Below the pieces are notes generated by a model. That model was not told where the DNA came from, did not search any database, and saw only the letters and a program-made list of their open reading frames with translations. The translations under genes were made by a program, and so were the position numbers. Of a stretch of 64,000 nucleotides of DNA, positions 1 to 64,000 are shown one piece after another (within the stretch, counting starts at the first letter, position 1; each line of letters opens with the position of its first letter). The DNA is from Lysobacter sp. ISL-50 (GTDB lineage Bacteria > Pseudomonadota > Gammaproteobacteria > Xanthomonadales > Xanthomonadaceae). The stretch covers positions 124,001-188,000 of the forward strand of contig NZ_JAGGRI010000007.1 of NCBI RefSeq assembly GCF_018612875.1, written 5' to 3'.

Positions 1-1180
1 TCACCAGAATCAGAGTGTCGTCGGCCGAGGTCGCCTTGTTCGCCGCGTCCACCGCCTGGCTCAGCGCGATGGTGTCGGTCAGCGCGCGATAGGCGTTGCC
101 CTGGTGATGGGCGTGATCGATGCGTCCGCCCTCGACCAGCAGCACGAAGCCGGTATCGCCCTTGATCGCCTTCAGCCGCTCGATCGCCGCGACCGTCATC
201 TGCGCCAGCGACGGCTCGCCCGCGCCGTCCTGCGGACGGTCGTGGTCGAACTGCATGTGATCGGGCTCGAACAGCGCGAACAGCGGCTTGTCCTTCGGCG
301 CGGCGGCGAACTGCTTGGCGTTCCACACGTACTCGCCGCCGGGATGGCGCTGCTTCCAGGTCGCGATCAGGTCGCGGCCGTCCAAGCGCTGGCCGACCTT
401 GTCGTCGTATTCCGGATCGCGCTGCTCCACGGTCATGAAGTTGCCGCGGCCGCCGCCCATCAATACGTCCGGGCCGGTGCCGTAGGGCGATTCGATCATC
501 TGCCGGGCGATGTCGATGCAGCCCTGGGCCTTGGCCTTGTCGGTCAGGTCCATGTCGTTTTCCCAGTTGCGCTCGGCCGAATGGCTGAAGGTCGCGCCCG
601 GGGTGGCGTGAGTGACGCGGGTGGTGGTGACCACGCCGGTGGCCAGGCCGCTGCTGGCGGCGAGTTCCCACAAGGTCAGCATCGGCGCCTGCAGCGCGGC
701 CGCGCAATCGCCGCGCAGGCCTTTCTGGCCGATGCTGAGCACGCCGGCGCGGGTCTTCACGCCGGTGGCCATCGCGCTCATGGTGCCGGCCGAGTCGGGC
801 GTCTGCGAGTCGGTGTTGTAGGTCTTGCTTAGCGCGGTCGCCGGGAAGCGCTCCCAGCTCAGGCGGTTTTCTTCGCCGGGCGAGCCCTTGAGCTGGCCGT
901 CGAGAATGCGCGCGGCGGCGACGGTGGTCAGGCTCATGCCGTCGCCGACGAACAGGATCACGTTCTTGGCTTTGCCGGTGCTGGCGCCGCGCTGCGCGGC
1001 CTGGGCGGCGCCGTCGCGGTACCACCATGCCGGGGTTTCGTCCTGCGGGTGCTTGATCTGCGGGACATCGACGACGACGCCGCTGGCGGGCGCATCGGCG
1101 CGCGTGGTCGGCGCGGCCGCGGCGCAGGCGGTGAGCAGCGCGGGAACGAAGAGAACGGAAGCGGAACGCAGCTTGGACAT
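1..1180 (-). CDS. Alkaline phosphatase family protein (3' end outside window)
   Basis: Phosphate monoester hydrolase of the PhoA superfamily, probably exported and lipid-anchored. The N-terminus ends in a lipobox LTAC with Cys19. A metal-binding motif VGDGMS lies near residue 80, and the nucleophile Ser130 sits in TPDSAGT. Later motifs are GGGRGNF and a zinc-binding VEGGRIDHAHH. The frame stays open through the left edge, so the C-terminal part is missing; 393 codons are visible. It is transcribed away from the MFS gene, with a palindromic repeat between them. The family is secure; the exact substrate is not known. Confidence 0.92.
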   Translation of the reverse strand, partial: MSKLRSASVLFVPALLTACAAAAPTTRADAPASGVVVDVPQIKHPQDETPAWWYRDGAAQAAQRGASTGKAKNVILFVGDGMSLTTVAAARILDGQLKGSPGEENRLSWERFPATALSKTYNTDSQTPDSAGTMSAMATGVKTRAGVLSIGQKGLRGDCAAALQAPMLTLWELAASSGLATGVVTTTRVTHATPGATFSHSAERNWENDMDLTDKAKAQGCIDIARQMIESPYGTGPDVLMGGGRGNFMTVEQRDPEYDDKVGQRLDGRDLIATWKQRHPGGEYVWNAKQFAAAPKDKPLFALFEPDHMQFDHDRPQDGAGEPSLAQMTVAAIERLKAIKGDTGFVLLVEGGRIDHAHHQGNAYRALTDTIALSQAVDAANKATSADDTLILV

Positions 1181-1309
1181 GGGCGGGCCGGGCGTTGGGA
1201 ATGACAAGCCGGCGATTATGCCCTGGACGTGTGACTGCGGTTGGGCGTCGGCGCTGGTGGTACGGCGCCGGATGTTTGCTGGTCGTGGCGGAAAGCAGGA
1301 GGCAGAAAC

Positions 1310-1373
1310 GAGTTCAGAGGAGTGAGGAGTGAGTAAAGCATCGCCCCTACTCACTCCTCACTCCTCTGAACTC
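1310..1373. repeat. Perfect 26-bp inverted repeat (GAGTGAGGAGTGAG family)
   Basis: Two 26-bp arms (1310-1335 and 1348-1373) are exact reverse complements around a 12-bp loop. Each arm contains TTCAGAGGAGTGAGGAGTGA. The same sequence recurs at 14685-14759, so this is an interspersed repeat family. It lies just downstream of the MFS stop codon and could act as its transcription terminator, although no T-tract follows. Confidence 0.9.
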
Positions 1374-1381
1374 ATTCCTGC

Positions 1382-2554
1382 CTAAATAGCCATGTTCAGG
1401 CGCCGATCCGCCCGGTGCTCCAGAAAATTCACCACCAGGCCCAGCCCGATCACCGCCGCGGCCACCACCAGCACCTGATTGAGCCCGACCTGGCGCAGCA
1501 CCGCGCCGCCGATCAGCGAACCCAGGGCGATGCCGATGTTGTAGCCCGACACGGTCAGGCTGGAGGCGATCTCGGCCGAACCGGGAATCAAGCGGCGCGA
1601 CACCTCGATCCCGTAATGCCCCAGCGACGGCGTCGAGCTCATCGCGAACAGCCCCAGCAGCAAGATGCCGGCGTAGGCGAACGAGGGCAGGCCGATCAGG
1701 AAATAGATCGCCACGAACAAGGCCGCGATCAGCGCGTAGTTGAAACCGATCGTGCGCGACACGCCGTATTTGGCCGCGGCGATGCCGCCGAAATGATTGC
1801 CCAGCACCACGCCGACGCCGAACAACAGCAGCAGGAAATTCGCCGTGTCCTGGCTGTAGCCCAATGAATCGATGATCAGCTTGGGCAGATAGGTGTAGGC
1901 GATGAAATAGCCGCCGAACAGCAGCACGATCTTCATCAGCGCCGACAGCACGCGCGGGTTCGAGATCACTTCGGCGAAGCGCACCTGCTGCGATTCCAGC
2001 GTGCGCGCGCCGGCCTGCGCCGGAATCCAGCGCCACATCGCCGCCGCCGCGATCAGGTACGCGCCGCCGAGCAACCAGAAGGTCGCCTGCCAGCGATAGT
2101 GATCGCTGACGAAACCCATGATCGGAATGCTCAACACGATGGCGATGGTCAGGCCGGAGATCACCTGCGCCATGCCTTCGATGGTCGAGCGCGGGCTGAG
2201 CCGCCCGGCCAGCGGCATCGCCAGCGAGAAGAACAGGCCGTGGTTGGCGCCCAGCAACAGGCGCGCGGCCAGCAGCAGGCCGAAGTGTTCGCTCATCGAC
2301 GCCAGCACCGTCAGGGCGCCGGCCGCGGCCATCGACACCGCCAGGGTCAGGCGGGTGTCGTAGCGCTGCAGCAGCCGCGTCAACACCGGCGCGCCGATGG
2401 TGACGCCGATGGCGTAGATCGCCACCAGCCAGCCCAATTCGTCGCTGCTGCGGTGCAACTGGTGCGTCAGCGACGGAATCAGCCCGACCGTGCCGAATTC
2501 GGCCGAGCCGAGGGCGAAGGCGCCCAGGAGGAGAGCGAAGAGTGCTTTGTTCAT
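1382..2554 (-). CDS. MFS transporter, DHA1 family efflux protein
   Basis: Inner-membrane drug/metabolite exporter of the major facilitator superfamily, 390 residues and about 12 hydrophobic segments, the usual size for the AraJ/CmlA-like DHA1 group. The start MNKALFALLLGAFALGSAEF was chosen because it begins directly with the first helix; the longer open frame upstream runs through the promoter region. It is divergent from an ArsR-type regulator, with an inverted repeat in the shared promoter region, so the regulator probably represses it. The substrate cannot be read from the sequence. Confidence 0.9.
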   Translation of the reverse strand: MNKALFALLLGAFALGSAEFGTVGLIPSLTHQLHRSSDELGWLVAIYAIGVTIGAPVLTRLLQRYDTRLTLAVSMAAAGALTVLASMSEHFGLLLAARLLLGANHGLFFSLAMPLAGRLSPRSTIEGMAQVISGLTIAIVLSIPIMGFVSDHYRWQATFWLLGGAYLIAAAAMWRWIPAQAGARTLESQQVRFAEVISNPRVLSALMKIVLLFGGYFIAYTYLPKLIIDSLGYSQDTANFLLLLFGVGVVLGNHFGGIAAAKYGVSRTIGFNYALIAALFVAIYFLIGLPSFAYAGILLLGLFAMSSTPSLGHYGIEVSRRLIPGSAEIASSLTVSGYNIGIALGSLIGGAVLRQVGLNQVLVVAAAVIGLGLVVNFLEHRADRRLNMAI

Positions 2555-2677
2555 GAGGCCGGGATGGGGGTTGGGGCGTCGGGAGTCGCAACGGCGCTTG
2601 CGCAGCGATCGGGGCGATCGGGTTCGCGGGCGGGAGAGCGGGGTGGCGCCCCGGTGAGTTCCGGATCCGGTTGTAGT

Positions 2678-2700
2678 ATAGTTCCAATATTCGGAACTAT
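2678..2700. promoter_or_regulatory. Probable ArsR-type operator
   Basis: ATAGTTCC (2678-2685), a 7-bp AT-rich spacer and GGAACTAT (2693-2700) form a perfect 8-bp inverted repeat between the divergent MFS and ArsR genes. It sits in the only AT-rich stretch of the intergenic region, where promoters are expected. Position and symmetry fit an operator for the adjacent repressor. Confidence 0.7.
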
Positions 2701-2743
2701 GGAAAATATAGCAGCAGGCCCCGGCTTGTTGCAAGCTGTCGCC

Positions 2744-3187
2744 ATGAGACCTCTGCATCACCCCGCCACCGACGACATCGAACTGACCACCGTGCTGTAC
2801 GCGCTCGCCGATCCGGTGCGATTGGGCCTGGTGCGCGGGCTCAGCAAGGATCAGCCGGTGTCGTGCATCGGCGCCTGCATCGACGAGGAATTGCCGCGCG
2901 CGACGCTGTCGCGGCATTTCGATGTGTTGCGTTCGGCCGGACTGGTCCGTACCGTCAAATCCGGAACGCAAAATCTCAATACCCTGCGCTGCGACGATCT
3001 GGAGCGCCGCTTCCCCGGCCTGCTGAGCGCGATCCTGCATTGCGCGGGCGGCGTGCCGGCGGCGAAATATCCGGGCAAGACGCCGGCGGCGCTGGCAAAA
3101 CCCGCGGTTAAAGCGGCGACCAAGCCCGCCGCGCGTGCCCGTCGCGGCGAGCCGGCGCCCGTGCGCGCCGGCAAGGCCCGCGCATGA
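2744..3187 (+). CDS. ArsR-family transcriptional regulator
   Basis: DNA-binding repressor of 147 residues with an ArsR-type winged helix: the segment LYALADPVRLGLVRGL is followed by a recognition helix region LPRATLSRHFDVLRSAGLV. Cysteines occur at SCIGACID, but the classical arsenic-sensor ELCVCDL motif is absent, so the inducer is unknown. The last 40 residues form an unusual Ala/Lys/Arg/Pro-rich tail that could add nonspecific DNA contact. An in-frame ATG at 2699 also exists, but it overlaps the operator; 2744 gives the normal family N-terminus. It is divergent from the MFS gene it probably controls. Confidence 0.88.
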   Translation: MRPLHHPATDDIELTTVLYALADPVRLGLVRGLSKDQPVSCIGACIDEELPRATLSRHFDVLRSAGLVRTVKSGTQNLNTLRCDDLERRFPGLLSAILHCAGGVPAAKYPGKTPAALAKPAVKAATKPAARARRGEPAPVRAGKARA

Positions 3188-3385
3188 AAGCGCGGACCGC
3201 GATGCGGCGTTTTGCCGAAGCGGTTCACACTAATGAAGTTTCGTTGCCGGCTTATGCACTTCCATCAGCCGGCGCGATGGCGAAGCTGTTTATCGTGTCG
3301 TCCTCTCGCGCCGCCGCCGCGCGGCGCGCGCATCCGCAACCGCGCGCAGGCGCGTCCCACGCTGAATTGACTGGATAGTCCCGCG

Positions 3386-4708
3386 ATGAGTGCTCTGTTC
3401 TCGGCCTGGTTCCGCATCCCGTTCTGGCAACGCGTGGTCGGCGGCTTCGTGCTCGGCGCGCTGGCCGGCTGGGCCTTCGGTCATTCGGCCGAGACCTGGT
3501 TCGGGCCACTGGGCGATCTGTACGTCACCCTGATCAAGATGATCGCGGTGCCGCTGGTGTTCTTCGCGGTGATCAACGCGGTGGCTTCGCTGCATGGGCA
3601 GAAGTCGATCGCCGCGCTCGGCGGCCGCACCTTCGCCTGGTTCGCGGTGACCGCGGTGCTGGCGGTCGGCGTCGGCCTGGCGGTCGGCACGATCCTGCAG
3701 CCGGGCACCGGCGTCATCGGCCTGGCGATGGATTCGTCGTACAAGCCGCGCGACGTGCCCAGCGTGACCAAGGTGCTGCTCGACGTGGTGCCGAGCAATC
3801 CGTTCTACGCCCTGACCGGCATCGGCACGACCAAGAACGCGGCCGGCGACACCGTGCTCGCCGCCGGCAAGGGCTCGATCCTGCCGGTGATCTTCTTCGC
3901 CGCGCTGCTCGGCTTCGCCATGGTCAAGCTCGGCGAAAAAGTCGCCGGCGTGCGCAAGCTGGTCGGCGAAGCCAGCGAGTTGATGATTCAGGTCACCCGC
4001 TTCGTTCTCGAATTCACCCCGATCGGCACCTTCGGCCTGATCGCCGCGCTGGTCGGCGCATACGGTTTCGAAAAACTGCTGCCGCTGGGCAATTTCGTCC
4101 TGGCGCTGTATCTGGCCTGCGGCATTCACATCGTCGTGGTCTACAGCGGCCTGCTGCTCGCGCACGGCCTGAACCCGCTGAAGTTTTTCCGCGGCGCGGC
4201 GCCGGGCATGCAGGTGGCGTTCGTGAGTTCCTCGAGCTTCGCCGCGATGCCGGTGGCGATGCGCTCGATCACGCACAACCTCGGCGTCAACAAGGATTAC
4301 GCCGCGTTCGCTTCGCCCTTGGGCGCGAGCATCAAGATGGACGGCTGCGGCGCGATCTATCCGGCGCTGTGCGCGGTGTTCATCGCGCAATACACCGGCA
4401 CGCCGTTGACCGCGGACCAGTACCTGATCGTGCTGATCGCCTCGGTGCTGGGCAGCTTCGGCACCGCCGGCGTTCCCGGCACGGCGGTGATCATGGCCAC
4501 CGTGGTGCTCAGCGCCGCCGGCCTGCCGCTGGAAACCATCGGCTATCTGTACGCCATCGACCGCATCCTCGACATGATGCGCACCATGACCAACGTGACC
4601 GGGCAGATGCTGGTGCCGGTGCTGGTGGCGAAGGAAACCGGCCTGCTCGACCGCGCGGTGTACGAGGCCGCGCCGACCAACGTCGGGATCGAGCAGGAAA
4701 ACGCTTAG
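3386..4708 (+). CDS. Dicarboxylate/amino acid:cation symporter (SDF family)
   Basis: Inner-membrane secondary transporter of 440 residues in the DctA/GltP family, taking up C4-dicarboxylates or acidic amino acids with Na+ or H+. Visible hallmarks are the serine-rich re-entrant loop FVSSSSFAAMP, DGCGAIYPA, the second hairpin FGTAGVPGTAVIMA, and the substrate-binding helix DRILDMMRTMTNVTGQ. The gene stands alone, with about 200 bp upstream and 250 bp downstream free of genes. The exact substrate (dicarboxylate, glutamate or serine) is not decided by these motifs alone. Confidence 0.93.
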   Translation: MSALFSAWFRIPFWQRVVGGFVLGALAGWAFGHSAETWFGPLGDLYVTLIKMIAVPLVFFAVINAVASLHGQKSIAALGGRTFAWFAVTAVLAVGVGLAVGTILQPGTGVIGLAMDSSYKPRDVPSVTKVLLDVVPSNPFYALTGIGTTKNAAGDTVLAAGKGSILPVIFFAALLGFAMVKLGEKVAGVRKLVGEASELMIQVTRFVLEFTPIGTFGLIAALVGAYGFEKLLPLGNFVLALYLACGIHIVVVYSGLLLAHGLNPLKFFRGAAPGMQVAFVSSSSFAAMPVAMRSITHNLGVNKDYAAFASPLGASIKMDGCGAIYPALCAVFIAQYTGTPLTADQYLIVLIASVLGSFGTAGVPGTAVIMATVVLSAAGLPLETIGYLYAIDRILDMMRTMTNVTGQMLVPVLVAKETGLLDRAVYEAAPTNVGIEQENA

Positions 4709-4959
4709 CGCGGCGCTGCGCCGATCTCGATGCGCGTCGGCCGGCGGCGTTGAATCTGGCGCACAGGATCAACGCCACATCCGTGATCCACGCACCGATC
4801 GACGGCGTTGTCGCCGACCGCCAGATCGAGCAGGGCGATGATGGCAAGATCTGGAACCGGCCATGGGACGGGATCGCGCGCCGCTGGAGACAGATTTGAT
4901 TCGGATGGCCGCCGTTCGTTCCGAGTAATGCCGTCTTTCCATTTTCGGAGGAAGAAACG

Positions 4960-5502
4960 ATGAGGTCATGGATGTCCGCGTTGTTGTTGGCGACTCTTGC
5001 TGGATGCGCGAGTGCGCCACGATCCGTCGAGCCGCCGCCGGACCCGCGCAGCGGCGCCGTCGGCGTGCGCTCCATCGACAAACTCATGCCGTCCGACGAC
5101 CGCATGCAGCTGGCCGACAACGAAACCTTCCAGATGCCGTTGGCCGAGGCGGATAACGCGGTGCCGGTGTATCCGGTCGAGTTGCTGGCGCAGCGGCTGG
5201 CGCCCCAGACCGTGTGCCTGCGCGTGGCGATCGGCGCCGACGGGCGGGTCATGGACAGTCAGCCTATCGACGATGTGCAGGCCGGCTGCGCGATCGGGTC
5301 GGACGCGCGCTTCGTCGAAGCCGCGCGCGCCGCGGCGGCGCAGTGGCGTTTCGATCCTGCCTTCCGTTGCGTCTACCCGGGCGCGAAACCCGATGAGCAA
5401 GGCTGCGTGACCGGGAAGGAGGAATCGGTGGCGGTGAGCCTGGCTTTCAGCTTCGTGTTCGAGCAGAAGGACGGCAAGGGGTCGGTGAGGGTGGGCGGTT
5501 GA
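4960..5502 (+). CDS. Lipoprotein with TonB C-terminal-like domain
   Basis: A 180-residue protein with a lipoprotein signal (lipobox LAGC, Cys16) after a strong ribosome binding site GGAGGAA. The segment VCLRVAIGADGRVMDSQP, followed by FVEAARAAAAQWRFDPA, has the beta-alpha-beta pattern of the energy-transducer TonB C-terminal domain. There is no TonB-type membrane anchor or proline-rich linker, so it is more likely a periplasm-facing lipoprotein that reuses the fold than a TonB. Four cysteines in the mature part could form disulfides. Function unknown. Confidence 0.75.
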   Translation: MRSWMSALLLATLAGCASAPRSVEPPPDPRSGAVGVRSIDKLMPSDDRMQLADNETFQMPLAEADNAVPVYPVELLAQRLAPQTVCLRVAIGADGRVMDSQPIDDVQAGCAIGSDARFVEAARAAAAQWRFDPAFRCVYPGAKPDEQGCVTGKEESVAVSLAFSFVFEQKDGKGSVRVGG

Positions 5503-5525
5503 GGGCTTGCCCGGCGAAGCGCTGA

Positions 5526-5680
5526 CTTTTGTGGGAGGGAGCTTTAGCCCCGATGCTTTTCGATCAGCTCAGGTGAAAGTCCGGTGACCTGACTGAAAAG
5601 CATCGGGGCTAAAGCTCCCTCCCACAAAAGACTCCCTCCCACAAAGGCTCCCTTCCACAGAAGCCTCTCCCACAAAAAGC
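5526..5680. repeat. Interspersed palindromic repeat, GGGAGCTTTAGCCCCGATGC family
   Basis: Two perfect 36-bp arms (5526-5561 and 5595-5630) surround a 33-bp loop. Decayed copies of the outer end (CTCCCTCCCACAAA) continue to about 5680. The same family, in AGCTTTAGCCCC and GGCTTCAGCCCC variants, occurs at 13280, 38131, 39947 and 56061. Here it separates a lipoprotein gene from the convergent Nudix gene and may serve both as a terminator. Confidence 0.93.
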
Positions 5681-5688
5681 AGCGCCAC

Positions 5689-6177
5689 TCAAATCCGCGA
5701 AAACTTCCAGGACACCATCCGCCCGTCGCGATACGGCATCACCCCATGGAACGGCCGCGGGTCGGCGTCGAACACCAGCGGCAGGAATTCGCGGTCGCCT
5801 TCCCACATCGGCAACTCGTGCAGGCGTTCGATGTCCACCCATTCCAGCGTGCCTTCGGGATTGCTCGCGAACGGCGCGCCTTCGAAGGCGGTGATGGTGA
5901 ACACGAAGCCCAGCCAGTCCTCGCCGTGCTTGCCGAAGCCCGGCCAGCTGATGGTGCCGCGCAACTGCATGGCGGTGCAGTCGATGCCGGCTTCCTCGAA
6001 GATCTCGCGGCGCATGCCCGCGACCACGTCTTCGTCGGCCTCGAGCTTGCCGCCCAGGCCGTTGTACTTGCCCAACTGGTGATCGTCGGGACGGGCGTTG
6101 CGATGGACCATCAGCACTTGGCGGCCATCGGGCGAAATCACGTAGCCCAGGGTGGCCACGATAGGCGTGTACGGCAT
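5689..6177 (-). CDS. Nudix hydrolase (MutT-like)
   Basis: Hydrolase of nucleoside diphosphate-linked substrates, 162 residues from the chosen start MPYTPIVATLGYVI. A complete Nudix box spans residues 42-64: it begins GGKLEADED and ends REIFEEAGI, with all the catalytic Glu and Arg positions. A C-terminal PFHGVMPYRDGRMVSWKFSR resembles 8-oxo-dGTP diphosphatases of the MTH1/YtkD kind. A longer open frame upstream lacks family similarity. It is a single gene, convergent to the lipoprotein and divergent from the M16 operon. Confidence 0.9.
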   Translation of the reverse strand: MPYTPIVATLGYVISPDGRQVLMVHRNARPDDHQLGKYNGLGGKLEADEDVVAGMRREIFEEAGIDCTAMQLRGTISWPGFGKHGEDWLGFVFTITAFEGAPFASNPEGTLEWVDIERLHELPMWEGDREFLPLVFDADPRPFHGVMPYRDGRMVSWKFSRI

Positions 6178-6405
6178 CGGGGGATCGGCGTCGGAAAGGG
6201 CGCAGCGGAACTGCAGGCGCACAGTGTCGACGATTCGTCCGGCAACGGCCAGCGGCGCCGGTCTGCCTACGTGAGTTTCGACCTGCCACGGTGTCATCGG
6301 CGCGGGTTAAGGTGCCCGGGCCCGCGGCGGCGGCGCCCGCATGCGGCCATAATCGCCACGGAACCATCACGATCCGAATATCTCGACAAGGACAGGGAGC
6401 ACTCC

Positions 6406-7839
6406 ATGCGCAAGCGTCACCTGAGCGTGCTGCTGGCCGGCCTGACCACGATCACGACCGCCGCGTTCGCTACAGCGTCCGCGGCCGAGAGCGATCGCTG
6501 GCAGGTGCCGGTGGCGGTCAAGAAACTCGACAACGGACTGACCGTGGTCGTATCGCCCGATCACACCTCGCCGACCGTCGGCATCAGCGTGGTCTATCAC
6601 GTCGGCATGCGGCTGGAGCCCAAGAACCGCACCGGCTTCGCGCACCTGTTCGAGCATCTGATGTTCCAGGGCACGCCGGTCGCGCCGAAGGGCGTTTTCG
6701 ACAAGGTCATCAGCGGCGGCGGCGGACGCAACAACGGCTCGACCCGCCCGGACTTCACCAATTACATCGAAATCGCGCCGGTGTCGGCGCTGGACCGCCT
6801 GCTGTGGCTGGAGGCGGACCGGATGAAGACCCTGGACTTCAATCCGACCACGCTGAAGAACCAGCAGGACGTGGTCAAGGAAGAAATCCGCGTCAACGTG
6901 AAGAACCAGCCCTACGGCGGCTTCATGTGGATCGATATCGGCCAGCACGCGTTCCAGAAGTGGGAGAACAACCACGACGGCTACGGCAGCTTCCAGGATC
7001 TGGAAAACGCCAGCCTGGCCGACGTGCAGTCGTTCCACCGCGATTACTACGGCCCCAACAACGCCGTGCTCGGCATCGCCGGCGACATCAGCCCGGCCGA
7101 GGCGTTCGCGCTGGCCGACAAGTATTTCGGCGCGGTCCCCGGCCGCCCGACGCCGGCCGCGCCGGATTACAGCGAAGGCCTCAACACCGCCGAGAAGCGC
7201 ATCGACCAGACCGACGCGCTGGCGCAGGTGCCGGCGATCGCCGCGGCCTGGAAGATGCCGGCGCGCGGCAGCCGCGATCACGCGCCGATGGCGGTGCTGG
7301 GCAACGTGCTGGCCGGCGACGACGCTTCGCGTCTGTATCAGGGCCTGGTCAAGCAGCGCCAGATCGCCTTGAACGTCGAACCGCTGTACGGCCTGGTCGA
7401 TCCGTGGACCTACAACGGCCCCACGCTCTACACCTTGTTCGCGCTGTACAAGCCCGACACCAACGCCGACGCGGTGCTGGCCGCGATCGACGAGGAAGTG
7501 GCCAAGATCGCCCGCGACGGCGTCGATGCGGCCACGCTCAAGCGGGTCAAGACCAAGATGCTGGCCGATTGGTACAACGGCCTGGAGAGTTTCATCGAGC
7601 GCGCCAACACCATCGCGCTGATGCAGACCCTGTGGGGCGACGCCAACGTGGTCAACAAGATCCCGGGCTTGATCGAAGGCGTGACTTCGGCCGATCTGCA
7701 ACGCGTGGCCAAGACCTATCTGACCCGCGCCAATCGCACCGTGATCGATCGCCGGCCGGCCGCGATGGCCGCCGCCGCGCCCGCGGCCAAGGCCGACGCC
7801 GCGCCCTCCCAGACGGCCGCGCCGTCGGGCAAGAACTGA
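6406..7839 (+). CDS. M16 family zinc metallopeptidase (catalytic subunit)
   Basis: Exported zinc peptidase of 477 residues with an N-terminal signal peptide (residues 1-26). The inverted zinc motif HLFEH is at residues 80-84, and the third ligand is a Glu at 159/160 in DVVKEEIR, the right M16 spacing. Two M16 half-domains cover the rest; the C-terminus is a low-complexity Ala/Pro tail. A good ribosome site (AGGGAG) precedes the ATG. The gene is 11 bp from a second M16 gene that lacks the zinc motif, the usual arrangement for M16B heterodimers, in which this subunit would supply catalysis in the periplasm. Confidence 0.93.
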   Translation: MRKRHLSVLLAGLTTITTAAFATASAAESDRWQVPVAVKKLDNGLTVVVSPDHTSPTVGISVVYHVGMRLEPKNRTGFAHLFEHLMFQGTPVAPKGVFDKVISGGGGRNNGSTRPDFTNYIEIAPVSALDRLLWLEADRMKTLDFNPTTLKNQQDVVKEEIRVNVKNQPYGGFMWIDIGQHAFQKWENNHDGYGSFQDLENASLADVQSFHRDYYGPNNAVLGIAGDISPAEAFALADKYFGAVPGRPTPAAPDYSEGLNTAEKRIDQTDALAQVPAIAAAWKMPARGSRDHAPMAVLGNVLAGDDASRLYQGLVKQRQIALNVEPLYGLVDPWTYNGPTLYTLFALYKPDTNADAVLAAIDEEVAKIARDGVDAATLKRVKTKMLADWYNGLESFIERANTIALMQTLWGDANVVNKIPGLIEGVTSADLQRVAKTYLTRANRTVIDRRPAAMAAAAPAAKADAAPSQTAAPSGKN

Positions 7840-7850
7840 GGACCCGCGCC

Positions 7851-9269
7851 ATGAGAATCCATACCCACTCGCTCGCGCTGTCGCTGGCCCTGACCCTGAT
7901 CGCCGGCACCGCCGCGGCCGGCCCCAACGCCAAGCTGCCCGAACGCCTGCCGCCGCTGGCCGCCGACAAGGCGTTGCCGGTGCCGCAGATCGCGCAGAAA
8001 ACCCTCGCCAACGGCCTGCAGGTCTGGGTCGTGCCGCGCCAGGGACTGCCGCGCGTGGACTTCGCCCTGACCGTGCGCAACGCCGGCTATGCCAGCGACG
8101 CCGCCGATGCGCCGGGTTTCTCCGCGTTGTACGCCGGCCTGCTGGTCGAAGGCACCGCCAAACGCGACGCCAAGGCCATCGCCGAAGCCGCGCAGAGCTA
8201 CGGCGGCGTGATCGGCGCGGGGCCGTACAACGACGGGCTGACCCTCAGCGGTTACGCGCTGCCTTCGCAGGCCGCATCGATGATGCAACTGCTGTCGGAA
8301 GTCGCCGAAGGCGCGAGCTTTCCCGACGATGAGGTCAAGCTGGCCAAGGCCAATGCCCTGCAAGGTCTGAAGGCGCAGCAGTCGCAGCCCTCGTTCAAGG
8401 CCACGCGCGCGTTGCTGGCGACGACCTATGGCGATCATCCGTACGCGCGCACGCAACCCACCGAGGCGGCGATCAGCGCGGTCACCGCGCAGGCGATGCG
8501 CGCCGAGCATGCGCGTCGCTTCCGTCCCGACCGCGCGTTGCTGGTGGTGACCGGGCGGATCAGCGCCGAGGAAGGCTTCAAGTCCGCCGAAGCCGCCTTC
8601 GGCGACTGGAAAGCCAGCGGCGAACCGATCGCCGATGTCGCGCCCGCGCGCAGTTCGGCGCAGGCGCAACGGGTGTTCGTGCAGCGCGACGGCAGCGTGC
8701 AATCGGCGCTGCGGCTGGGCCGTCCGGCGATCGCGGCCACCGATGCCGACTACATTCCGGCGCAGTTGGCCGGCATCGTGCTCGGCGGCGGTTTCAGCAG
8801 CCGTCTGATGCAGAAGCTGCGCGAGGAGAAGGGCTACACCTACGGCGCGCGCGGCGGACTCAGCGCGTTCCGCGCCGGCGGCGCGGTGCAGGCCTCGGCG
8901 GACGTGCGCAACGAAGTCACCGGCGCCGCGATCGGCGAGTTCATCTACGAACTCGGCCGCCTCAGCGACTATCCGGTGCCGGCGCAGGAACTGGAAGACA
9001 CCAAGCGCTATGTCGCCGGCGGTTACCTGATCAACAACCAGTTGCAGGCCTCGGTGGCGTCGTCGTTGGCCAGCAACTGGCTGTACGGCCTGCCGCCGGA
9101 ATTCCTCGGCGAGTACGTGCCGAAGGTCCGCGCCGTGAGCGCCGAGCAGGTGCAGGCGATGGCGAAGAAGTATTACGCGGTGAAGGATCAGTCGATCATC
9201 GTGGTCGGCGACTACAAGGCGGTGCAGCCGCAGCTCAAGGAGTACGGCGAGTTCAAGCAGGAGAAGTGA
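7851..9269 (+). CDS. M16 family peptidase-like protein (non-catalytic subunit)
   Basis: Partner subunit of 472 residues with a signal peptide ending near TAAAG. In place of the zinc motif it carries SALYAGLLVEG, so it cannot bind zinc in the M16 manner. The C-terminal half keeps the substrate-shaping GGGFSSRLMQKLREEKGYTY motif (Arg/Tyr pair) typical of the inactive M16B partner. It directly follows the catalytic gene in an operon that ends at the terminator at 9355. The two proteins probably assemble into one periplasmic protease. Confidence 0.92.
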   Translation: MRIHTHSLALSLALTLIAGTAAAGPNAKLPERLPPLAADKALPVPQIAQKTLANGLQVWVVPRQGLPRVDFALTVRNAGYASDAADAPGFSALYAGLLVEGTAKRDAKAIAEAAQSYGGVIGAGPYNDGLTLSGYALPSQAASMMQLLSEVAEGASFPDDEVKLAKANALQGLKAQQSQPSFKATRALLATTYGDHPYARTQPTEAAISAVTAQAMRAEHARRFRPDRALLVVTGRISAEEGFKSAEAAFGDWKASGEPIADVAPARSSAQAQRVFVQRDGSVQSALRLGRPAIAATDADYIPAQLAGIVLGGGFSSRLMQKLREEKGYTYGARGGLSAFRAGGAVQASADVRNEVTGAAIGEFIYELGRLSDYPVPAQELEDTKRYVAGGYLINNQLQASVASSLASNWLYGLPPEFLGEYVPKVRAVSAEQVQAMAKKYYAVKDQSIIVVGDYKAVQPQLKEYGEFKQEK

Positions 9270-9354
9270 GTTCGCTGCTGATTGGAGGCTGTTGCGGCTC
9301 GGTGACGGGTGCGGCTGACGGATTGTCGGCGTGCTCGCCACCTTCGCGATCAAG

Positions 9355-9388
9355 AAAAGCCCCGGCCGTTCGCGGTCGGGGCTTTTTG
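9355..9388 (+). terminator. Rho-independent terminator of the M16 operon
   Basis: AAAAGCCCCGGCC and GGTCGGGGCTTTTT form a GC-rich hairpin with a short loop, followed by a T-run, 85 bp after the second M16 stop codon. Confidence 0.88.
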
Positions 9389-9445
9389 GTTTTGGTCGCT
9401 GTTTGAGCGAAGCGACAACGTGAGCGTGATTCGCTTCTTCTCGCT

Positions 9446-9513
9446 CGTCATTCCCGCGTTTGGGCGCGATTCGCTCTTTTTTGCTCGTCATTCCCGCGTT
9501 CGCGGGAATGACG
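9446..9513. repeat. CGTCATTCCCGCG palindromic repeat
   Basis: A half copy of CGTCATTCCCGCG at 9446-9458 is followed by a full palindrome: 13-bp arms (9486-9498 and 9501-9513) around TT. The same core recurs at 50858-50960. The rest of the 354-bp gap between the M16 operon and the FMN reductase gene shows only the terminator and this repeat. Confidence 0.9.
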
Positions 9514-9623
9514 GCGTTGGTGCGAGTATTCCGACAGTCCGAATCCGAGTCCGAGCCTGAGCCAAAAAGCCCTCCCCTTCGCCACTGCTCGCGCATAATG
9601 CCCGCCTTGCCACGGAGGACCGT

Positions 9624-10253
9624 ATGTCTGCCGCCAGCCCGCTAGCCGATCCGCCCGCTGCCCCGCGTCTGCTCGCCTTCGCCGGCAGTCTGCGTTCGGG
9701 GTCTTACAACCGCCGCCTGATCCCGGTGCTGGTCGAGGGCGCGCGCGCCGCCGGCGCGCAGGTCACCCATATCGAATTGCGCGATTACGCGCTGCCGATC
9801 TACGACGGCGACATCGAAGCCGAAGGCCTGCCCGACAACGCCCGGCGCCTGCAGGCGCTGATGGCCGAACACGACGGCCTGCTGATCTCCACGCCCGAGT
9901 ACAACGGCTCGATGCCGGCCTTGGTCAAGAACACGCTCGACTGGATTTCGCGACCGCTCGGCGACGGACGCTCGGGCACCGCGCTGTTCACGGACAAGGT
10001 CGCCGGCATCGTCTCCGCCTCGCCCGGGCCGCTGGGCGGACTGCGTTCGCTGCTGGTTCTGCGCGACGCGCTGGCCAAGCTGGGCCTGATCGTGGTGCCG
10101 CAGCAGGTCGCGGTCGGTCAGGCCGGGGAGAAGCTGCTCGACTACGGCCAACTCGGCGACGAGCGCGCGCGCGAAGCGGTGCATCGCGTCGGCGCCGCGG
10201 TGGTGCGGCATCTGCACGTCTACAACCCATCCATCGCCGGAGCCCGCGCATGA
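9624..10253 (+). CDS. NAD(P)H-dependent FMN reductase family protein
   Basis: Cytoplasmic flavodoxin-fold oxidoreductase of 209 residues. The FMN phosphate loop is AGSLRSGSYNRRL near residues 21-33, and the flavin-contacting STPEYNGSMPALVKNTLDW is around residue 90. It resembles the ChrR/NfnB-type quinone and chromate reductases (FMN_red family), which protect against redox-cycling compounds. The next gene starts inside its stop codon (ATGA overlap), so the thioesterase is co-translated. Confidence 0.9.
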   Translation: MSAASPLADPPAAPRLLAFAGSLRSGSYNRRLIPVLVEGARAAGAQVTHIELRDYALPIYDGDIEAEGLPDNARRLQALMAEHDGLLISTPEYNGSMPALVKNTLDWISRPLGDGRSGTALFTDKVAGIVSASPGPLGGLRSLLVLRDALAKLGLIVVPQQVAVGQAGEKLLDYGQLGDERAREAVHRVGAAVVRHLHVYNPSIAGARA

Positions 10254-10747
10254 AAGGCCAGCAACGCGAATTGAACCTGCGCTTCCTCGCCCAGCCCACC
10301 GACGTGAACTACGGCGGCAAGGTCCACGGCGGCATGGTGATGAAGTGGATCGACCAGGCCGGCTATGCCGCCGCGGTAGGTTGGAGCGGCAAGTACAGCG
10401 TCACCGTCGCCGTCGGCGGCATCCGTTTCGTCGCCCCGATCCGCATCAGCGACTTGGTGACCGTGCACACCAAGCTGATCCTGACCGGCAACAGCAGCAT
10501 GCATTTCGCCGTCGATGTGAAAGCGCGCGACCCGGGCCTGGACGACGGCGAGCCGGAAGAGCGGCTGTGCACGCATTGCGTGATCGTGTTCGTGGCGATG
10601 GATCAGGTCGAGGGCAAGCCGACCGCGGTGCCGTCGTGGACGCCGGAGAGCGAGGACGACAAGCGTCTGGCCGAGTACGCGCTCAAGGTGATGGAGCTGA
10701 GCAAGGGCATCGAGGCTACGGTGGAGCGGTACGTCAAGGAAGGTTGA
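10250..10747 (+). CDS. Hotdog-fold acyl-CoA thioesterase
   Basis: A 165-residue acyl-CoA hydrolase of the YciA/BACH group. Hallmarks are DVNYGGKVHGGMVMKWIDQAGYAAA with the catalytic Asp on the hotdog helix, then GIRFVAPIRISDLVTV and the VEVKARD-type strand. It would release free fatty acids from CoA in the cytoplasm. The start overlaps the FMN reductase stop by 4 bp. A G-rich hairpin repeat follows the gene. Confidence 0.9.
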   Translation: MKGQQRELNLRFLAQPTDVNYGGKVHGGMVMKWIDQAGYAAAVGWSGKYSVTVAVGGIRFVAPIRISDLVTVHTKLILTGNSSMHFAVDVKARDPGLDDGEPEERLCTHCVIVFVAMDQVEGKPTAVPSWTPESEDDKRLAEYALKVMELSKGIEATVERYVKEG

Positions 10748-10764
10748 TTCGGCTGTTGCTGCTT

Positions 10765-10908
10765 CCCCCCCTTTGAAAAGGGGGGCAGGGGGGATTCGCT
10801 CTTAGCCGCAGTTGCCTGCGTCCCCACCCAAAGCAAATCCCCCGCGCTCCGATCGTTCCTCAGAAGCGAACCCCGCGCCGGGCGCTCGCCCCCTTTTTCG
10901 AAGGGGGC
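10765..10908. repeat. Poly-C/poly-G hairpin repeat pair
   Basis: Two small hairpins, CCCCCCTTT/AAGGGGGG at 10765-10785 and GCCCCCTT/AAGGGGGC at 10888-10908, flank a segment that carries AGGGGGGATTCGC and an inverted AATCCCCCGCG. The overall symmetry suggests one interspersed element filling the gap between the thioesterase and NlpC/P60 genes. Confidence 0.7.
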
Positions 10909-10926
10909 AATTCACAAGCCCACAAC

Positions 10927-10956
10927 GAAACAGGCCGCCCGAAGGCGGCCTGTTTC
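10927..10956 (-). terminator. Terminator of the first NlpC/P60 gene
   Basis: GAAACAGGCCGCC and GGCGGCCTGTTTC form a perfect 13-bp stem with a 4-nt loop, 27 bp downstream of the NlpC/P60 stop codon on the minus strand. Confidence 0.85.
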
Positions 10957-10982
10957 ATCGAATCGTCGATCGAGCGCGAAAC

Positions 10983-11738
10983 TCAGATCCCATCGACCCG
11001 GCGCGCTTCCATGAACTTGGCGCTCCAGTACCCGCTGTCCAGGCTGGACACGGTCACGTCCTTGCCGGTGCGCGGGGCATGCACGAAGCGGCCGTCGCCC
11101 AGGTAGATGCCGACATGGTCCACGCGACCGCGGCGGCCGAAGAACACCAGGTCGCCTTCGGTCAGCGAGTCGCGTTCGATCACTTCGCCGGTCTTGGCCA
11201 TCTCGCGCGAGACGCGCGGCAGTTCGATGCCCAGGGCGTTGCGGAATACGTAGCCGACCAGGCCGCTGCAATCGAAGCCCTGGTCGGGCGAGGTGCCGCC
11301 CCAGCGATAGGGTGTGCCCAGCAGGGCCAGGGCGCGTTGCAGCATGCCCTTGATCCGGCCCTGCTCGGCGACCGGCATGTCGGTCTTGCTCAGCTCCACG
11401 TCCTGACCCTGGCCCAGCAGGCGGTTCAGGTCGGTGGCGAGCATCATGGCGCGGTCGGAAAGGGTCATCGCCTCCGGCAGCATGTTGCTGGCGGTCGGCT
11501 CCGGAGCGTCGGCCGAGTCGTTACGCAGCGACGGGCCGCCCGGAAGGGCGCCGCCGGCCATCGACGAGCCGGCCACGCTGGTCGGCGCGGACTGGGCGAA
11601 AACGGGCAGGGCGCAAACCGCCAGCACGGCGGTCAGCACAAGACGTTGGGTAGCCCGGCCGGAGTGGCTCTGGGCGGTGTCGCGGGATGCTTGGGGGGTG
11701 GCAGCCTGGCGGTTGTGGCGAGTGGTATTGGTCGTCAC
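10983..11738 (-). CDS. C40 (NlpC/P60) peptidoglycan endopeptidase
   Basis: Exported cell-wall hydrolase of 251 residues that cuts the peptide stems of peptidoglycan. A long basic N-region precedes the signal helix RLVLTAVLAVCALPVFAQS. The C-terminal NlpC/P60 domain holds Cys157 in FDCSGLV, His in VDHVGIYLGDG and a third polar residue at VHAPRTG. A linker of about 80 residues separates signal and catalytic domain. A second NlpC/P60 lipoprotein gene lies 150 bp upstream on the same strand, so this is a paralogous pair. Confidence 0.93.
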   Translation of the reverse strand: MTTNTTRHNRQAATPQASRDTAQSHSGRATQRLVLTAVLAVCALPVFAQSAPTSVAGSSMAGGALPGGPSLRNDSADAPEPTASNMLPEAMTLSDRAMMLATDLNRLLGQGQDVELSKTDMPVAEQGRIKGMLQRALALLGTPYRWGGTSPDQGFDCSGLVGYVFRNALGIELPRVSREMAKTGEVIERDSLTEGDLVFFGRRGRVDHVGIYLGDGRFVHAPRTGKDVTVSSLDSGYWSAKFMEARRVDGI

Positions 11739-11887
11739 TTATTAATCACGAAGTCGTCACCGGTAGGGGACGATACCTTCGAAGAGCAAGAGGTTGGTTC
11801 AAATTTCGTTAGACGGTCGTTAACAGGTATGTGATTTTCCTCACATTTCTGACGAGTCTGAGACGGAAGCCGCATTCATAAAGGGTC

Positions 11888-12433
11888 TCAGTTCTTTCTG
11901 AGAACCCGTTTGGCGCCGCTGTAGTGATCGCGCCAGTAGGGGCCGTCGAGCCGGTCCAGGCGCACCGTGCCGCCGCTGCTGGGGGCGTGGACGAAGCGGC
12001 CCTCGCCGACGTAGATGCCGACATGGCTGACGTTGCCGGAGCTGCCGAAGAACACCAGATCGCCGGCCGCCAGCCGCATCGGGTCGATGCGCGGGCCCTG
12101 GTAACCGGCCAGATCGCGCGAGGTCCGCGGCAGGCTCAGGGCCAGCATGTCGCGATAGACGTAGTTGACCAAGCCGCTGCAGTCGAAGCCGCCGTCCGGG
12201 GTATTGCCGCCGTAGCGGTAGGGCGTGCCGACCAGGCTGAAGGCGCGCATCAGCACCGAATTGGCGGCGCCGGGGTTTTCCGGATCGACCTGCGGCCAGA
12301 CCCGGACGGGCTGGGACGGCGGCGGGCGGCGGACGATCTGCTTGCCCCCGCCGCAGGCCGCGAGCAGCCCGCACAGGGCCAGCCCCAGCAGCGCCGCCGA
12401 CCACGGCAGCGGCCCGCGCGCTGGCGCGGACAC
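11888..12433 (-). CDS. C40 (NlpC/P60) lipoprotein hydrolase, Spr/MepS-like
   Basis: Peptidoglycan hydrolase of 181 residues from a GTG start, anchored by a lipobox LAAC (Cys27). The catalytic triad region is Cys85 in FDCSGLVNYVYRD, then VSHVGIYVGEG and VHAPSSG. The size and lipid anchor match the Spr/MepS group. The start is uncertain: a second GTG lies at 12466, and an ATG at 12601 would overlap the divergent slyD start. I chose the GTG that gives a compact lipoprotein signal. An inverted repeat (CCGATAG/CTATCGG, 12469-12490) lies just upstream. Confidence 0.88.
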   Translation of the reverse strand: MSAPARGPLPWSAALLGLALCGLLAACGGGKQIVRRPPPSQPVRVWPQVDPENPGAANSVLMRAFSLVGTPYRYGGNTPDGGFDCSGLVNYVYRDMLALSLPRTSRDLAGYQGPRIDPMRLAAGDLVFFGSSGNVSHVGIYVGEGRFVHAPSSGGTVRLDRLDGPYWRDHYSGAKRVLRKN

Positions 12434-12599
12434 GGTGTTGCCGGGATAATGCGCGGCCTTCGTCACGGCCGATAGCTTGGCGGCTATCGGCGGCGGCGGC
12501 AAGACAATCCATGTGACCTTTTGTGGCGGCCCGCGCACATCGGCGCCGCCGTTACCTTTCCTGATCGCCCCGTGGGCGGTCATCCCAGCCGGACTTGCC

Positions 12600-13079
12600 A
12601 TGAAAATCGAAAAAGATCGCGTCGTGCGTTTCCACTACACCGTTTCCGAGCAGGGCAGCGAGCCGCTGGAAACCTCGGAAGGCCGCGATCCGCTGGCGAT
12701 CCTGATCGGCCACAACAACATCATTCCGGGCCTGGAGAAGGCGATGGAAGGCCACGAAGCCGGCGACAAGTTCGAAGTCGATGTGGCCGCGGCCGACGCT
12801 TACGGCGTGCACCAGGAAGGCCTGACCCAGCGCGTGCCGAAGAAGTACTTCAAGGACGCCAAGCTGTTCCCGGGCATGCAGGCGGTGCTCGAGACCAACT
12901 TCGGCCCGCGCGCGGTGACGATCCTGAAGATCGGCATGAGCGTGGTCGATGTCGATCTGAACCACCCGATGGCCGGCAAGGATCTGCATTTCGCGGTCGA
13001 GATCGTCGAGGTGCGTGAGGCGGTGGAGGAAGAGATCGCGCACGGTCACGTGCACGGCGACGGCGGCCACGCTCACTGA
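12600..13079 (+). CDS. slyD: FKBP-type peptidyl-prolyl isomerase SlyD
   Basis: Cytoplasmic prolyl isomerase and chaperone of 159 residues. The FKBP half (VRFHYTVSEQG, LIGHNNIIPGLEKAMEGHEAGDK) is interrupted by the insert-in-flap domain around residues 65-125, as in SlyD. The C-terminus ends in a short His-rich tail AHGHVHGDGGHAH that could bind nickel or other metals; it is shorter than in E. coli SlyD. The gene is single and ends at a strong terminator. Confidence 0.94.
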   Translation: MKIEKDRVVRFHYTVSEQGSEPLETSEGRDPLAILIGHNNIIPGLEKAMEGHEAGDKFEVDVAAADAYGVHQEGLTQRVPKKYFKDAKLFPGMQAVLETNFGPRAVTILKIGMSVVDVDLNHPMAGKDLHFAVEIVEVREAVEEEIAHGHVHGDGGHAH

Positions 13080-13130
13080 TAAGCGCGCGGCCGGGTGGGG
13101 CGATCGCGCCGCCGGCACTACCGCACGACG

Positions 13131-13161
13131 ACGGCCCGCGCGAGCGGGCCGTTCGTTTTTT
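13131..13161 (+). terminator. Terminator of slyD
   Basis: ACGGCCCGC, a GCGA loop and GCGGGCCGT form a 9-bp GC stem followed by a T-run (13155-13160), about 50 bp after slyD. Confidence 0.9.
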
Positions 13162-13279
13162 GCGCGGTGGCGATGCGGTCGTTGGGTTGTGGGTGGCGGG
13201 GGCTTGAAGGTCGATGTTTTCCTGATCGGTTCGCTCGCCTGATCCTCGAGTGGGTGGGGTTGGTCCCGGGGTGATCGAA

Positions 13280-13360
13280 GGGCGTCGGGGCTGAAGCCCC
13301 TCCCACAGAAGCTCCTCTCCCACAGAAGCCCTTCCCACAAAGTCCCTCCCATAGAAGCCC
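13280..13360. repeat. Decayed copy of the GGGGCTGAAGCCCC repeat family
   Basis: One arm GTCGGGGCTGAAGCCCCTCCCACAG is recognisable, followed by four degraded copies of its CTCCCACAGAAGC end. No opposite arm is present. With the slyD terminator it accounts for most of the 342-bp gap before the DUF418 gene. Confidence 0.75.
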
Positions 13361-13421
13361 TGACTGCATCATCGTCGCTCGTGCCACGGCCGCCGCCATT
13401 ACTCATACCGCCATCGATTCC

Positions 13422-14660
13422 ATGATCGCCGCCCCGCCCGAGTTCGCGCCCATCGCCGCACGCGAGCGCCTGCTCGCGCTGGATGCGCTGCGCGGGATCG
13501 CCCTGCTCGGCATTTTGCTCAGCAACGTGGCCAGCTTCGCCGGGCCGCTGGCGGAATTGAGCGAGGGCATCGATCCGAAGCTGAGCGGATCGGATTACTG
13601 GCTGTCGGCGTTCGTGTACGTGGCGATCCGCAACAAGTTCTGGACGCTGTTCGCGCTGTTGTTCGGCATGGGCTTCGCGGTGATGTTCGAACGCGCCCGC
13701 GACGCCGGCCGCGGTTTCGGCGCGATCTACCTGCGCCGCAGCATCGGGCTGCTGGCGATCGGCCTGATCCACGCCTGGCTGATCTGGGCCGGCGACATCC
13801 TGGTCACCTACGCCTTGAGCGCATTCGTGTTGCTGGCGCTGCGTTCGTGGTCGGGCTCGGGCTGGCTCAAGCTCGGCGCGGCGTTGTATCTGGGCACGAT
13901 CGCCTACTGGCTGCTGGTCGCCGCCGCCCTGGCCGTGCCCGGCGTGGCCCAGGGCGACGCGGCGGATCTGGCGCGCGCCCAGGCCGAACGCGCGGCGGAA
14001 GTCGCCGTGTACGCGCGCGGCGATTACTTCGCCGTTACCGGGCAACGTGTGCGCTTCTTCTTCGAGTCCACGATCGGCGGCTGGATCATGATGCTGCCGT
14101 TGTCGCTGGGCCTGTTCCTGATCGGCGCCGGGCTGGCGCGCGCCGGCCTCGTCGCCGATCCGCGGCGCCATCGCGCGCTGTTGCGCGAGTTCGTGCGTAT
14201 CGGCCTGCCCATCGGCGCGATGCTGACTCTCGCCAGCGTGATGATCGACAGCGCGCCGTCGCTGGCCTTGTACAGCGCGTCCTCGATTCTGGCGCAGACC
14301 CTGCACATGCTCGCGGGGCTGCCGTTGGCGCTGGCCTTGATCGCCGGCGTGTTGCTGCTGATGCAAGGCGGCGCGCGCTGGCCGCTGCGTTTCGCCCCGG
14401 CCGGGCGCATGGCCCTGAGCAATTATCTCGGCCAGTCGCTGATCGTGACCTGGGCGCTGTACCACTATGGCCTGAATCTGTGGGGACGCTTGTCCTATAC
14501 CGAACTGATCGCCGCCGCCGTGGTCCTGTTCGCGCTGCAGATGGCCGCGAGCGCCTGGTGGCTGCGGCATTTCCGCTTCGGTCCGCTGGAATGGCTGTGG
14601 CGCGCGTTCGCGTACTGGCGCCGGCCGGCGATGCGCAGCCCGACTGATGGGGAGGAGTGA
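13422..14660 (+). CDS. DUF418 family membrane protein (YeiB-like)
   Basis: Integral inner-membrane protein of 412 residues with around ten hydrophobic segments. The N-terminus RLLALDALRGIALLGILLSN is the typical opening of the DUF418/YeiB and acyltransferase-3-like membrane proteins. The C-terminal domain contains FAPAGRMALSNYLGQSLI, a DUF418 signature. Its role is not established; some members are linked to transport or acyl modification. It stands alone between slyD and two secreted proteases. Confidence 0.88.
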   Translation: MIAAPPEFAPIAARERLLALDALRGIALLGILLSNVASFAGPLAELSEGIDPKLSGSDYWLSAFVYVAIRNKFWTLFALLFGMGFAVMFERARDAGRGFGAIYLRRSIGLLAIGLIHAWLIWAGDILVTYALSAFVLLALRSWSGSGWLKLGAALYLGTIAYWLLVAAALAVPGVAQGDAADLARAQAERAAEVAVYARGDYFAVTGQRVRFFFESTIGGWIMMLPLSLGLFLIGAGLARAGLVADPRRHRALLREFVRIGLPIGAMLTLASVMIDSAPSLALYSASSILAQTLHMLAGLPLALALIAGVLLLMQGGARWPLRFAPAGRMALSNYLGQSLIVTWALYHYGLNLWGRLSYTELIAAAVVLFALQMAASAWWLRHFRFGPLEWLWRAFAYWRRPAMRSPTDGEE

Positions 14661-14759
14661 GTTCAGAGGAGTGGGGTCAGAGAAGTGAGTTCAGAGGAGT
14701 GAGGAGTGAGTAAAGGCCGCCAGCGGCTTCGCACTCACTCCTCACTCCTCTGAACTCAC
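14651..14759. repeat. Inverted repeat, GAGTGAGGAGTGAG family, second copy
   Basis: Perfect 27-bp arms at 14685-14711 and 14733-14759 match the element at 1310-1373. The left side also carries two extra partial copies of GTTCAGAGGAGTG (14651-14684), which suggests slippage or repeated insertion. It lies between the ends of the convergent DUF418 and M4 genes. Confidence 0.9.
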
Positions 14760-14800
14760 TCCTATTCGCGACCGCGAATGACGAAGCGCGCGGACAAAGG

Positions 14801-14824
14801 AACGGCCCGCTCGCGCGGGCCGCT
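14801..14824 (-). terminator. Terminator of the first M4 protease gene
   Basis: Read on the minus strand, AGCGGCCCGC and GCGGGCCGTT pair around a short loop and are followed by CCTTTG. It lies 40 bp after the M4 stop codon. Confidence 0.75.
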
Positions 14825-14864
14825 CCATGTCGCAGGTGTCGCCGGCATACGATGCCGCCAGGCC

Positions 14865-16664
14865 TCAGTTGACGCTGGCCGCGCTCCAGGCGCGGGCGAG
14901 GATCTTGTACTCGTTGGAGGTGCTGCCGTACAGATCGCCCGCCGCCTGCAAGGTCCAGGTGCGGGCCTGCGGGTAGGTGGTGCTGGAGACGAAGTAACGG
15001 GTCAGCGCGCGATAGAAGATCGCGCCGACCTTGTCGCGGCCGATGCCGACGATGGTGGTGTCGGTGTTGCAGACCAGTTGCGCCTTGGTGTAGCTGAAGC
15101 CGCTCGGCACGACCACGCCTTCGGAGGCCAGGTAGTTCACCCGGTTGAGCACGCCGGAGGTGTAGTGCGGATCGTAGGTGCCGCCCTGTCCGGTCTGCGA
15201 CGCGGTGAAGCCGCCGCTGGGGTAGCACACCTTGGACCGGCCGTCGGCATCTTGCTTGAACAACACGCGCAGGGCCTTCTTGTCGCCGGGATTGCTGATG
15301 TAGATCTCTTCGCCGATCAGATAGTCGCCCGGATCGTTGGCATTGGCGACGCTGAATTCGACCAGGGTGCCGAAGATGTCCGAGATACCTTCGTTGATGC
15401 CACCGGAGTCCTTGATGTTGTAGTAGCCCAGGCGCGCGGTCGCGCCGGTCACGCCGTGGGTCATTTCGTGGCCGGCTACGTCCAGGGCCACCAGCGGACG
15501 GTAGGTCACGCCGTCGCCGTCGCCGTAAAGCATCGCCGAGCCGTCCCAGTACGCATTGACCAGATTGGTCGGGCCGTAGTGCACGAAGCTCTTCACGCCC
15601 TTGCCGTCGTTGAAGATGCCGTTGCGGCCATGCACGGATTTGTAATAGTCCCAAGTGGCGGCGACACCGTAGTGAGCGTCGGTGGCGGCCGAGGCGCGGT
15701 CGGAGGTGGTGTTGTTGCCCCAGGTGTTGTCGGCGTCGCTGAACACGGTGCCGCTGGCGCTGCTGCGGTTGCCGGCGTCCAGGGTCTGGCCGCTGCCGCG
15801 GCTGGGATCGGTCATCTGGAAACCGCTGGCGACCGAATTGGTGACGATGCCGACGTTGCCCAGGGTCAGGGTCCGGCCGGTGCCGTTGGCGGCGGCGGAG
15901 TGGACGCGATCGTCTTCCTGCAGCAGCGCGCCGTTGCGCGCGTCGATGAAGTAGCTGATGTTGCCTGGCGCGGGATCGTCGCGGCGATCGCCGAGCACGT
16001 CTACCTGATAGGCCAGGGTCGGTTCGACGGCGCGCGCGAAGACCACTAACTGGGTCGAGGCGACCGAAGTCACCGTGCCGTCGAACGCGGCGCCGGCTTC
16101 GATCCGCGCCTGTTCGGCGCTGATCTTCGGCGCGATGTCGGGGCGGCCGAAGGTGCGCATGTTGTCGCCCTGGGTGATCGACTTGAGTTCGCCGTTCTGC
16201 GAATGCACGACGAAGTCGCCGCCGACCACCGGCAGGCCCAGGTAGCTGCGCTCCATGCGCACGTGCTCGGTGCCGTCGCGGTCGATCATCACGTCGCGGG
16301 CGACGAAGGCGTCGGCCTGCACGCGATGCACTTCCTGCGCCGCCGCGCCGGACAGCAGGCCGCGCGCGCGGTGGGCGGCGGGCGATGCGTCGGCCTGTGC
16401 CGGCGATTCGGATGAAGCGACCAGATCGCTGCCTGGACGCGCGCCGGGCGCGCTGGCGATCGCGCCGAAGGCGGAATGACGGGGCGCGACGGCCGAGGCG
16501 ATTGCGGGCGCGGTGGCGTTGGTCGCGGCGACGCCGGATGGTGCCGTTGCCGAAGTTTGGTGCGACAGCGATTGCGTCGGACCCGAACCCGAGCCGACTT
16601 GGGTCGACAGAGCGACGAGCGCGGCGACCACGGCCGTGCTCAGCACAGCGGTCTTGAGTTGCAT
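14865..16664 (-). CDS. Secreted M4 (thermolysin-like) metallopeptidase
   Basis: Exported zinc endopeptidase of 599 residues, probably secreted for protein degradation. Order: signal peptide (1-25), an FTP/PepSY-type propeptide (MIDRDGTEHVRMERSYLGLPV, then LAYQVDVLGDR, SYFIDARNGALL), and an M4 catalytic domain. The zinc motif HEMTH is at residues 399-403 with Glu425 in GGINEGISD, and the active-site His is in YDPHYTSGV. The C-terminus ends at the catalytic domain, without a PPC or P-proprotein extension. A paralogue lies immediately upstream on the same strand. Confidence 0.95.
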   Translation of the reverse strand: MQLKTAVLSTAVVAALVALSTQVGSGSGPTQSLSHQTSATAPSGVAATNATAPAIASAVAPRHSAFGAIASAPGARPGSDLVASSESPAQADASPAAHRARGLLSGAAAQEVHRVQADAFVARDVMIDRDGTEHVRMERSYLGLPVVGGDFVVHSQNGELKSITQGDNMRTFGRPDIAPKISAEQARIEAGAAFDGTVTSVASTQLVVFARAVEPTLAYQVDVLGDRRDDPAPGNISYFIDARNGALLQEDDRVHSAAANGTGRTLTLGNVGIVTNSVASGFQMTDPSRGSGQTLDAGNRSSASGTVFSDADNTWGNNTTSDRASAATDAHYGVAATWDYYKSVHGRNGIFNDGKGVKSFVHYGPTNLVNAYWDGSAMLYGDGDGVTYRPLVALDVAGHEMTHGVTGATARLGYYNIKDSGGINEGISDIFGTLVEFSVANANDPGDYLIGEEIYISNPGDKKALRVLFKQDADGRSKVCYPSGGFTASQTGQGGTYDPHYTSGVLNRVNYLASEGVVVPSGFSYTKAQLVCNTDTTIVGIGRDKVGAIFYRALTRYFVSSTTYPQARTWTLQAAGDLYGSTSNEYKILARAWSAASVN

Positions 16665-17142
16665 TCGATTGGACCCCTACAAGGTGGATGGAATGTGGTT
16701 GCGCACGTCCTCGCGAATGCGCGCAAGACAGCTCTCCCGGAAGCAATGGGAGACTCATCGGCGTTGGATGCATGTTTCTTATGTGCCTGTGAGCGTTGAA
16801 AACCATATGCCTGCGCCAGCGATGCAGGCAGCGAAAACCAGCGCATCGCGTCACACAATCGCGCGCGCTAGTTCGCAAGGCGTCACAGAACTTCATCAAG
16901 GCGTAAACACGGCGTCGTAAAGGCGGGCATCGCGATGCGCGAACGCGCTAAGGCGGCCGAGGCATTGGCTGCAACAACGCAACGGAGCGTTTGCGTGGAC
17001 GAATGCATGCACGATGCGGGAGCTCGCGGTTCGCGCGATTTCGGTCGCGATCGGTCTGATCGATGTCGCGGCGGTCAACGAAATCGGGCGAGTCCGTGAT
17101 TTCAGCGACGAAGCCGGGCATTGCGGCGACACGAGCCCGCGC
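16665..17142. other. Intergenic region between tandem M4 genes
   Basis: No supported gene on either strand. It should hold the promoter of the downstream M4 gene. GC content is lower near 16740-16930 than in the genes. No clear operator or RNA was seen. Confidence 0.6.
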
Positions 17143-17170
17143 AAAAAAACGGCCCGCGATGCGGGCCGTT
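17143..17170 (-). terminator. Terminator of the second M4 protease gene
   Basis: On the minus strand AACGGCCCGC and GCGGGCCGTT form a 10-bp stem with a 3-4 nt loop, followed by a seven-T run. It is 22 bp after the stop codon. Confidence 0.92.
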
Positions 17171-17191
17171 TCGGTAACGCCTATGGATCGG

Positions 17192-19018
17192 TCAGTTGAC
17201 GTTGACCGCCGACCAGGCGCGGGCGACGGTCTTGTATTCGGCCGAATCGGCGCCGTACAAATCGGCCGTTGCCTGCAGCGAGCCCGTGCGCGCGCCCGGG
17301 TAGTCGGTGCTGGACACGAAGTACTTGGTCAGCGCGCGGTACCAGATCGCGCCGGCCTTGGCCGGGCCGATGCCGGCGACGCTGGTGTCGCCGTTACAAG
17401 CCAGGTCGGCGGGGGTAAGGCTGGCGGAGTAATCCGCGGGCACGACCGAGCCTTGCGAGATCAGGTAGAAGGCCAGGTTGGCCACGCCGGAGGTGAGGTG
17501 CGGATCGTACTTCTTGCCTTCGGCGGTATCGGCCGCGGGGAAACCGCCCACCGGATAGCACTTCACCGAGGGGCTGGTGCGGAAGGCGATGTCGAGGTTC
17601 TGCTGGAACATCACCCGCAGCGGCAGCGCCTGGGTGCCCGGGCCTTTCGGGCGGAAGTTCAGCTTCTCGCCGACCAGGAAGTCGCCCGGATCGGCGGCGC
17701 TGCCGATGCTGTACTCGACCAGGGTGCCGAAGATGTCCGAGGTCGCTTCGTTGAGGCCGCCGGTGTCCTTGATGTTGTAGTAGCCGAGCTTGGCGGTGGC
17801 GCCGGTGACGCCGTGAGTCATCTCATGGCCGGCGACGTCGAGGGCGACCAACGGCAGATTGCCGTTGCTGGCGTCGCCGTCGCCATAAATCATGTTGGTG
17901 CCGTCCCAGGCGGCGTTGAAGTAGTTTTTGCCGTAGTGGACGTAGCTCTTCACGCCGAGGCCGTCGTTCTTGATGCCATTGCGGCCATGGACGGTCTTGT
18001 AATAGTCCCAGGTCGCGCTCACGCCGTAATGCGCGTCGGCCGCGGCGGTGGCGCGGTCGGAGGTGGTGTTGTTGCCCCACACGTTGTCGGCGTCCTTCAC
18101 GATCTTGCCCAGGAAGGTGAACGAGTAGTTCTGGGCGTCCAGGGTCTGGCCGCTGCCGCGCGAGGGATCGGTCAATTCGTAGCCGCCGCTGACCGAGTTG
18201 CTGACGAGGCCGACGTCGCCCAGCGTCAGGGTCTTGCCGGTGCCGTTGGCGGCGGCGGCTTCGACATGATCCTCGGCCTCCAGCAGGCGGCCGTCGCGGG
18301 CGTCGATGAAGTACGACATCACGCCCGGCGCCTGGCTGTCGTTGCGCTCGCCGCGCAGGCCAACCTGATAGGCCAGGGTGGGGTCCATGCCGTTGCGTGC
18401 ATACACCACCAGCTTGGCCGGATCGAGTTCGGCGACGCGGCCGTCGAATTGGGCGCCGGCCGCGCTGCGGGCCTGGGCGGCGGCGATGCCGGGCTTGAGT
18501 TGCGGGCGCGCGGTGGTGCGTAGGTTGCCGCCCTGGGTGACCGAGAGCAGTTCGCCGTTGCGCGAATGCACGACCATGTCGGCGCCGATCACCGGCAGGC
18601 CTTCGTAGCTGCGTTCCATGCGCACGTGCTCGGTGCCGTCGCGGTCGATCATCACGTCGCGGGCGTGGAAGCCGTCGGCCTGGGCGAGATGGACTTCGCC
18701 CGCGGCGGCGCCGGCGAGCAGGCCGCGCGCGCGTTCGGCGGCGGCGGTGCGGTCGGCCTGTTCCGGCGAGCTGCTGGCCCAGGCCTGCTGGCTGCCCGCA
18801 CGCGCGCTGGTGTCGATCAGCGCGCGCAGCGCCACGGTGTTCCGCGCGGCGGCGGCCAGCGCCTGGGCCGAATGCGCCGGCGAGGCCGGCGCCGCGACGG
18901 CGCGTCCCTGTGCGTCGGCCGCGGAAGCGGCGTCGGTGTTCGGGCGCGAGCCGTACACGGCCAGGCCGGCGAGCCCGGCGACGACGGCGAGGGTGAGTAA
19001 GGTGGTCTTCGACTGCAT
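17192..19018 (-). CDS. Secreted M4 (thermolysin-like) metallopeptidase, paralogue
   Basis: A 608-residue exported zinc protease with the same plan as its neighbour: signal peptide, FTP/PepSY propeptide (MIDRDGTEHVRMERSYEGLPV) and catalytic domain with HEMTH at 398-402, GGLNEATSDIFG and YDPHLTSGV. Long stretches are nearly identical between the two, including DNVWGNNTTSDRA and VHGRNGIK/F, so they arose by tandem duplication. The start at MQSKTTLLTLAVVAGLAG was chosen because it matches the paralogue and begins the signal peptide; an upstream extension in the open frame does not. Confidence 0.95.
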   Translation of the reverse strand: MQSKTTLLTLAVVAGLAGLAVYGSRPNTDAASAADAQGRAVAAPASPAHSAQALAAAARNTVALRALIDTSARAGSQQAWASSSPEQADRTAAAERARGLLAGAAAGEVHLAQADGFHARDVMIDRDGTEHVRMERSYEGLPVIGADMVVHSRNGELLSVTQGGNLRTTARPQLKPGIAAAQARSAAGAQFDGRVAELDPAKLVVYARNGMDPTLAYQVGLRGERNDSQAPGVMSYFIDARDGRLLEAEDHVEAAAANGTGKTLTLGDVGLVSNSVSGGYELTDPSRGSGQTLDAQNYSFTFLGKIVKDADNVWGNNTTSDRATAAADAHYGVSATWDYYKTVHGRNGIKNDGLGVKSYVHYGKNYFNAAWDGTNMIYGDGDASNGNLPLVALDVAGHEMTHGVTGATAKLGYYNIKDTGGLNEATSDIFGTLVEYSIGSAADPGDFLVGEKLNFRPKGPGTQALPLRVMFQQNLDIAFRTSPSVKCYPVGGFPAADTAEGKKYDPHLTSGVANLAFYLISQGSVVPADYSASLTPADLACNGDTSVAGIGPAKAGAIWYRALTKYFVSSTDYPGARTGSLQATADLYGADSAEYKTVARAWSAVNVN

Positions 19019-19555
19019 GGAAACGATTCCCCTGTAACTGCTGCGGAAGGACGGCATCGGCGCGGGCTGTTGCGGCGCGACGCGGCGATGCCGGTGCGAT
19101 GGCGCCGCGGCCGTCCCGGTAGCGTCCGGCGGTCCGTGGCAGCGCATCGGGATTCACGTTAGAAGCCGAGGGGCGATCGGCAGCGGCACGCGCCGGGCGC
19201 AAGCACATTGCAAATGTGATGATGGGCGCGGTAATTTTGAATTCAGACGAGTCCTAGCCGTCATTTTCCGGCCGGCACTGTGACGTGAGCCCGGCGGCAT
19301 CGGCGAGATCGGGGACGTTTCGCACCTGTCGGAGCGGCCGACCGGCCCGGTTCCGTCCCGTCCCGCGCCGTCCGACGCCGCGGCGGCGCGGCCTTTGCAC
19401 GATCCCGGCCGCCGCATCACCGAAACCCTGCATCCGATCCACAACACAACCGCATCGGCGCGCGCTCGTTACTATGTCGGCGGCGCCGTGCGAACGGCCC
19501 ACGCCAGCGCCGCGCCGCCGCGCGCTGATCAGTTCGAACCGAGCGACGGAGCACA
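19019..19555. other. Divergent intergenic region
   Basis: It separates the M4 paralogue from the D-amino-acid dehydrogenase gene and should hold both promoters. A locally AT-richer segment with ATTGCAAATGTGATGATGGG and TTTTGAATTCAGA lies at about 19207-19250. No gene or RNA is supported. Confidence 0.55.
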
Positions 19556-20854
19556 ATGGGCGCAGTGGAAGTGGAAGTGGATTCGGCGGCCGCCGCCGTG
19601 GGCGGGCGCGAAGACGTAATCGTCGTCGGTGCCGGCGTGATCGGCCTGACCTGCGCCCTGGCCCTGCTCGAAAGCGGGCGCGGCGTGCGCGTGATCGACG
19701 CCGGCCCGGTCGGCGGCGGCAGTTCGCACGGCAACTGCGGCACCATCACCCCTAGCCACGCCACGCCGCTGGCCGCGCCGGGCGTGATCGCGCAGGCGCT
19801 GCGCTGGATGCTGACCCCGGACGCGCCGCTGTACGTGCATCCCAAACTCGATCCGCAGCTGTGGAGCTGGCTGCTGCGCTTCGCCGCGCGCTGCAACGCG
19901 AGCGACTGGCGCGCCAGCGCGCAGGCCAAGTCGGCGCTGCTGAACGATTCGCGCGCGCGGCTGGAAGACTGGGTGACGCGCTACGGCTTGGTCTGCGAAT
20001 TCGACAGCTCCGGCGTGGACTACGTGTTCCGCGACGCCGCCGCCTTCGCCTCCGGCCAGCATGAGCTCGACCTGCTGCGCGAGTTCGGCGTGCAGATCGA
20101 ACTGATCGACGGCGCCGCCTACGAAGCGCAAGACCCCGCCTTCAAGCCCGGCCTGGCCGGGGTGATCCGTTTCGATCACGACGCGGTGCTGCGCCCGGAT
20201 CGTTACGTGGCCGAGCTGGCGCGCACGCTGCGCGCGCGCGGCGGCGAGATTATCGAGCGCTGCGCGCTGCGCGGCCTGCGGCAGGGCGCCGGCGGCATCG
20301 AGCTGGACACCACGCACGGCCCGATGCGCGCGCGCGAAGCGGTGATCGCGCTCGGCGCGTGGTCGCCGAAGTTGTCCGACGCGATCGGCCTGCCTTCGCT
20401 CAAGCGCACCATGCAGCCCGGCAAGGGCTATTCGATCACCTACGACCGTCCGGCGCTGACGCCGTTGCGGCCGGTGGTGCTGCGCGAACGCAAGGTCTGC
20501 GTGACCATGTGGGACAGCGGCTTCCGCCTGGGCAGCACGATGGAATTCTCCGGCTTCGACGACAGCCTCAACCCGCGCCGCCTGGCCGCGCTGGAACGCG
20601 GCGCCGCCGAATATCTGCACCAGCCGGTGGGCCCGGTCGAACGCGAGCGCTGGCAGGGCTGGCGGCCGATGAGCGTGGACGACGTGCCGCTGATCGGCCG
20701 CGTGCCCGGCCGCGACGGCCTGTGGCTGGCGACCGGCCACGGCATGATGGGCGTGAGCATGAGCGCCGGCACCGGCCAGTTGCTGGCCGACCTGATCGCC
20801 GGTCGCGCGACCGCGATCGACCCGCATCCCTACCGACCGGAGCGTTTCGCTTGA
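19556..20854 (+). CDS. FAD-dependent D-amino-acid dehydrogenase (DadA-like)
   Basis: A 432-residue DAO-family flavoenzyme that oxidises a D-amino or imino acid. The dinucleotide fold is VIVVGAGVIGLTCALALLES near residue 21. The C-terminal FAD motif is GLWLATGHGMMGVSMSAGTG, and GNCGTITPSHATPL matches DadA-type enzymes. It could act in D-amino-acid or hydroxyproline breakdown; context does not decide. Its stop codon overlaps the TTG start of the glutathione reductase gene, so the two are coupled. Confidence 0.88.
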   Translation: MGAVEVEVDSAAAAVGGREDVIVVGAGVIGLTCALALLESGRGVRVIDAGPVGGGSSHGNCGTITPSHATPLAAPGVIAQALRWMLTPDAPLYVHPKLDPQLWSWLLRFAARCNASDWRASAQAKSALLNDSRARLEDWVTRYGLVCEFDSSGVDYVFRDAAAFASGQHELDLLREFGVQIELIDGAAYEAQDPAFKPGLAGVIRFDHDAVLRPDRYVAELARTLRARGGEIIERCALRGLRQGAGGIELDTTHGPMRAREAVIALGAWSPKLSDAIGLPSLKRTMQPGKGYSITYDRPALTPLRPVVLRERKVCVTMWDSGFRLGSTMEFSGFDDSLNPRRLAALERGAAEYLHQPVGPVERERWQGWRPMSVDDVPLIGRVPGRDGLWLATGHGMMGVSMSAGTGQLLADLIAGRATAIDPHPYRPERFA

Positions 20855-22230
20855 ACGCAGACGAACAAGGCAAGACCCACTTCGACCTGATCGTGGTCGG
20901 CGGCGGCTCCGGCGGCCTGGCCGGCGCGTTCCGCGCCGCCGAGTACGGCGCGCGCGTGGCGCTGCTGGAACCGGCGCTGCTGGGCGGCACCTGCGTCAAC
21001 GTCGGCTGCGTGCCGAAGAAGGCGATGTGGCTGGCCGCCGACATCGCCGCCAAGCTGCGCATGGCGCAGTCGCTGGGCTTCGCCATCGACCAGCCGCCGC
21101 AGCAACGCTGCGAACTGGACTGGCCGACCTTCATCGTCCATCGCCAGCGCTACATCGCCAACATCCACGAAAGTTACCGCAAGCGCCTGGACGCGTCCGG
21201 CATCGTGCTCGCGCCGATGCGCGCGCACCTGCTCGACGCGCGCACGGTGGAGTGCGAGAACGGCGCGCGCCTGAGCGCGCCGCGCATCCTGATCGCCACC
21301 GGCGGCCACGCGGTCAAGCCGGACATGCCGGGCGCCGAACTGGGCGGCACCTCGGACGATTTCTTCGCCTGGAACGCGGCGCCGGAACGGGTGGCGATCA
21401 TCGGCGCGGGCTATATCGCGGTCGAACTGGCCGGCGTGCTGCAGGCGCTGGGCAGCCGGGTCGAGGTGTTCGTGCGCGGTTCGCGCCTGCTCGAAGGTTT
21501 CGATGCCGAACTCACGGCGCAACTGTCGGACGATTACTGCCAGAGCGGCGTGCGCCTGCATTTCGATCATGCGGTCGCGGCGCTGGAAGCCGACGGCCTG
21601 CGCGTGCGCCTGCGCGGCGCCGACGGCGCGCTCAGCGAGCCGTTCGACAAGGTGCTGTTCGCGACCGGGCGGCGGCCGAACAGCGCGAAGCTGGGCCTGC
21701 AGCAGTTGGGCGTGAAGCTCGATGCGCGCGGCCATATCGTCGTCGATGAACTGCATGCGACCAGCGTCGCCGGCGTCAACGCGGTCGGCGATGTCACCAC
21801 CGATGTCCAGCTGACCCCGGTCGCCATCGCCGCCGCGCGTCGGCTGATGGATCGCGTCTACGGCAAGCGCGAAGGCCGGCTCGATCAACACAATATTCCG
21901 ACCGTGGTCTTCGCCCATCCGCCGATCGGCAAGGTCGGCCTCACCGAAGACGAAGCCCGGGCGCGACATGGTGACAATCTGCACATCTATCGCGCCGGGT
22001 TTCGGCCGATGCTGTACGCCCTGGCCGAATCGCCGCAGCGCAGCCTGTTCAAGCTGATCTGCGTCGGCGAGGAGCGCCGCGTGGTCGGCATCCATCTGCT
22101 CGGCGAAGCCGCCGACGAGATGCTGCAGGGCTTCGCGGTCGCGCTCAAGCGCGGCATCACCCTGGACGACCTGCGCGACACGGTCGCCATCCATCCGACC
22201 AGCGCCGAGGAAGTGGTGCTGATGCGCTGA
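20851..22230 (+). CDS. gor: Glutathione-disulfide reductase
   Basis: NADPH-dependent flavoprotein of 459 residues that keeps glutathione reduced. The redox disulfide is Cys48/Cys53 in GGTCVNVGCVPKK. NADPH is bound at GAGYIAVELAG followed by basic residues in VFVRGSRLLEGFD, and the FAD motif is VNAVGDVT. The active-site His-Glu pair lies in VAIHPTSAEEVV. The start is TTG at 20851, inside the TTGA overlap with the previous stop and preceded by GGAG at a good distance; no nearer ATG fits. Lipoamide and mercuric reductases were considered, but the length and GR-type VAIHPTSAEE end favour Gor. Confidence 0.92.
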   Translation: MNADEQGKTHFDLIVVGGGSGGLAGAFRAAEYGARVALLEPALLGGTCVNVGCVPKKAMWLAADIAAKLRMAQSLGFAIDQPPQQRCELDWPTFIVHRQRYIANIHESYRKRLDASGIVLAPMRAHLLDARTVECENGARLSAPRILIATGGHAVKPDMPGAELGGTSDDFFAWNAAPERVAIIGAGYIAVELAGVLQALGSRVEVFVRGSRLLEGFDAELTAQLSDDYCQSGVRLHFDHAVAALEADGLRVRLRGADGALSEPFDKVLFATGRRPNSAKLGLQQLGVKLDARGHIVVDELHATSVAGVNAVGDVTTDVQLTPVAIAAARRLMDRVYGKREGRLDQHNIPTVVFAHPPIGKVGLTEDEARARHGDNLHIYRAGFRPMLYALAESPQRSLFKLICVGEERRVVGIHLLGEAADEMLQGFAVALKRGITLDDLRDTVAIHPTSAEEVVLMR

Positions 22231-22294
22231 GCCGGCGGCAAGATCGCCGCGCTGCCTGGTCGGTCACTTATCCAAGCGACACGGAGCGGGCGGC

Positions 22295-24442
22295 ATGAAG
22301 GCAACACAGCGCGGGATTACACGGCATCGCAAGATCGGCGCGGCGGCGGGCTTTGCGATCAGCATCGCGCTCGCTGGCGCCGCACAGGCCGCCGACGACG
22401 GCATCGACATCGCCGATCTGCTCAGCGCGCCGCAGCCCGAACAGCTGACCGCGTCCCGCGGCGCGCCGGTGCTGGCCTGGGTGTCGAACGAGCGCGGCGC
22501 GCGCAATCTGTGGTCGGCGCGCGCGCCGGAATTCGCGCCGCGCAAATTGACCGCGTTCGACGAAGACGACGGCCAGTTGCTCGGCAGCCTGCAACTCAGC
22601 CGCGACGGCCGTTGGCTGGCCTACGTGCGCGGCAGCGGCCCGGATGCGGCCGGCAACAACAGCAATCCCACCAGCGATCCGGACGGCAAGGAACAGGCGG
22701 TGTGGATCGTCGCCAGCGACGGCTCGGGCAAACCGCAGCGCATCGGCCCCGGCCGCTCGGTGCAGTTCGCGCCGAACGGCGATGCGGTGATCGTGCAGGG
22801 CCGCGGCGTGGGCTGTTTCGCGCTGCCCGGCGGCAAGGCGCCGGACTGGTGCAAGGAAGCGTTGATCAAGAGCCGCGGCGCCAACAGCGCGGCGGAGTTT
22901 TCGCCCGACGGCAGGTTGCTGGCCTTCGCCAGCAATCGCGGCGATCACGCCTTCGTCGGCGTGCTCGATCTGGCCGCGCGCTCGGTGCGCTGGATGGGCG
23001 CGGATTTCTACAACGACGCCAATCCGGTGTTTTCGCCCGACGGCCGCCGCGTCGCGTTCCTGCGCACCGCGCCGACCCGCGCCGGCGATGCGTTCGATCT
23101 GACCGCCGCCAACGCGTTTGAAATCTGGACCGCCGATGTCGCCACGGGGCTGGCGAAACGCGTGTTCCGCTCCAGCGACAAGGCCGGCGGCTACGCTCAG
23201 TTCAGCGCCAGCAAGCCGCTGTCCTGGAGCGGCGACAACCGCCTGATCTTCGCCTCGGAACAAAACGGCTGGCTGCATTGGTACGCGTTGTCGCCCGATG
23301 CCGAGAGCGGCAAGAACGCCGAACCGGTCGCGCTCAGCCGCGGCGAATGCGAGGTCGAGACCAGCACCCTGGCCGACAACGGCGAATTCGTGTTCAGCGG
23401 CAACTGCGCCGAAATCGATCACCGGCAGATTTTCAGCGTCGATGCCAAGGGCGCGGCGCAGACGCTGCTGACCGCCAGGAATGAGATCGCGACCGAACCG
23501 GTGGCGGTGGCCGGCGGCCAATGGCTGGCGTTCCGTCATGCCGATGCGCGCCGGCCGACCGCGATCGCGGTGATGCCGCGCGCCGGCGGCGAGATCAAGC
23601 GGATTTTCCCGGCGCAGTTGCCGGCGCGGTTTCCGCTGGAGCGCCTGGTCGAACCCAAGACCCTGACCTTGCGTGCGAGCGACGGGGTGATCTCGCACGC
23701 GAACGTGTTCGAGCCGCCGACATCTTTCACCGGCAAGCGCCCGGCGCTGATCTATGTGCACGGCGGACCGATCCGGCAAGTCGTCGCCGGTTGGCATTAC
23801 ATCGGCTACTACTATTCCGATTACGCCAACAACCAGTGGTTGGCCAGCCAGGGTTATGTAGTGCTGGTGTTGAACTACCGCGCAGGCGTCGGCTACGGCC
23901 AGGGCTTCCGCCGCGCCGACAAGCAGGGCCCGCGCGGCGCCAGCGAGTACCAGGACGTGCTGGCCGCGCAGGCCTGGCTGGCCAAGCGCGACAACGTGGA
24001 CGCCAAGCGCATCGGCATCTACGGCGGCTCCTACGGCGGGTTCCTGACCGCCTCGGCGCTGGCGCGCAACTCGGACCTGTTCGCCGCCGGCGTCGACCGC
24101 CACGGCGTGCACGACTGGCGCGTCAGCGCCCAGGGCGGCGACAACAGCGGCCTGTGGGGGCTCAAGCCGGACGAACTGGAGACCGCGTTCAAGTCCTCGC
24201 CGGTCGCGCATGTCGATGGCTGGCGCTCGCCGGTGCTGATCGTGCACGGCGACGACGACCGCGCGGTCAAGTTCGCCCAGAGCGTGGATCTGGTCGAGCG
24301 CCTGCGCGCGCGCAAGGCGCCGGTGGAAACCCTGGCGATCCCGGACGAGGATCATTTTTTCCTGCGCTACGCGACCTGGCTTCAGGTCCATCGCAGTACC
24401 ATGGACTTCTTCCGCCGGCATCTGCAGTCCGGCGCCGATTGA
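22295..24442 (+). CDS. S9 family prolyl oligopeptidase-type serine peptidase
   Basis: Exported serine peptidase of 715 residues with a signal peptide ending at AAQAAD. A beta-propeller with PD40-type repeats (AEFSPDGRLLAFASN, NPVFSPDGRRVAFLR) covers roughly residues 70-420. The alpha/beta-hydrolase domain carries nucleophile Ser579 in GGSYGGFL, Asp in HGDDDRAVKF and His in EDHFF. It resembles DPP4/acylaminoacyl-peptidase-like enzymes, which trim peptides in the periplasm. It lies in the same direction as gor and the following hut-type gene. Confidence 0.93.
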   Translation: MKATQRGITRHRKIGAAAGFAISIALAGAAQAADDGIDIADLLSAPQPEQLTASRGAPVLAWVSNERGARNLWSARAPEFAPRKLTAFDEDDGQLLGSLQLSRDGRWLAYVRGSGPDAAGNNSNPTSDPDGKEQAVWIVASDGSGKPQRIGPGRSVQFAPNGDAVIVQGRGVGCFALPGGKAPDWCKEALIKSRGANSAAEFSPDGRLLAFASNRGDHAFVGVLDLAARSVRWMGADFYNDANPVFSPDGRRVAFLRTAPTRAGDAFDLTAANAFEIWTADVATGLAKRVFRSSDKAGGYAQFSASKPLSWSGDNRLIFASEQNGWLHWYALSPDAESGKNAEPVALSRGECEVETSTLADNGEFVFSGNCAEIDHRQIFSVDAKGAAQTLLTARNEIATEPVAVAGGQWLAFRHADARRPTAIAVMPRAGGEIKRIFPAQLPARFPLERLVEPKTLTLRASDGVISHANVFEPPTSFTGKRPALIYVHGGPIRQVVAGWHYIGYYYSDYANNQWLASQGYVVLVLNYRAGVGYGQGFRRADKQGPRGASEYQDVLAAQAWLAKRDNVDAKRIGIYGGSYGGFLTASALARNSDLFAAGVDRHGVHDWRVSAQGGDNSGLWGLKPDELETAFKSSPVAHVDGWRSPVLIVHGDDDRAVKFAQSVDLVERLRARKAPVETLAIPDEDHFFLRYATWLQVHRSTMDFFRRHLQSGAD

Positions 24443-24450
24443 ATGGTCCC

Positions 24451-25260
24451 ATGAACGTCCCGCACCCCACCGAGCCCGTGTTCCAACTGCATCGCGGCAG
24501 CGCGCCGCTGTTGATCAGCCTGCCGCACGACGGCTCGCTGATCCCGGACGCGTTCAAGGCGCGCATGGTCGAATCGGCGCGGCGCGCGCCGGATACCGAC
24601 TGGCACGTCTCGCGCCTGTACGCGTTCGCGCGCGAGTTGGGCGCGTCGATCCTGGTGCCGCGCCATTCGCGTTACGTGGTCGATCTCAATCGCCCGCCCG
24701 ACGACGTCTCGCTGTATCCGGGCCAGAACACCACCGGCCTGTGCCCGGGCGTGCAGTTCAGCGGCGAGGCGGTGTATCTGGACGGCCAGGCGCCGGACGA
24801 AGCCGAAGTGGCGCAGCGCGTGGAGCTGTACTGGCGCCCCTATCACGACACCCTGGTCGCCGAGCTCGACCGCATCCGCGGCGAACACGGCCGCGCGGTG
24901 TTGTGGGAAGGCCATTCGATCCGCGGCGAAGTGCCGTTCCTGTTCGACGGGGTGCTGCCGGATCTCAACCTGGGCACCGCCGCCGGCAAGAGTTGCCTGC
25001 CGGAACTGCAGGCGCGGCTGGAAAGCATCCTGTCGACGCAGAACGATTACGACTGGATCGCCAACGGCCGCTTCAAAGGCGGCTACATCACCCGTCACTA
25101 CGGCGATCCGGAGATCGGCGTGCAAGCGGTGCAGTTGGAACTGAGCCAGCGCAACTACATGGACGAGGATTCCTTCGCCTACGACGAAGCCAAGGCGGCG
25201 CGCCTGCAACCGCTGCTGCAGGCGCTGCTGCGCGCCACCTTGCAAGCGCAGGACGCATGA
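24451..25260 (+). CDS. hutG: N-formylglutamate amidohydrolase (HutG-type)
   Basis: Cytoplasmic zinc hydrolase of 269 residues that converts N-formylglutamate to glutamate and formate, the last step of one histidine degradation route. Motifs are LISLPHDGSLIPD, RYVVDLNRPPDD and LWEGHSIRGEVPFLFDG. No other hut gene is in the window, so the assignment rests on the sequence alone. The ATG lies 8 bp after the S9 peptidase stop, and its own stop overlaps the next start (ATGA). Confidence 0.88.
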   Translation: MNVPHPTEPVFQLHRGSAPLLISLPHDGSLIPDAFKARMVESARRAPDTDWHVSRLYAFARELGASILVPRHSRYVVDLNRPPDDVSLYPGQNTTGLCPGVQFSGEAVYLDGQAPDEAEVAQRVELYWRPYHDTLVAELDRIRGEHGRAVLWEGHSIRGEVPFLFDGVLPDLNLGTAAGKSCLPELQARLESILSTQNDYDWIANGRFKGGYITRHYGDPEIGVQAVQLELSQRNYMDEDSFAYDEAKAARLQPLLQALLRATLQAQDA

Positions 25261-26615
25261 GCCCCGCGCGGCCGGCGTCGCGACGCAAGTCGGCGCCGGC
25301 AGAATCCGCGCCGGCCGATCGCGCCGCCGCCAAACCCGCGCCAGCGAAGCCCGCGGCGAAGCAAACCTCCGCCGCCGATCCGGCGCCGATCGCCCTGGCC
25401 CAGGCGCGCGCGCTGCACCTGCACGCGCAAGGCCTGCTGACGCGGCCGCGCAAGCGCGCCACCCAGGCCGATGCGCTGGCGGCGATCGCGCGCATGCAGT
25501 TGCTGCAGATCGACACCATCCATGTCGTCGCGCGCAGCCCGTACCTGGTGCTGTTCTCGCGCCTGGGTTCGTACCCGGCGCGCTGGCTGGAAGACCTGCT
25601 GGCGCAGCGCGGGATCTTCGAAGTGTGGGCGCACGAAGCCTGCTTCGCGCCGATGGACGATTACCTGCTGCACCGCAACGCCCTGCAACAGCGCGAGCAC
25701 CATTGGGCGATCCGCAACGCGCAGCATCATCGCCAGACCAGCGCGGACAAGATCGAGCGGCTGCTCGCGCACATCCGCGAGCTGGGCCCGGTCAAATCCT
25801 CCGACTTCGAACGCGAGGCCTCCGGCGGCGGCGGCTGGTGGGGCTGGAAGGACGAAAAGCGCTGGCTCGAAGCCGGCTTCGCCCTCGGCGAGCTGATGGT
25901 CGCGCGGCGCGAGAACTTCCACCGCGTCTACGACTTGTCCGAACGCGTGGCCGGCATCGCCGTGCCCGGCTGGGACAGCACCCGCATCGATGCCGATACG
26001 GTGCGCAGCCAGACCATCCTCAAGTCGGTGCGCGCGCTGGGCATCGCCCAGGCGCGCTGGATCGCCGACTACTTCCGCACCCGGCCGCGTTTGCGCGATG
26101 CCGACCTGGACGCGTTCGTCGAGCGCGGCGAGTTGAAGCGGGTGGCGGTGAAAGGCTGGAACGCGCCGGGCTATGTGCACCCCGATCACGCCGAGGCGTT
26201 GTCGCAGGCCGCCGCCGGCCGCCTGCGCGCGAATCACGCGGCCTTGCTGTCGCCGTTCGATCCGGTGGTGTGGGATCGCGAACGCGCCAGCGAATTCTTC
26301 GGCTTCGACTACACGCTGGAGTGCTACACGCCCGAGCTCAAGCGCCGCTACGGCTATTTCGTCCTGCCGATCCTGGTGCGCGGCCGCCTAGTCGGGCGCC
26401 TGGACGCGAAGGCGCATCGCGCCCGCGGCGAGTTCGAGATCAAGGCGCTGTATCTGGAAGAGGGCGTCGATGCCGACGAGGCATTGGCGGCGCAGATCGC
26501 CGGCGCGATCGACGACTGCGCGCGCTGGCACGAGACGCCGAAGGTGAAGCTCAACCGCTGCCGGCCGGCGGGATTCGCCAAATTGCTCAAGGCGGCCTTG
26601 GCGGCTCGGAAATAA
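25257..26615 (+). CDS. YcaQ/AlkX-type winged-helix DNA glycosylase
   Basis: A 452-residue protein of the HTH_42 (AlkZ/YcaQ) family; characterised members unhook interstrand crosslinks or excise alkylated bases. The segment MQLLQIDTIHVV contains Q-I-D, which I match to the QxD catalytic motif of the YcaQ/AlkX branch rather than the QxQ of AlkZ. Further family features are VWAHEACFAPMDDY and SPFDPVVWDRERASEFFGFDY. The first 45 residues are an Ala/Pro/Lys-rich extension absent from typical members. The gene overlaps hutG by 4 bp. Confidence 0.88.
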   Translation: MSPARPASRRKSAPAESAPADRAAAKPAPAKPAAKQTSAADPAPIALAQARALHLHAQGLLTRPRKRATQADALAAIARMQLLQIDTIHVVARSPYLVLFSRLGSYPARWLEDLLAQRGIFEVWAHEACFAPMDDYLLHRNALQQREHHWAIRNAQHHRQTSADKIERLLAHIRELGPVKSSDFEREASGGGGWWGWKDEKRWLEAGFALGELMVARRENFHRVYDLSERVAGIAVPGWDSTRIDADTVRSQTILKSVRALGIAQARWIADYFRTRPRLRDADLDAFVERGELKRVAVKGWNAPGYVHPDHAEALSQAAAGRLRANHAALLSPFDPVVWDRERASEFFGFDYTLECYTPELKRRYGYFVLPILVRGRLVGRLDAKAHRARGEFEIKALYLEEGVDADEALAAQIAGAIDDCARWHETPKVKLNRCRPAGFAKLLKAALAARK

Positions 26616-26626
26616 TTCGGCTCGAC

Positions 26627-27481
26627 TCAGCGACTCGTGCTCGGCGCATGAGTGGGACTGGGTTGATGCATCGGCTCGTTCTGAGCAGATGGCTTCGCAA
26701 GCGCCTCGCTGGTTTGAGCCAAGGGCGGAACCGGCTCGCGCAAATCGAATTTCGCCAGATAGCCCGGCGTTTTTCCCGCGATGAATACCTGGCCATCATG
26801 CACTGCGGCACGATCGAGCTTGTCCGCACTGTCGATGCCCGCGACTTTCGCGACGTATACGGCGTGCGCGACCTGAGCGTCGCTGACCTGCTCGGGGAGT
26901 TGGTCGCGCAAACGCGTGTACATGTCATGGAAGGGATGCCCGGGTTGATTGATGAGCGGATCTTCATCAACACTCCATGAGCTTGAGCCGCCTTTGGCGA
27001 TATCGCCGGGCTTGATCGGCGAATTCGGAGCGGTGGGGTGCCTGGCCTCCAGTTCGCTCAGGCTATCGATCAACTCCTTCGGTGTTTCGAAAGCGCCGTA
27101 CTCCGTCGCGTCTATTTTCTCGCCGGTAATCCGGCTTGTCACTTCGCTCGCCCAGGACGCGCAGGTGTTGGTGTAGCCCCACGTCACGTTTTTCTGGATC
27201 TCCGCGTCCAGAGCCGTAACCTGCTCGGGCGTCAGGCTATAAAAGCGGCTTTCCGTCGCTTTGCGGCCGGCTTCCAGGCCTGTGCGGATGTCCGATCCCG
27301 AGCCGTTGCTCAATCCACGTCGTTCGATCATGCCGTGATCGTCCGGCCAAAGCCCGTAGTACTCGGTGTGTCCGTTACGTGTCACGGATATCCAAGCATG
27401 CCCATCGACGAACCGATCGAAACTGCCTTCCGTATTCGGGTCCGTCCAACTGTGTATCCCTAAAACGACTCTGTCGTCCAT
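26627..27481 (-). CDS. Putative type IV secretion antibacterial effector (papain-like fold plus XVIPCD)
   Basis: A 284-residue protein without a signal peptide. The N-terminal half (1-150) has His28 in VDGHAWISV and Cys107 in TNTCASWASEV, followed by a PKELIDSL helix. This His-before-Cys order is what a permuted NlpC/P60 or papain-like hydrolase shows. Residues about 172-265 (PGHPFHDMYTRLRDQL, VAHAVYVAKVAGIDSADKLD, DGQVFIAGKTPG, PPLAQTSEAL) match the layout of the XVIPCD secretion domain recognised by the Xanthomonadales bacteria-killing T4SS, and a Pro/Ser-rich tail follows. A strong ribosome site (AAGGAA) precedes the ATG. It lies 11 bp downstream of a lipoprotein gene that probably encodes immunity. 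The family calls are by eye. Confidence 0.72.
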   Translation of the reverse strand: MDDRVVLGIHSWTDPNTEGSFDRFVDGHAWISVTRNGHTEYYGLWPDDHGMIERRGLSNGSGSDIRTGLEAGRKATESRFYSLTPEQVTALDAEIQKNVTWGYTNTCASWASEVTSRITGEKIDATEYGAFETPKELIDSLSELEARHPTAPNSPIKPGDIAKGGSSSWSVDEDPLINQPGHPFHDMYTRLRDQLPEQVSDAQVAHAVYVAKVAGIDSADKLDRAAVHDGQVFIAGKTPGYLAKFDLREPVPPLAQTSEALAKPSAQNEPMHQPSPTHAPSTSR

Positions 27482-27492
27482 GGCTCGTTTCC

Positions 27493-27867
27493 TTACAAAT
27501 GCACGACCTGTTCCTTGTCGGCGTGGACCACTACGACCTTCTCCCCGTGGTAAGGCAAGTGAACCTCCGCCATGCCATCGTCAGAAAGTTTGGAGTGTTG
27601 AGACATGACGGTACATGTAGTGCGGATTCTGCAGCGGCCGATAACCACGCGCAGTATTCCTGCCTGCGCTTGGTAGTCCACGCCCGGCGAGAAGTACATG
27701 CTTTCCAGCGGCACTCGATACGTGAAAATCATTTGGTTGTCGCCGAGCTTGCTCGCCGAAACCGGTTGCACCGACGACTCGGAGTAGTGCGGTTTCATGT
27801 GGCCTCCAGCACAGGCGACGAGTGGGAGAGAAGCGATGAAAAGACCGGCGAACCGCGTCATTCGCAT
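27493..27867 (-). CDS. Putative immunity lipoprotein for the adjacent effector
   Basis: A 124-residue lipoprotein with lipobox LVAC (Cys19) followed by Ala, consistent with outer-membrane or periplasmic location. The mature part is beta-rich with two cysteines in GRCRIRTTCTV. It has no family I recognise. It is the first gene of a two-gene unit whose second gene encodes the XVIPCD-type effector; T4SS effectors with cell-wall activity are typically preceded by such lipoprotein inhibitors. Codon use and GC are lower than in flanking genes, as expected for a mobile toxin/immunity pair. Confidence 0.65.
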   Translation of the reverse strand: MRMTRFAGLFIASLPLVACAGGHMKPHYSESSVQPVSASKLGDNQMIFTYRVPLESMYFSPGVDYQAQAGILRVVIGRCRIRTTCTVMSQHSKLSDDGMAEVHLPYHGEKVVVVHADKEQVVHL

Positions 27868-28116
27868 GGCGGACCTCGTTGTTGCGACAGTCGAGGAGTT
27901 TTATAGGTTGGCGGCAAGAATCGTGTCAACGCGACGACGATTGATTAAGTGCCTTGAGCGTGTCTTGAAATCACAGGGTTATCGAGCGGGTTTCAATAAT
28001 GCGACCGCCGTCGTGACAGGGCCTGATGTTGAGTACGGCTTTCAGCTGTCGGATGAGGATTCGCCTCATCGACCTGGATACCCATCGCCGCGCACCGAGG
28101 CGGCTGACCGCCGATC

Positions 28117-28458
28117 CTATGCCCGGTCGGCGATCAGCATGTAAGCGGCCAGCAAGCCCAGCAACGGAATCATGTTCAAGACCAGCGCCGGCACCGCCAG
28201 CGAGCGGCGCTCGCCGCGGAACAGCGCGGTCATCGCCAGCAGACTGCCGAACAGCCAGCTGGCGGCGCTGTACATGATGGCCTTGCCGGTGCAGTGCAGG
28301 CTCCAGTTGCCGCACTGGTTTTCCGGGGTCAGGCCGAATACCACCAGCCACGCCAGCGCCGGCCCGAGCAGCAGCGCGAACCAGGCCAGCGCGCCGAACA
28401 GGCGGCCGGCGGAATCGGCCGCGGATTTGCGTCGGATGGTGTCGGTTTCAGCGGCCAT
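28117..28458 (-). CDS. Small integral membrane protein
   Basis: A 113-residue protein with three likely membrane helices (LFGALAWFALLLGPALAWLV, IMYSAASWLFGSLLAMTALF, LVLNMIPLLGLLAAYMLI) and two cysteines in the loop ENQCGNWSLHC. I chose the second ATG because GAGGAG lies 7 nt before it; the first ATG overlaps that site. No known family or function. It lies between the effector pair and parE. Confidence 0.75.
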   Translation of the reverse strand: MAAETDTIRRKSAADSAGRLFGALAWFALLLGPALAWLVVFGLTPENQCGNWSLHCTGKAIMYSAASWLFGSLLAMTALFRGERRSLAVPALVLNMIPLLGLLAAYMLIADRA

Positions 28459-28628
28459 GGCCATGCTCCTCGCCGTGATCTCGATCCGGGCAGTGCGGGG
28501 CGGAAGTGCTGCGTCCTTTCATCTCGATCTCCTGATGGCGGGGCGATACCCGCACGTTGCCGCATTACGCCGCATGACTGCGTGATTATGCCGTCGGTTG
28601 GCCGCCGATCGGACGAATCAAAAAAGAA

Positions 28629-28649
28629 ACGCCGCCTTGCGGGCGGCGT
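28629..28649 (-). terminator. Terminator of parE
   Basis: On the minus strand ACGCCGCC and GGCGGCGT pair around a 5-nt loop, followed by TTCTTTTTTG. It is 70 bp after the parE stop codon. Confidence 0.88.
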
Positions 28650-28719
28650 GGTGTCGTTTCGAAGCGAGGCGGGCTTGCGCCATTCGGCCTCGCTGGACGC
28701 GCGTGGCGAACCGAGCCCG

Positions 28720-30639
28720 TCAGACTTCCAGGGTGGCCAGATCGCCCTTCGTCTCCAGCCAACTCTTGCGATCGCTGGCGCGCTTCTTGGCCAGCAGCAT
28801 GTCCATCAGCGAGTGCGTCTGCGCATTGTCGTCGATGGTCAGCTGAACCAGGCGGCGGGTGTCGGGGTGGATGGTCGATTCGCGCAGCTGCGAGGCGTTC
28901 ATCTCGCCCAGGCCCTTGAAGCGGGTGACGTTGATCGCGCCGCTCAGGCCCTTCTTGCGATCGCCTTTCTCGCGCTCGATCTTTTCCAGCAGGATGCGCT
29001 TTTCCTCTTCGTCCAGCGCATAGAACACGGTCTTGCCCACGTCCACGCGGAACAGCGGCGGCATCGCCACGAAGATGTGCCCGGCCGCGACCAGCGCCGG
29101 GAAATGGCGCAGGAACAAGGCGCTGAGCAAGGTCGCGATATGCAGACCGTCGGAATCGGCGTCGGCCAGGATCACCACCTTGCCGTAGCGCAGGCCGGTG
29201 ATGTCTTCCTTGCCCGGATCGCAGCCGATCGCCACCGCCAGATCGTGCACTTCCTGCGAACCCAGCACGCTGCCGGAGGCGACTTCCCAGGTGTTGAGGA
29301 TCTTGCCGCGCAGCGGCAGGATCGCCTGGAAGTCCTTGTCGCGGGCCTGGCGCGCGCTGCCGCCGGCCGAGTCGCCTTCCACCAGGAACAGCTCGGTGCG
29401 CGACAGATCCTGCGAGGAGCAGTCGGCGAGCTTGCCGGGCAGGGCCGGGCCCTGGGTGATCTTCTTGCGGGTGATCTGCTTTTCGGTCTTCAGGCGCGCG
29501 GCGGCGCGCTCGATCGCCAGCTGGGCGATCTTCTCGCCCAGTTCGGTGTGCTGATTGAGCCACAGCGAGAATGCATCGTGCGCGGCGCCTTCGACGAAGC
29601 CGGCGGCCTGGCGCGAGGACAGGCGCTCCTTGGTCTGGCCGCTGAACTGCGGATCGGTCATCTTGACGCTGAGCACGAAGGCGACCCGGTCCCACACGTC
29701 TTCCGGCGCCAGCTTGACGCCGCGCGGCAGCAGGTTGCGGAAGTCGCAGAACTCGCGCAGCGCGTCGGTGAAGCCGGTGCGCAGGCCGTTGACGTGGGTG
29801 CCGTGCTGGGCGGTGGGGATCAGGTTGACGTAGCTTTCCTGGGTCAGCTCGCCGTCCGGCACCCAGGCCACGGCCCAGTCGGCGACTTCGTTTTCCTTCT
29901 TGAGCTGGCCGACGAACAGGTCCGGCGGCAGCAGCTCGCGCTGCGGCTGGCCGTCGCGCAGTTCGCTGGACAGGTAATCGCGCAGGCCGTCTTCGTAATA
30001 CCACTCGCCGCGCTCGCCGCTGGCCTCGTCGAACAGCTTGACGTTGAGGCCGGGGCACAGCACCGCCTTGGCGCGCAGCACGTGCTTGATCGAGCGCAGG
30101 TTGAACTTGTTGGTGTCGAAATACTTCGGGTCGGGCCAGAAGCGCACGCGGGTGCCGGTGTTCTTCTTGCCGACGCTGCCGACCACTTCCAGCGGCGTCG
30201 CGCGATCGCCGTTGTTGAAGGTCATGCGGTATTCGTTGCCGTCGCGCTTGATGTGCACTTCGACCAGCTTGGACAGCGCGTTGACCACGCTGACGCCGAC
30301 GCCGTGCAGGCCGCCGGAGAAGGTGTAGTTCTTGTTGCTGAACTTACCGCCGGCGTGCAGGCGGGTCAGGATCAGCTCCACGCCGGGGACTTTCTCCTCC
30401 GGATGGATGTCCACCGGCATGCCGCGGCCGTCGTCGGAGACCTCGCAGCTGCCGTCGGCGTGCAGGATCACCTCGATGCTGCGCGCGTGCCCGGCCAGGG
30501 CCTCGTCCACCGAGTTGTCGATGACTTCCTGGGCCAGGTGGTTCGGCCGGCTGGTGTCGGTGTACATGCCCGGGCGGCGTTTGACCGGGTCCAGTCCGGA
30601 GAGGACTTCAATGTCGGCGGCGTTATAGCGACTGCTCAT
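28720..30639 (-). CDS. parE: DNA topoisomerase IV subunit B
   Basis: ATPase subunit of topoisomerase IV, which decatenates sister chromosomes. The 639-residue length and the sequence fit ParE rather than GyrB (no GyrB insertion of about 170 residues). Features are the GHKL ATP site (EVIDNSVDEALAG, DDGRGMPVD, GGLHGVGVSVVNAL), the transducer Lys-containing loop QTKERL, and the TOPRIM domain LFLVEGDSAGGSA with ILADADSDGLHI. The start MSSRYNAADIEVL is typical of ParE. It is a single gene with its own terminator. Confidence 0.95.
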   Translation of the reverse strand: MSSRYNAADIEVLSGLDPVKRRPGMYTDTSRPNHLAQEVIDNSVDEALAGHARSIEVILHADGSCEVSDDGRGMPVDIHPEEKVPGVELILTRLHAGGKFSNKNYTFSGGLHGVGVSVVNALSKLVEVHIKRDGNEYRMTFNNGDRATPLEVVGSVGKKNTGTRVRFWPDPKYFDTNKFNLRSIKHVLRAKAVLCPGLNVKLFDEASGERGEWYYEDGLRDYLSSELRDGQPQRELLPPDLFVGQLKKENEVADWAVAWVPDGELTQESYVNLIPTAQHGTHVNGLRTGFTDALREFCDFRNLLPRGVKLAPEDVWDRVAFVLSVKMTDPQFSGQTKERLSSRQAAGFVEGAAHDAFSLWLNQHTELGEKIAQLAIERAAARLKTEKQITRKKITQGPALPGKLADCSSQDLSRTELFLVEGDSAGGSARQARDKDFQAILPLRGKILNTWEVASGSVLGSQEVHDLAVAIGCDPGKEDITGLRYGKVVILADADSDGLHIATLLSALFLRHFPALVAAGHIFVAMPPLFRVDVGKTVFYALDEEEKRILLEKIEREKGDRKKGLSGAINVTRFKGLGEMNASQLRESTIHPDTRRLVQLTIDDNAQTHSLMDMLLAKKRASDRKSWLETKGDLATLEV

Positions 30640-31099
30640 TAACTGTTGGGCGTGGCCGTGGTGTTCGGAGCGGCGAGGATGAAGACGGCGGGCAGGGTGG
30701 TCAAGCCGGGCGTGGTTAAAACCGGGTGAACGGTCGAGCGGGAAGCTTGGCGGGTCGAGGTCTCGCGGGGTGAGACGGGGTCGCGGCGATGCGTGTGCGG
30801 GGCCGGTCGGGTGGACTTTGGGAGGAGCGGCGGCCGGCGATCGGCCGCGGCTGCGCGAATCCGGTCTGCGCGGCGACCGCTGGCTCCGATTGAACCGGCG
30901 CCGGCGCAACCCCATAGTCTGGTTCGATCCAGCGGCGCTCGCGCCGCCCCGGCAGTCGTTCAGGTCCGAGCGAGGGTGCCGGGGCTAGGGTTCGCGGCGT
31001 CGCAGTACCGACGCGGCGCGCCACCCGCGACGCCGGACGCCACCGATGCCAGCGATGGCCGCTCGATGCCGGCTCCCACACGTTTCAGGAGGTCAAGTC
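30640..31099. other. Divergent intergenic region upstream of parE
   Basis: About 460 bp with no supported gene. It holds the parE promoter and the promoter of the small secreted protein at 31100. Several open frames cross it, but their composition is that of random GC-rich sequence. Confidence 0.55.
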
Positions 31100-31324
31100 A
31101 TGAAGATCCGCAAGCTGCTGCTCCCCGCCGTCATCGCCGCCGCCCTGACCGTGCTGATCGCGCCCGCCGCGTTCGCCCAGCAGGACCCGCAGGCCGACAA
31201 GAAGGCCGAAGACGCCAAGAAGGCCGAGGACGCGAAGAAAGCCGAAGCCAAGAAGAAGGCCGACGCCGAGAAGAAGAAGTCCGGCGACCGCGGCGTCGAG
31301 CCGGAGGAAGAGGGCGACAAGTAA
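31100..31324 (+). CDS. Small exported Ala/Lys/Glu-rich protein
   Basis: A 74-residue protein with a clear signal peptide (MKIRKLLLPAVIAAALTVL...AFAQ) and a mature part of repeated charged heptads such as KKAEDAKKAED and AKKKADAEKKK, predicted helical. A near-consensus ribosome site CAGGAGGTCA precedes the ATG, and a strong terminator follows, so this is a real monocistronic gene. Function unknown. Confidence 0.8.
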   Translation: MKIRKLLLPAVIAAALTVLIAPAAFAQQDPQADKKAEDAKKAEDAKKAEAKKKADAEKKKSGDRGVEPEEEGDK

Positions 31325-31355
31325 TCGCGCGACCGCGCAAGCGGCCCCGTCCAGG

Positions 31356-31385
31356 AAAACGCCCCGGCCCGCCGGGGCGTTTTTC
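31356..31385 (+). terminator. Terminator of the small exported protein gene
   Basis: AAACGCCCCGG and CCGGGGCGTTT pair around a 4-nt loop, followed by TTCG with further T's. It is 30 bp after the stop codon. Confidence 0.9.
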
Positions 31386-31568
31386 GTTGCGGGCCACGGC
31401 GAGCGGCGCGGTGGCGCGGCCCGGGTTGGTCGAGCACCGGCCGATGATCGTCGCGTCCAGCCTCGCATTGGCCGTGGGCATCGAGCTGGGCTACTTTGGC
31501 GCCAGGCGGCTGTGGCCGCAGGCGGCGGGCGCCGCCTGAGCCGTCGCGCCGATCAGGAGAATGCAGCG

Positions 31569-31955
31569 ATGGCCGTGCGCATCGTCAGGCTGGGAACCCA
31601 GCGCCAGCGGGGCGAAGGCACCCGCATCGGCACCGTGCGGCGGCCGCCGCGCGGGGTGCCCAAGAGCGAATTCGCGACGCAGGATTGGTACGACGTGTGG
31701 TTTCCGAACCTCGCGCCCAGCCTGGACACCATGAAACAGGCCCAGGCCGCGCAGACGCCGGCGCAGTGGACCGCGTTCGTGCGCAAGTACAAGGCGGAGA
31801 TGGCCGCGCCCGACGCCAGCCACGCGATCGAATTGCTGGCCAGGTTGTCGCATCACAGCGATTTTTCGGTCGGCTGTTATTGCGAGGACGAATCGCATTG
31901 CCATCGTTCGATCCTGAGCGAGTTGCTGGTCGCGCGCGGGGCCCGGCTGGCCTAG
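31569..31955 (+). CDS. DUF488 family protein
   Basis: A 128-residue cytoplasmic protein of the DUF488 family. Features are RLGTQRQRGEGTRIGTVRRPPRG, the aromatic WYDVWFPNLAPS, and the Cys/His segment GCYCEDESHCHRSIL, which is the conserved end of this family. An AGGAGA ribosome site lies 9 nt before the ATG. The biochemical role is unknown; no operon partner is present. Confidence 0.85.
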   Translation: MAVRIVRLGTQRQRGEGTRIGTVRRPPRGVPKSEFATQDWYDVWFPNLAPSLDTMKQAQAAQTPAQWTAFVRKYKAEMAAPDASHAIELLARLSHHSDFSVGCYCEDESHCHRSILSELLVARGARLA

Positions 31956-34099
<2,144 letters not shown>

Positions 34100-34192
34100 C
34101 CGACACGCTTGTACCCGATGCCGGCCGCATCCATCTGATGGCGATCCCCCGCGCATGCGCCAACGCGCACTCATGAACCTAGGAAGCAAGCG

Positions 34193-36848
<2,656 letters not shown>

Positions 36849-36864
36849 GTCCGGCCCAGACGCA

Positions 36865-37359
36865 ATGGCTTCGATGTCGAGCAAGCGCTGGCTGATCGCG
36901 CTGGTGCTGGCGTTGCTGGCGCTGCTCGCTTTCCTGCAATACCGCCTGTGGTGGGCCGGCGGCGGCAGCGGCGGCAGCGTCGCCGCGCTGCAGGCCCAGG
37001 TCGATGGCCAGACCCGCGAAAACCAGGGCTTGCAGCAGCGCAACGACGCCCTGGCCGCGGAAGTGGAAGACCTCAAGTCCGGCGAAGCCGCAGTCGAGGA
37101 GCGCGCGCGCAGCGAACTGGGCATGATCAAGCCCGGTGAGACTTTCTATCGCGTGGTCGAAGCCAAGCCGCAGCAGCCCGGCCCGAACGCCGCCGCCGCG
37201 GTCAGCGCGGTGCAGAACGGCGCCGTGCAGGACGATCCGGCCGGCAACGACGGCGCCAGCCTGGAAGAACAGGTGGACGAGCCGCCGACCGAACTACCGC
37301 CGCAGACGCCGGACCCGCAACCCATGCCGGCGCCGGTGCAAGAGCGGCCGGGGCATTGA
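36865..37359 (+). CDS. ftsB: Cell division protein FtsB
   Basis: Bitopic division protein that forms the FtsQLB complex in the inner membrane. After one helix (WLIALVLALLALLAFLQYRLWW) comes the coiled coil AALQAQVDGQTRENQGLQQR and the conserved EERARSELGMIKPGETFYR. At 164 residues it is about 60 longer than E. coli FtsB because of a Pro/Gln/Glu-rich periplasmic tail. A second ATG lies three codons in. Position after eno and before ispD is the canonical one. Confidence 0.94.
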   Translation: MASMSSKRWLIALVLALLALLAFLQYRLWWAGGGSGGSVAALQAQVDGQTRENQGLQQRNDALAAEVEDLKSGEAAVEERARSELGMIKPGETFYRVVEAKPQQPGPNAAAAVSAVQNGAVQDDPAGNDGASLEEQVDEPPTELPPQTPDPQPMPAPVQERPGH

Positions 37360-37405
37360 GGCGGGCGATGGCCGCGATGATGGGCGCGATCGATCGTCGC
37401 CGCGG

Positions 37406-38101
37406 ATGCCGGCGATGATCTGGGCCGTGCTTCCCGCCGCCGGACGCGGCCAACGCTTCGGCGGCGACACGCCGAAGCAATATCTGCACGCCGCCGGCAA
37501 ACCCCTGATCGAACATGCGCTGAGCGCCTTGCTGGCGCATCCGCGCGTGGCCGGCGCGATGGTCGCGCTGTCGGCCAACGACGCTGCGTGGCCGGGCTGG
37601 ACGCAGTTACACGGCAAGCCGGTGCTGCGTTGCGTGGGCGGCGGCGAACGCGCCGATTCGGTGCTCGCCGCCTTGCGCGCGCTGCCGGCTGAACTCGACG
37701 GCGACACGCTGGTGCTGGTGCACGACGCCGCGCGTCCCAATCTGCGCGGCGACGACATCGAGCGATTGATCCTGGCCGCCGAAACCGGCGACCAGGGCGC
37801 GATCCTCGGCGCGCCGTTGCGCGACACGCTCAAGCGCGCCGGCGACGGCCGCATTATCGCCACCGAACCGCGCGACGGCCTGTGGCGCGCGTTCACGCCG
37901 CAGGCTTTCCGCCGCGCCGCGTTGACCGCGGCGCTGGCCGATGCCGCCGCCGCCGGCGTGGTGGTGACCGACGAAGCCTCGGCGATGGAACGTGCCGGTT
38001 TCCGCCCATGTCTGGTCGAAGGCCGCGAGGACAATCTGAAAGTCACCACGCCGGCGGATCTGGCGCTGGCGCAGTTTCTGTTGCAATCAGATCGTGAATG
38101 A
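37406..38101 (+). CDS. ispD: 2-C-methyl-D-erythritol 4-phosphate cytidylyltransferase
   Basis: Third enzyme of the MEP isoprenoid pathway, attaching CMP to methylerythritol phosphate. The 231 residues show the nucleotide loop LPAAGRGQRFGGDTPKQYL, GGGERADSVLAAL, LVHDAARPN, FTPQAFRR and VTDEASAMERAG. Another ATG three codons downstream could be used. A palindromic repeat block separates it from ispF, which is usually adjacent. Confidence 0.96.
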   Translation: MPAMIWAVLPAAGRGQRFGGDTPKQYLHAAGKPLIEHALSALLAHPRVAGAMVALSANDAAWPGWTQLHGKPVLRCVGGGERADSVLAALRALPAELDGDTLVLVHDAARPNLRGDDIERLILAAETGDQGAILGAPLRDTLKRAGDGRIIATEPRDGLWRAFTPQAFRRAALTAALADAAAAGVVVTDEASAMERAGFRPCLVEGREDNLKVTTPADLALAQFLLQSDRE

Positions 38102-38130
38102 AGCGTCAGCGAGCTGCCGCGGCTTTTTTG

Positions 38131-38298
38131 TTGTAGGAGGGAGCTTTAGCCCCGATGCTTTCCGCTCCGATTTTGTGGGAGGGAGCTTTAGCCCCGATGC
38201 TTTTCGGTCAGGCTTGCCGCGTCGGAGCGGAAAGCATCGGGGCTAAAGCTCCCTCCCACAACTGAAAAGCATCGGGGCTAAAGCTCCCTCCTACAACA
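38131..38298. repeat. Nested quadruple copy of the AGCTTTAGCCCCGATGC repeat
   Basis: Two direct arms (38131-38161 and 38171-38205) are followed by two inverted arms (38230-38260 and 38264-38298), so that one palindrome is nested in another. It lies between ispD and ispF and fills most of the 299-bp gap. A short remnant of the ATTCCCG/CGGCAATGACGGG family follows at 38303-38334. Confidence 0.92.
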
Positions 38299-38400
38299 AA
38301 AGCCCGCATTCCCGGCAATGACGGGCAAAATAGACGCATTGATCGGCGAGCGTCCGCTTGCAACCCGACTTTCCATCCGACTCCTGAGGCAACCATCTCC

Positions 38401-38874
38401 ATGCGCATCGGCCAAGGTTACGACGTGCACGCCTTCGGCGAGGGCGACCACATCATGCTCGGCGGCGTGCGCGTGCCGCACGATCGCGGCGTGCTCGCGC
38501 ATTCCGACGGCGATGTGGCGCTGCACGCGCTGTGCGATGCGATGCTCGGCGCGCTCGCGCTGGGCGACATCGGCAAGCATTTTCCGCCCAGCGACGAACG
38601 CTGGCGCGGCGCCGACAGCCGCCAGTTCCTGCGGCATTGCAATGCCTTGATCGGCGAGCGCGGCTACAAGCTCGGCAACGCCGACGTCACCGTGATCTGC
38701 GAGCGGCCCAAGGTCGGCCCGCATGCGCAGGCCATGCGCGAGGCGATCGCGGCCGATCTGGGCGTGCCGGCCGATGCGATCAGCGTCAAGGCCACCACCA
38801 CCGAACAACTGGGTTTCACCGGCCGCGGCGAAGGCATCGCGGCGATGGCCGTGTGCCTGTTGGTCCGCGCATGA
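38401..38874 (+). CDS. ispF: 2-C-methyl-D-erythritol 2,4-cyclodiphosphate synthase
   Basis: Zinc-dependent MEP pathway enzyme that cyclises CDP-methylerythritol phosphate. The 157 residues show [11 protein letters not shown] (metal ligands Asp and His), the third ligand in [30 protein letters not shown], and the C-terminal [17 protein letters not shown]. It is co-translated with truD by an ATGA overlap. Confidence 0.97.
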
Positions 38875-39938
38875 GCCAGGTTCACGATCCGGCCGCGGAC
38901 ACCGGCCTGCCGCGCGCGCACGGCGAGCCCGCGCTGCGCGCGCGCATCCGCAGCGCGCCGGAGGACTTCCGCGTCGAGGAACTGCCCGGTTTCGAAGCCA
39001 GCGGCAGCGGCGAGCATCTGTTGCTGACCATCGAAAAGCGCGGCATGAACACCGCTTTCGCCGCCAAGCGCCTGGCCGAGTGGGCCGGGATCGGCGAGGT
39101 CGGCATCGGCTACGCCGGGCTCAAGGATCGCCACGCGGTCACCGTGCAGCGTTTCAGTGTGCATCTGCCCAAGCGCATCGCGCCGGATCTGGCCGCGCTG
39201 GAAAGCGATGAGATGCACGTGCTCGAACACCAATGGCACGCGAAGAAATTGCCACGCGGCGCGCTGGCCGGCAATCGCTTCGTGCTGCGCCTGCGCGAGG
39301 TGGAAGGCGAGCGCGCGGCGATCGACGCGCGCCTGACCCGCATCGCCGAACGCGGCGTGCCGAACTACTTCGGCGAGCAGCGTTTCGGCCGCGACGGCGA
39401 CAACGTCGCCAACGCGCTGGCGATGTTCGCCGGCCGGCGCATGCGCCGCGAGCAGCGCAGCCTGCTGTTGTCGGCGGCGCGTTCGGAATTGTTCAACCGC
39501 GTGCTGGCCGCGCGCGTGCGCGACGGCAGTTGGGACGGATTGCGCGAGGGCGCGCCGTTGCCCGGCGAAGTCTGGTCGCTGGCCGGCAGCCGCAGCGTGT
39601 TCGGGCCGGAACCGTGGGGCGATGCGCTGGCCGCGCGCCTGGCCGGGTTCGACATCCATCCCAGCGGGCCGTTGTGGGGCCGCGGCGAGTTGCGCAGCCT
39701 CGATGCGGTGCGTGCGCTGGAGCTGGAGGCGATGGCCGGCGATCAGGCCGTGGCCTTGCGCGCCGGCCTGGAAGCGGCCGGCATGGATCAGGAGCGGCGC
39801 GCGCTGCGACTGCGTCCGGACGGGTTGAGTTGGCAGTGGCTCGACGACGGCGCGCTGGAAGTCGCCTTCGTGCTGCCGGCCGGGGCTTACGCCACCGTGG
39901 TGCTGGCGGAGTTGGGGCAGATCGACGGCGCGCGTTAA
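38871..39938 (+). CDS. truD: tRNA pseudouridine(13) synthase
   Basis: Converts U13 of tRNAGlu to pseudouridine. At 355 residues it is normal for TruD. The catalytic Asp lies in the signature [18 protein letters not shown], and the N-terminal [22 protein letters not shown] and the [16 protein letters not shown] segment are characteristic. The start overlaps ispF. A perfect palindromic repeat follows and may end the transcript. Confidence 0.96.
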
Positions 39939-39946
39939 TTCATGGA

Positions 39947-40052
39947 TTTTGTAGGAGGGGCTTCAGCCCCGATGCTTTTCTTTCAGATCGCCGCTAGCAG
40001 CCCAGGCCTGATCTGAAAGAAAAGCATCGGGGCTGAAGCCCCTCCTACAAAA
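39947..40052. repeat. Perfect 43-bp inverted repeat, GGCTTCAGCCCC variant
   Basis: Arms 39947-39989 and 40010-40052 are exact reverse complements around a 20-bp loop. They contain the family core GGGGCTTCAGCCCCGATGC, which is itself a small palindrome. The element starts 8 bp after truD. The remaining 245 bp to the next gene hold nothing I can identify. Confidence 0.93.
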
Positions 40053-40297
40053 GACTTTCTGGCGGCGCATTGGCCGCTGTGCGGCCCCGGTCGATCGGCC
40101 GCGCGATGTCCTGAAACCATCTATTCAGTTCCCGAGACGCCGCATTCGGACGCCGGAAACGACCGCTTGTCGGATGGTATCGGACGGCACTGGCTCACGG
40201 TTTGCGCCGGCGTATAAGCCGAGTTAACAGCGGGCAGGGGCCTGCTGCCGCCCGGCGCCCAGCGCGACCGGGTTTCACGCGTCAGGGAGCCAGCGTC

Positions 40298-40543
40298 ATG
40301 AACGCATTGTCGCGTACCGTCGTCCTGTCGTTGTCGATCCTGGGCCTGGCCGCTTGCGCCGGCACCCAGAGCAAATCGACCTACGTCGAACCGAGCATGT
40401 CCAATCACCAGATCGCCGGCATGAGCCGCGACGACCGTTATGTTTCCGCGGTCGAGCGTCTGGCGCGAAAGCGCGGGATCGAGGTGATGTGGGTCAACCC
40501 GCCGGATCGGCGCAAGCTGATCAGCGAGGCGACGCCACAATAA
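40298..40543 (+). CDS. Small lipoprotein of unknown function
   Basis: An 81-residue lipoprotein with lipobox LAAC (Cys20). The mature 61 residues contain SNHQIAGMSRDDRYVSAVERLARKRGIEVMWVNPP, which looks like a compact folded helix-strand unit. CAGGGAG lies upstream of the ATG. It is convergent with the Smr gene. A GC-rich inverted repeat (GCCGGCG/CGCCGGC, about 40560-40580) lies between the two stop codons. Confidence 0.8.
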   Translation: MNALSRTVVLSLSILGLAACAGTQSKSTYVEPSMSNHQIAGMSRDDRYVSAVERLARKRGIEVMWVNPPDRRKLISEATPQ

Positions 40544-40594
40544 TCGGCCGACGCTGGCGCCGGCGATCGCGCCGGCGCCGGCATTCGCAACGGT

Positions 40595-41182
40595 TCAACG
40601 CCGCCGCTGCGATTTGGCCAGCAACACCACCACCGCTCCGGTGCCGCCTTGCGCAGGCGGCGCGGAGTGGAAGGCGAGGATGTCCGCGCGCTGCCGCAGC
40701 ATCCGATCGACCAGATTCTTCAATACCGGCGCGCCGCGGCTGTCGAGGTAATCGTTGACGCCGTTGCGGCCCTTGCCGTGGATGATCCGCACGCAACCCA
40801 GCCCGTGTTCGCGCGCGTCGTTGAGAAACGCGCGCAGCAGGGCTTCGGCCTCGCGCACCGGGCTGCCGTGCAGGTCCAGTTCCTCTTGCGCGGACATCTC
40901 GCCGCGGCGCAGCCGGGCGAACACTTTCGGCGGCAGTTCGTCGCGGCGATAGCTCAGCGCGTCGCCGGCTTCCAGCAGGCTTTGATCGAGGGCGTGGCGG
41001 AATTCGTCGCGCGCCAGCGCTTCGTCGCGCTCGGCCATGCACGGCAACGGCCGCGGCTTGGGCGCGGCCGGCGGCGGCGCAGCATCGGGCAGGCGGCGCA
41101 CCTCGCCGATCGCGGCGCGGAACAGGGCCGCGTCGTCGTCGCCGTCGGTGTCTTCGTCGGGGCGGTCGGGCAGGGGCGTCAT
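40595..41182 (-). CDS. Smr domain protein
   Basis: A 195-residue cytoplasmic protein with a C-terminal Smr (small MutS-related) domain, which in characterised members is a nuclease acting on DNA or on stalled-ribosome mRNA. Motifs are QEELDLHGSPVREAEALLRAFL, CVRIIHGKGRNG and GGTGAVVVLL. The N-terminal 90 residues are acidic, then Pro-rich, with a conserved-looking FRHALDQSLLEAGDALSYRRDELPPK lead-in as in SmrA/YfcN-type proteins. Single gene. Confidence 0.9.
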   Translation of the reverse strand: MTPLPDRPDEDTDGDDDAALFRAAIGEVRRLPDAAPPPAAPKPRPLPCMAERDEALARDEFRHALDQSLLEAGDALSYRRDELPPKVFARLRRGEMSAQEELDLHGSPVREAEALLRAFLNDAREHGLGCVRIIHGKGRNGVNDYLDSRGAPVLKNLVDRMLRQRADILAFHSAPPAQGGTGAVVVLLAKSQRRR

Positions 41183-41665
41183 CGGCACAGGATAATCGCC
41201 GCGCGGCGCATGCGCGGGCGGCATCGCCGCGATCGCGCGCCCGGCGGCGCGGCGCCCGCGAATAAAAGCCCCGGCCCTTCCATGGGAACTGCGACCCGTC
41301 GGTATCGGGCCTGCACCGGGGAAACAGGTGTCAGGAACGGTGCTCCGCCGCGAAGTCCCCTCGCACCGTGCGCCGCGCATGTGTCGGCGGGCGCCGTGTG
41401 AGTGAAGTGGACCACGCGCGGCGGCGGGCGCGAGGCGGCGACTGTCAAAACTGACAGGCCGGGCGGGGCGGCGGGGTGGGCGGGATCGCGGCCGCGAACC
41501 CGCGAAGAATCGTGCGCGGCCGCGGATTGGGACCGCGCTGGACGGTGTCGCGGGCTGCGAGCGAATCGGCCGATTAAGCAAAGTCGCCGCGCGTCCTCGC
41601 GGCACGGATGCGCGGTTCGGCCCGCGTCGTCCCAGCCGATGCGAACCGTCAGCGCCCCGCGCGCG
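41183..41665. other. Intergenic region between Smr and LuxR genes
   Basis: About 480 bp, very GC-rich, without a supported gene on either strand. It contains the promoter of the Smr gene. No repeat of the families found elsewhere was seen. Confidence 0.5.
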
Positions 41666-42409
41666 TCACAGCACGATCAGGCCCATCGCCACCGCGCGCG
41701 CGCAGGCCGCGCGCCGGCCCTTGACGCCGAGCTTGCGCGAGACCTGCTGCAGATGAAAATTCACCGTGCGCTCGCTGATGCGCAGGATCATCGAGATTTC
41801 CCACGAGGTCTTGCCGATCGCCGACCAGCGCAGCACCTCGCGCTCGCGCGCGCTCAGCCGCGGCGCGCCGACCGGGCGGCGCAGCAGCCGATCCATCGCC
41901 GCGTGCATGCAGCTGACGAAATACACCGACTCGCCGAGCACCGGCAGAAGTTCGCGCGGGTCCAGCCGCGACTGCAGGGTGAAGGTAGTGAACGCCCACT
42001 GCGTGCCCGGCGACCAGCTCGGCACGGTGATGCCGCCGTGCAGGCCGAATTCGCCGGCCTGCACCAGGGTCTTGCGCGTGCGCAGCGCCAGCGCGATGCG
42101 CGGCGCCTCGTAACTGGTGTGTCCGCGCGAATTCCACGCCACCGCCGGAAAGCCTTCGCGCGACAGCACGATGCGCGGATCGGTCTGCTCCGAATCCGGC
42201 GTGGCCAGGCGCGGATAGGTCTTCGACCAATCGCTGTCGAAATCTTCGAAAAACACGAAGTCGCCGCCGTCGCCGAGCGGCTCGCGCAGCTTGGTCGCGT
42301 AACCGTGATGCCGGAACCCGGCCGCCCGCGTATAGGCGGTGGTGGCCGCTTTGACTTCCTCCAGCGTGCCGGCGCGCATTACCCGATCGATATGATCCCA
42401 ATACTCCAT
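41666..42409 (-). CDS. LuxR-family regulator with autoinducer-binding domain (solo)
   Basis: A 247-residue regulator. The N-terminal domain keeps a W-x3-Y pair in DWSKTYPRL, a later DP in EQTDPRI and VAWNSRG, the pocket positions of acyl-homoserine-lactone receptors. The C-terminal helix-turn-helix is [21 protein letters not shown] with [19 protein letters not shown]. There is no synthase gene nearby, so it is a solo that may sense exogenous or plant/host signals. It is divergent from surE, with 138 bp between. Confidence 0.88.
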
Positions 42410-42547
42410 GCCGTACCTGTATACCTGCGTCCCGGCGGGCCGCGACCATCATACGCCGGCCCGCCGCGGGCCGCGGCGCGGGAAGGCGGTCGCCCTATCG
42501 GGTATCATTCGGGCTCTGATTGCCAGCCTTTTTCTCAGCGGAGCCTC

Positions 42548-43354
42548 ATGCGCGTATTGGTCAGCAACGACGACGGCGTCGACGCGCCCGGCATCCGTAT
42601 CCTCGCCCAGGGGCTGCGCGACGCCGGTCACGAAGTGCTGGTGGTCGCTCCCGATCGCGATCGTTCCGGCGCGAGCAATTCGCTGACGCTGGACATGCCG
42701 GTGCGGGTGAATCAGCTCGACGAGCGCACCTGGCGCGTCTACGGCACGCCCACCGACTGCGTGCACGTGGCCCTGGCCGGCATGCTCGAGCTGGAACCGG
42801 ACATCGTCGTGTCCGGGATCAACAACACCGCCAACATGGGCGACGACGTCATCTATTCGGGCACCGTCGCCGCGGCGATGGAAGGCCGGTTCCTGGGCCT
42901 GCCGGCGGTGGCGATGTCGCTGGCCACCGCCGATCACCACGGCCGCCACTACGAAACCGCCGCGCGCGCCGCGGTCGAGATCATCGCCCGCCTGCGCACC
43001 GATCCGCTGCCGGCCGACACCATCCTCAACGTCAACGTGCCCGATCTGCCCTGGTCGCAGGTCGCCGGTTTCGAAGTCACCCGGCTGGGCAACCGCCATC
43101 GCGCCGAGGCCTGCATCGAGCAGAAAGACCCGCGCGGCCGCCAGTGGTGGTGGATCGGTCCGGCCGGCGCCGAGGCCGACGCCGGCCCGGGCACGGATTT
43201 CCAGGCCGTGCGCACCGGCAATATCTCGATCACCCCGATCCACGTCGATCTGACCCGCTATCAGGCGCTGGAACAGGTCGCCAGCTGGGTCGGCGGCCTG
43301 GCCGCGGCGCTGGACGCGCCGGCGGCCGACGCCTCGGCGGAGCGCCGGGCATGA
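42548..43354 (+). CDS. surE: 5'/3'-nucleotidase SurE
   Basis: Stationary-phase survival phosphatase acting on nucleoside monophosphates. The 268 residues include [19 protein letters not shown] with the metal ligands [17 protein letters not shown], and [19 protein letters not shown]. It overlaps pcm by ATGA, the classic surE-pcm pair. Confidence 0.96.
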
Positions 43355-44031
43355 TCCAGCGCATGCGCCTGCAGCCCGAAGCCATCGGCAGCGGCCTGAC
43401 CTCGCAGCGCGTGCGCGACCGCCTGGTCGAGCGCCTGCGCGAGGCCGGCATCCGCGACGAACGCGTGCTCAACGCGATCCGCACCGTGCCGCGCCATCTG
43501 TTCGTCGATGAAGCCCTGGCGATGCGCGCCTACGAAGACACCGCGCTGCCGATCGGCCACGGCCAGACCATTTCCCAGCCGTGGGTGGTGGCGAGGATGA
43601 CCGAGGCGCTGTTCGAGGACGGCGTGCCGGCCAAGGTGCTGGAGATCGGCACCGGCTCGGGTTACCAGGCCGCGATCCTGGCCGCGCTGGGCCTGGAAGT
43701 GCACACCGTCGAGCGCATCGGCGAGTTGCTGCGCACCGCGCGCAAGCGCTTCCGCCAGCTCGGCCTGAACGTGCGCAGCAAGCACGACGACGGCCGCATC
43801 GGCTGGCCCGAGAACGGCCCCTTCGACGCGATCATCGTCACTGCCGCCGCGCCGGCGCTGGTCGATGCATTGACCGATCAGCTCGCCGTCAACGGCACGC
43901 TGATCGCGCCGGTCGGCGCATCGTCCTCGCAGTCGCTGCTCAAGCTGCGCAAGGACGCCGACGGCAACATCGTCCAACACACGCTCGCGCCGGTGGTGTT
44001 CGTGCCGCTGCTGTCGGGCATGATCGACTGA
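43351..44031 (+). CDS. pcm: Protein-L-isoaspartate O-methyltransferase
   Basis: Repairs isoaspartyl residues by SAM-dependent methylation. The 226 residues show the family start [52 protein letters not shown] and the SAM site [16 protein letters not shown]. It is translationally coupled to surE. Confidence 0.96.
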
Positions 44032-44058
44032 CCCTCGCAGCCGACAGGAATTCCCCCC

Positions 44059-44670
44059 TTGAAGATTTTCGGCCCGCTCTACGAGCGCACCATCACCTGG
44101 GCCCGGCACCGGCACGCGCCGGCCTACCTGACCGGCCTGAGCTTCATCGAGGCGATCATCTTCCCGGTGATGCCCGAGGTGATGCTGGCGCCGATGTCGG
44201 TGGCGCAGCCGCGGCGCGCGTTCTGGTTCGCCACCTTGAGCCTGATAGGCTCGATGGCCGGCGCGCTGGTGGGCTATGCGCTGGGCCATTACGCCTTCGA
44301 AGCGCTGAAGCCGATGTTCGCCGCGCTGGGCATGCTGCCGGCGATCGAGTCGGGCATCGCCACCGTGCAGGCCAAGATGGTCGAGTCGCCGTGGGCGGTG
44401 TTCGCGTTCCTGGTGCTCGGCGGCTTCATGCCGATTCCGATGAAGGTGTTCACCTGGGCGTCGGGCATCGTCGGCGTGCCTATGTTGCAATACATCCCGA
44501 GCATGTTGATCGGCCGCGGCAAGCGCGTGTATCTGCTGGCGCTGGCGATCCGCATCGGCGGCGAACGCGCCGAGCAGGCGCTGCGGCGCTACATCGAGCC
44601 GATCGGCTGGATCGCCACCGCGCTGGTGGTGGCCGCGGTCGCCTGGTTGGTCTGGCGTTCACAGCACTGA
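44059..44670 (+). CDS. YqaA/DedA family membrane protein
   Basis: A 203-residue inner-membrane protein with four to five helices. SFIEAIIFPVMPEVMLAPM and GYALGHYAFE match the DedA-related YqaA group. DedA-type proteins influence membrane lipid homeostasis and division. The start is TTG (44059) with AGGAA upstream; no ATG fits the helix pattern. Location between pcm and nlpD is conserved in related genomes. Confidence 0.88.
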   Translation: MKIFGPLYERTITWARHRHAPAYLTGLSFIEAIIFPVMPEVMLAPMSVAQPRRAFWFATLSLIGSMAGALVGYALGHYAFEALKPMFAALGMLPAIESGIATVQAKMVESPWAVFAFLVLGGFMPIPMKVFTWASGIVGVPMLQYIPSMLIGRGKRVYLLALAIRIGGERAEQALRRYIEPIGWIATALVVAAVAWLVWRSQH

Positions 44671-44766
44671 GCCGGGCCTGACGCCACACTGGCGCAGGCG
44701 GCAATACCCCACCGGCGCACCACCGGACACAACGCGCGCGAGCAGCGGCGCGGCAAGAGGACAGGC

Positions 44767-45582
44767 ATGAGCAAGACGACCCGAACCCCGACCTTGGCGA
44801 TGGCTTCCTGCGTATTGGCCTCGCTCGTCCTGATCGGTTGTTCGAGTACGGTCGTCCGCGAACCCAACCGCGGCGGCGGACGCCCCAGCGCCTCGCGCCC
44901 GAGCGGCTCGCGTCCCGCGCCGCCGCCGGCGTCGCGGCCGAAGTACGGCGCCACCGTCACCGTCCAGCGCGGCGAAGGCCTGTATCGCATCGCCACCAAC
45001 AACGGCATCCAACTGGCCGACTTGGCCGCCTGGAACAATCTGTCGCCGCCTTACAGCCTGTATCCCGGCCAGCGCCTGCGCCTGTATCCGCAAAGCGGCG
45101 GCCGGCCCTCGTCGGGTTCGGCCGGCGGTGCTTCTCCGGTCGCCGGCGGCACCACCACCGCGCCGCGGCCGAGTACGCCGCCGCCGGTTGCGGCCGCGCC
45201 GGTCGACAGCGGCATCCGCTGGCGCTGGCCGTCCGACGGCCCGCTGCTGGGCCGTTACCTCGCTAACGAACCAACCAAGCAGGGCATCGACATCGGCGGC
45301 GCCAGCGGCGCCCCGGTGCGCGCGGCCGCCGACGGCGTGGTCGTTTATTCGGGCACCGGCCTGGTCGGCTACGGCGAGCTGATCATCGTCAAGCACAACG
45401 AACAATGGCTGTCGGCCTACGGCCACAACCGCAAGCGGCTGGTCAACGAAGGCCAATTGGTCAAGGCCGGCGACCAGATCGCCGAGATGGGCCGCAGCGG
45501 CGCGGCGCGCGACATGCTGCACTTCGAAGTGCGCTACAACGCCAAGCCGGTCGATCCGATGTTGTACCTGCCGGCGAAATAG
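44767..45582 (+). CDS. nlpD: NlpD-type LysM/LytM lipoprotein
   Basis: Outer-membrane lipoprotein (lipobox IGC, Cys25) of 271 residues that activates the division amidase. A LysM repeat (TVTVQRGEGLYRIATNN) lies near residues 60-105 and a LytM/M23 domain at 150-271. The first zinc His is replaced in TKQGIDIGG, so the M23 site is degenerate, as in E. coli NlpD, which is a regulator rather than an enzyme. The ending LHFEVRYNAKPVDPMLYLP is characteristic. No rpoS gene follows. Confidence 0.93.
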   Translation: MSKTTRTPTLAMASCVLASLVLIGCSSTVVREPNRGGGRPSASRPSGSRPAPPPASRPKYGATVTVQRGEGLYRIATNNGIQLADLAAWNNLSPPYSLYPGQRLRLYPQSGGRPSSGSAGGASPVAGGTTTAPRPSTPPPVAAAPVDSGIRWRWPSDGPLLGRYLANEPTKQGIDIGGASGAPVRAAADGVVVYSGTGLVGYGELIIVKHNEQWLSAYGHNRKRLVNEGQLVKAGDQIAEMGRSGAARDMLHFEVRYNAKPVDPMLYLPAK

Positions 45583-45612
45583 TCGCTCTCGCGAATCGTC
45601 TGAAGGATCAGC

Positions 45613-46236
45613 ATGTCGACACCGCCGGATGCAACCCGGGCCGGGCCGCCGCCGGGCTCGCCCGATGACGGCGACGATCTTCGATGGGACGGCATCGAAG
45701 CCACGCCAGGGCTGATCCAGACCCGGCCGCTCGATGCGGGCGACCGCGAGGTGTTGGTCTGCATGCAGTCGGGCGCCAGCGGAATCATCGGTTTCGTGGG
45801 CGCGATGGCCCTGATCATCGCGATCGTATTCGGGGTGACCGGGATCTACAGCCTGGACATTCGCGCGGTCGCGGCCATCGTTTTTGGCGTTGTCTGCGTC
45901 CTGGTCGCACCGGCCTTTTTGATGTCGAAAGAGGACGTCAGGCTGCGCTCGGATCTGGATGCCGGCATCAAACTGATCGTATCCGGCCGCATCGACCGCA
46001 TGGGCTCCGAAGAGGGCGACGGCCCCGGTTTCGTTACCGTGCTGAGCGGCGAAACGCCACCGCGGAAGCTCGAGTTTTTCGTGGAAAAGCGTTTGTACCA
46101 GTTGGTCAAGCCGGAAGACATCGTGCGTATTGCCTACGTTCCGCTCAGCAAGACGATCCTTCAGCTGAAGGCCGGGCATTGCAGCTACTGCCGGCGCCCG
46201 GACCCGACCAAGGGCGCGGCGAATACGGCGGCGTGA
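45613..46236 (+). CDS. Two-helix membrane protein of a local paralogue family (copy 1)
   Basis: A 207-residue protein that I cannot assign to a known family. A polar N-terminus (1-55) is followed by two helices (about 57-79 and 84-104) and a beta-rich domain starting with LRSDLDAGIKLIVSGRIDRM and ending VRIAYVPLSKTILQLK. The signature D-L/I-x2-G-I/T-K after the helices and V-x-I/V-x-Y-x-P near the end recur in the next gene (twice) and at 50234 and 51028. Its upstream sequence matches that of the next gene, showing tandem duplication. Confidence 0.8.
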   Translation: MSTPPDATRAGPPPGSPDDGDDLRWDGIEATPGLIQTRPLDAGDREVLVCMQSGASGIIGFVGAMALIIAIVFGVTGIYSLDIRAVAAIVFGVVCVLVAPAFLMSKEDVRLRSDLDAGIKLIVSGRIDRMGSEEGDGPGFVTVLSGETPPRKLEFFVEKRLYQLVKPEDIVRIAYVPLSKTILQLKAGHCSYCRRPDPTKGAANTAA

Positions 46237-46328
46237 GGGGCGCGGCACCGCGTGTCCCGCCCGGACGGCGCGTTAGGATGGAATCTGTCGAAGCTCGCGC
46301 GGCTGGCGAAACAGTCTGAAGGATCAGC

Positions 46329-47537
46329 ATGTCGGCACCGCCGGAACAAACGCAGACCCAGCCGCTGAGCCAGGACGAGATCGCTCGCCTGGATGCGCTC
46401 AAGTCCGATGGCGCGCTTTCGGGGATAGCGTTCTTCGTGATCACGCTCTTAGTGGTGATGGTGACGTGGGAGCGTTACGGCGTTTTCTGGACGGTGATGG
46501 CGTTGCTGGCCGGCCTGGCGATGACCGCGCTGACGGTGCTGGTCAGCTACAGCACGAGTACGAGCCTGCAGGCCGATATCGACGGCGGCATCAAGCGGCT
46601 GGTCGCGGCGAAGGTGGTGAAAGTCGTTCATGGCGGCGAGCAGTCGCGCTATCGCATCGAACTGCTGACGCAGGAAACGCCGCCGTGCAAGCTCGAATTC
46701 ACCCTGCCGGAACGTGAGTTCTTCGAGGTCGAGTACGGCGAGCAAGTCCAGGTCGCCTATGCGCCGGCCAGCAAGACCGTCATCAACGTCGTCGCGGTGG
46801 GCTACGAATACACGCTCGGTGCGGAGGATGCGGCCTGGCAGGCCGCAGTGGAGCAAAACGACTCGGCGCAGGCGCGTCTGGAACTGCGCAGGACGCAGCG
46901 CGATGCGGCGCGAAAGCTGCGGCAGGCGACGGCGTCCGCGCAACCGGCGGGCGATACCCCTGACGATGTCTGCGAACTTCGCCCGCAAGCAACTGTGAGC
47001 ATGGACAGCACGCCGCAGCGGGCAGCGCCGCGCATTACCGAGCCGCTCAGCGCGCGCGACCGGGACCGGCTGGCTCCGACGCGAATGGGTGGTTGCCGAA
47101 TCGTCGCTTTCCTGGGCGTTCTGGGATTGGTTTTCGCGGCGATATGGGCGCTGGCCGGAATGGGCGGCATCGGCGCTGGAGCGAGCGCAGCGACCGCCGC
47201 CATTACGGTCGTCGTTCTCGGCTGGGTCGGTTTCATGCTGGCGAATGAAGACGACAAGTTGCAGTCGGATCTCGATGAAGGAATCAAGGTGAGCGTCCGC
47301 GGCCGCATCAGCCATATGCGCACCGAGAGTTCCGAAGGCGGCAGCCCCTACAGCTTCATCACGGTGACGACCGATGAATCGCCGCCGCAGACGATCATGT
47401 TCGTGGTGGAGAGCCGCTTGTACCATGCGCTGCTGCCGGAAGATGCGGTGCGCATCGTCTACGTCCCGGTGAGCAAGACGATTCTGCATCTGCAAACCGA
47501 CACCTACCGTTATTCCTTGCGCCAGAAATCGGACTGA
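46329..47537 (+). CDS. Double-domain member of the two-helix membrane family (copies 2 and 3)
   Basis: A 402-residue protein made of two complete copies of the domain in the preceding gene. Copy 2: helices about 29-47 and 51-72, then LQADIDGGIKRLV and VQVAYAPASKTVINV. A charged linker with likely coiled coil (ARLELRRTQRDAARKLRQ) follows. Copy 3: helices about 256-276 and 282-304, then LQSDLDEGIKVSVRGRI and VRIVYVPVSKTILHL. Copy 3 is closer to the previous gene than to copy 2. Met225 (47001) marks the apparent start of copy 3, suggesting fusion of two formerly separate genes. Confidence 0.8.
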   Translation: MSAPPEQTQTQPLSQDEIARLDALKSDGALSGIAFFVITLLVVMVTWERYGVFWTVMALLAGLAMTALTVLVSYSTSTSLQADIDGGIKRLVAAKVVKVVHGGEQSRYRIELLTQETPPCKLEFTLPEREFFEVEYGEQVQVAYAPASKTVINVVAVGYEYTLGAEDAAWQAAVEQNDSAQARLELRRTQRDAARKLRQATASAQPAGDTPDDVCELRPQATVSMDSTPQRAAPRITEPLSARDRDRLAPTRMGGCRIVAFLGVLGLVFAAIWALAGMGGIGAGASAATAAITVVVLGWVGFMLANEDDKLQSDLDEGIKVSVRGRISHMRTESSEGGSPYSFITVTTDESPPQTIMFVVESRLYHALLPEDAVRIVYVPVSKTILHLQTDTYRYSLRQKSD

Positions 47538-47629
47538 GCGCGATCCACGGCGACCCGGGCGCGATGGCGCCGATGTCTGTGCGGTCGTCGGTGGCGATGT
47601 CCTGAAATCGCGCCGGCTCAGCGACCCCG

Positions 47630-47830
47630 ATGCCGGACGTTTTGGCGCGATACCTCGAAGACAGGGACGGCCCGCTGCCGCAGATCGAACTCGCCTTCGT
47701 CGAGGGCGACTGCGTGGTCACAGCGCTCGGTATCTGTTCGGCGCCTGCCACGCCAGTGACATCTGCAATAGCACGAAACGAACCAATAGCACTGGTGAGC
47801 GCCTGGCCGTCGCAACTAGCATCGACATGA
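47630..47830 (+). pseudogene. Possible gene fragment in the 47538-47876 gap
   Basis: An open frame of 66 codons. The first 35 residues (MPDVLARYLEDRDGPLPQIE, then LAFVEGDCVVTAL) have protein-like composition and GC-rich third positions; the remaining codons lose that bias (ACA, TCT, GCA, ATA, CTA). This looks like the 5' end of a decayed gene. The rest of this 339-bp gap shows nothing else. Confidence 0.3.
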
Positions 47831-47876
47831 AGCCGTGCGGCGTTCGCCGTGCGCCGGTCCACTCGATGAGGCGTGC

Positions 47877-49217
47877 ATGAAGTCAGCGATATGGGCGGGT
47901 GTGTTGAGCATGACGCTGTCGTTCGCCCCGTCCACTGCGATTGCCGCCGAAAGCGCGACGAAAACGCCGGACGAATCCGCGATTCCCCCCGAGCGCGCCG
48001 TCCAGGTGTTCGCGCTGGCGCGCACATTGTGCGAACGCGACGCCGGCGAGCTGTGGGGCGCATCGTTGTGCGCGCCGATCATGCTGGTGGATCCGAAAAC
48101 CCGCGCCATCCTCGCCAGCCAGGCGGATGCCGACGGCGCCTTGAAGGTCAGCGGCGCGGTCTTCATCGGCAGCCTGCCGGCCAAGGACAACGCCGCCAAT
48201 ACCGCGACGCACTGGTCGGGCACGCACTGGACTCAGCTGGTCTGGCCGTTGCCCGAGGATGCGGCGCGGCGCTCGGTACTGATCGCGCACGAACTGTTCC
48301 ACCGCTTGCATCCGCAGTTGCGCATCGCTGCCGTGGAAGGCGGCGACAATACGCATCTGGATACGTTCGAAGGCCGTTACGCGTTGCAACTGGAATGGCG
48401 CGCGCTGGCCGCCGCGTTGCTGGCCGATGATAAGCAGGCCCAGCGTCTGGCCATCGACGATGCGCTGGCGTTCCGCGCCGATCGTTATCGGCGTTTCCCC
48501 AAGGCCGCGAACGACGAGGCCGCGCTGGAACTCAACGAAGGCCTGGCCGAATACACCGGCGTGATGGTCGGCGAGGCCACGCCGGAACGGCGTCTGCAGG
48601 CCGCGCTGCACGATCTGCGCGTGCATGTCGGCGATCCGAGCTTCGTGCGTTCCTTCGCTTACGCCACCGGTCCGGCTTATGGACTGTTGCTGGACCGCCG
48701 CGCGCCGGGTTGGCGCGAACGGCTCGCGACGCCTGCGAGTCTGTATTCGCTGCTGTCCGCCACTGCGGGCGCCGACGAGAATGCGGGCACGCAGACCTTG
48801 GGCCAGCGTGCCGCGCGTTACGACGGCGCAGCCTTGCGCGAGAGCGAGCAAGTACGCGAACTCGCACGTCAGCGCGCGTTCGCGGACAACCTGCGTCGCT
48901 TTGTCGACGGCCCGGTACTGCGCGTGCCATTGCAGCATATGAATATCCAGTTCGATCCGCGCAATCTGCAAGCCTTGGGCGAGCACGGAACGGTCTATCC
49001 GGGTCTGCGCATCAGCGACGACTGGGGCACGCTGGAGGTCAGCGAAGGCGCCTTGATGAAACCCGATTGGCGCACGCTGGTTCTCGTGGCGCCGTCGAAG
49101 AAGACCCGCGGCAGCGAGGTATCGGGAGCCGGTTGGAAGCTGCGGCTCAAGTCCGGTTGGGGGTTGGCGGCCGGCGAGCGTCCAGGCGATCGGGTGTTGC
49201 AGCAAGTCGCGAAATAA
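47877..49217 (+). CDS. Exported HEXXH zinc peptidase of unassigned family
   Basis: A 446-residue protein with a signal peptide ending near TAIAAES. The zinc motif HELFH (138-142) sits in SVLIAHELFHRLHPQL, and a Glu in ELNEGLAEYTGVMVG (about 221-225) gives the third ligand of a gluzincin. I do not recognise the exact peptidase family. The C-terminal 120 residues are beta-rich (ISDDWGTLEVSEGALM). The start at the second Met was chosen because it begins the signal peptide. It lies in the accessory region between members of the two-helix family. Confidence 0.78.
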   Translation: MKSAIWAGVLSMTLSFAPSTAIAAESATKTPDESAIPPERAVQVFALARTLCERDAGELWGASLCAPIMLVDPKTRAILASQADADGALKVSGAVFIGSLPAKDNAANTATHWSGTHWTQLVWPLPEDAARRSVLIAHELFHRLHPQLRIAAVEGGDNTHLDTFEGRYALQLEWRALAAALLADDKQAQRLAIDDALAFRADRYRRFPKAANDEAALELNEGLAEYTGVMVGEATPERRLQAALHDLRVHVGDPSFVRSFAYATGPAYGLLLDRRAPGWRERLATPASLYSLLSATAGADENAGTQTLGQRAARYDGAALRESEQVRELARQRAFADNLRRFVDGPVLRVPLQHMNIQFDPRNLQALGEHGTVYPGLRISDDWGTLEVSEGALMKPDWRTLVLVAPSKKTRGSEVSGAGWKLRLKSGWGLAAGERPGDRVLQQVAK

Positions 49218-50233
49218 GCGATGTCACGGTGCAGGACTTCAGTCTGCGCAACGCATCAGCCCGGTCCTGGTTTGATGAACGCGGTTTCCGGTGCAACGAA
49301 TTCAGGCGCGGCGATGAGCGGCGACAGGAAGGCGACAGGTGGCGGCTGGATGCACGCAGTTCCGATGCAAGTGTGGAACGAGTCATGACAGGGCGCTGAG
49401 ATTCGTTTTCCCCGTAAAACGCCGGCTTTGCGCATGGTCGCGGCTTGTCGGCGAAGCGACTGCGCGATCTGATGCGAATGCCGTCGTTGCCAGGGCCGCA
49501 TTGCGCAAGAAAACCGGGCTTATATCGCAGATCGAAATAATCGTCGGCCGAATCGATCGAATGCATGCCGTATTCGAATACTTGTTCGGTAAATCGCGTG
49601 CTAGTGTCCGCGCCGCGGTGCGACTGTGGCTGCTGCGAGCGATGTTCTCGCGCGGCGTGCGCCTGTACCGATGCGGAATGGAACCGCAATGGAGTACGAG
49701 CGGGCCAAGGGATCGGCGCATCGACATCACCGGACGAAACCCAACCCTGCCGTTGCGCGACTTCGACGTCGCGCAAGCCGGGCTGCGTTTTTTCAGCAGT
49801 TATGTACGCATCGCGATGACGGTATCGCGTCGGTGCACACGGGTTTGTGCGCATCGCGCGAGTCGCGCATGCAAGTAAAAGCGGCGCGCGTACCTAGGGT
49901 GATTACTAGGTTCGAAATCGCACTGAACATCGATAAAAGGCTGGAAAAAACCGATGAAAGGTCGATGAAAAAATTCTGATTCGTTGCGACTGATTCGATA
50001 CAAGTTACGCGCGCAACAAATGATCGTATTCGCGTCGCTTGCGCGCATTGCAGCGCAGTCGCGATGAATGTGATCGGCGCATCGCGCGAATGCGCAAACG
50101 GCGCGCAGAACTCGGAAATAAAGCTCGATGGCGCTTGACCGTCGCCCGCATGCAAGTACAGCTTCGATGCATGCGGCACGCAAAGTTTCGTTTCGCCGCC
50201 CCGCACACTTCCCCCGCCGCAAGAAGAACGCAC
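49218..50233. other. One-kilobase gene-free region
   Basis: Open frames on both strands exist but have random composition and no recognisable protein. Base composition is AT-richer than the genes, especially 49880-50060. A short inverted repeat ACCTAG/CTAGGT lies at 49892-49911. The phrase CGCATGCAAGTA occurs twice (about 49866 and 50147). It could be a decayed insertion or a regulatory region for the gene at 50234. Confidence 0.5.
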
Positions 50234-50794
50234 ATGCTGACCCTGAACCAAGAAGGATGGAGTCTCCCGCTCGGAGATCTCGAACCGATCACCACCTGGA
50301 ACGCCCGCGCCGACACCAGTCGGCCGCTGAGCGAATTCGAACGCAGCCAGCTTGTCGCCAGGAGCGGCGGCTATTGGATGGTGCTGACGGCGCTGCTGCT
50401 CGCCGCCGCCGCCGCGGGCTCGCTGGTGTTGCCGTTCGGCTTCGGCGGCGAAGTGGCCTTCGTGGCCGCCGGCCTGGTGTTCATGCTTTCGCTGAATTTT
50501 CCGATTGCGGAAAACCGCGGGCGTTATGCGCGCGACGATATCGAGCTTGGAACCAAGGTGCTCGCCAGCGGCCGCGTCGCATCCATGCGCGTCGCCGGCG
50601 GAAAGCTGCGGCCGTACTGCATCCTCACCTTGATCAGCGACAAAGCGTCCGCGAGCACGATCGAGTTCAAGGTGCCGCGCAGTGCATATACCGCGCTGCA
50701 GAAAGATCGTCGGGTCAGCGTCTGGTACGTGCCGGCCAGCGGCATCGTGATGGAACTGGGCACGGCGTCTTATCGCTATCGCCTGGGCGACTGA
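50234..50794 (+). CDS. Two-helix membrane protein of the local paralogue family (copy 4)
   Basis: A 186-residue protein with the same plan: N-terminal segment with TSRPLSEFERSQL (compare EPLSARDRDRL and QPLSQDEIARL in the double-domain protein), helices about 47-67 and 71-90, then DDIELGTKVLASGRVASMRV and VSVWYVPASGIVMELG...YRYRLGD. No recognised family. It is the most diverged copy on the plus strand. Confidence 0.75.
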   Translation: MLTLNQEGWSLPLGDLEPITTWNARADTSRPLSEFERSQLVARSGGYWMVLTALLLAAAAAGSLVLPFGFGGEVAFVAAGLVFMLSLNFPIAENRGRYARDDIELGTKVLASGRVASMRVAGGKLRPYCILTLISDKASASTIEFKVPRSAYTALQKDRRVSVWYVPASGIVMELGTASYRYRLGD

Positions 50795-50857
50795 GGTTTT
50801 GTCGAGCGATGTGCTCGTAGGGCTGTTAAAGGCTCTGCTTCATAGCGAGCATCCACA

Positions 50858-50960
50858 TTTTTTGCTCGTCATTCCCGCGAACGCGGGAATCCAGCGACTT
50901 TCGTGCGAGAACGTTTGAAGTCACTGGATTCCCGCGTTCGCGGGAATGACGGGCAAAAAA
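50858..50960. repeat. ATTCCCGCG double palindrome
   Basis: Two near-identical inverted arms (about 50858-50900 and 50918-50960) each contain a small palindrome ATTCCCGCGAACGCGGGAAT or its mirror, with outer T6/A6 runs. It belongs to the family at 9446-9513. It lies between copy 4 and the convergent copy 5 of the two-helix family and may terminate both. Confidence 0.9.
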
Positions 50961-51027
50961 CGATCTTCGTTGAGTCCACGCACGATCCGCACTCATTGAG
51001 CCGCACAGAATGGCTTCAACCCGGTTG

Positions 51028-51621
51028 CTATTTTCCGGACGAGGCATCTGGCGACGACGAAATGATCCTGCCGTGTCCATCGAGGATGATGTACTCGTAG
51101 TTGCCGTTGATCAGATTGAACAGCACGGCTTGGCGCGGCGTGTAGGCGATACGGACGCGGTCGCCTTGCGCGATCGCGTGATAGCACGCCGACGGAACCC
51201 GGAAGCTCATGGGTGACTTCGTATCGGGAGCGCTATCGGAGTCGGGATCGACCGCGATGTCGACACTGTAATGAGTCCGCCCGGAATCGCTGTCCTCGCT
51301 CGTCCACAGCGCATGCACATAACCGTCGCGCCAGAGCTTGATGCCGCCGGCCAGATCCGCGCGCAGCGCCTGCTGATCGTGATAGATCGACAACGTCATC
51401 AGCAACCCGATCAGAAACAGCACGCCGAAGCCGAACAGCGATCCGTAGCCGTGCAGCTCCGGCCAGGCAATCACTATCCCCAGGCCCACCGCGACCGTGG
51501 CCAGACCGCCGATCAACGACAACCGGGGCGGCATCGCGGAGACTTGCGAACGCAGATGGTTCAGCTCGCGCGAATCCAGCGGCGCGCTGTCGGTCTCGTC
51601 GTGAGTGAGGCGGGTGGTCAT
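51028..51621 (-). CDS. Two-helix membrane protein of the local paralogue family (copy 5)
   Basis: A 197-residue protein: APLDSRELNHLRS lead-in, helices about 34-53 and 59-80, then LRADLAGGIKLWRDGYVHAL and VRIAYTPRQAVLFNLINGNYEYI. The beta domain holds an acidic loop (DPDSDSAPDTK). The start MTTRLTHDE gives the same N-terminal length as its paralogues; the open frame extends further without similarity. It is convergent with copy 4. Confidence 0.75.
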   Translation of the reverse strand: MTTRLTHDETDSAPLDSRELNHLRSQVSAMPPRLSLIGGLATVAVGLGIVIAWPELHGYGSLFGFGVLFLIGLLMTLSIYHDQQALRADLAGGIKLWRDGYVHALWTSEDSDSGRTHYSVDIAVDPDSDSAPDTKSPMSFRVPSACYHAIAQGDRVRIAYTPRQAVLFNLINGNYEYIILDGHGRIISSSPDASSGK

Positions 51622-51777
51622 GCAAAACCCCTGCTGGGAATCCTCGGCCTTCCGGTGCGTTTCGCGTTTATAGCGCCGGCAGATCGTTCGCGCCACTTTC
51701 GCATCGGTCGGCGTGGAAGCCATGCGCTGCCGTTTGAAGGCGTTCGCGATCTTGCGGACGGCGCAGCTCGCGTCGGG

Positions 51778-52383
51778 CTAGGGGCGCGCGATGCAAAGCG
51801 ACGTGCGCCGGGTGTAGTCGTGTCCCCAACTGCGGAATCCGGCGGTGTCGATGTGCAGATGGCGGCGATCGTAAAAGCCCAGGCCGAAGCTGCGCGCCGC
51901 GCCTTCGCGACGCCAGAACGCGCATAACGACTGGATGTCCGCGTCGCTGGCGAGGTCGAAATCGTATGCGCCGCCGCTCATATGCCGGCTGCGTGAGCTG
52001 CCGCCTTCGCAGCGATTCAATCGCGGCTCGCGGTAGGCGGAAGTGAGCTCGGCGCCGTCGAGCAAACCGGCACGGCGCAGATCGCCGATCAAGCGCAAGG
52101 TGCGGACGGTATCGGGCCAAGCCGATTTTGGCGGCAATGCGAATTCGGCCGCGCGGCACCACCGCCAGCGTCGCCCGGAGCGCAGCAACTCGCTCATCGG
52201 TATCAGGCCGGCGACGCCTTGGGCGCGCAGGTACGCCCGATATTCGTCAACATCGGTGCGCTGGCCGGCGAGCCAGTGTTGATAACGCTCGGCCGGCGAG
52301 GGCGCTTGGCAAGCGGCGATCGAGATCGCTAACAGCGCAAACAGCAATCGAGCGCGCCGTATCGGATCGGCGCCGCGACTCAC
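51778..52383 (-). CDS. M15-type D,D-peptidase lipoprotein
   Basis: A 201-residue lipoprotein (lipobox IAAC, Cys25) with a peptidase M15_3-like zinc domain. SAYREPRLNRC and SSRSRHMSGGAYDFDL give the first His and Asp ligands, and RRHLHIDTAGFRSWGHDY gives the last His. Such enzymes cut D-alanyl peptide bonds in peptidoglycan. The start is GTG, overlapping the stop of the upstream Mth938 gene (GTGA), so the two are coupled. Confidence 0.85.
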   Translation of the reverse strand: MSRGADPIRRARLLFALLAISIAACQAPSPAERYQHWLAGQRTDVDEYRAYLRAQGVAGLIPMSELLRSGRRWRWCRAAEFALPPKSAWPDTVRTLRLIGDLRRAGLLDGAELTSAYREPRLNRCEGGSSRSRHMSGGAYDFDLASDADIQSLCAFWRREGAARSFGLGFYDRRHLHIDTAGFRSWGHDYTRRTSLCIARP

Positions 52384-52754
52384 GCCGCGAGCACGAACCC
52401 CGCGACCACGCGCCGGCCTTCGCCGGCCAGCACGTTGAAGGTGCGCGCGGCGGCGGCGTTGGTCATCGATTCCAGGCCGACGCCGCGGCGCAGGCAGGCG
52501 GCCAGGGTCGCGGCCGGCGGAAACGCCTGGGCGGCGCCGCAGCCGAGCACGATCAGCTCCGGCTCCAGCGCGAACAAGGGTTCCAGGTCTTCGATCGTCA
52601 GTGAGCGCACATCGCCCACCGCCCAGTCTTCGACCAGGCGGTTCGGCGCCAACACGAAACTGCGCTCGATCCGGCGATCGTTCACCAGCGCGGCCTGGCC
52701 GTCGGCGCCGCGCAGGAAGAATTCGTGGTCGGGACGCTCGAGGGTCAGTTGCAT
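52380..52754 (-). CDS. Mth938-like domain protein
   Basis: A 124-residue cytoplasmic protein of the Mth938/DUF498 family, related to the mitochondrial complex I factor NDUFAF3. Features are SFVLAPNRLVEDWAVGDVRSL, PELIVLGCGAAQAFPPA and VGLESMTNAAAARTFNVLAGEGR. Bacterial function is not known. It is translationally coupled to the M15 lipoprotein gene. Confidence 0.88.
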   Translation of the reverse strand: MQLTLERPDHEFFLRGADGQAALVNDRRIERSFVLAPNRLVEDWAVGDVRSLTIEDLEPLFALEPELIVLGCGAAQAFPPAATLAACLRRGVGLESMTNAAAARTFNVLAGEGRRVVAGFVLAA

Positions 52755-52774
52755 GGGACGGGGACGGGGATGGC

Positions 52775-52873
52775 GGATCGGGAATCGGGAATCGGGAATC
52801 GGGAATCGGGAATCGGGAAAAGCTGGGGCGGGGCGGCTTTTACCGATTCCCGATTCCCAATTCCCGATTCCCG
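52775..52873. repeat. CGGGAAT heptamer repeat with inverted copy
   Basis: The left side (52775-52823) holds about six tandem copies of the 7-bp unit CGGGAAT. The right side (about 52836-52873) holds the inverted run CCGATTCCCGATTCCC. Together they form a large hairpin just after the yhbY stop codon on the minus strand, where it may end that transcript. Confidence 0.92.
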
Positions 52874-52878
52874 GCCTC

Positions 52879-53184
52879 TCAGGCCCTGGGCAACACGATC
52901 TGCCGCTTGTCCTTGCTCGGCCGGTACAGCACGGCGGTGTGGCCGATGCGCTGGACCAGGGCGGACTCGGTGCGCTGGGCGATCTCAGCGATCAGTGAGT
53001 CTCGGACTTCGCGGTCGTCGGCGCCGACCTTCACTTTGATCAGCTCGTGGTGTTCCAGGGCCAGGTCGATTTCGGCGACCAAGGAATCCGTCACCCCCTT
53101 ACCGCCGACCTGGAGCATCGCTTTGAGGTCGTGGGCCAGTCCGCGCAGGAAGCGGGTCTGGGCGGAGGTCAGCAGGGTCGGCAT
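52879..53184 (-). CDS. yhbY: Ribosome assembly RNA-binding protein YhbY
   Basis: A 101-residue CRM-domain protein associated with pre-50S ribosomes. [20 protein letters not shown], the RNA-binding loop [19 protein letters not shown] and HHELIKVKV are diagnostic. It is divergent from rlmE with 78 bp between, a common arrangement in gammaproteobacteria. Confidence 0.93.
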
Positions 53185-53262
53185 CGGGTCACACGAACGG
53201 AGCGGAAAGGGCGCTCAGGGTATCATGGCGTCCCCAACCCCCACCGGGACGGCCGCCCGCTC

Positions 53263-53910
53263 ATGGCGACCCGCAGCAAATCCAGCCAGCGCTGGCTCAA
53301 GGAACACTTCTCCGACCCCTTCGTAAAGAAGGCCAAGGCCGAAGGCTTGCGCTCGCGCGCGGCCTATAAATTAGAGGAACTGGTCGAGCGCGACCGCCTG
53401 CTCAAGCCCGGGATGATCGTGGTCGATCTGGGCGCCGCGCCCGGCGGCTGGTCGCAATGGGTCCGCAGCGAGCTGGACCGGATGAACCCGCGCCAGCCCG
53501 GACGGGTCATCGCCCTGGACATCCTGGAGATGCCCGGCCTGGCCGGGGTCGATTTCATTCTCGGCGATTTCCGCGAAGACGAGGTCCTGGCCCAGCTGGA
53601 AGCCAGCGTGGGCGGGCAGAGCGTGGACCTTGTGCTGTCCGACATGGCCCCCAATATGAGTGGCGTGGATGCGGTCGACCTGCCGCGGGCGATGCACCTT
53701 TCGGAGCTGGCGATGGATTTCGCCGACCGGCACCTGAAGGTCGAGGGTACGTTCCTGATCAAGCTGTTCCAGGGCGTGGGCTTCGACGATTACGTGCGCG
53801 AACTGCGCCGTCGCTACGCCAAGGTGTCGATCCGCAAGCCGGCGGCTTCGCGCAAGCGGTCGCCGGAGGTGTACGCGCTGGCACAGGGCAAAAAGGCCGC
53901 GATGACCTGA
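53263..53910 (+). CDS. rlmE: 23S rRNA 2'-O-methyltransferase (RlmE/FtsJ)
   Basis: Heat-shock-type methyltransferase that modifies U2552 of 23S rRNA. The 215 residues show [11 protein letters not shown] with the first catalytic Lys, the SAM motif [26 protein letters not shown] (catalytic Asp), and FLIKLFQG (second Lys). It precedes ftsH in the same direction, the conserved rlmE-ftsH pair. Confidence 0.96.
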
Positions 53911-54031
53911 GCCTTGGGCTAACGGGTGATTGCACCGGGCGCTGAACCGGCCGAATCTCGGCAAGTGCCCGGCGACGGGTGTGTGACAATCTGGGCGTTA
54001 CCGCCGGCGCACGAGGCGTCGGAGGACACGA

Positions 54032-54056
54032 GACCCCCCACACAGCCTGTGGGGTC
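54032..54056 (+). promoter_or_regulatory. Stem-loop in the ftsH leader
   Basis: GACCCC and CACA pair with TGTG and GGGTC around CAGCC, with a two-base bulge, 17 bp before the ftsH start. It could influence ftsH translation or be a processed 5' hairpin. Sequence evidence alone. Confidence 0.4.
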
Positions 54057-54072
54057 GCAGGGTAGGAAATAC

Positions 54073-55968
<1,896 letters not shown>

Positions 55969-56009
55969 TCGGATCGCGCCGCGTAAGCGGACATCGCTGA
56001 GAGAACGGG

Positions 56010-56040
56010 AACGCCGGAGCTTGCTTCGGCGTTTTCTTTT
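56010..56040 (+). terminator. Terminator of ftsH
   Basis: AACGCCGGAGC and GCTTCGGCGTT pair (one wobble) around a TT loop, followed by TTCTTTTT. It is 42 bp after the stop codon. Confidence 0.92.
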
Positions 56041-56060
56041 TGGGGTGTCTGGTGTTTGGA

Positions 56061-56152
56061 CGAAAAGCATCGGGGCTGAAGCCCCTCCTACAAAAGACTT
56101 CGGGAATGCACGAGGTCTTTTGTAGGAGGGGCTTCAGCCCCGATGCTTTTCG
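56061..56152. repeat. GGCTTCAGCCCC inverted repeat, reversed arm order
   Basis: Arms 56061-56102 and 56111-56152 match with one mismatch in 42 bp. The arms run GAAAAGCATCGGGG outward to TCTTTTG inward, the reverse of the arrangement at 39947. It lies between the ftsH terminator and folP. Confidence 0.92.
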
Positions 56153-56227
56153 ATCAGCCCTCCAGCAAACCCACCCAGTGCCCAAGCGGTTAGCATTCCA
56201 ATCATCGCCGCCCGCCCGGAACCGCCC

Positions 56228-57127
56228 ATGTTCGACCTCGCCCCGACCCTGGACTGCAACGGCCGCCGCCTGACGCTCGATCGCCCGCGCGTGCTCGGCA
56301 TCGTCAACGTCACGCCGGATTCCTTCTCCGACGGCGGCGCCCACGACACGCTCGAAGCGGCGGTCGCGCACGGCCTGAGGCTGGCGGAGGAGGGCGCCGA
56401 CGCGCTCGACATCGGCGGCGAGTCCACCCGCCCCGGCGCCGACGAAGTCCCGCTGGAGGAAGAGCTGCGCCGCACGATTCCGGTGATCGAGCGGCTGGCG
56501 CGCGAGACCTCGCTGCCGATCAGCATCGACACCTCCAAGCCCGAAGTCATGCGCGCCGCGGTCGCCGCCGGCGCCGGCCTGATCAACGACGTCTACGCGC
56601 TGCGTCGCGAAGGCGCGCTGGATGCCGCGGCCGAACTCGGCGTGCCGGTCGTGCTCATGCACATGCTGGGCGAACCGCGCTCGATGCAACAGCAACCCGA
56701 ATACGACGATGTCGTCGCGCACGTGCACCGCTTCCTGGCCGAACGCATCTTCGCCGCCGAGATGGCCGGCATCGCCAAGAAGCGCATCGTGGTCGATCCC
56801 GGTTTCGGCTTCGGCAAGACCTTGCAGCACAACCTGACCCTGCTGTCGCAGCTGGAACGCTTCACCGAACTCGGTGTGCCCGTGCTCGCGGGACTGTCGC
56901 GCAAGCGCAGCATCGGCGAGTTGACCGGGCGTGAGGACGCGCGCGAGCGCGTGCACGGTTCGGTCGCCGCGCATCTGATCGCGGCGCAGCGCGGCGCGAT
57001 GCTGCTGCGCGTGCACGATGTCGCCGCGACCGTGGATGCGCTCAAGGTCTGGGCCGCGGTGGCGGCGCAGCAGATGCCCAAGCGTGCCGCGTCACCGGCC
57101 ATGCCGAAGTGGCCTGACGACGAATAA
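56228..57127 (+). CDS. folP: Dihydropteroate synthase
   Basis: Folate pathway enzyme joining p-aminobenzoate to dihydropterin pyrophosphate; the target of sulfonamides. The 299 residues show VLGIVNVTPDSFSDGG, ALDIGGESTRPGA, SIDTSKPEVM, LINDVYAL, VVLMHMLG and VDPGFGFGKT. It follows ftsH as in many gammaproteobacteria, but glmM is not next to it; a 1.2-kb repeat region follows. Confidence 0.96.
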   Translation: MFDLAPTLDCNGRRLTLDRPRVLGIVNVTPDSFSDGGAHDTLEAAVAHGLRLAEEGADALDIGGESTRPGADEVPLEEELRRTIPVIERLARETSLPISIDTSKPEVMRAAVAAGAGLINDVYALRREGALDAAAELGVPVVLMHMLGEPRSMQQQPEYDDVVAHVHRFLAERIFAAEMAGIAKKRIVVDPGFGFGKTLQHNLTLLSQLERFTELGVPVLAGLSRKRSIGELTGREDARERVHGSVAAHLIAAQRGAMLLRVHDVAATVDALKVWAAVAAQQMPKRAASPAMPKWPDDE

Positions 57128-57322
57128 AGGTCGGGTTGCCGGCGATGCCGGGGCGATGGCATGAGCCGCGGTCCGCGACCCGCGCGTATCTCCCGGTACA
57201 AGCGACGCGAATCCAAGGCCTTGACGAAATCGCGATCACGCGGCAGCGACTCGTAGCGATGCACGAAAATCGACGCCGGCACGGCGCCTGAAAATTCGCT
57301 CCGCATGCCGCGAAATCGCCTT
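57128..57322. other. Gap between folP and the repeat array
   Basis: 195 bp with no supported gene. An open frame on the minus strand crosses it but has no recognisable protein features. Confidence 0.5.
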
Positions 57323-58204
57323 GGCTAAAATTTAGCCGCAATGGCCGGACCCTTGCGGCATAAGGCGTGAAACACGATGCCAATGCGTGTATCCGCAGGT
57401 TTGTCCACAGTGTTTGTGGACATAAAAATTCGCCGCGCGAATCCGGCGGCGACGATGCGCCGACACGCTCGAAAGCGCTTGCAATCCACGAACGATTCTG
57501 CATCGCGCCGGCGATCGCGCGCATGCGCGCAAACGCGGAAAAGTCAAACAAAATCGTTGGCTAAAATTTGTCCATAGTTGCCCAGGCCCTTGCCACGCAA
57601 GGCGCTCAGCGCAAACCGCACATGCCTGTCCGCAGGCTTGTCCACAGGCATTGTGGACAGCGCTCAAGTCCGCGTTGCGCCACAGGCAAGCGCGCTTGCC
57701 GCCGCGTCGATCGCGTTGCGCGTTCGATGCGATGCCGATGCGACCGCATCCATAAGCGCTCATCGCGCACCCGCCGAATCGCGATGCGCTGTCAAGCGAT
57801 TTGTGTGGTCAAAAAATGTCCAAACATATGCGACCCCTTGCAGCGCAAGGCCTGCAGCGCAGACTCCACACCGGTGTCCTCAAGCTTGTCCACAGAGTCT
57901 GTGGAAATCGCAATCGACGCGTTCACGCGCGCATCGGCCGCTCGCGAGTCGACACGCCGATCGCGCGATCGAAGTCAAGAAAATAGAGTGGTCAATTTTT
58001 CGCCAACCCTCTTGCAATGCTTATGCCGCAACGCTTCGCGCAGGTCGATCCGGAATCTGTCCGCAGGCTTGTCCACAGGCTGTGTGGACAACCGTGACCG
58101 AGTGGTCAAAAAACCGACAAACCGCCGCAAGCCGTTGCGGCGCCTGGGCTGCGGGCGCTTATCAACAGGCTTGCCCCAGTGGTTCTCCACACGATCTGTG
58201 GGGA
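57323..58204. repeat. Five-unit array of composite palindromic repeats
   Basis: Five direct units of 100-103 bp lie at 57323-57422, 57559-57659, 57805-57907, 57988-58090 and 58102-58204, separated by spacers of 136, 145, 80 and 11 bp. Each unit opens with an A/T tract (GGCTAAAATTT or GTGGTCAAAAA). A CTTGC/GCAAG-type palindrome sits near its middle (clearest as CCTTGC-N3-GCAAGG in units 2 and 3). Each unit ends in a 21-bp palindrome TGTCCACA-N5-TGTGGACA, perfect in units 1, 2 and 4 and with one mismatch in unit 3. The spacing from A/T tract to palindrome is constant (79-82 bp). TTGTCCACA resembles a DnaA box with one mismatch to TTATCCACA; TTATCAACA occurs in unit 5. The array occupies the upstream region of miaA. 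Confidence 0.88.
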
Positions 58205-58303
58205 ACCGGCGACGGGCCAGCGACCGGAGCGCGGGGCAGACCGCGGCTTTCGTCGCGCCCGTGCCTGTGCGAGGCTTCCGGCTCGTTACGCTTCGCCGCC
58301 CGC

Positions 58304-59293
58304 ATGACCGCTTCCTCCGACCCGCGCCCACTCGCCATCGCCCTGATGGGGCCGACCGCCTCGGGCAAGACCGCGCTCGCGCTGGACTGGGCGCAGCGCC
58401 TGGACGGGGAGATCGTCAGCGTCGATTCGGCCCTGGTCTACCGCGGCCTGGACATCGGCGCGGCCAAGCCCACCGAGGCGGAGCGGGCGCAAGTCCCGCA
58501 TCACCTGATCGACCTGCGCGATCCCTGGCAGACCTATTCGGCCGCCGAGTTCGCGCTCGATGCGCGCCGGGCCATGGACGAGATCGCCGCGCGCGGGCGG
58601 ATGCCGATCCTCGCCGGCGGCACCGGCCTGTACTTCCACGCCCTGCTGCACGGGCTGTCGGACATGCCCGAGGCCGATCCTTCCATGCGCGAGCGGATCA
58701 CCGCCGAAGCCGCGGAGCAGGGCTGGGATGCGATGCACGCGCAGCTGGCGGCGATCGACCCGGAGGCCGCGGCGCGCATCCACGCCACCGACGCCCAGCG
58801 CATTCAGCGCGCGCTGGAGGTCTATCGGCTGTCCGGCCGCGGCATCAGCGATTGGCGCCGCGCCTCGGCGCAGGCGCCGCGGCTGCCGTACCGCGTGCTC
58901 AAGCTGGTGCTGGCGCCGGCCGATCGCGCGGTGCTGCATGGGCGGATCGAGCGCCGCTTCGAGCAGATGCTGGAGGCCGGCTTCCTCGACGAAGTCCGGC
59001 GACTGCGCGAACTGCCCGGCCTGCGGGCGCACCCGCAGCCGCTGCAACTGCCGGCGATCCGCGCGGTCGGCTACCGCCAGGCCTGGGAACATCTGGACGG
59101 CGCCTACGCCGCCGCCGAGTTCCGCGACCGCGGGGTTTTCGCCACCCGGCAGTTGGCCAAGCGCCAGTTGACCTGGCTGCGCGGCGAGCTTGACGCGCGC
59201 TGGTTCGATCCTTTGCGCGATGCGGCGGAACTCGCATGCGCGCTGAGGCTGTTCGCCGCCGGGCGGCTGCGCGAAGGGACACCCGCCGCATAG
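58304..59293 (+). CDS. miaA: tRNA dimethylallyltransferase
   Basis: Adds the isopentenyl group to A37 of tRNAs reading UNN codons. The 329 residues show P-loop [68 protein letters not shown] and [12 protein letters not shown]. The start ATG at 58304 is preceded by an open frame running through the repeat array that has no family similarity. It heads the miaA-hfq-hflX-hflKC block. Confidence 0.96.
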
Positions 59294-59485
59294 AATGGAG
59301 CGCGCAAACCCGGAACCGGGTCGCAATGTTTGCTTGCACTTGCGTTAACATCGGGCAGTCGCCCCTGTGGGGACAACAGCCGGCGATACGGAAGCACCCG
59401 CCTTCGGGCCTCCCGGGGCACACTGGGAACCCGCCGGAGCGGGGCGCGCCGTCCTAATAACTAGAACATGCTGGGGAACTAGAAG

Positions 59486-59758
59486 ATGTCTAAGGGGCAA
59501 TCCCTGCAGGATCCTTTCCTGAATGCGCTGCGTCGCGAACGTGTACCGGTCTCGGTGTACCTGGTCAACGGCATCAAGTTGCAGGGCACCATCGAATCTT
59601 TCGACCAATTCGTGGTGCTGTTGCGCAACACCGTAAGCCAGATGGTCTACAAGCACGCCATTTCCACCGTGGTCCCCGCGCGCAACGTCCGCGTCGGCCC
59701 GGGCGGCGGCTATGTGCAGTCCGCCGACGGCAGCGACAACGGCGAAGAGGCCGAATAA
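59486..59758 (+). CDS. hfq: RNA chaperone Hfq
   Basis: Hexameric Sm-like protein that pairs small RNAs with mRNAs. The 90 residues show [20 protein letters not shown] with the proximal-face Gln, [20 protein letters not shown] (Sm1) and [11 protein letters not shown] (Sm2). The C-terminal tail is short and acidic ([12 protein letters not shown]). Canonical position between miaA and hflX. Confidence 0.98.
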
Positions 59759-59856
59759 ACGCGGGAGCGGGCGGTGGAGAATTGAGAAACCGGCGCGGCG
59801 CCTCCATATGAGTTCGTTCTGCCTGTTCCTCACTTCTCCGAGCACCCTCCCGACTG

Positions 59857-61155
59857 ATGTTCGAGCGTTCTAAAAAGGGCGAGCACGCCTTGTTGATCCA
59901 GCCTCATGCCGGCGGCGCGCCGGATGAGGACCTGCTGGAAGAGTTCGCCGATCTGGCGCGATCGGCCGGCGCCTCCGTGGCCGCCGTGCTGACCGCGCGC
60001 ATCGACCGGCCCAACGCGGCCACCCTGATCGGCAGCGGCAAGCTCGACGAGGTCAAGGCCGCGGCCGACGCCAGCGGCGCCGACCTGATCCTGGTCAACC
60101 ACTCGCTGTCGCCCGGCCAGGAGCGCAACCTCGAGCGCCTGCTGGAGCGCCGCGTGGTCGATCGCACCGGCCTGATCCTGGACATCTTCTCCCAGCGCGC
60201 GCAAAGCGCCGAGGGCAAGCTGCAGGTCGAACTGGCCCAGCTCAAGCACATGTCCACCCGCCTGATCCGCGGCTGGACCCACCTGGAACGCCAGCGCGGC
60301 GGCTCCATCGGCTTGCGCGGTCCCGGCGAAACCCAGCTGGAAACCGACCGCCGGCTGCTGCAAAAGCGCCTGGAGCAATTGCAAAAACGCTTGGACAAGG
60401 TCGAAGTGCAGCGCACCCAGATGCGCCGCGCGCGCATGCGCAGCGAACTGCCGCGCGTGGCCCTGGTGGGTTACACCAACGCCGGCAAATCGACCCTGTT
60501 CAACGCCATGACCGGCGCCGATGCCTACGCCGCCGACCAGTTGTTCGCGACCCTGGACCCCACCGTGCGCCGGATCGATCTGTCCGGCGGCGCCGCGGTA
60601 TTGGCCGACACGGTGGGGTTCGTGCGGGACCTGCCTCATGATCTGGTCGCCGCGTTCCGCTCGACCCTGTCGGAGGCGCGCGAGGCCGACCTGCTGCTGC
60701 ACGTGATCGACGCCGCCGACCCGCTGCGCGACGAGCGCATCGCCCAGGTCGATGAAGTCCTCAACGAAATCGGCGCCGGCGATCTGCCGCAGGTGCTGGT
60801 GTTCAACAAGATCGACCGCCTCGACGGCGTGGCTCCGCGCATCGACCGCCCGGGCGAGGAAAAGAACCGGGTCTGGGTCTCCGCCCGCGACGGCCAGGGC
60901 CTCGACCTGCTGCGCAGCGCGCTGGGCGAAGCCCTGCAACTGCGCCACGTGCAGGGCAGCGTGCGCATCGTGCCGCAGGCGGCGAAGCTGCGCGCGCGCC
61001 TGCACGAGCTCGGCGCGGTGCGCGCCGAGCAGGCCGACGAGCTCGGCTGGCTGGTCGAGGTGGATCTCGCCGTGGCCGACGCCCAGCGCCTGTTCGTGCA
61101 GGCGCACGGCGAGGTTTTGCGGCCCTTGCTTGAGGCCGCCCAGGCCCCCACCTAG
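59857..61155 (+). CDS. hflX: Ribosome-associated GTPase HflX
   Basis: GTPase that splits stalled or hibernating ribosomes. The 432 residues contain the N-terminal HflX domain (DEDLLEEFADLARSAGASV, IGSGKLDEVKAAADA), the coiled linker RRLLQKRLEQLQKRLDKVE, G1 GYTNAGKSTLFNAM, G3 DTVGFVRDLP and G4 NKID. It follows hfq by 98 bp. Confidence 0.95.
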   Translation: MFERSKKGEHALLIQPHAGGAPDEDLLEEFADLARSAGASVAAVLTARIDRPNAATLIGSGKLDEVKAAADASGADLILVNHSLSPGQERNLERLLERRVVDRTGLILDIFSQRAQSAEGKLQVELAQLKHMSTRLIRGWTHLERQRGGSIGLRGPGETQLETDRRLLQKRLEQLQKRLDKVEVQRTQMRRARMRSELPRVALVGYTNAGKSTLFNAMTGADAYAADQLFATLDPTVRRIDLSGGAAVLADTVGFVRDLPHDLVAAFRSTLSEAREADLLLHVIDAADPLRDERIAQVDEVLNEIGAGDLPQVLVFNKIDRLDGVAPRIDRPGEEKNRVWVSARDGQGLDLLRSALGEALQLRHVQGSVRIVPQAAKLRARLHELGAVRAEQADELGWLVEVDLAVADAQRLFVQAHGEVLRPLLEAAQAPT

Positions 61156-61296
61156 AATCGACAGGTTCGCGCGCCATGAATGCGCGCGGATCGCCGCGGC
61201 GCCCTTGCGCCGGAGGCCGGCCGCGATCAGTGTCGCGGCCGGCGCAGCAGGCGGGACAGGATGTCCCGTCTGGCGTCCACTTCTTTAGGAGCAGGC

Positions 61297-62412
61297 ATGG
61301 CCTGGAACACCCCCGGCAGTGACAATTCCGGCGACAACCGACCGTCGCGGCAACGCAAACCCCCAGGCCGCGGCCTGGACGCGCTGATCGAGCCCCTGCG
61401 CGGGCTGTTCGGCAACGGGGGCGGCGGCATCCTGCGCTGGGTCGCGCTGCTGATCGGCCTGTGGCTGCTGTTCAACTGCTTCGTCCTGGTGACCGAGCAG
61501 GAACGCGGCGTGGTCCTGCGCTTCGGCAACTTCTCGCGCGTGCTCCAGCCCGGCCCGCACTTCAAGGCGCCGTGGCCGATCGAGAGCGTCACCAAGGTCA
61601 ACGCCACCCAGAGCAAGGCCTACAGCGAGACCATGCCGGTGCTGACCCGCGACGGCAACATGGTCAATGTCGAGATCAACGTCCAGTACCGGATCGAGTC
61701 GCCGTACAAGTACCTGTTCGGTTCGCGCGCGCCCGACGACGTGCTCAAGCAGGCCGCGCAGAGCGCGGTGCGCGAGCAGATCGGCCGTTCCGACCTGGAC
61801 ACCGTGCTCGGCGCGCGCAGCCTGCTGACCACCCAGGTGCGCCAGCGCCTGCAGGGTTCGCTGAAGGACTACGAGACCGGCCTGACCGTGACCGAGCTCA
61901 ACCTGCCCAACGCGCGCCCGCCGGACGACGTCAAGGACGCTTTCGACGAAGCCCAGCGCGCCAACGCCGACAAGACCACCTCGATCAACCAGGCCCAGGC
62001 CTACGCCAAGCAGATCGTGCCCGAAGCGCGCGGCGACGCGCAGCGCATCCGCACCACCGCCGAGGGCTACAAGACCTCGGTCGTGGCGCGCGCGCAAGGC
62101 GACGCGACCCGCTTCTCGCTGCTGGTCGATCAGTACAAGAACGCGCCGGACGTCACCCGCAAGCGCTTGTGGCTGGACACCGTGCAGGACGTGCTGAGCC
62201 AGAACCGCAAGATCGTCGGCGGCGATTCGCGCCAGATGATCTACGTGCCGATGTCCGATCGCGGCGGCGTGCCGGTCACGCCGGGTCCGGTCAGCGTGCC
62301 GCTGGCCCAGCCCGAGCTGCTGAGCCCGGTCACCGCGACCGACTCGCTCTCCACCGTTCCCAACGTCGGCCGTCCGCCGCGTCCGAAGACCCGCGATGAG
62401 GTGATGCGATGA
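61297..62412 (+). CDS. hflK: FtsH regulator HflK
   Basis: Inner-membrane SPFH protein of 371 residues that, with HflC, encloses and modulates FtsH. After a Gly/Arg/Pro-rich cytoplasmic start comes one helix (ILRWVALLIGLWLLFNCFVLV). The SPFH domain follows (TEQERGVVLRFGNFSRVLQPGPHFK), then the helical EAQRANADKTTSINQAQAYA. AGGAGCAGGC precedes the ATG. It overlaps hflC by 4 bp. Confidence 0.96.
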   Translation: MAWNTPGSDNSGDNRPSRQRKPPGRGLDALIEPLRGLFGNGGGGILRWVALLIGLWLLFNCFVLVTEQERGVVLRFGNFSRVLQPGPHFKAPWPIESVTKVNATQSKAYSETMPVLTRDGNMVNVEINVQYRIESPYKYLFGSRAPDDVLKQAAQSAVREQIGRSDLDTVLGARSLLTTQVRQRLQGSLKDYETGLTVTELNLPNARPPDDVKDAFDEAQRANADKTTSINQAQAYAKQIVPEARGDAQRIRTTAEGYKTSVVARAQGDATRFSLLVDQYKNAPDVTRKRLWLDTVQDVLSQNRKIVGGDSRQMIYVPMSDRGGVPVTPGPVSVPLAQPELLSPVTATDSLSTVPNVGRPPRPKTRDEVMR

Positions 62413-63275
62413 GAGTTCCTGCCCTGATTGCAGCGGGCGTGGCCCTGCTGCTGGCCTTGCTGGGATCGGTGTTCGTGGTCAAGGCGGGCCAGAGCGCGAT
62501 CGTGTTCCGCCTGGGCACCATCGTCAGCGGCGAAGAGCTGGGTCCCGGCCTGCACTTCAAGTGGCCGCTGATCGAATCCGCGCGCGTGTTCGACCGCCGC
62601 CTGAAGATCCTCAACTCCGAGCCCGAGCGTTACCTGACCGCGGACAAGCTCGACGTCAGCGTGGATTTCTTCGCGCTGGGCCAGATCGACGACATGCGCA
62701 AGTTCTTCCAGGCCACCGGCGGCGACGAAGACGTCGCGGTCGAGCGCGTCGCGCCGATCATCCGCGATTCGCTGCGCAACGAGATCAACTCGCTCAAGCT
62801 GCTCGAAGTGGTCAAGGGCGATCGCGAAGCGGTGATCGGCAAGCAACTGGAAACCATCAACAAGGGCGCGGCGACGCTCGGCATCAAGATCAAGGACATC
62901 CGCATCAAGCGCATCGACCTGCCGCAGGACAGCAACGTGCTGGCGTCGGTCTACAACCAGATGCGCTCGCAGCGTCTGCAGGTCGCCAGCCAGCTGCGCG
63001 CCGAGGGCGTGGAGCAGGCGCAGGCGATCCGCGCCACCGCCGACCGCGACAAGACCGTGATCCTGGCCGAAGCCGAGCGCGACGCCCAGCGTCAACGCGG
63101 CGAAGGCGATGCCGAGGCCACCCGCCTGTACGGCGAGGCCGCGTCCAAGGACCCGGCGTTCTTCGCCTTCCAGCGCAGCCTGGAGTCGTATCGCAAGTCC
63201 TTCGCCGATGGCCAGAGCGTGATCGTGCTCGACCGCGACGATCCGTTCCTGCAATACCTCAAGTCCGATCGCTGA
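62409..63275 (+). CDS. hflC: FtsH regulator HflC
   Basis: SPFH partner of HflK, 288 residues, with one N-terminal helix (ALIAAGVALLLALLGSVFVV), then QSAIVFRLGTIVSGEELGPGLHFKWP and the conserved SQLRAEGVEQAQAIRATADRD. The ATGA overlap with hflK ensures equal synthesis of the two subunits. Confidence 0.96.
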   Translation: MRVPALIAAGVALLLALLGSVFVVKAGQSAIVFRLGTIVSGEELGPGLHFKWPLIESARVFDRRLKILNSEPERYLTADKLDVSVDFFALGQIDDMRKFFQATGGDEDVAVERVAPIIRDSLRNEINSLKLLEVVKGDREAVIGKQLETINKGAATLGIKIKDIRIKRIDLPQDSNVLASVYNQMRSQRLQVASQLRAEGVEQAQAIRATADRDKTVILAEAERDAQRQRGEGDAEATRLYGEAASKDPAFFAFQRSLESYRKSFADGQSVIVLDRDDPFLQYLKSDR

Positions 63276-63281
63276 TCGGAC

Positions 63282-63473
63282 GTGATCGGCGAATTGATCC
63301 GGGCGCTGTGCTTGGTCGCAGTGCTCGAAGGCCTGTTCCTGTTCGTAGCGCCGGGCGGCTGGAAACGCGCGGCCGAACAGTTGCAGGCGCTGCCCGATAA
63401 ACAGCTGCGCATCGTCGGCGGGATCGTGGTGGCGGTGGCGGTGATCGCGTTGTGGGTGTTGCGCGCGGTCTGA
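63282..63473 (+). CDS. DUF2065 family small membrane protein
   Basis: A 63-residue protein with two helices (ELIRALCLVAVLEGLFLFVAP and RIVGGIVVAVAVIALWVLRAV) around KRAAEQLQALPDKQL, matching DUF2065, which is usually encoded directly after hflC. The start is GTG, 6 bp after the hflC stop. Function unknown; location suggests a link to the HflKC-FtsH system. Confidence 0.9.
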   Translation: MIGELIRALCLVAVLEGLFLFVAPGGWKRAAEQLQALPDKQLRIVGGIVVAVAVIALWVLRAV

Positions 63474-64000
63474 GCGAAAGCCTGCGGGCGCGTCGCGCGT
63501 TCGGCGGGCCGGCTCATGTGCGCGGTTCGGTCGGGCGATTCGGCGCGCCGATTCAGCCGGACGATCCGCTCGCCGTTTCGGCCCATTCATTCCGGCCATC
63601 CATTCAGTCGTGGGACTCAGCCGTGTGGTTCGACCGGCCGATTCAGCGCGCGCGCGGCCGCAACCTGCCGCCCCGTGTCCATGCCGGCGCGCACTCGCAT
63701 GAACCTCCCGCATTCGACAGCGACGATAATCGCGGCGTGACCGTGGTCACTCCACTGCGACGATCGCCCGCGACAATGCGAAAGCGTCCCTTTGCGTCCA
63801 CAATCGTTCCCGCGTTCGCGCGGTTTCCGGCGCGAACGCGCGCCTGAAACCGACGGTGATACAGCGAGCGCGGCGCCTGCGTGCCGGCCCTGGAATGCAT
63901 CGCGCACTGTCCGGTTTTCGTCGCGATCGCAGGGCTCCGGATTGGCGCGCCGCCGCGCTTGAACGACGGCGGCGCCGGATGCGGTCGCGACGCAACCTGG
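63474..64000. other. Gene-free end of window
   Basis: No supported gene. A 14-bp palindrome GTGACC-GT-GGTCAC lies at 63737-63750 and could be an operator for a gene beyond the window. purA often follows this block in related genomes, but nothing of it is visible. Confidence 0.5.

Follow-up and report, generated by a model that had tools for sequence, protein, structure and literature searches.

A candidate tandem array of DARS-like elements upstream of miaA in Lysobacter

Five same-strand direct units of 102–103 bp each occupy the interval 57322–58205 between an open reading frame that we take to be folP and the gene miaA in Lysobacter sp. ISL-50, and together they are probably a tandem series of DARS-like elements with the double role of recharging DnaA and holding it. 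The units share a conserved architecture: a group of DnaA boxes with the spacing of the E. coli DARS core and, at a fixed distance from it, a Fis-like site (Table 1). The window analyzed is a 64,000-nucleotide stretch of a 5.9-Mb genome assembled in 72 contigs, and the location of the array within it is intergenic and away from dnaA. R1 denotes a sequence-only model of the unit.

Table 1. Units of the array, their parts, and the neighboring genes (window coordinates)
Feature	Position	Strand	A/T dyad	CTTGC/GCAAG-type dyad	Box IV	Box III	Box II	Inverted box I	Basis and remarks
folP, 5′ neighbor	56228–57127	+							ORF; name presumed, as in the original prediction
Unit 1	57322–57423	+	57322–57338	57351–57365		57389–57397	57401–57409	57415–57423	Sequence; R1 bit score 80.5; A/T dyad has full Fis consensus
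Unit 2	57558–57660	+	57558–57574	57588–57602		57626–57634	57638–57646	57652–57660	Sequence; R1 bit score 72.7; A/T dyad has full Fis consensus
Unit 3	57806–57908	+	57806–57822	57836–57850		57874–57882	57886–57894	57900–57908 (one mismatch)	Sequence; R1 bit score 63.3; A/T dyad has full Fis consensus
Unit 4	57989–58091	+	57989–58005			58057–58065	58069–58077	58083–58091	Sequence; R1 bit score 65.3; A/T dyad short of full Fis consensus
Unit 5, degenerate four-box form	58103–58205	+	58103–58119		58159–58167 (TTATCAACA)	58171–58179 (degenerate)	58183–58191 (TTCTCCACA)	58197–58205	Sequence; R1 match only at E 0.03; A/T dyad short of full Fis consensus
miaA, 3′ neighbor	58305–59293	+							ORF; PF01715 match at G000:C71:182436–183185

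The original prediction had described five direct repeat units upstream of miaA, and these are present. Of the spacers it gave, the last three (145, 80, and 11 bp) hold and the first is 134 rather than 136 bp; the end of unit 5 lies ~100 bp from the start of miaA. Of the terminal palindrome it placed in all units, TGTCCACA-N5-TGTGGACA, units 1, 2, and 4 carry an exact copy, unit 3 a copy with one mismatch, and unit 5 a degenerate form. This clustering exceeds chance: elsewhere in the genome the pair has one more exact copy, and other places need two mismatches. The central CTTGC/GCAAG dyad, likewise ascribed to every unit, can be recognized in units 1–3, and units 4 and 5 have it in changed form. 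One component is additional to that description: the box word TGTCCGCA, 3 bp 5′ of TTGTCCACA. Box II (TTGTCCACA) departs from the consensus by a single mismatch, and box III (TGTCCGCA) is degenerate.

We stacked 68 same-genus units without gaps, taken from the window, the locus of a solo unit (L001), and ten loci from eight same-genus genomes. The consensus order is an A/T dyad TGGNNAAWWTTNNCCA, the CTTGC/GCAAG dyad, a GTGAAACCCGATT stretch, and then TGTCCGCA-N3-TTGTCCACA-N5-TGTGGACA. Sixteen columns of the stack are invariant, 15 of them within boxes; the boxes were used to pick the stacked units, so that their invariance is partly selection by picking. The spacing, Fis-offset, and divergence tests described below do not depend on this stack. 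Conservation in same-genus units extends to the CTTGC/GCAAG dyad and the GTGAAACCCGATT stretch, both outside the DARS scheme. Unit 4 is of the same subtype as the solo copy on contig G000:C10.

In order, orientation, and spacing, the boxes match the DARS core. Read directly from sequence, the E. coli DARS1 core is TTATCCACT-N5-TGTGGATAA-N3-TGTGTATTA and the DARS2 core is TTATTCACC-N5-TGTGGATAG-N3-TGTGAAGAA; on the other strand both read III-N3-II-N5-inverted I, exactly as in the array units, in which the I-5-II-3-III spacing is thus present. The three-box core with box I opposite II and III is clear in units 1–4 and degenerate in unit 5. Published descriptions likewise give DARS1 and DARS2 equal core spacing with box I opposed to boxes II and III, and place DnaA on box I in head-to-head contact with the neighboring DnaA (PMC5742627); E. 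coli DnaA ChIP-seq is reported to show peaks at both loci (PMC11317965). With R1, run under default filters at E up to 10 against DARS1 and DARS2, we found no likeness over the whole element. We do not take this missing similarity as defining, since what DARS1 and DARS2 share is described as the core, with regulatory regions that differ in length (PMC5742627). The view of the original prediction that such an architecture was undescribed is wrong for the core, which is the DARS core; a tandem array of that core was not found in the literature searched.

In E. coli, DARS1 lies at bioD–uvrB and DARS2, of 455 bp, at rppH–mutH. DARS1 resembles the array units in its three boxes, opposed box I, 5-bp and 3-bp spacers, and total length of ~100 bp, and it also has a flanking stimulatory region, compared here irrespective of side. 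It differs from them in being a single copy with other box words and no tandem array, in having no Fis consensus at −78, and in being unmatched by R1. DARS2 has the identical core arrangement but is a single copy with a long regulatory region carrying IHF and Fis sites at other places, whereas the Fis-like site of the Lysobacter array lies inside the 103-bp unit. According to the literature, DARS1 comprises 101 bp, including a ~50-bp regulatory region whose role in vivo is not settled (PMC5742627), and DARS2 requires IHF and Fis (PMC4245941, PMC8682772). Elements of this type are already known outside E. coli, as far as the sources consulted describe them: DARS2 is conserved in E. coli-proximal beta- or gammaproteobacteria (PMC5742627, PMC4245941, PMC8682772), and Vibrio cholerae has DARS-like sequences at the E. 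coli positions uvrB and mutH (PMC6090056, citing Fujimitsu 2009), which we liken to the units by description alone and for which the available text mentions no tandem array. An RctB site in V. cholerae has also been likened to DARS (PMC3937223).

The box spacing recurs across the class. The exact pattern TTATCCACA-N{0,30}-TGTGGATAA has matches in 122 of 274 class genomes and its reversed control in 2; among the matches listed, 70 of 75 exact pairs are spaced by N5. Of the other five, two have N17 and join outer boxes belonging to such elements; the remaining three are spaced by N22, N24, and N29. With up to one mismatch, the N5 pair occurs in 189/274 class genomes (reversed control, 0). A third same-direction box, with up to two mismatches, stands at N3 in 24 of the 30 loci from the N5-pair search and, at the other spacers from 0 to 15, in none of them except one at N14, the best of the two sides having been taken for every spacer. 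The shorter pattern TCCACA-N{0,30}-TGTGGA has 31 places in three genomes: 16 at N5, 10 at other spacings, and 5 in which box I is paired with an additional box upstream in its own element. The reversed pattern gave 25 against these 31, so that the total of pairs is hardly enriched and the enrichment is confined to spacing. The N5 spacing of the box pair is not due to chance.

The A/T dyad lies 78–79 bp before box II in the array units and, in units 1–3, corresponds fully to the Fis consensus GnnYAnnnnnTRnnC as given in PMC8682772 and PMC4245941. Across 47 nonredundant units, the full consensus falls within the dyad at one offset in 18 and one base away in 3 more; the background in those loci is 77 of 49808 positions. 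Class-wide, we considered those 26 of the 30 loci whose box III is within three mismatches, which had played no part in the discovery of the dyad. At −78 from box II, at least 5 of the 6 Fis positions are matched in 15 of these loci, completely in 6; the mean per offset is 0.35, and the next best offset has 2. Among 28 non-Lysobacteraceae matches from a scan of genome contigs, the consensus at −78 is full in 7 and has one miss in 2; the other 19, Gram-positive ones included, have fewer than 5 of the 6 positions there. Each of six genomes tested encodes a Fis homolog (48–50% identity over 74–80 residues). Judged by its sequence, the A/T dyad may be bound by Fis itself.

Divergence falls mostly outside the dyads and boxes. 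Between the array of the window and that of the nearest relative used (G006), dyads and boxes differ at 4/229 positions, the rest of the units at 18/285, and the spacers at 108/663, a difference being a mismatch or a gap; for dyads and boxes against spacers, Fisher's P is about 1e-10 with kinship ignored. Selection acts on the A/T dyads and DnaA boxes. The array adjoins miaA in 20/20 same-genus genomes, the host of the window included. Each of these genomes has 3–12 R1 matches at E up to 1e-5, at least 3 of them beside miaA (coordinates compared by hand). Five genomes (G002, G004, G008, G014, and G018; loci L036, L043, and L095) have a second array, 56–68 kb from the first and in opposite orientation. 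A single unit apart from the arrays occurs in 15/20; that of the present genome (G000:C10:82399–82501, about 1420–1522 of L001) lies between a gene for a hybrid histidine kinase and a convergent gene for a LuxR-type response regulator.

Beyond the genus, the element is widespread in lower numbers. At E up to 0.01, R1 matches in 118 of 149 family genomes, comprising 6/6 from the genus and 112/143 others, the latter with 1–7 matches each. All of seven non-genus genomes carry dispersed single or paired elements, often in the four-box form, and two of them (G141 and G145) also have an array at folP–miaA; G024 and G030 have two units each at that site. A strict III-II-I core upstream of miaA was counted 0 times in 16 stretches from outside the genus and 3–5 times in 4 stretches from within it. 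The gene priA adjoins one R1 match in 8/8 genomes, with weak E-values of 0.004–0.006 in five. In the present genome the priA element (G000:C56:782–883; L151) is single, lies upstream of the gene, has perfect TTATCCACA boxes II and I, and is perhaps the ancestral-type copy. Seven of the 30 class-wide loci lie beside priA, one (L210) beside uvrB, the place of DARS1 in E. coli; for the remaining 22, no neighbor is among the ten genes tried. Four records from Pseudomonas or Halopseudomonas (L068, L097, L104, and L107) have an element with full Fis consensus next to rdgC; L107 contains a second R1 match.

At dnaA–dnaN, the presumed origin of the genome of the window (L059, 3630–3674), two boxes, TTGTCCACA and TTATCCACA, stand as an inverted pair at a distance of 27 bp, and the same two places in six relatives (L060 and L062–L066) hold TTATCCACA, CTATCCACA, or TTGTCCACA. 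The box word TTGTCCACA of the units is thus also used at the presumed origin; the DnaA-box resemblance first proposed from the sequence stands. The DnaA of this genome is 55% identical to that of E. coli. We rejected a second origin (oriC) as an identity for the array: it is not at dnaA–dnaN, dnaA is on another contig in its own genome, and the distance to dnaA is 0.10–0.71 of the circle in the seven relatives for which it was computed. In an orientation count of 34 hand-picked matches from related genomes, with kinship ignored and G141 and drafts left out, 18/19 dispersed or priA elements and 2/2 second arrays point toward dnaA or the origin; a general rule to this effect is contradicted by 7/7 folP–miaA arrays and 5/6 solo units, which point away.

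By analogy with E. coli DARS, each unit would be a compact DnaA-reactivating element. DnaA would sit side by side on boxes III and II and head-to-head with box II on box I, an arrangement that could make ADP-DnaA release ADP and so be recharged with ATP. Fis or a Fis-like nucleoid protein at the A/T dyad, 78–79 bp before box II, might shape this complex and perhaps couple its activity to growth. Tandem multiplication at folP–miaA in this genus would then supply more recharging capacity together with DnaA holding. Since five tandem copies stand here and one or few in many relatives, the timing of initiation may be tuned by element number.

The main rival is titration without recharging, in which DnaA binding by the array would reduce the amount of free DnaA or ATP-DnaA, in the manner of datA, the spacing reflecting no more than good cooperative binding. 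The original prediction had suggested such a datA-like cluster, and the holding of DnaA is indeed likely: many paired boxes lie together, up to the 12 units per genome noted above; box pairs 2–3 bp apart are described as preferred by E. coli DnaA (PMC11317965); and for E. coli, titration by datA, DARS1, and DARS2 themselves has been discussed (PMC12371093). The box order, orientation, and 5- and 3-bp spacers, however, are those of the DARS core. E. coli datA is alike, by description, as an intergenic DnaA-box cluster that holds DnaA, but its minimal form is given as boxes 2, 3, and 7 with an IHF site and promotes ATP hydrolysis (PMC5742627). Titration needs neither an inverted box at exactly 5 bp nor a Fis-like site at a fixed distance, and this layout is kept across the class at 1–7 places per matching genome. 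On balance we consider titration alone unlikely. The DARS reading has its own difficulties. Besides the absent whole-element similarity, DARS1 lacks a Fis consensus at −78 and DARS2 has its Fis sites elsewhere; units 4 and 5 fall short of the full consensus; box III is degenerate and box II one mismatch off; the total of box pairs hardly exceeds its reversed control; the priA matches are weak in five genomes; and the CTTGC dyad and the GTGAAACCCGATT stretch are without a role in the DARS model.

That DnaA, with or without Fis, acts at the units to regulate miaA–hfq or folP, with replication control secondary, is very improbable. The last unit does stand close upstream of miaA, other elements lie beside priA, rdgC, and uvrB, and gene regulation by DnaA is known in E. 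coli (PMC11317965); yet the solo unit of this genome (L001) stands between convergent genes, and genomes differ in how many strong units adjoin miaA, from 3 to 11. Furthermore, with folP as tblastn query for neighborhoods, we located it within 9 of the 16 outside-genus miaA stretches. It adjoins miaA in 4; in the other 5 a gap intervenes, and none of these gaps yielded an N5 pair in a looser search; miaA and folP thus do without the element in nine other family genomes. Still smaller is the probability of tandem small RNA genes beside hfq, a reading suggested by three dyads per 100-bp unit and by the position upstream of miaA and hfq. Dyad pairing holds in 87.3% of cells and in 87.2% of shuffled ones (47 nonredundant units), 127 of 500 shuffles reach the covariation score, double changes are not in excess, and one inner A/T-dyad pair fails in 31/47 units. 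The window has no Rfam match at the gathering threshold, and the solo copy between convergent genes argues the same way. On the covariation count we rejected this reading; the A/T, CTTGC, and terminal dyads are conserved as DNA half-sites, not as RNA helices. A degenerate local duplication or functionless mobile repeat is extremely unlikely as well. Copy number differs among species and the arrays of G001 and G016 look homogenized, but against this stand selection on dyads and boxes, the presence of the array beside miaA throughout the genus, and the class-wide architecture. Blastn at E 1e-5 gave no match in plasmid and phage collections, by which we also rejected a mobile element, a plasmid iteron, or a phage origin; the iteron-type or partition site once proposed for the array is likewise not supported.

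Under the DARS reading there is a further possibility, to which we give an even chance: Gammaproteobacteria would share an ancestral DARS module of ~100 bp that already contained a Fis site, placed 78 bp from box II. E. coli DARS1 would then descend from this module in reduced form, and Lysobacter would have expanded it in tandem, to as many as eleven strong copies per array, making initiation timing dependent on element number and map position. Titles and abstract openings, mostly of non-subscription literature, yielded no report of DARS in Lysobacterales/Xanthomonadales or of tandem DARS arrays. As far as the literature searched extends, three things are new: the tandem array, the fixed position of a Fis-like site within a ~100-bp unit, and the signature shared across the class. 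With III-N3-II-N5-I and a Fis-like site at −78 as signature, DARS-type elements could be predicted in many more Gammaproteobacteria; the signature would also suggest an origin for the ~50-bp regulatory region of DARS1. Natural copy-number variants, from 3 to 12 units among close relatives, offer material on DARS dosage versus initiation timing and could help part recharging from titration. The homogenized-looking arrays of G001 and G016 have periods of about 320–340 bp.
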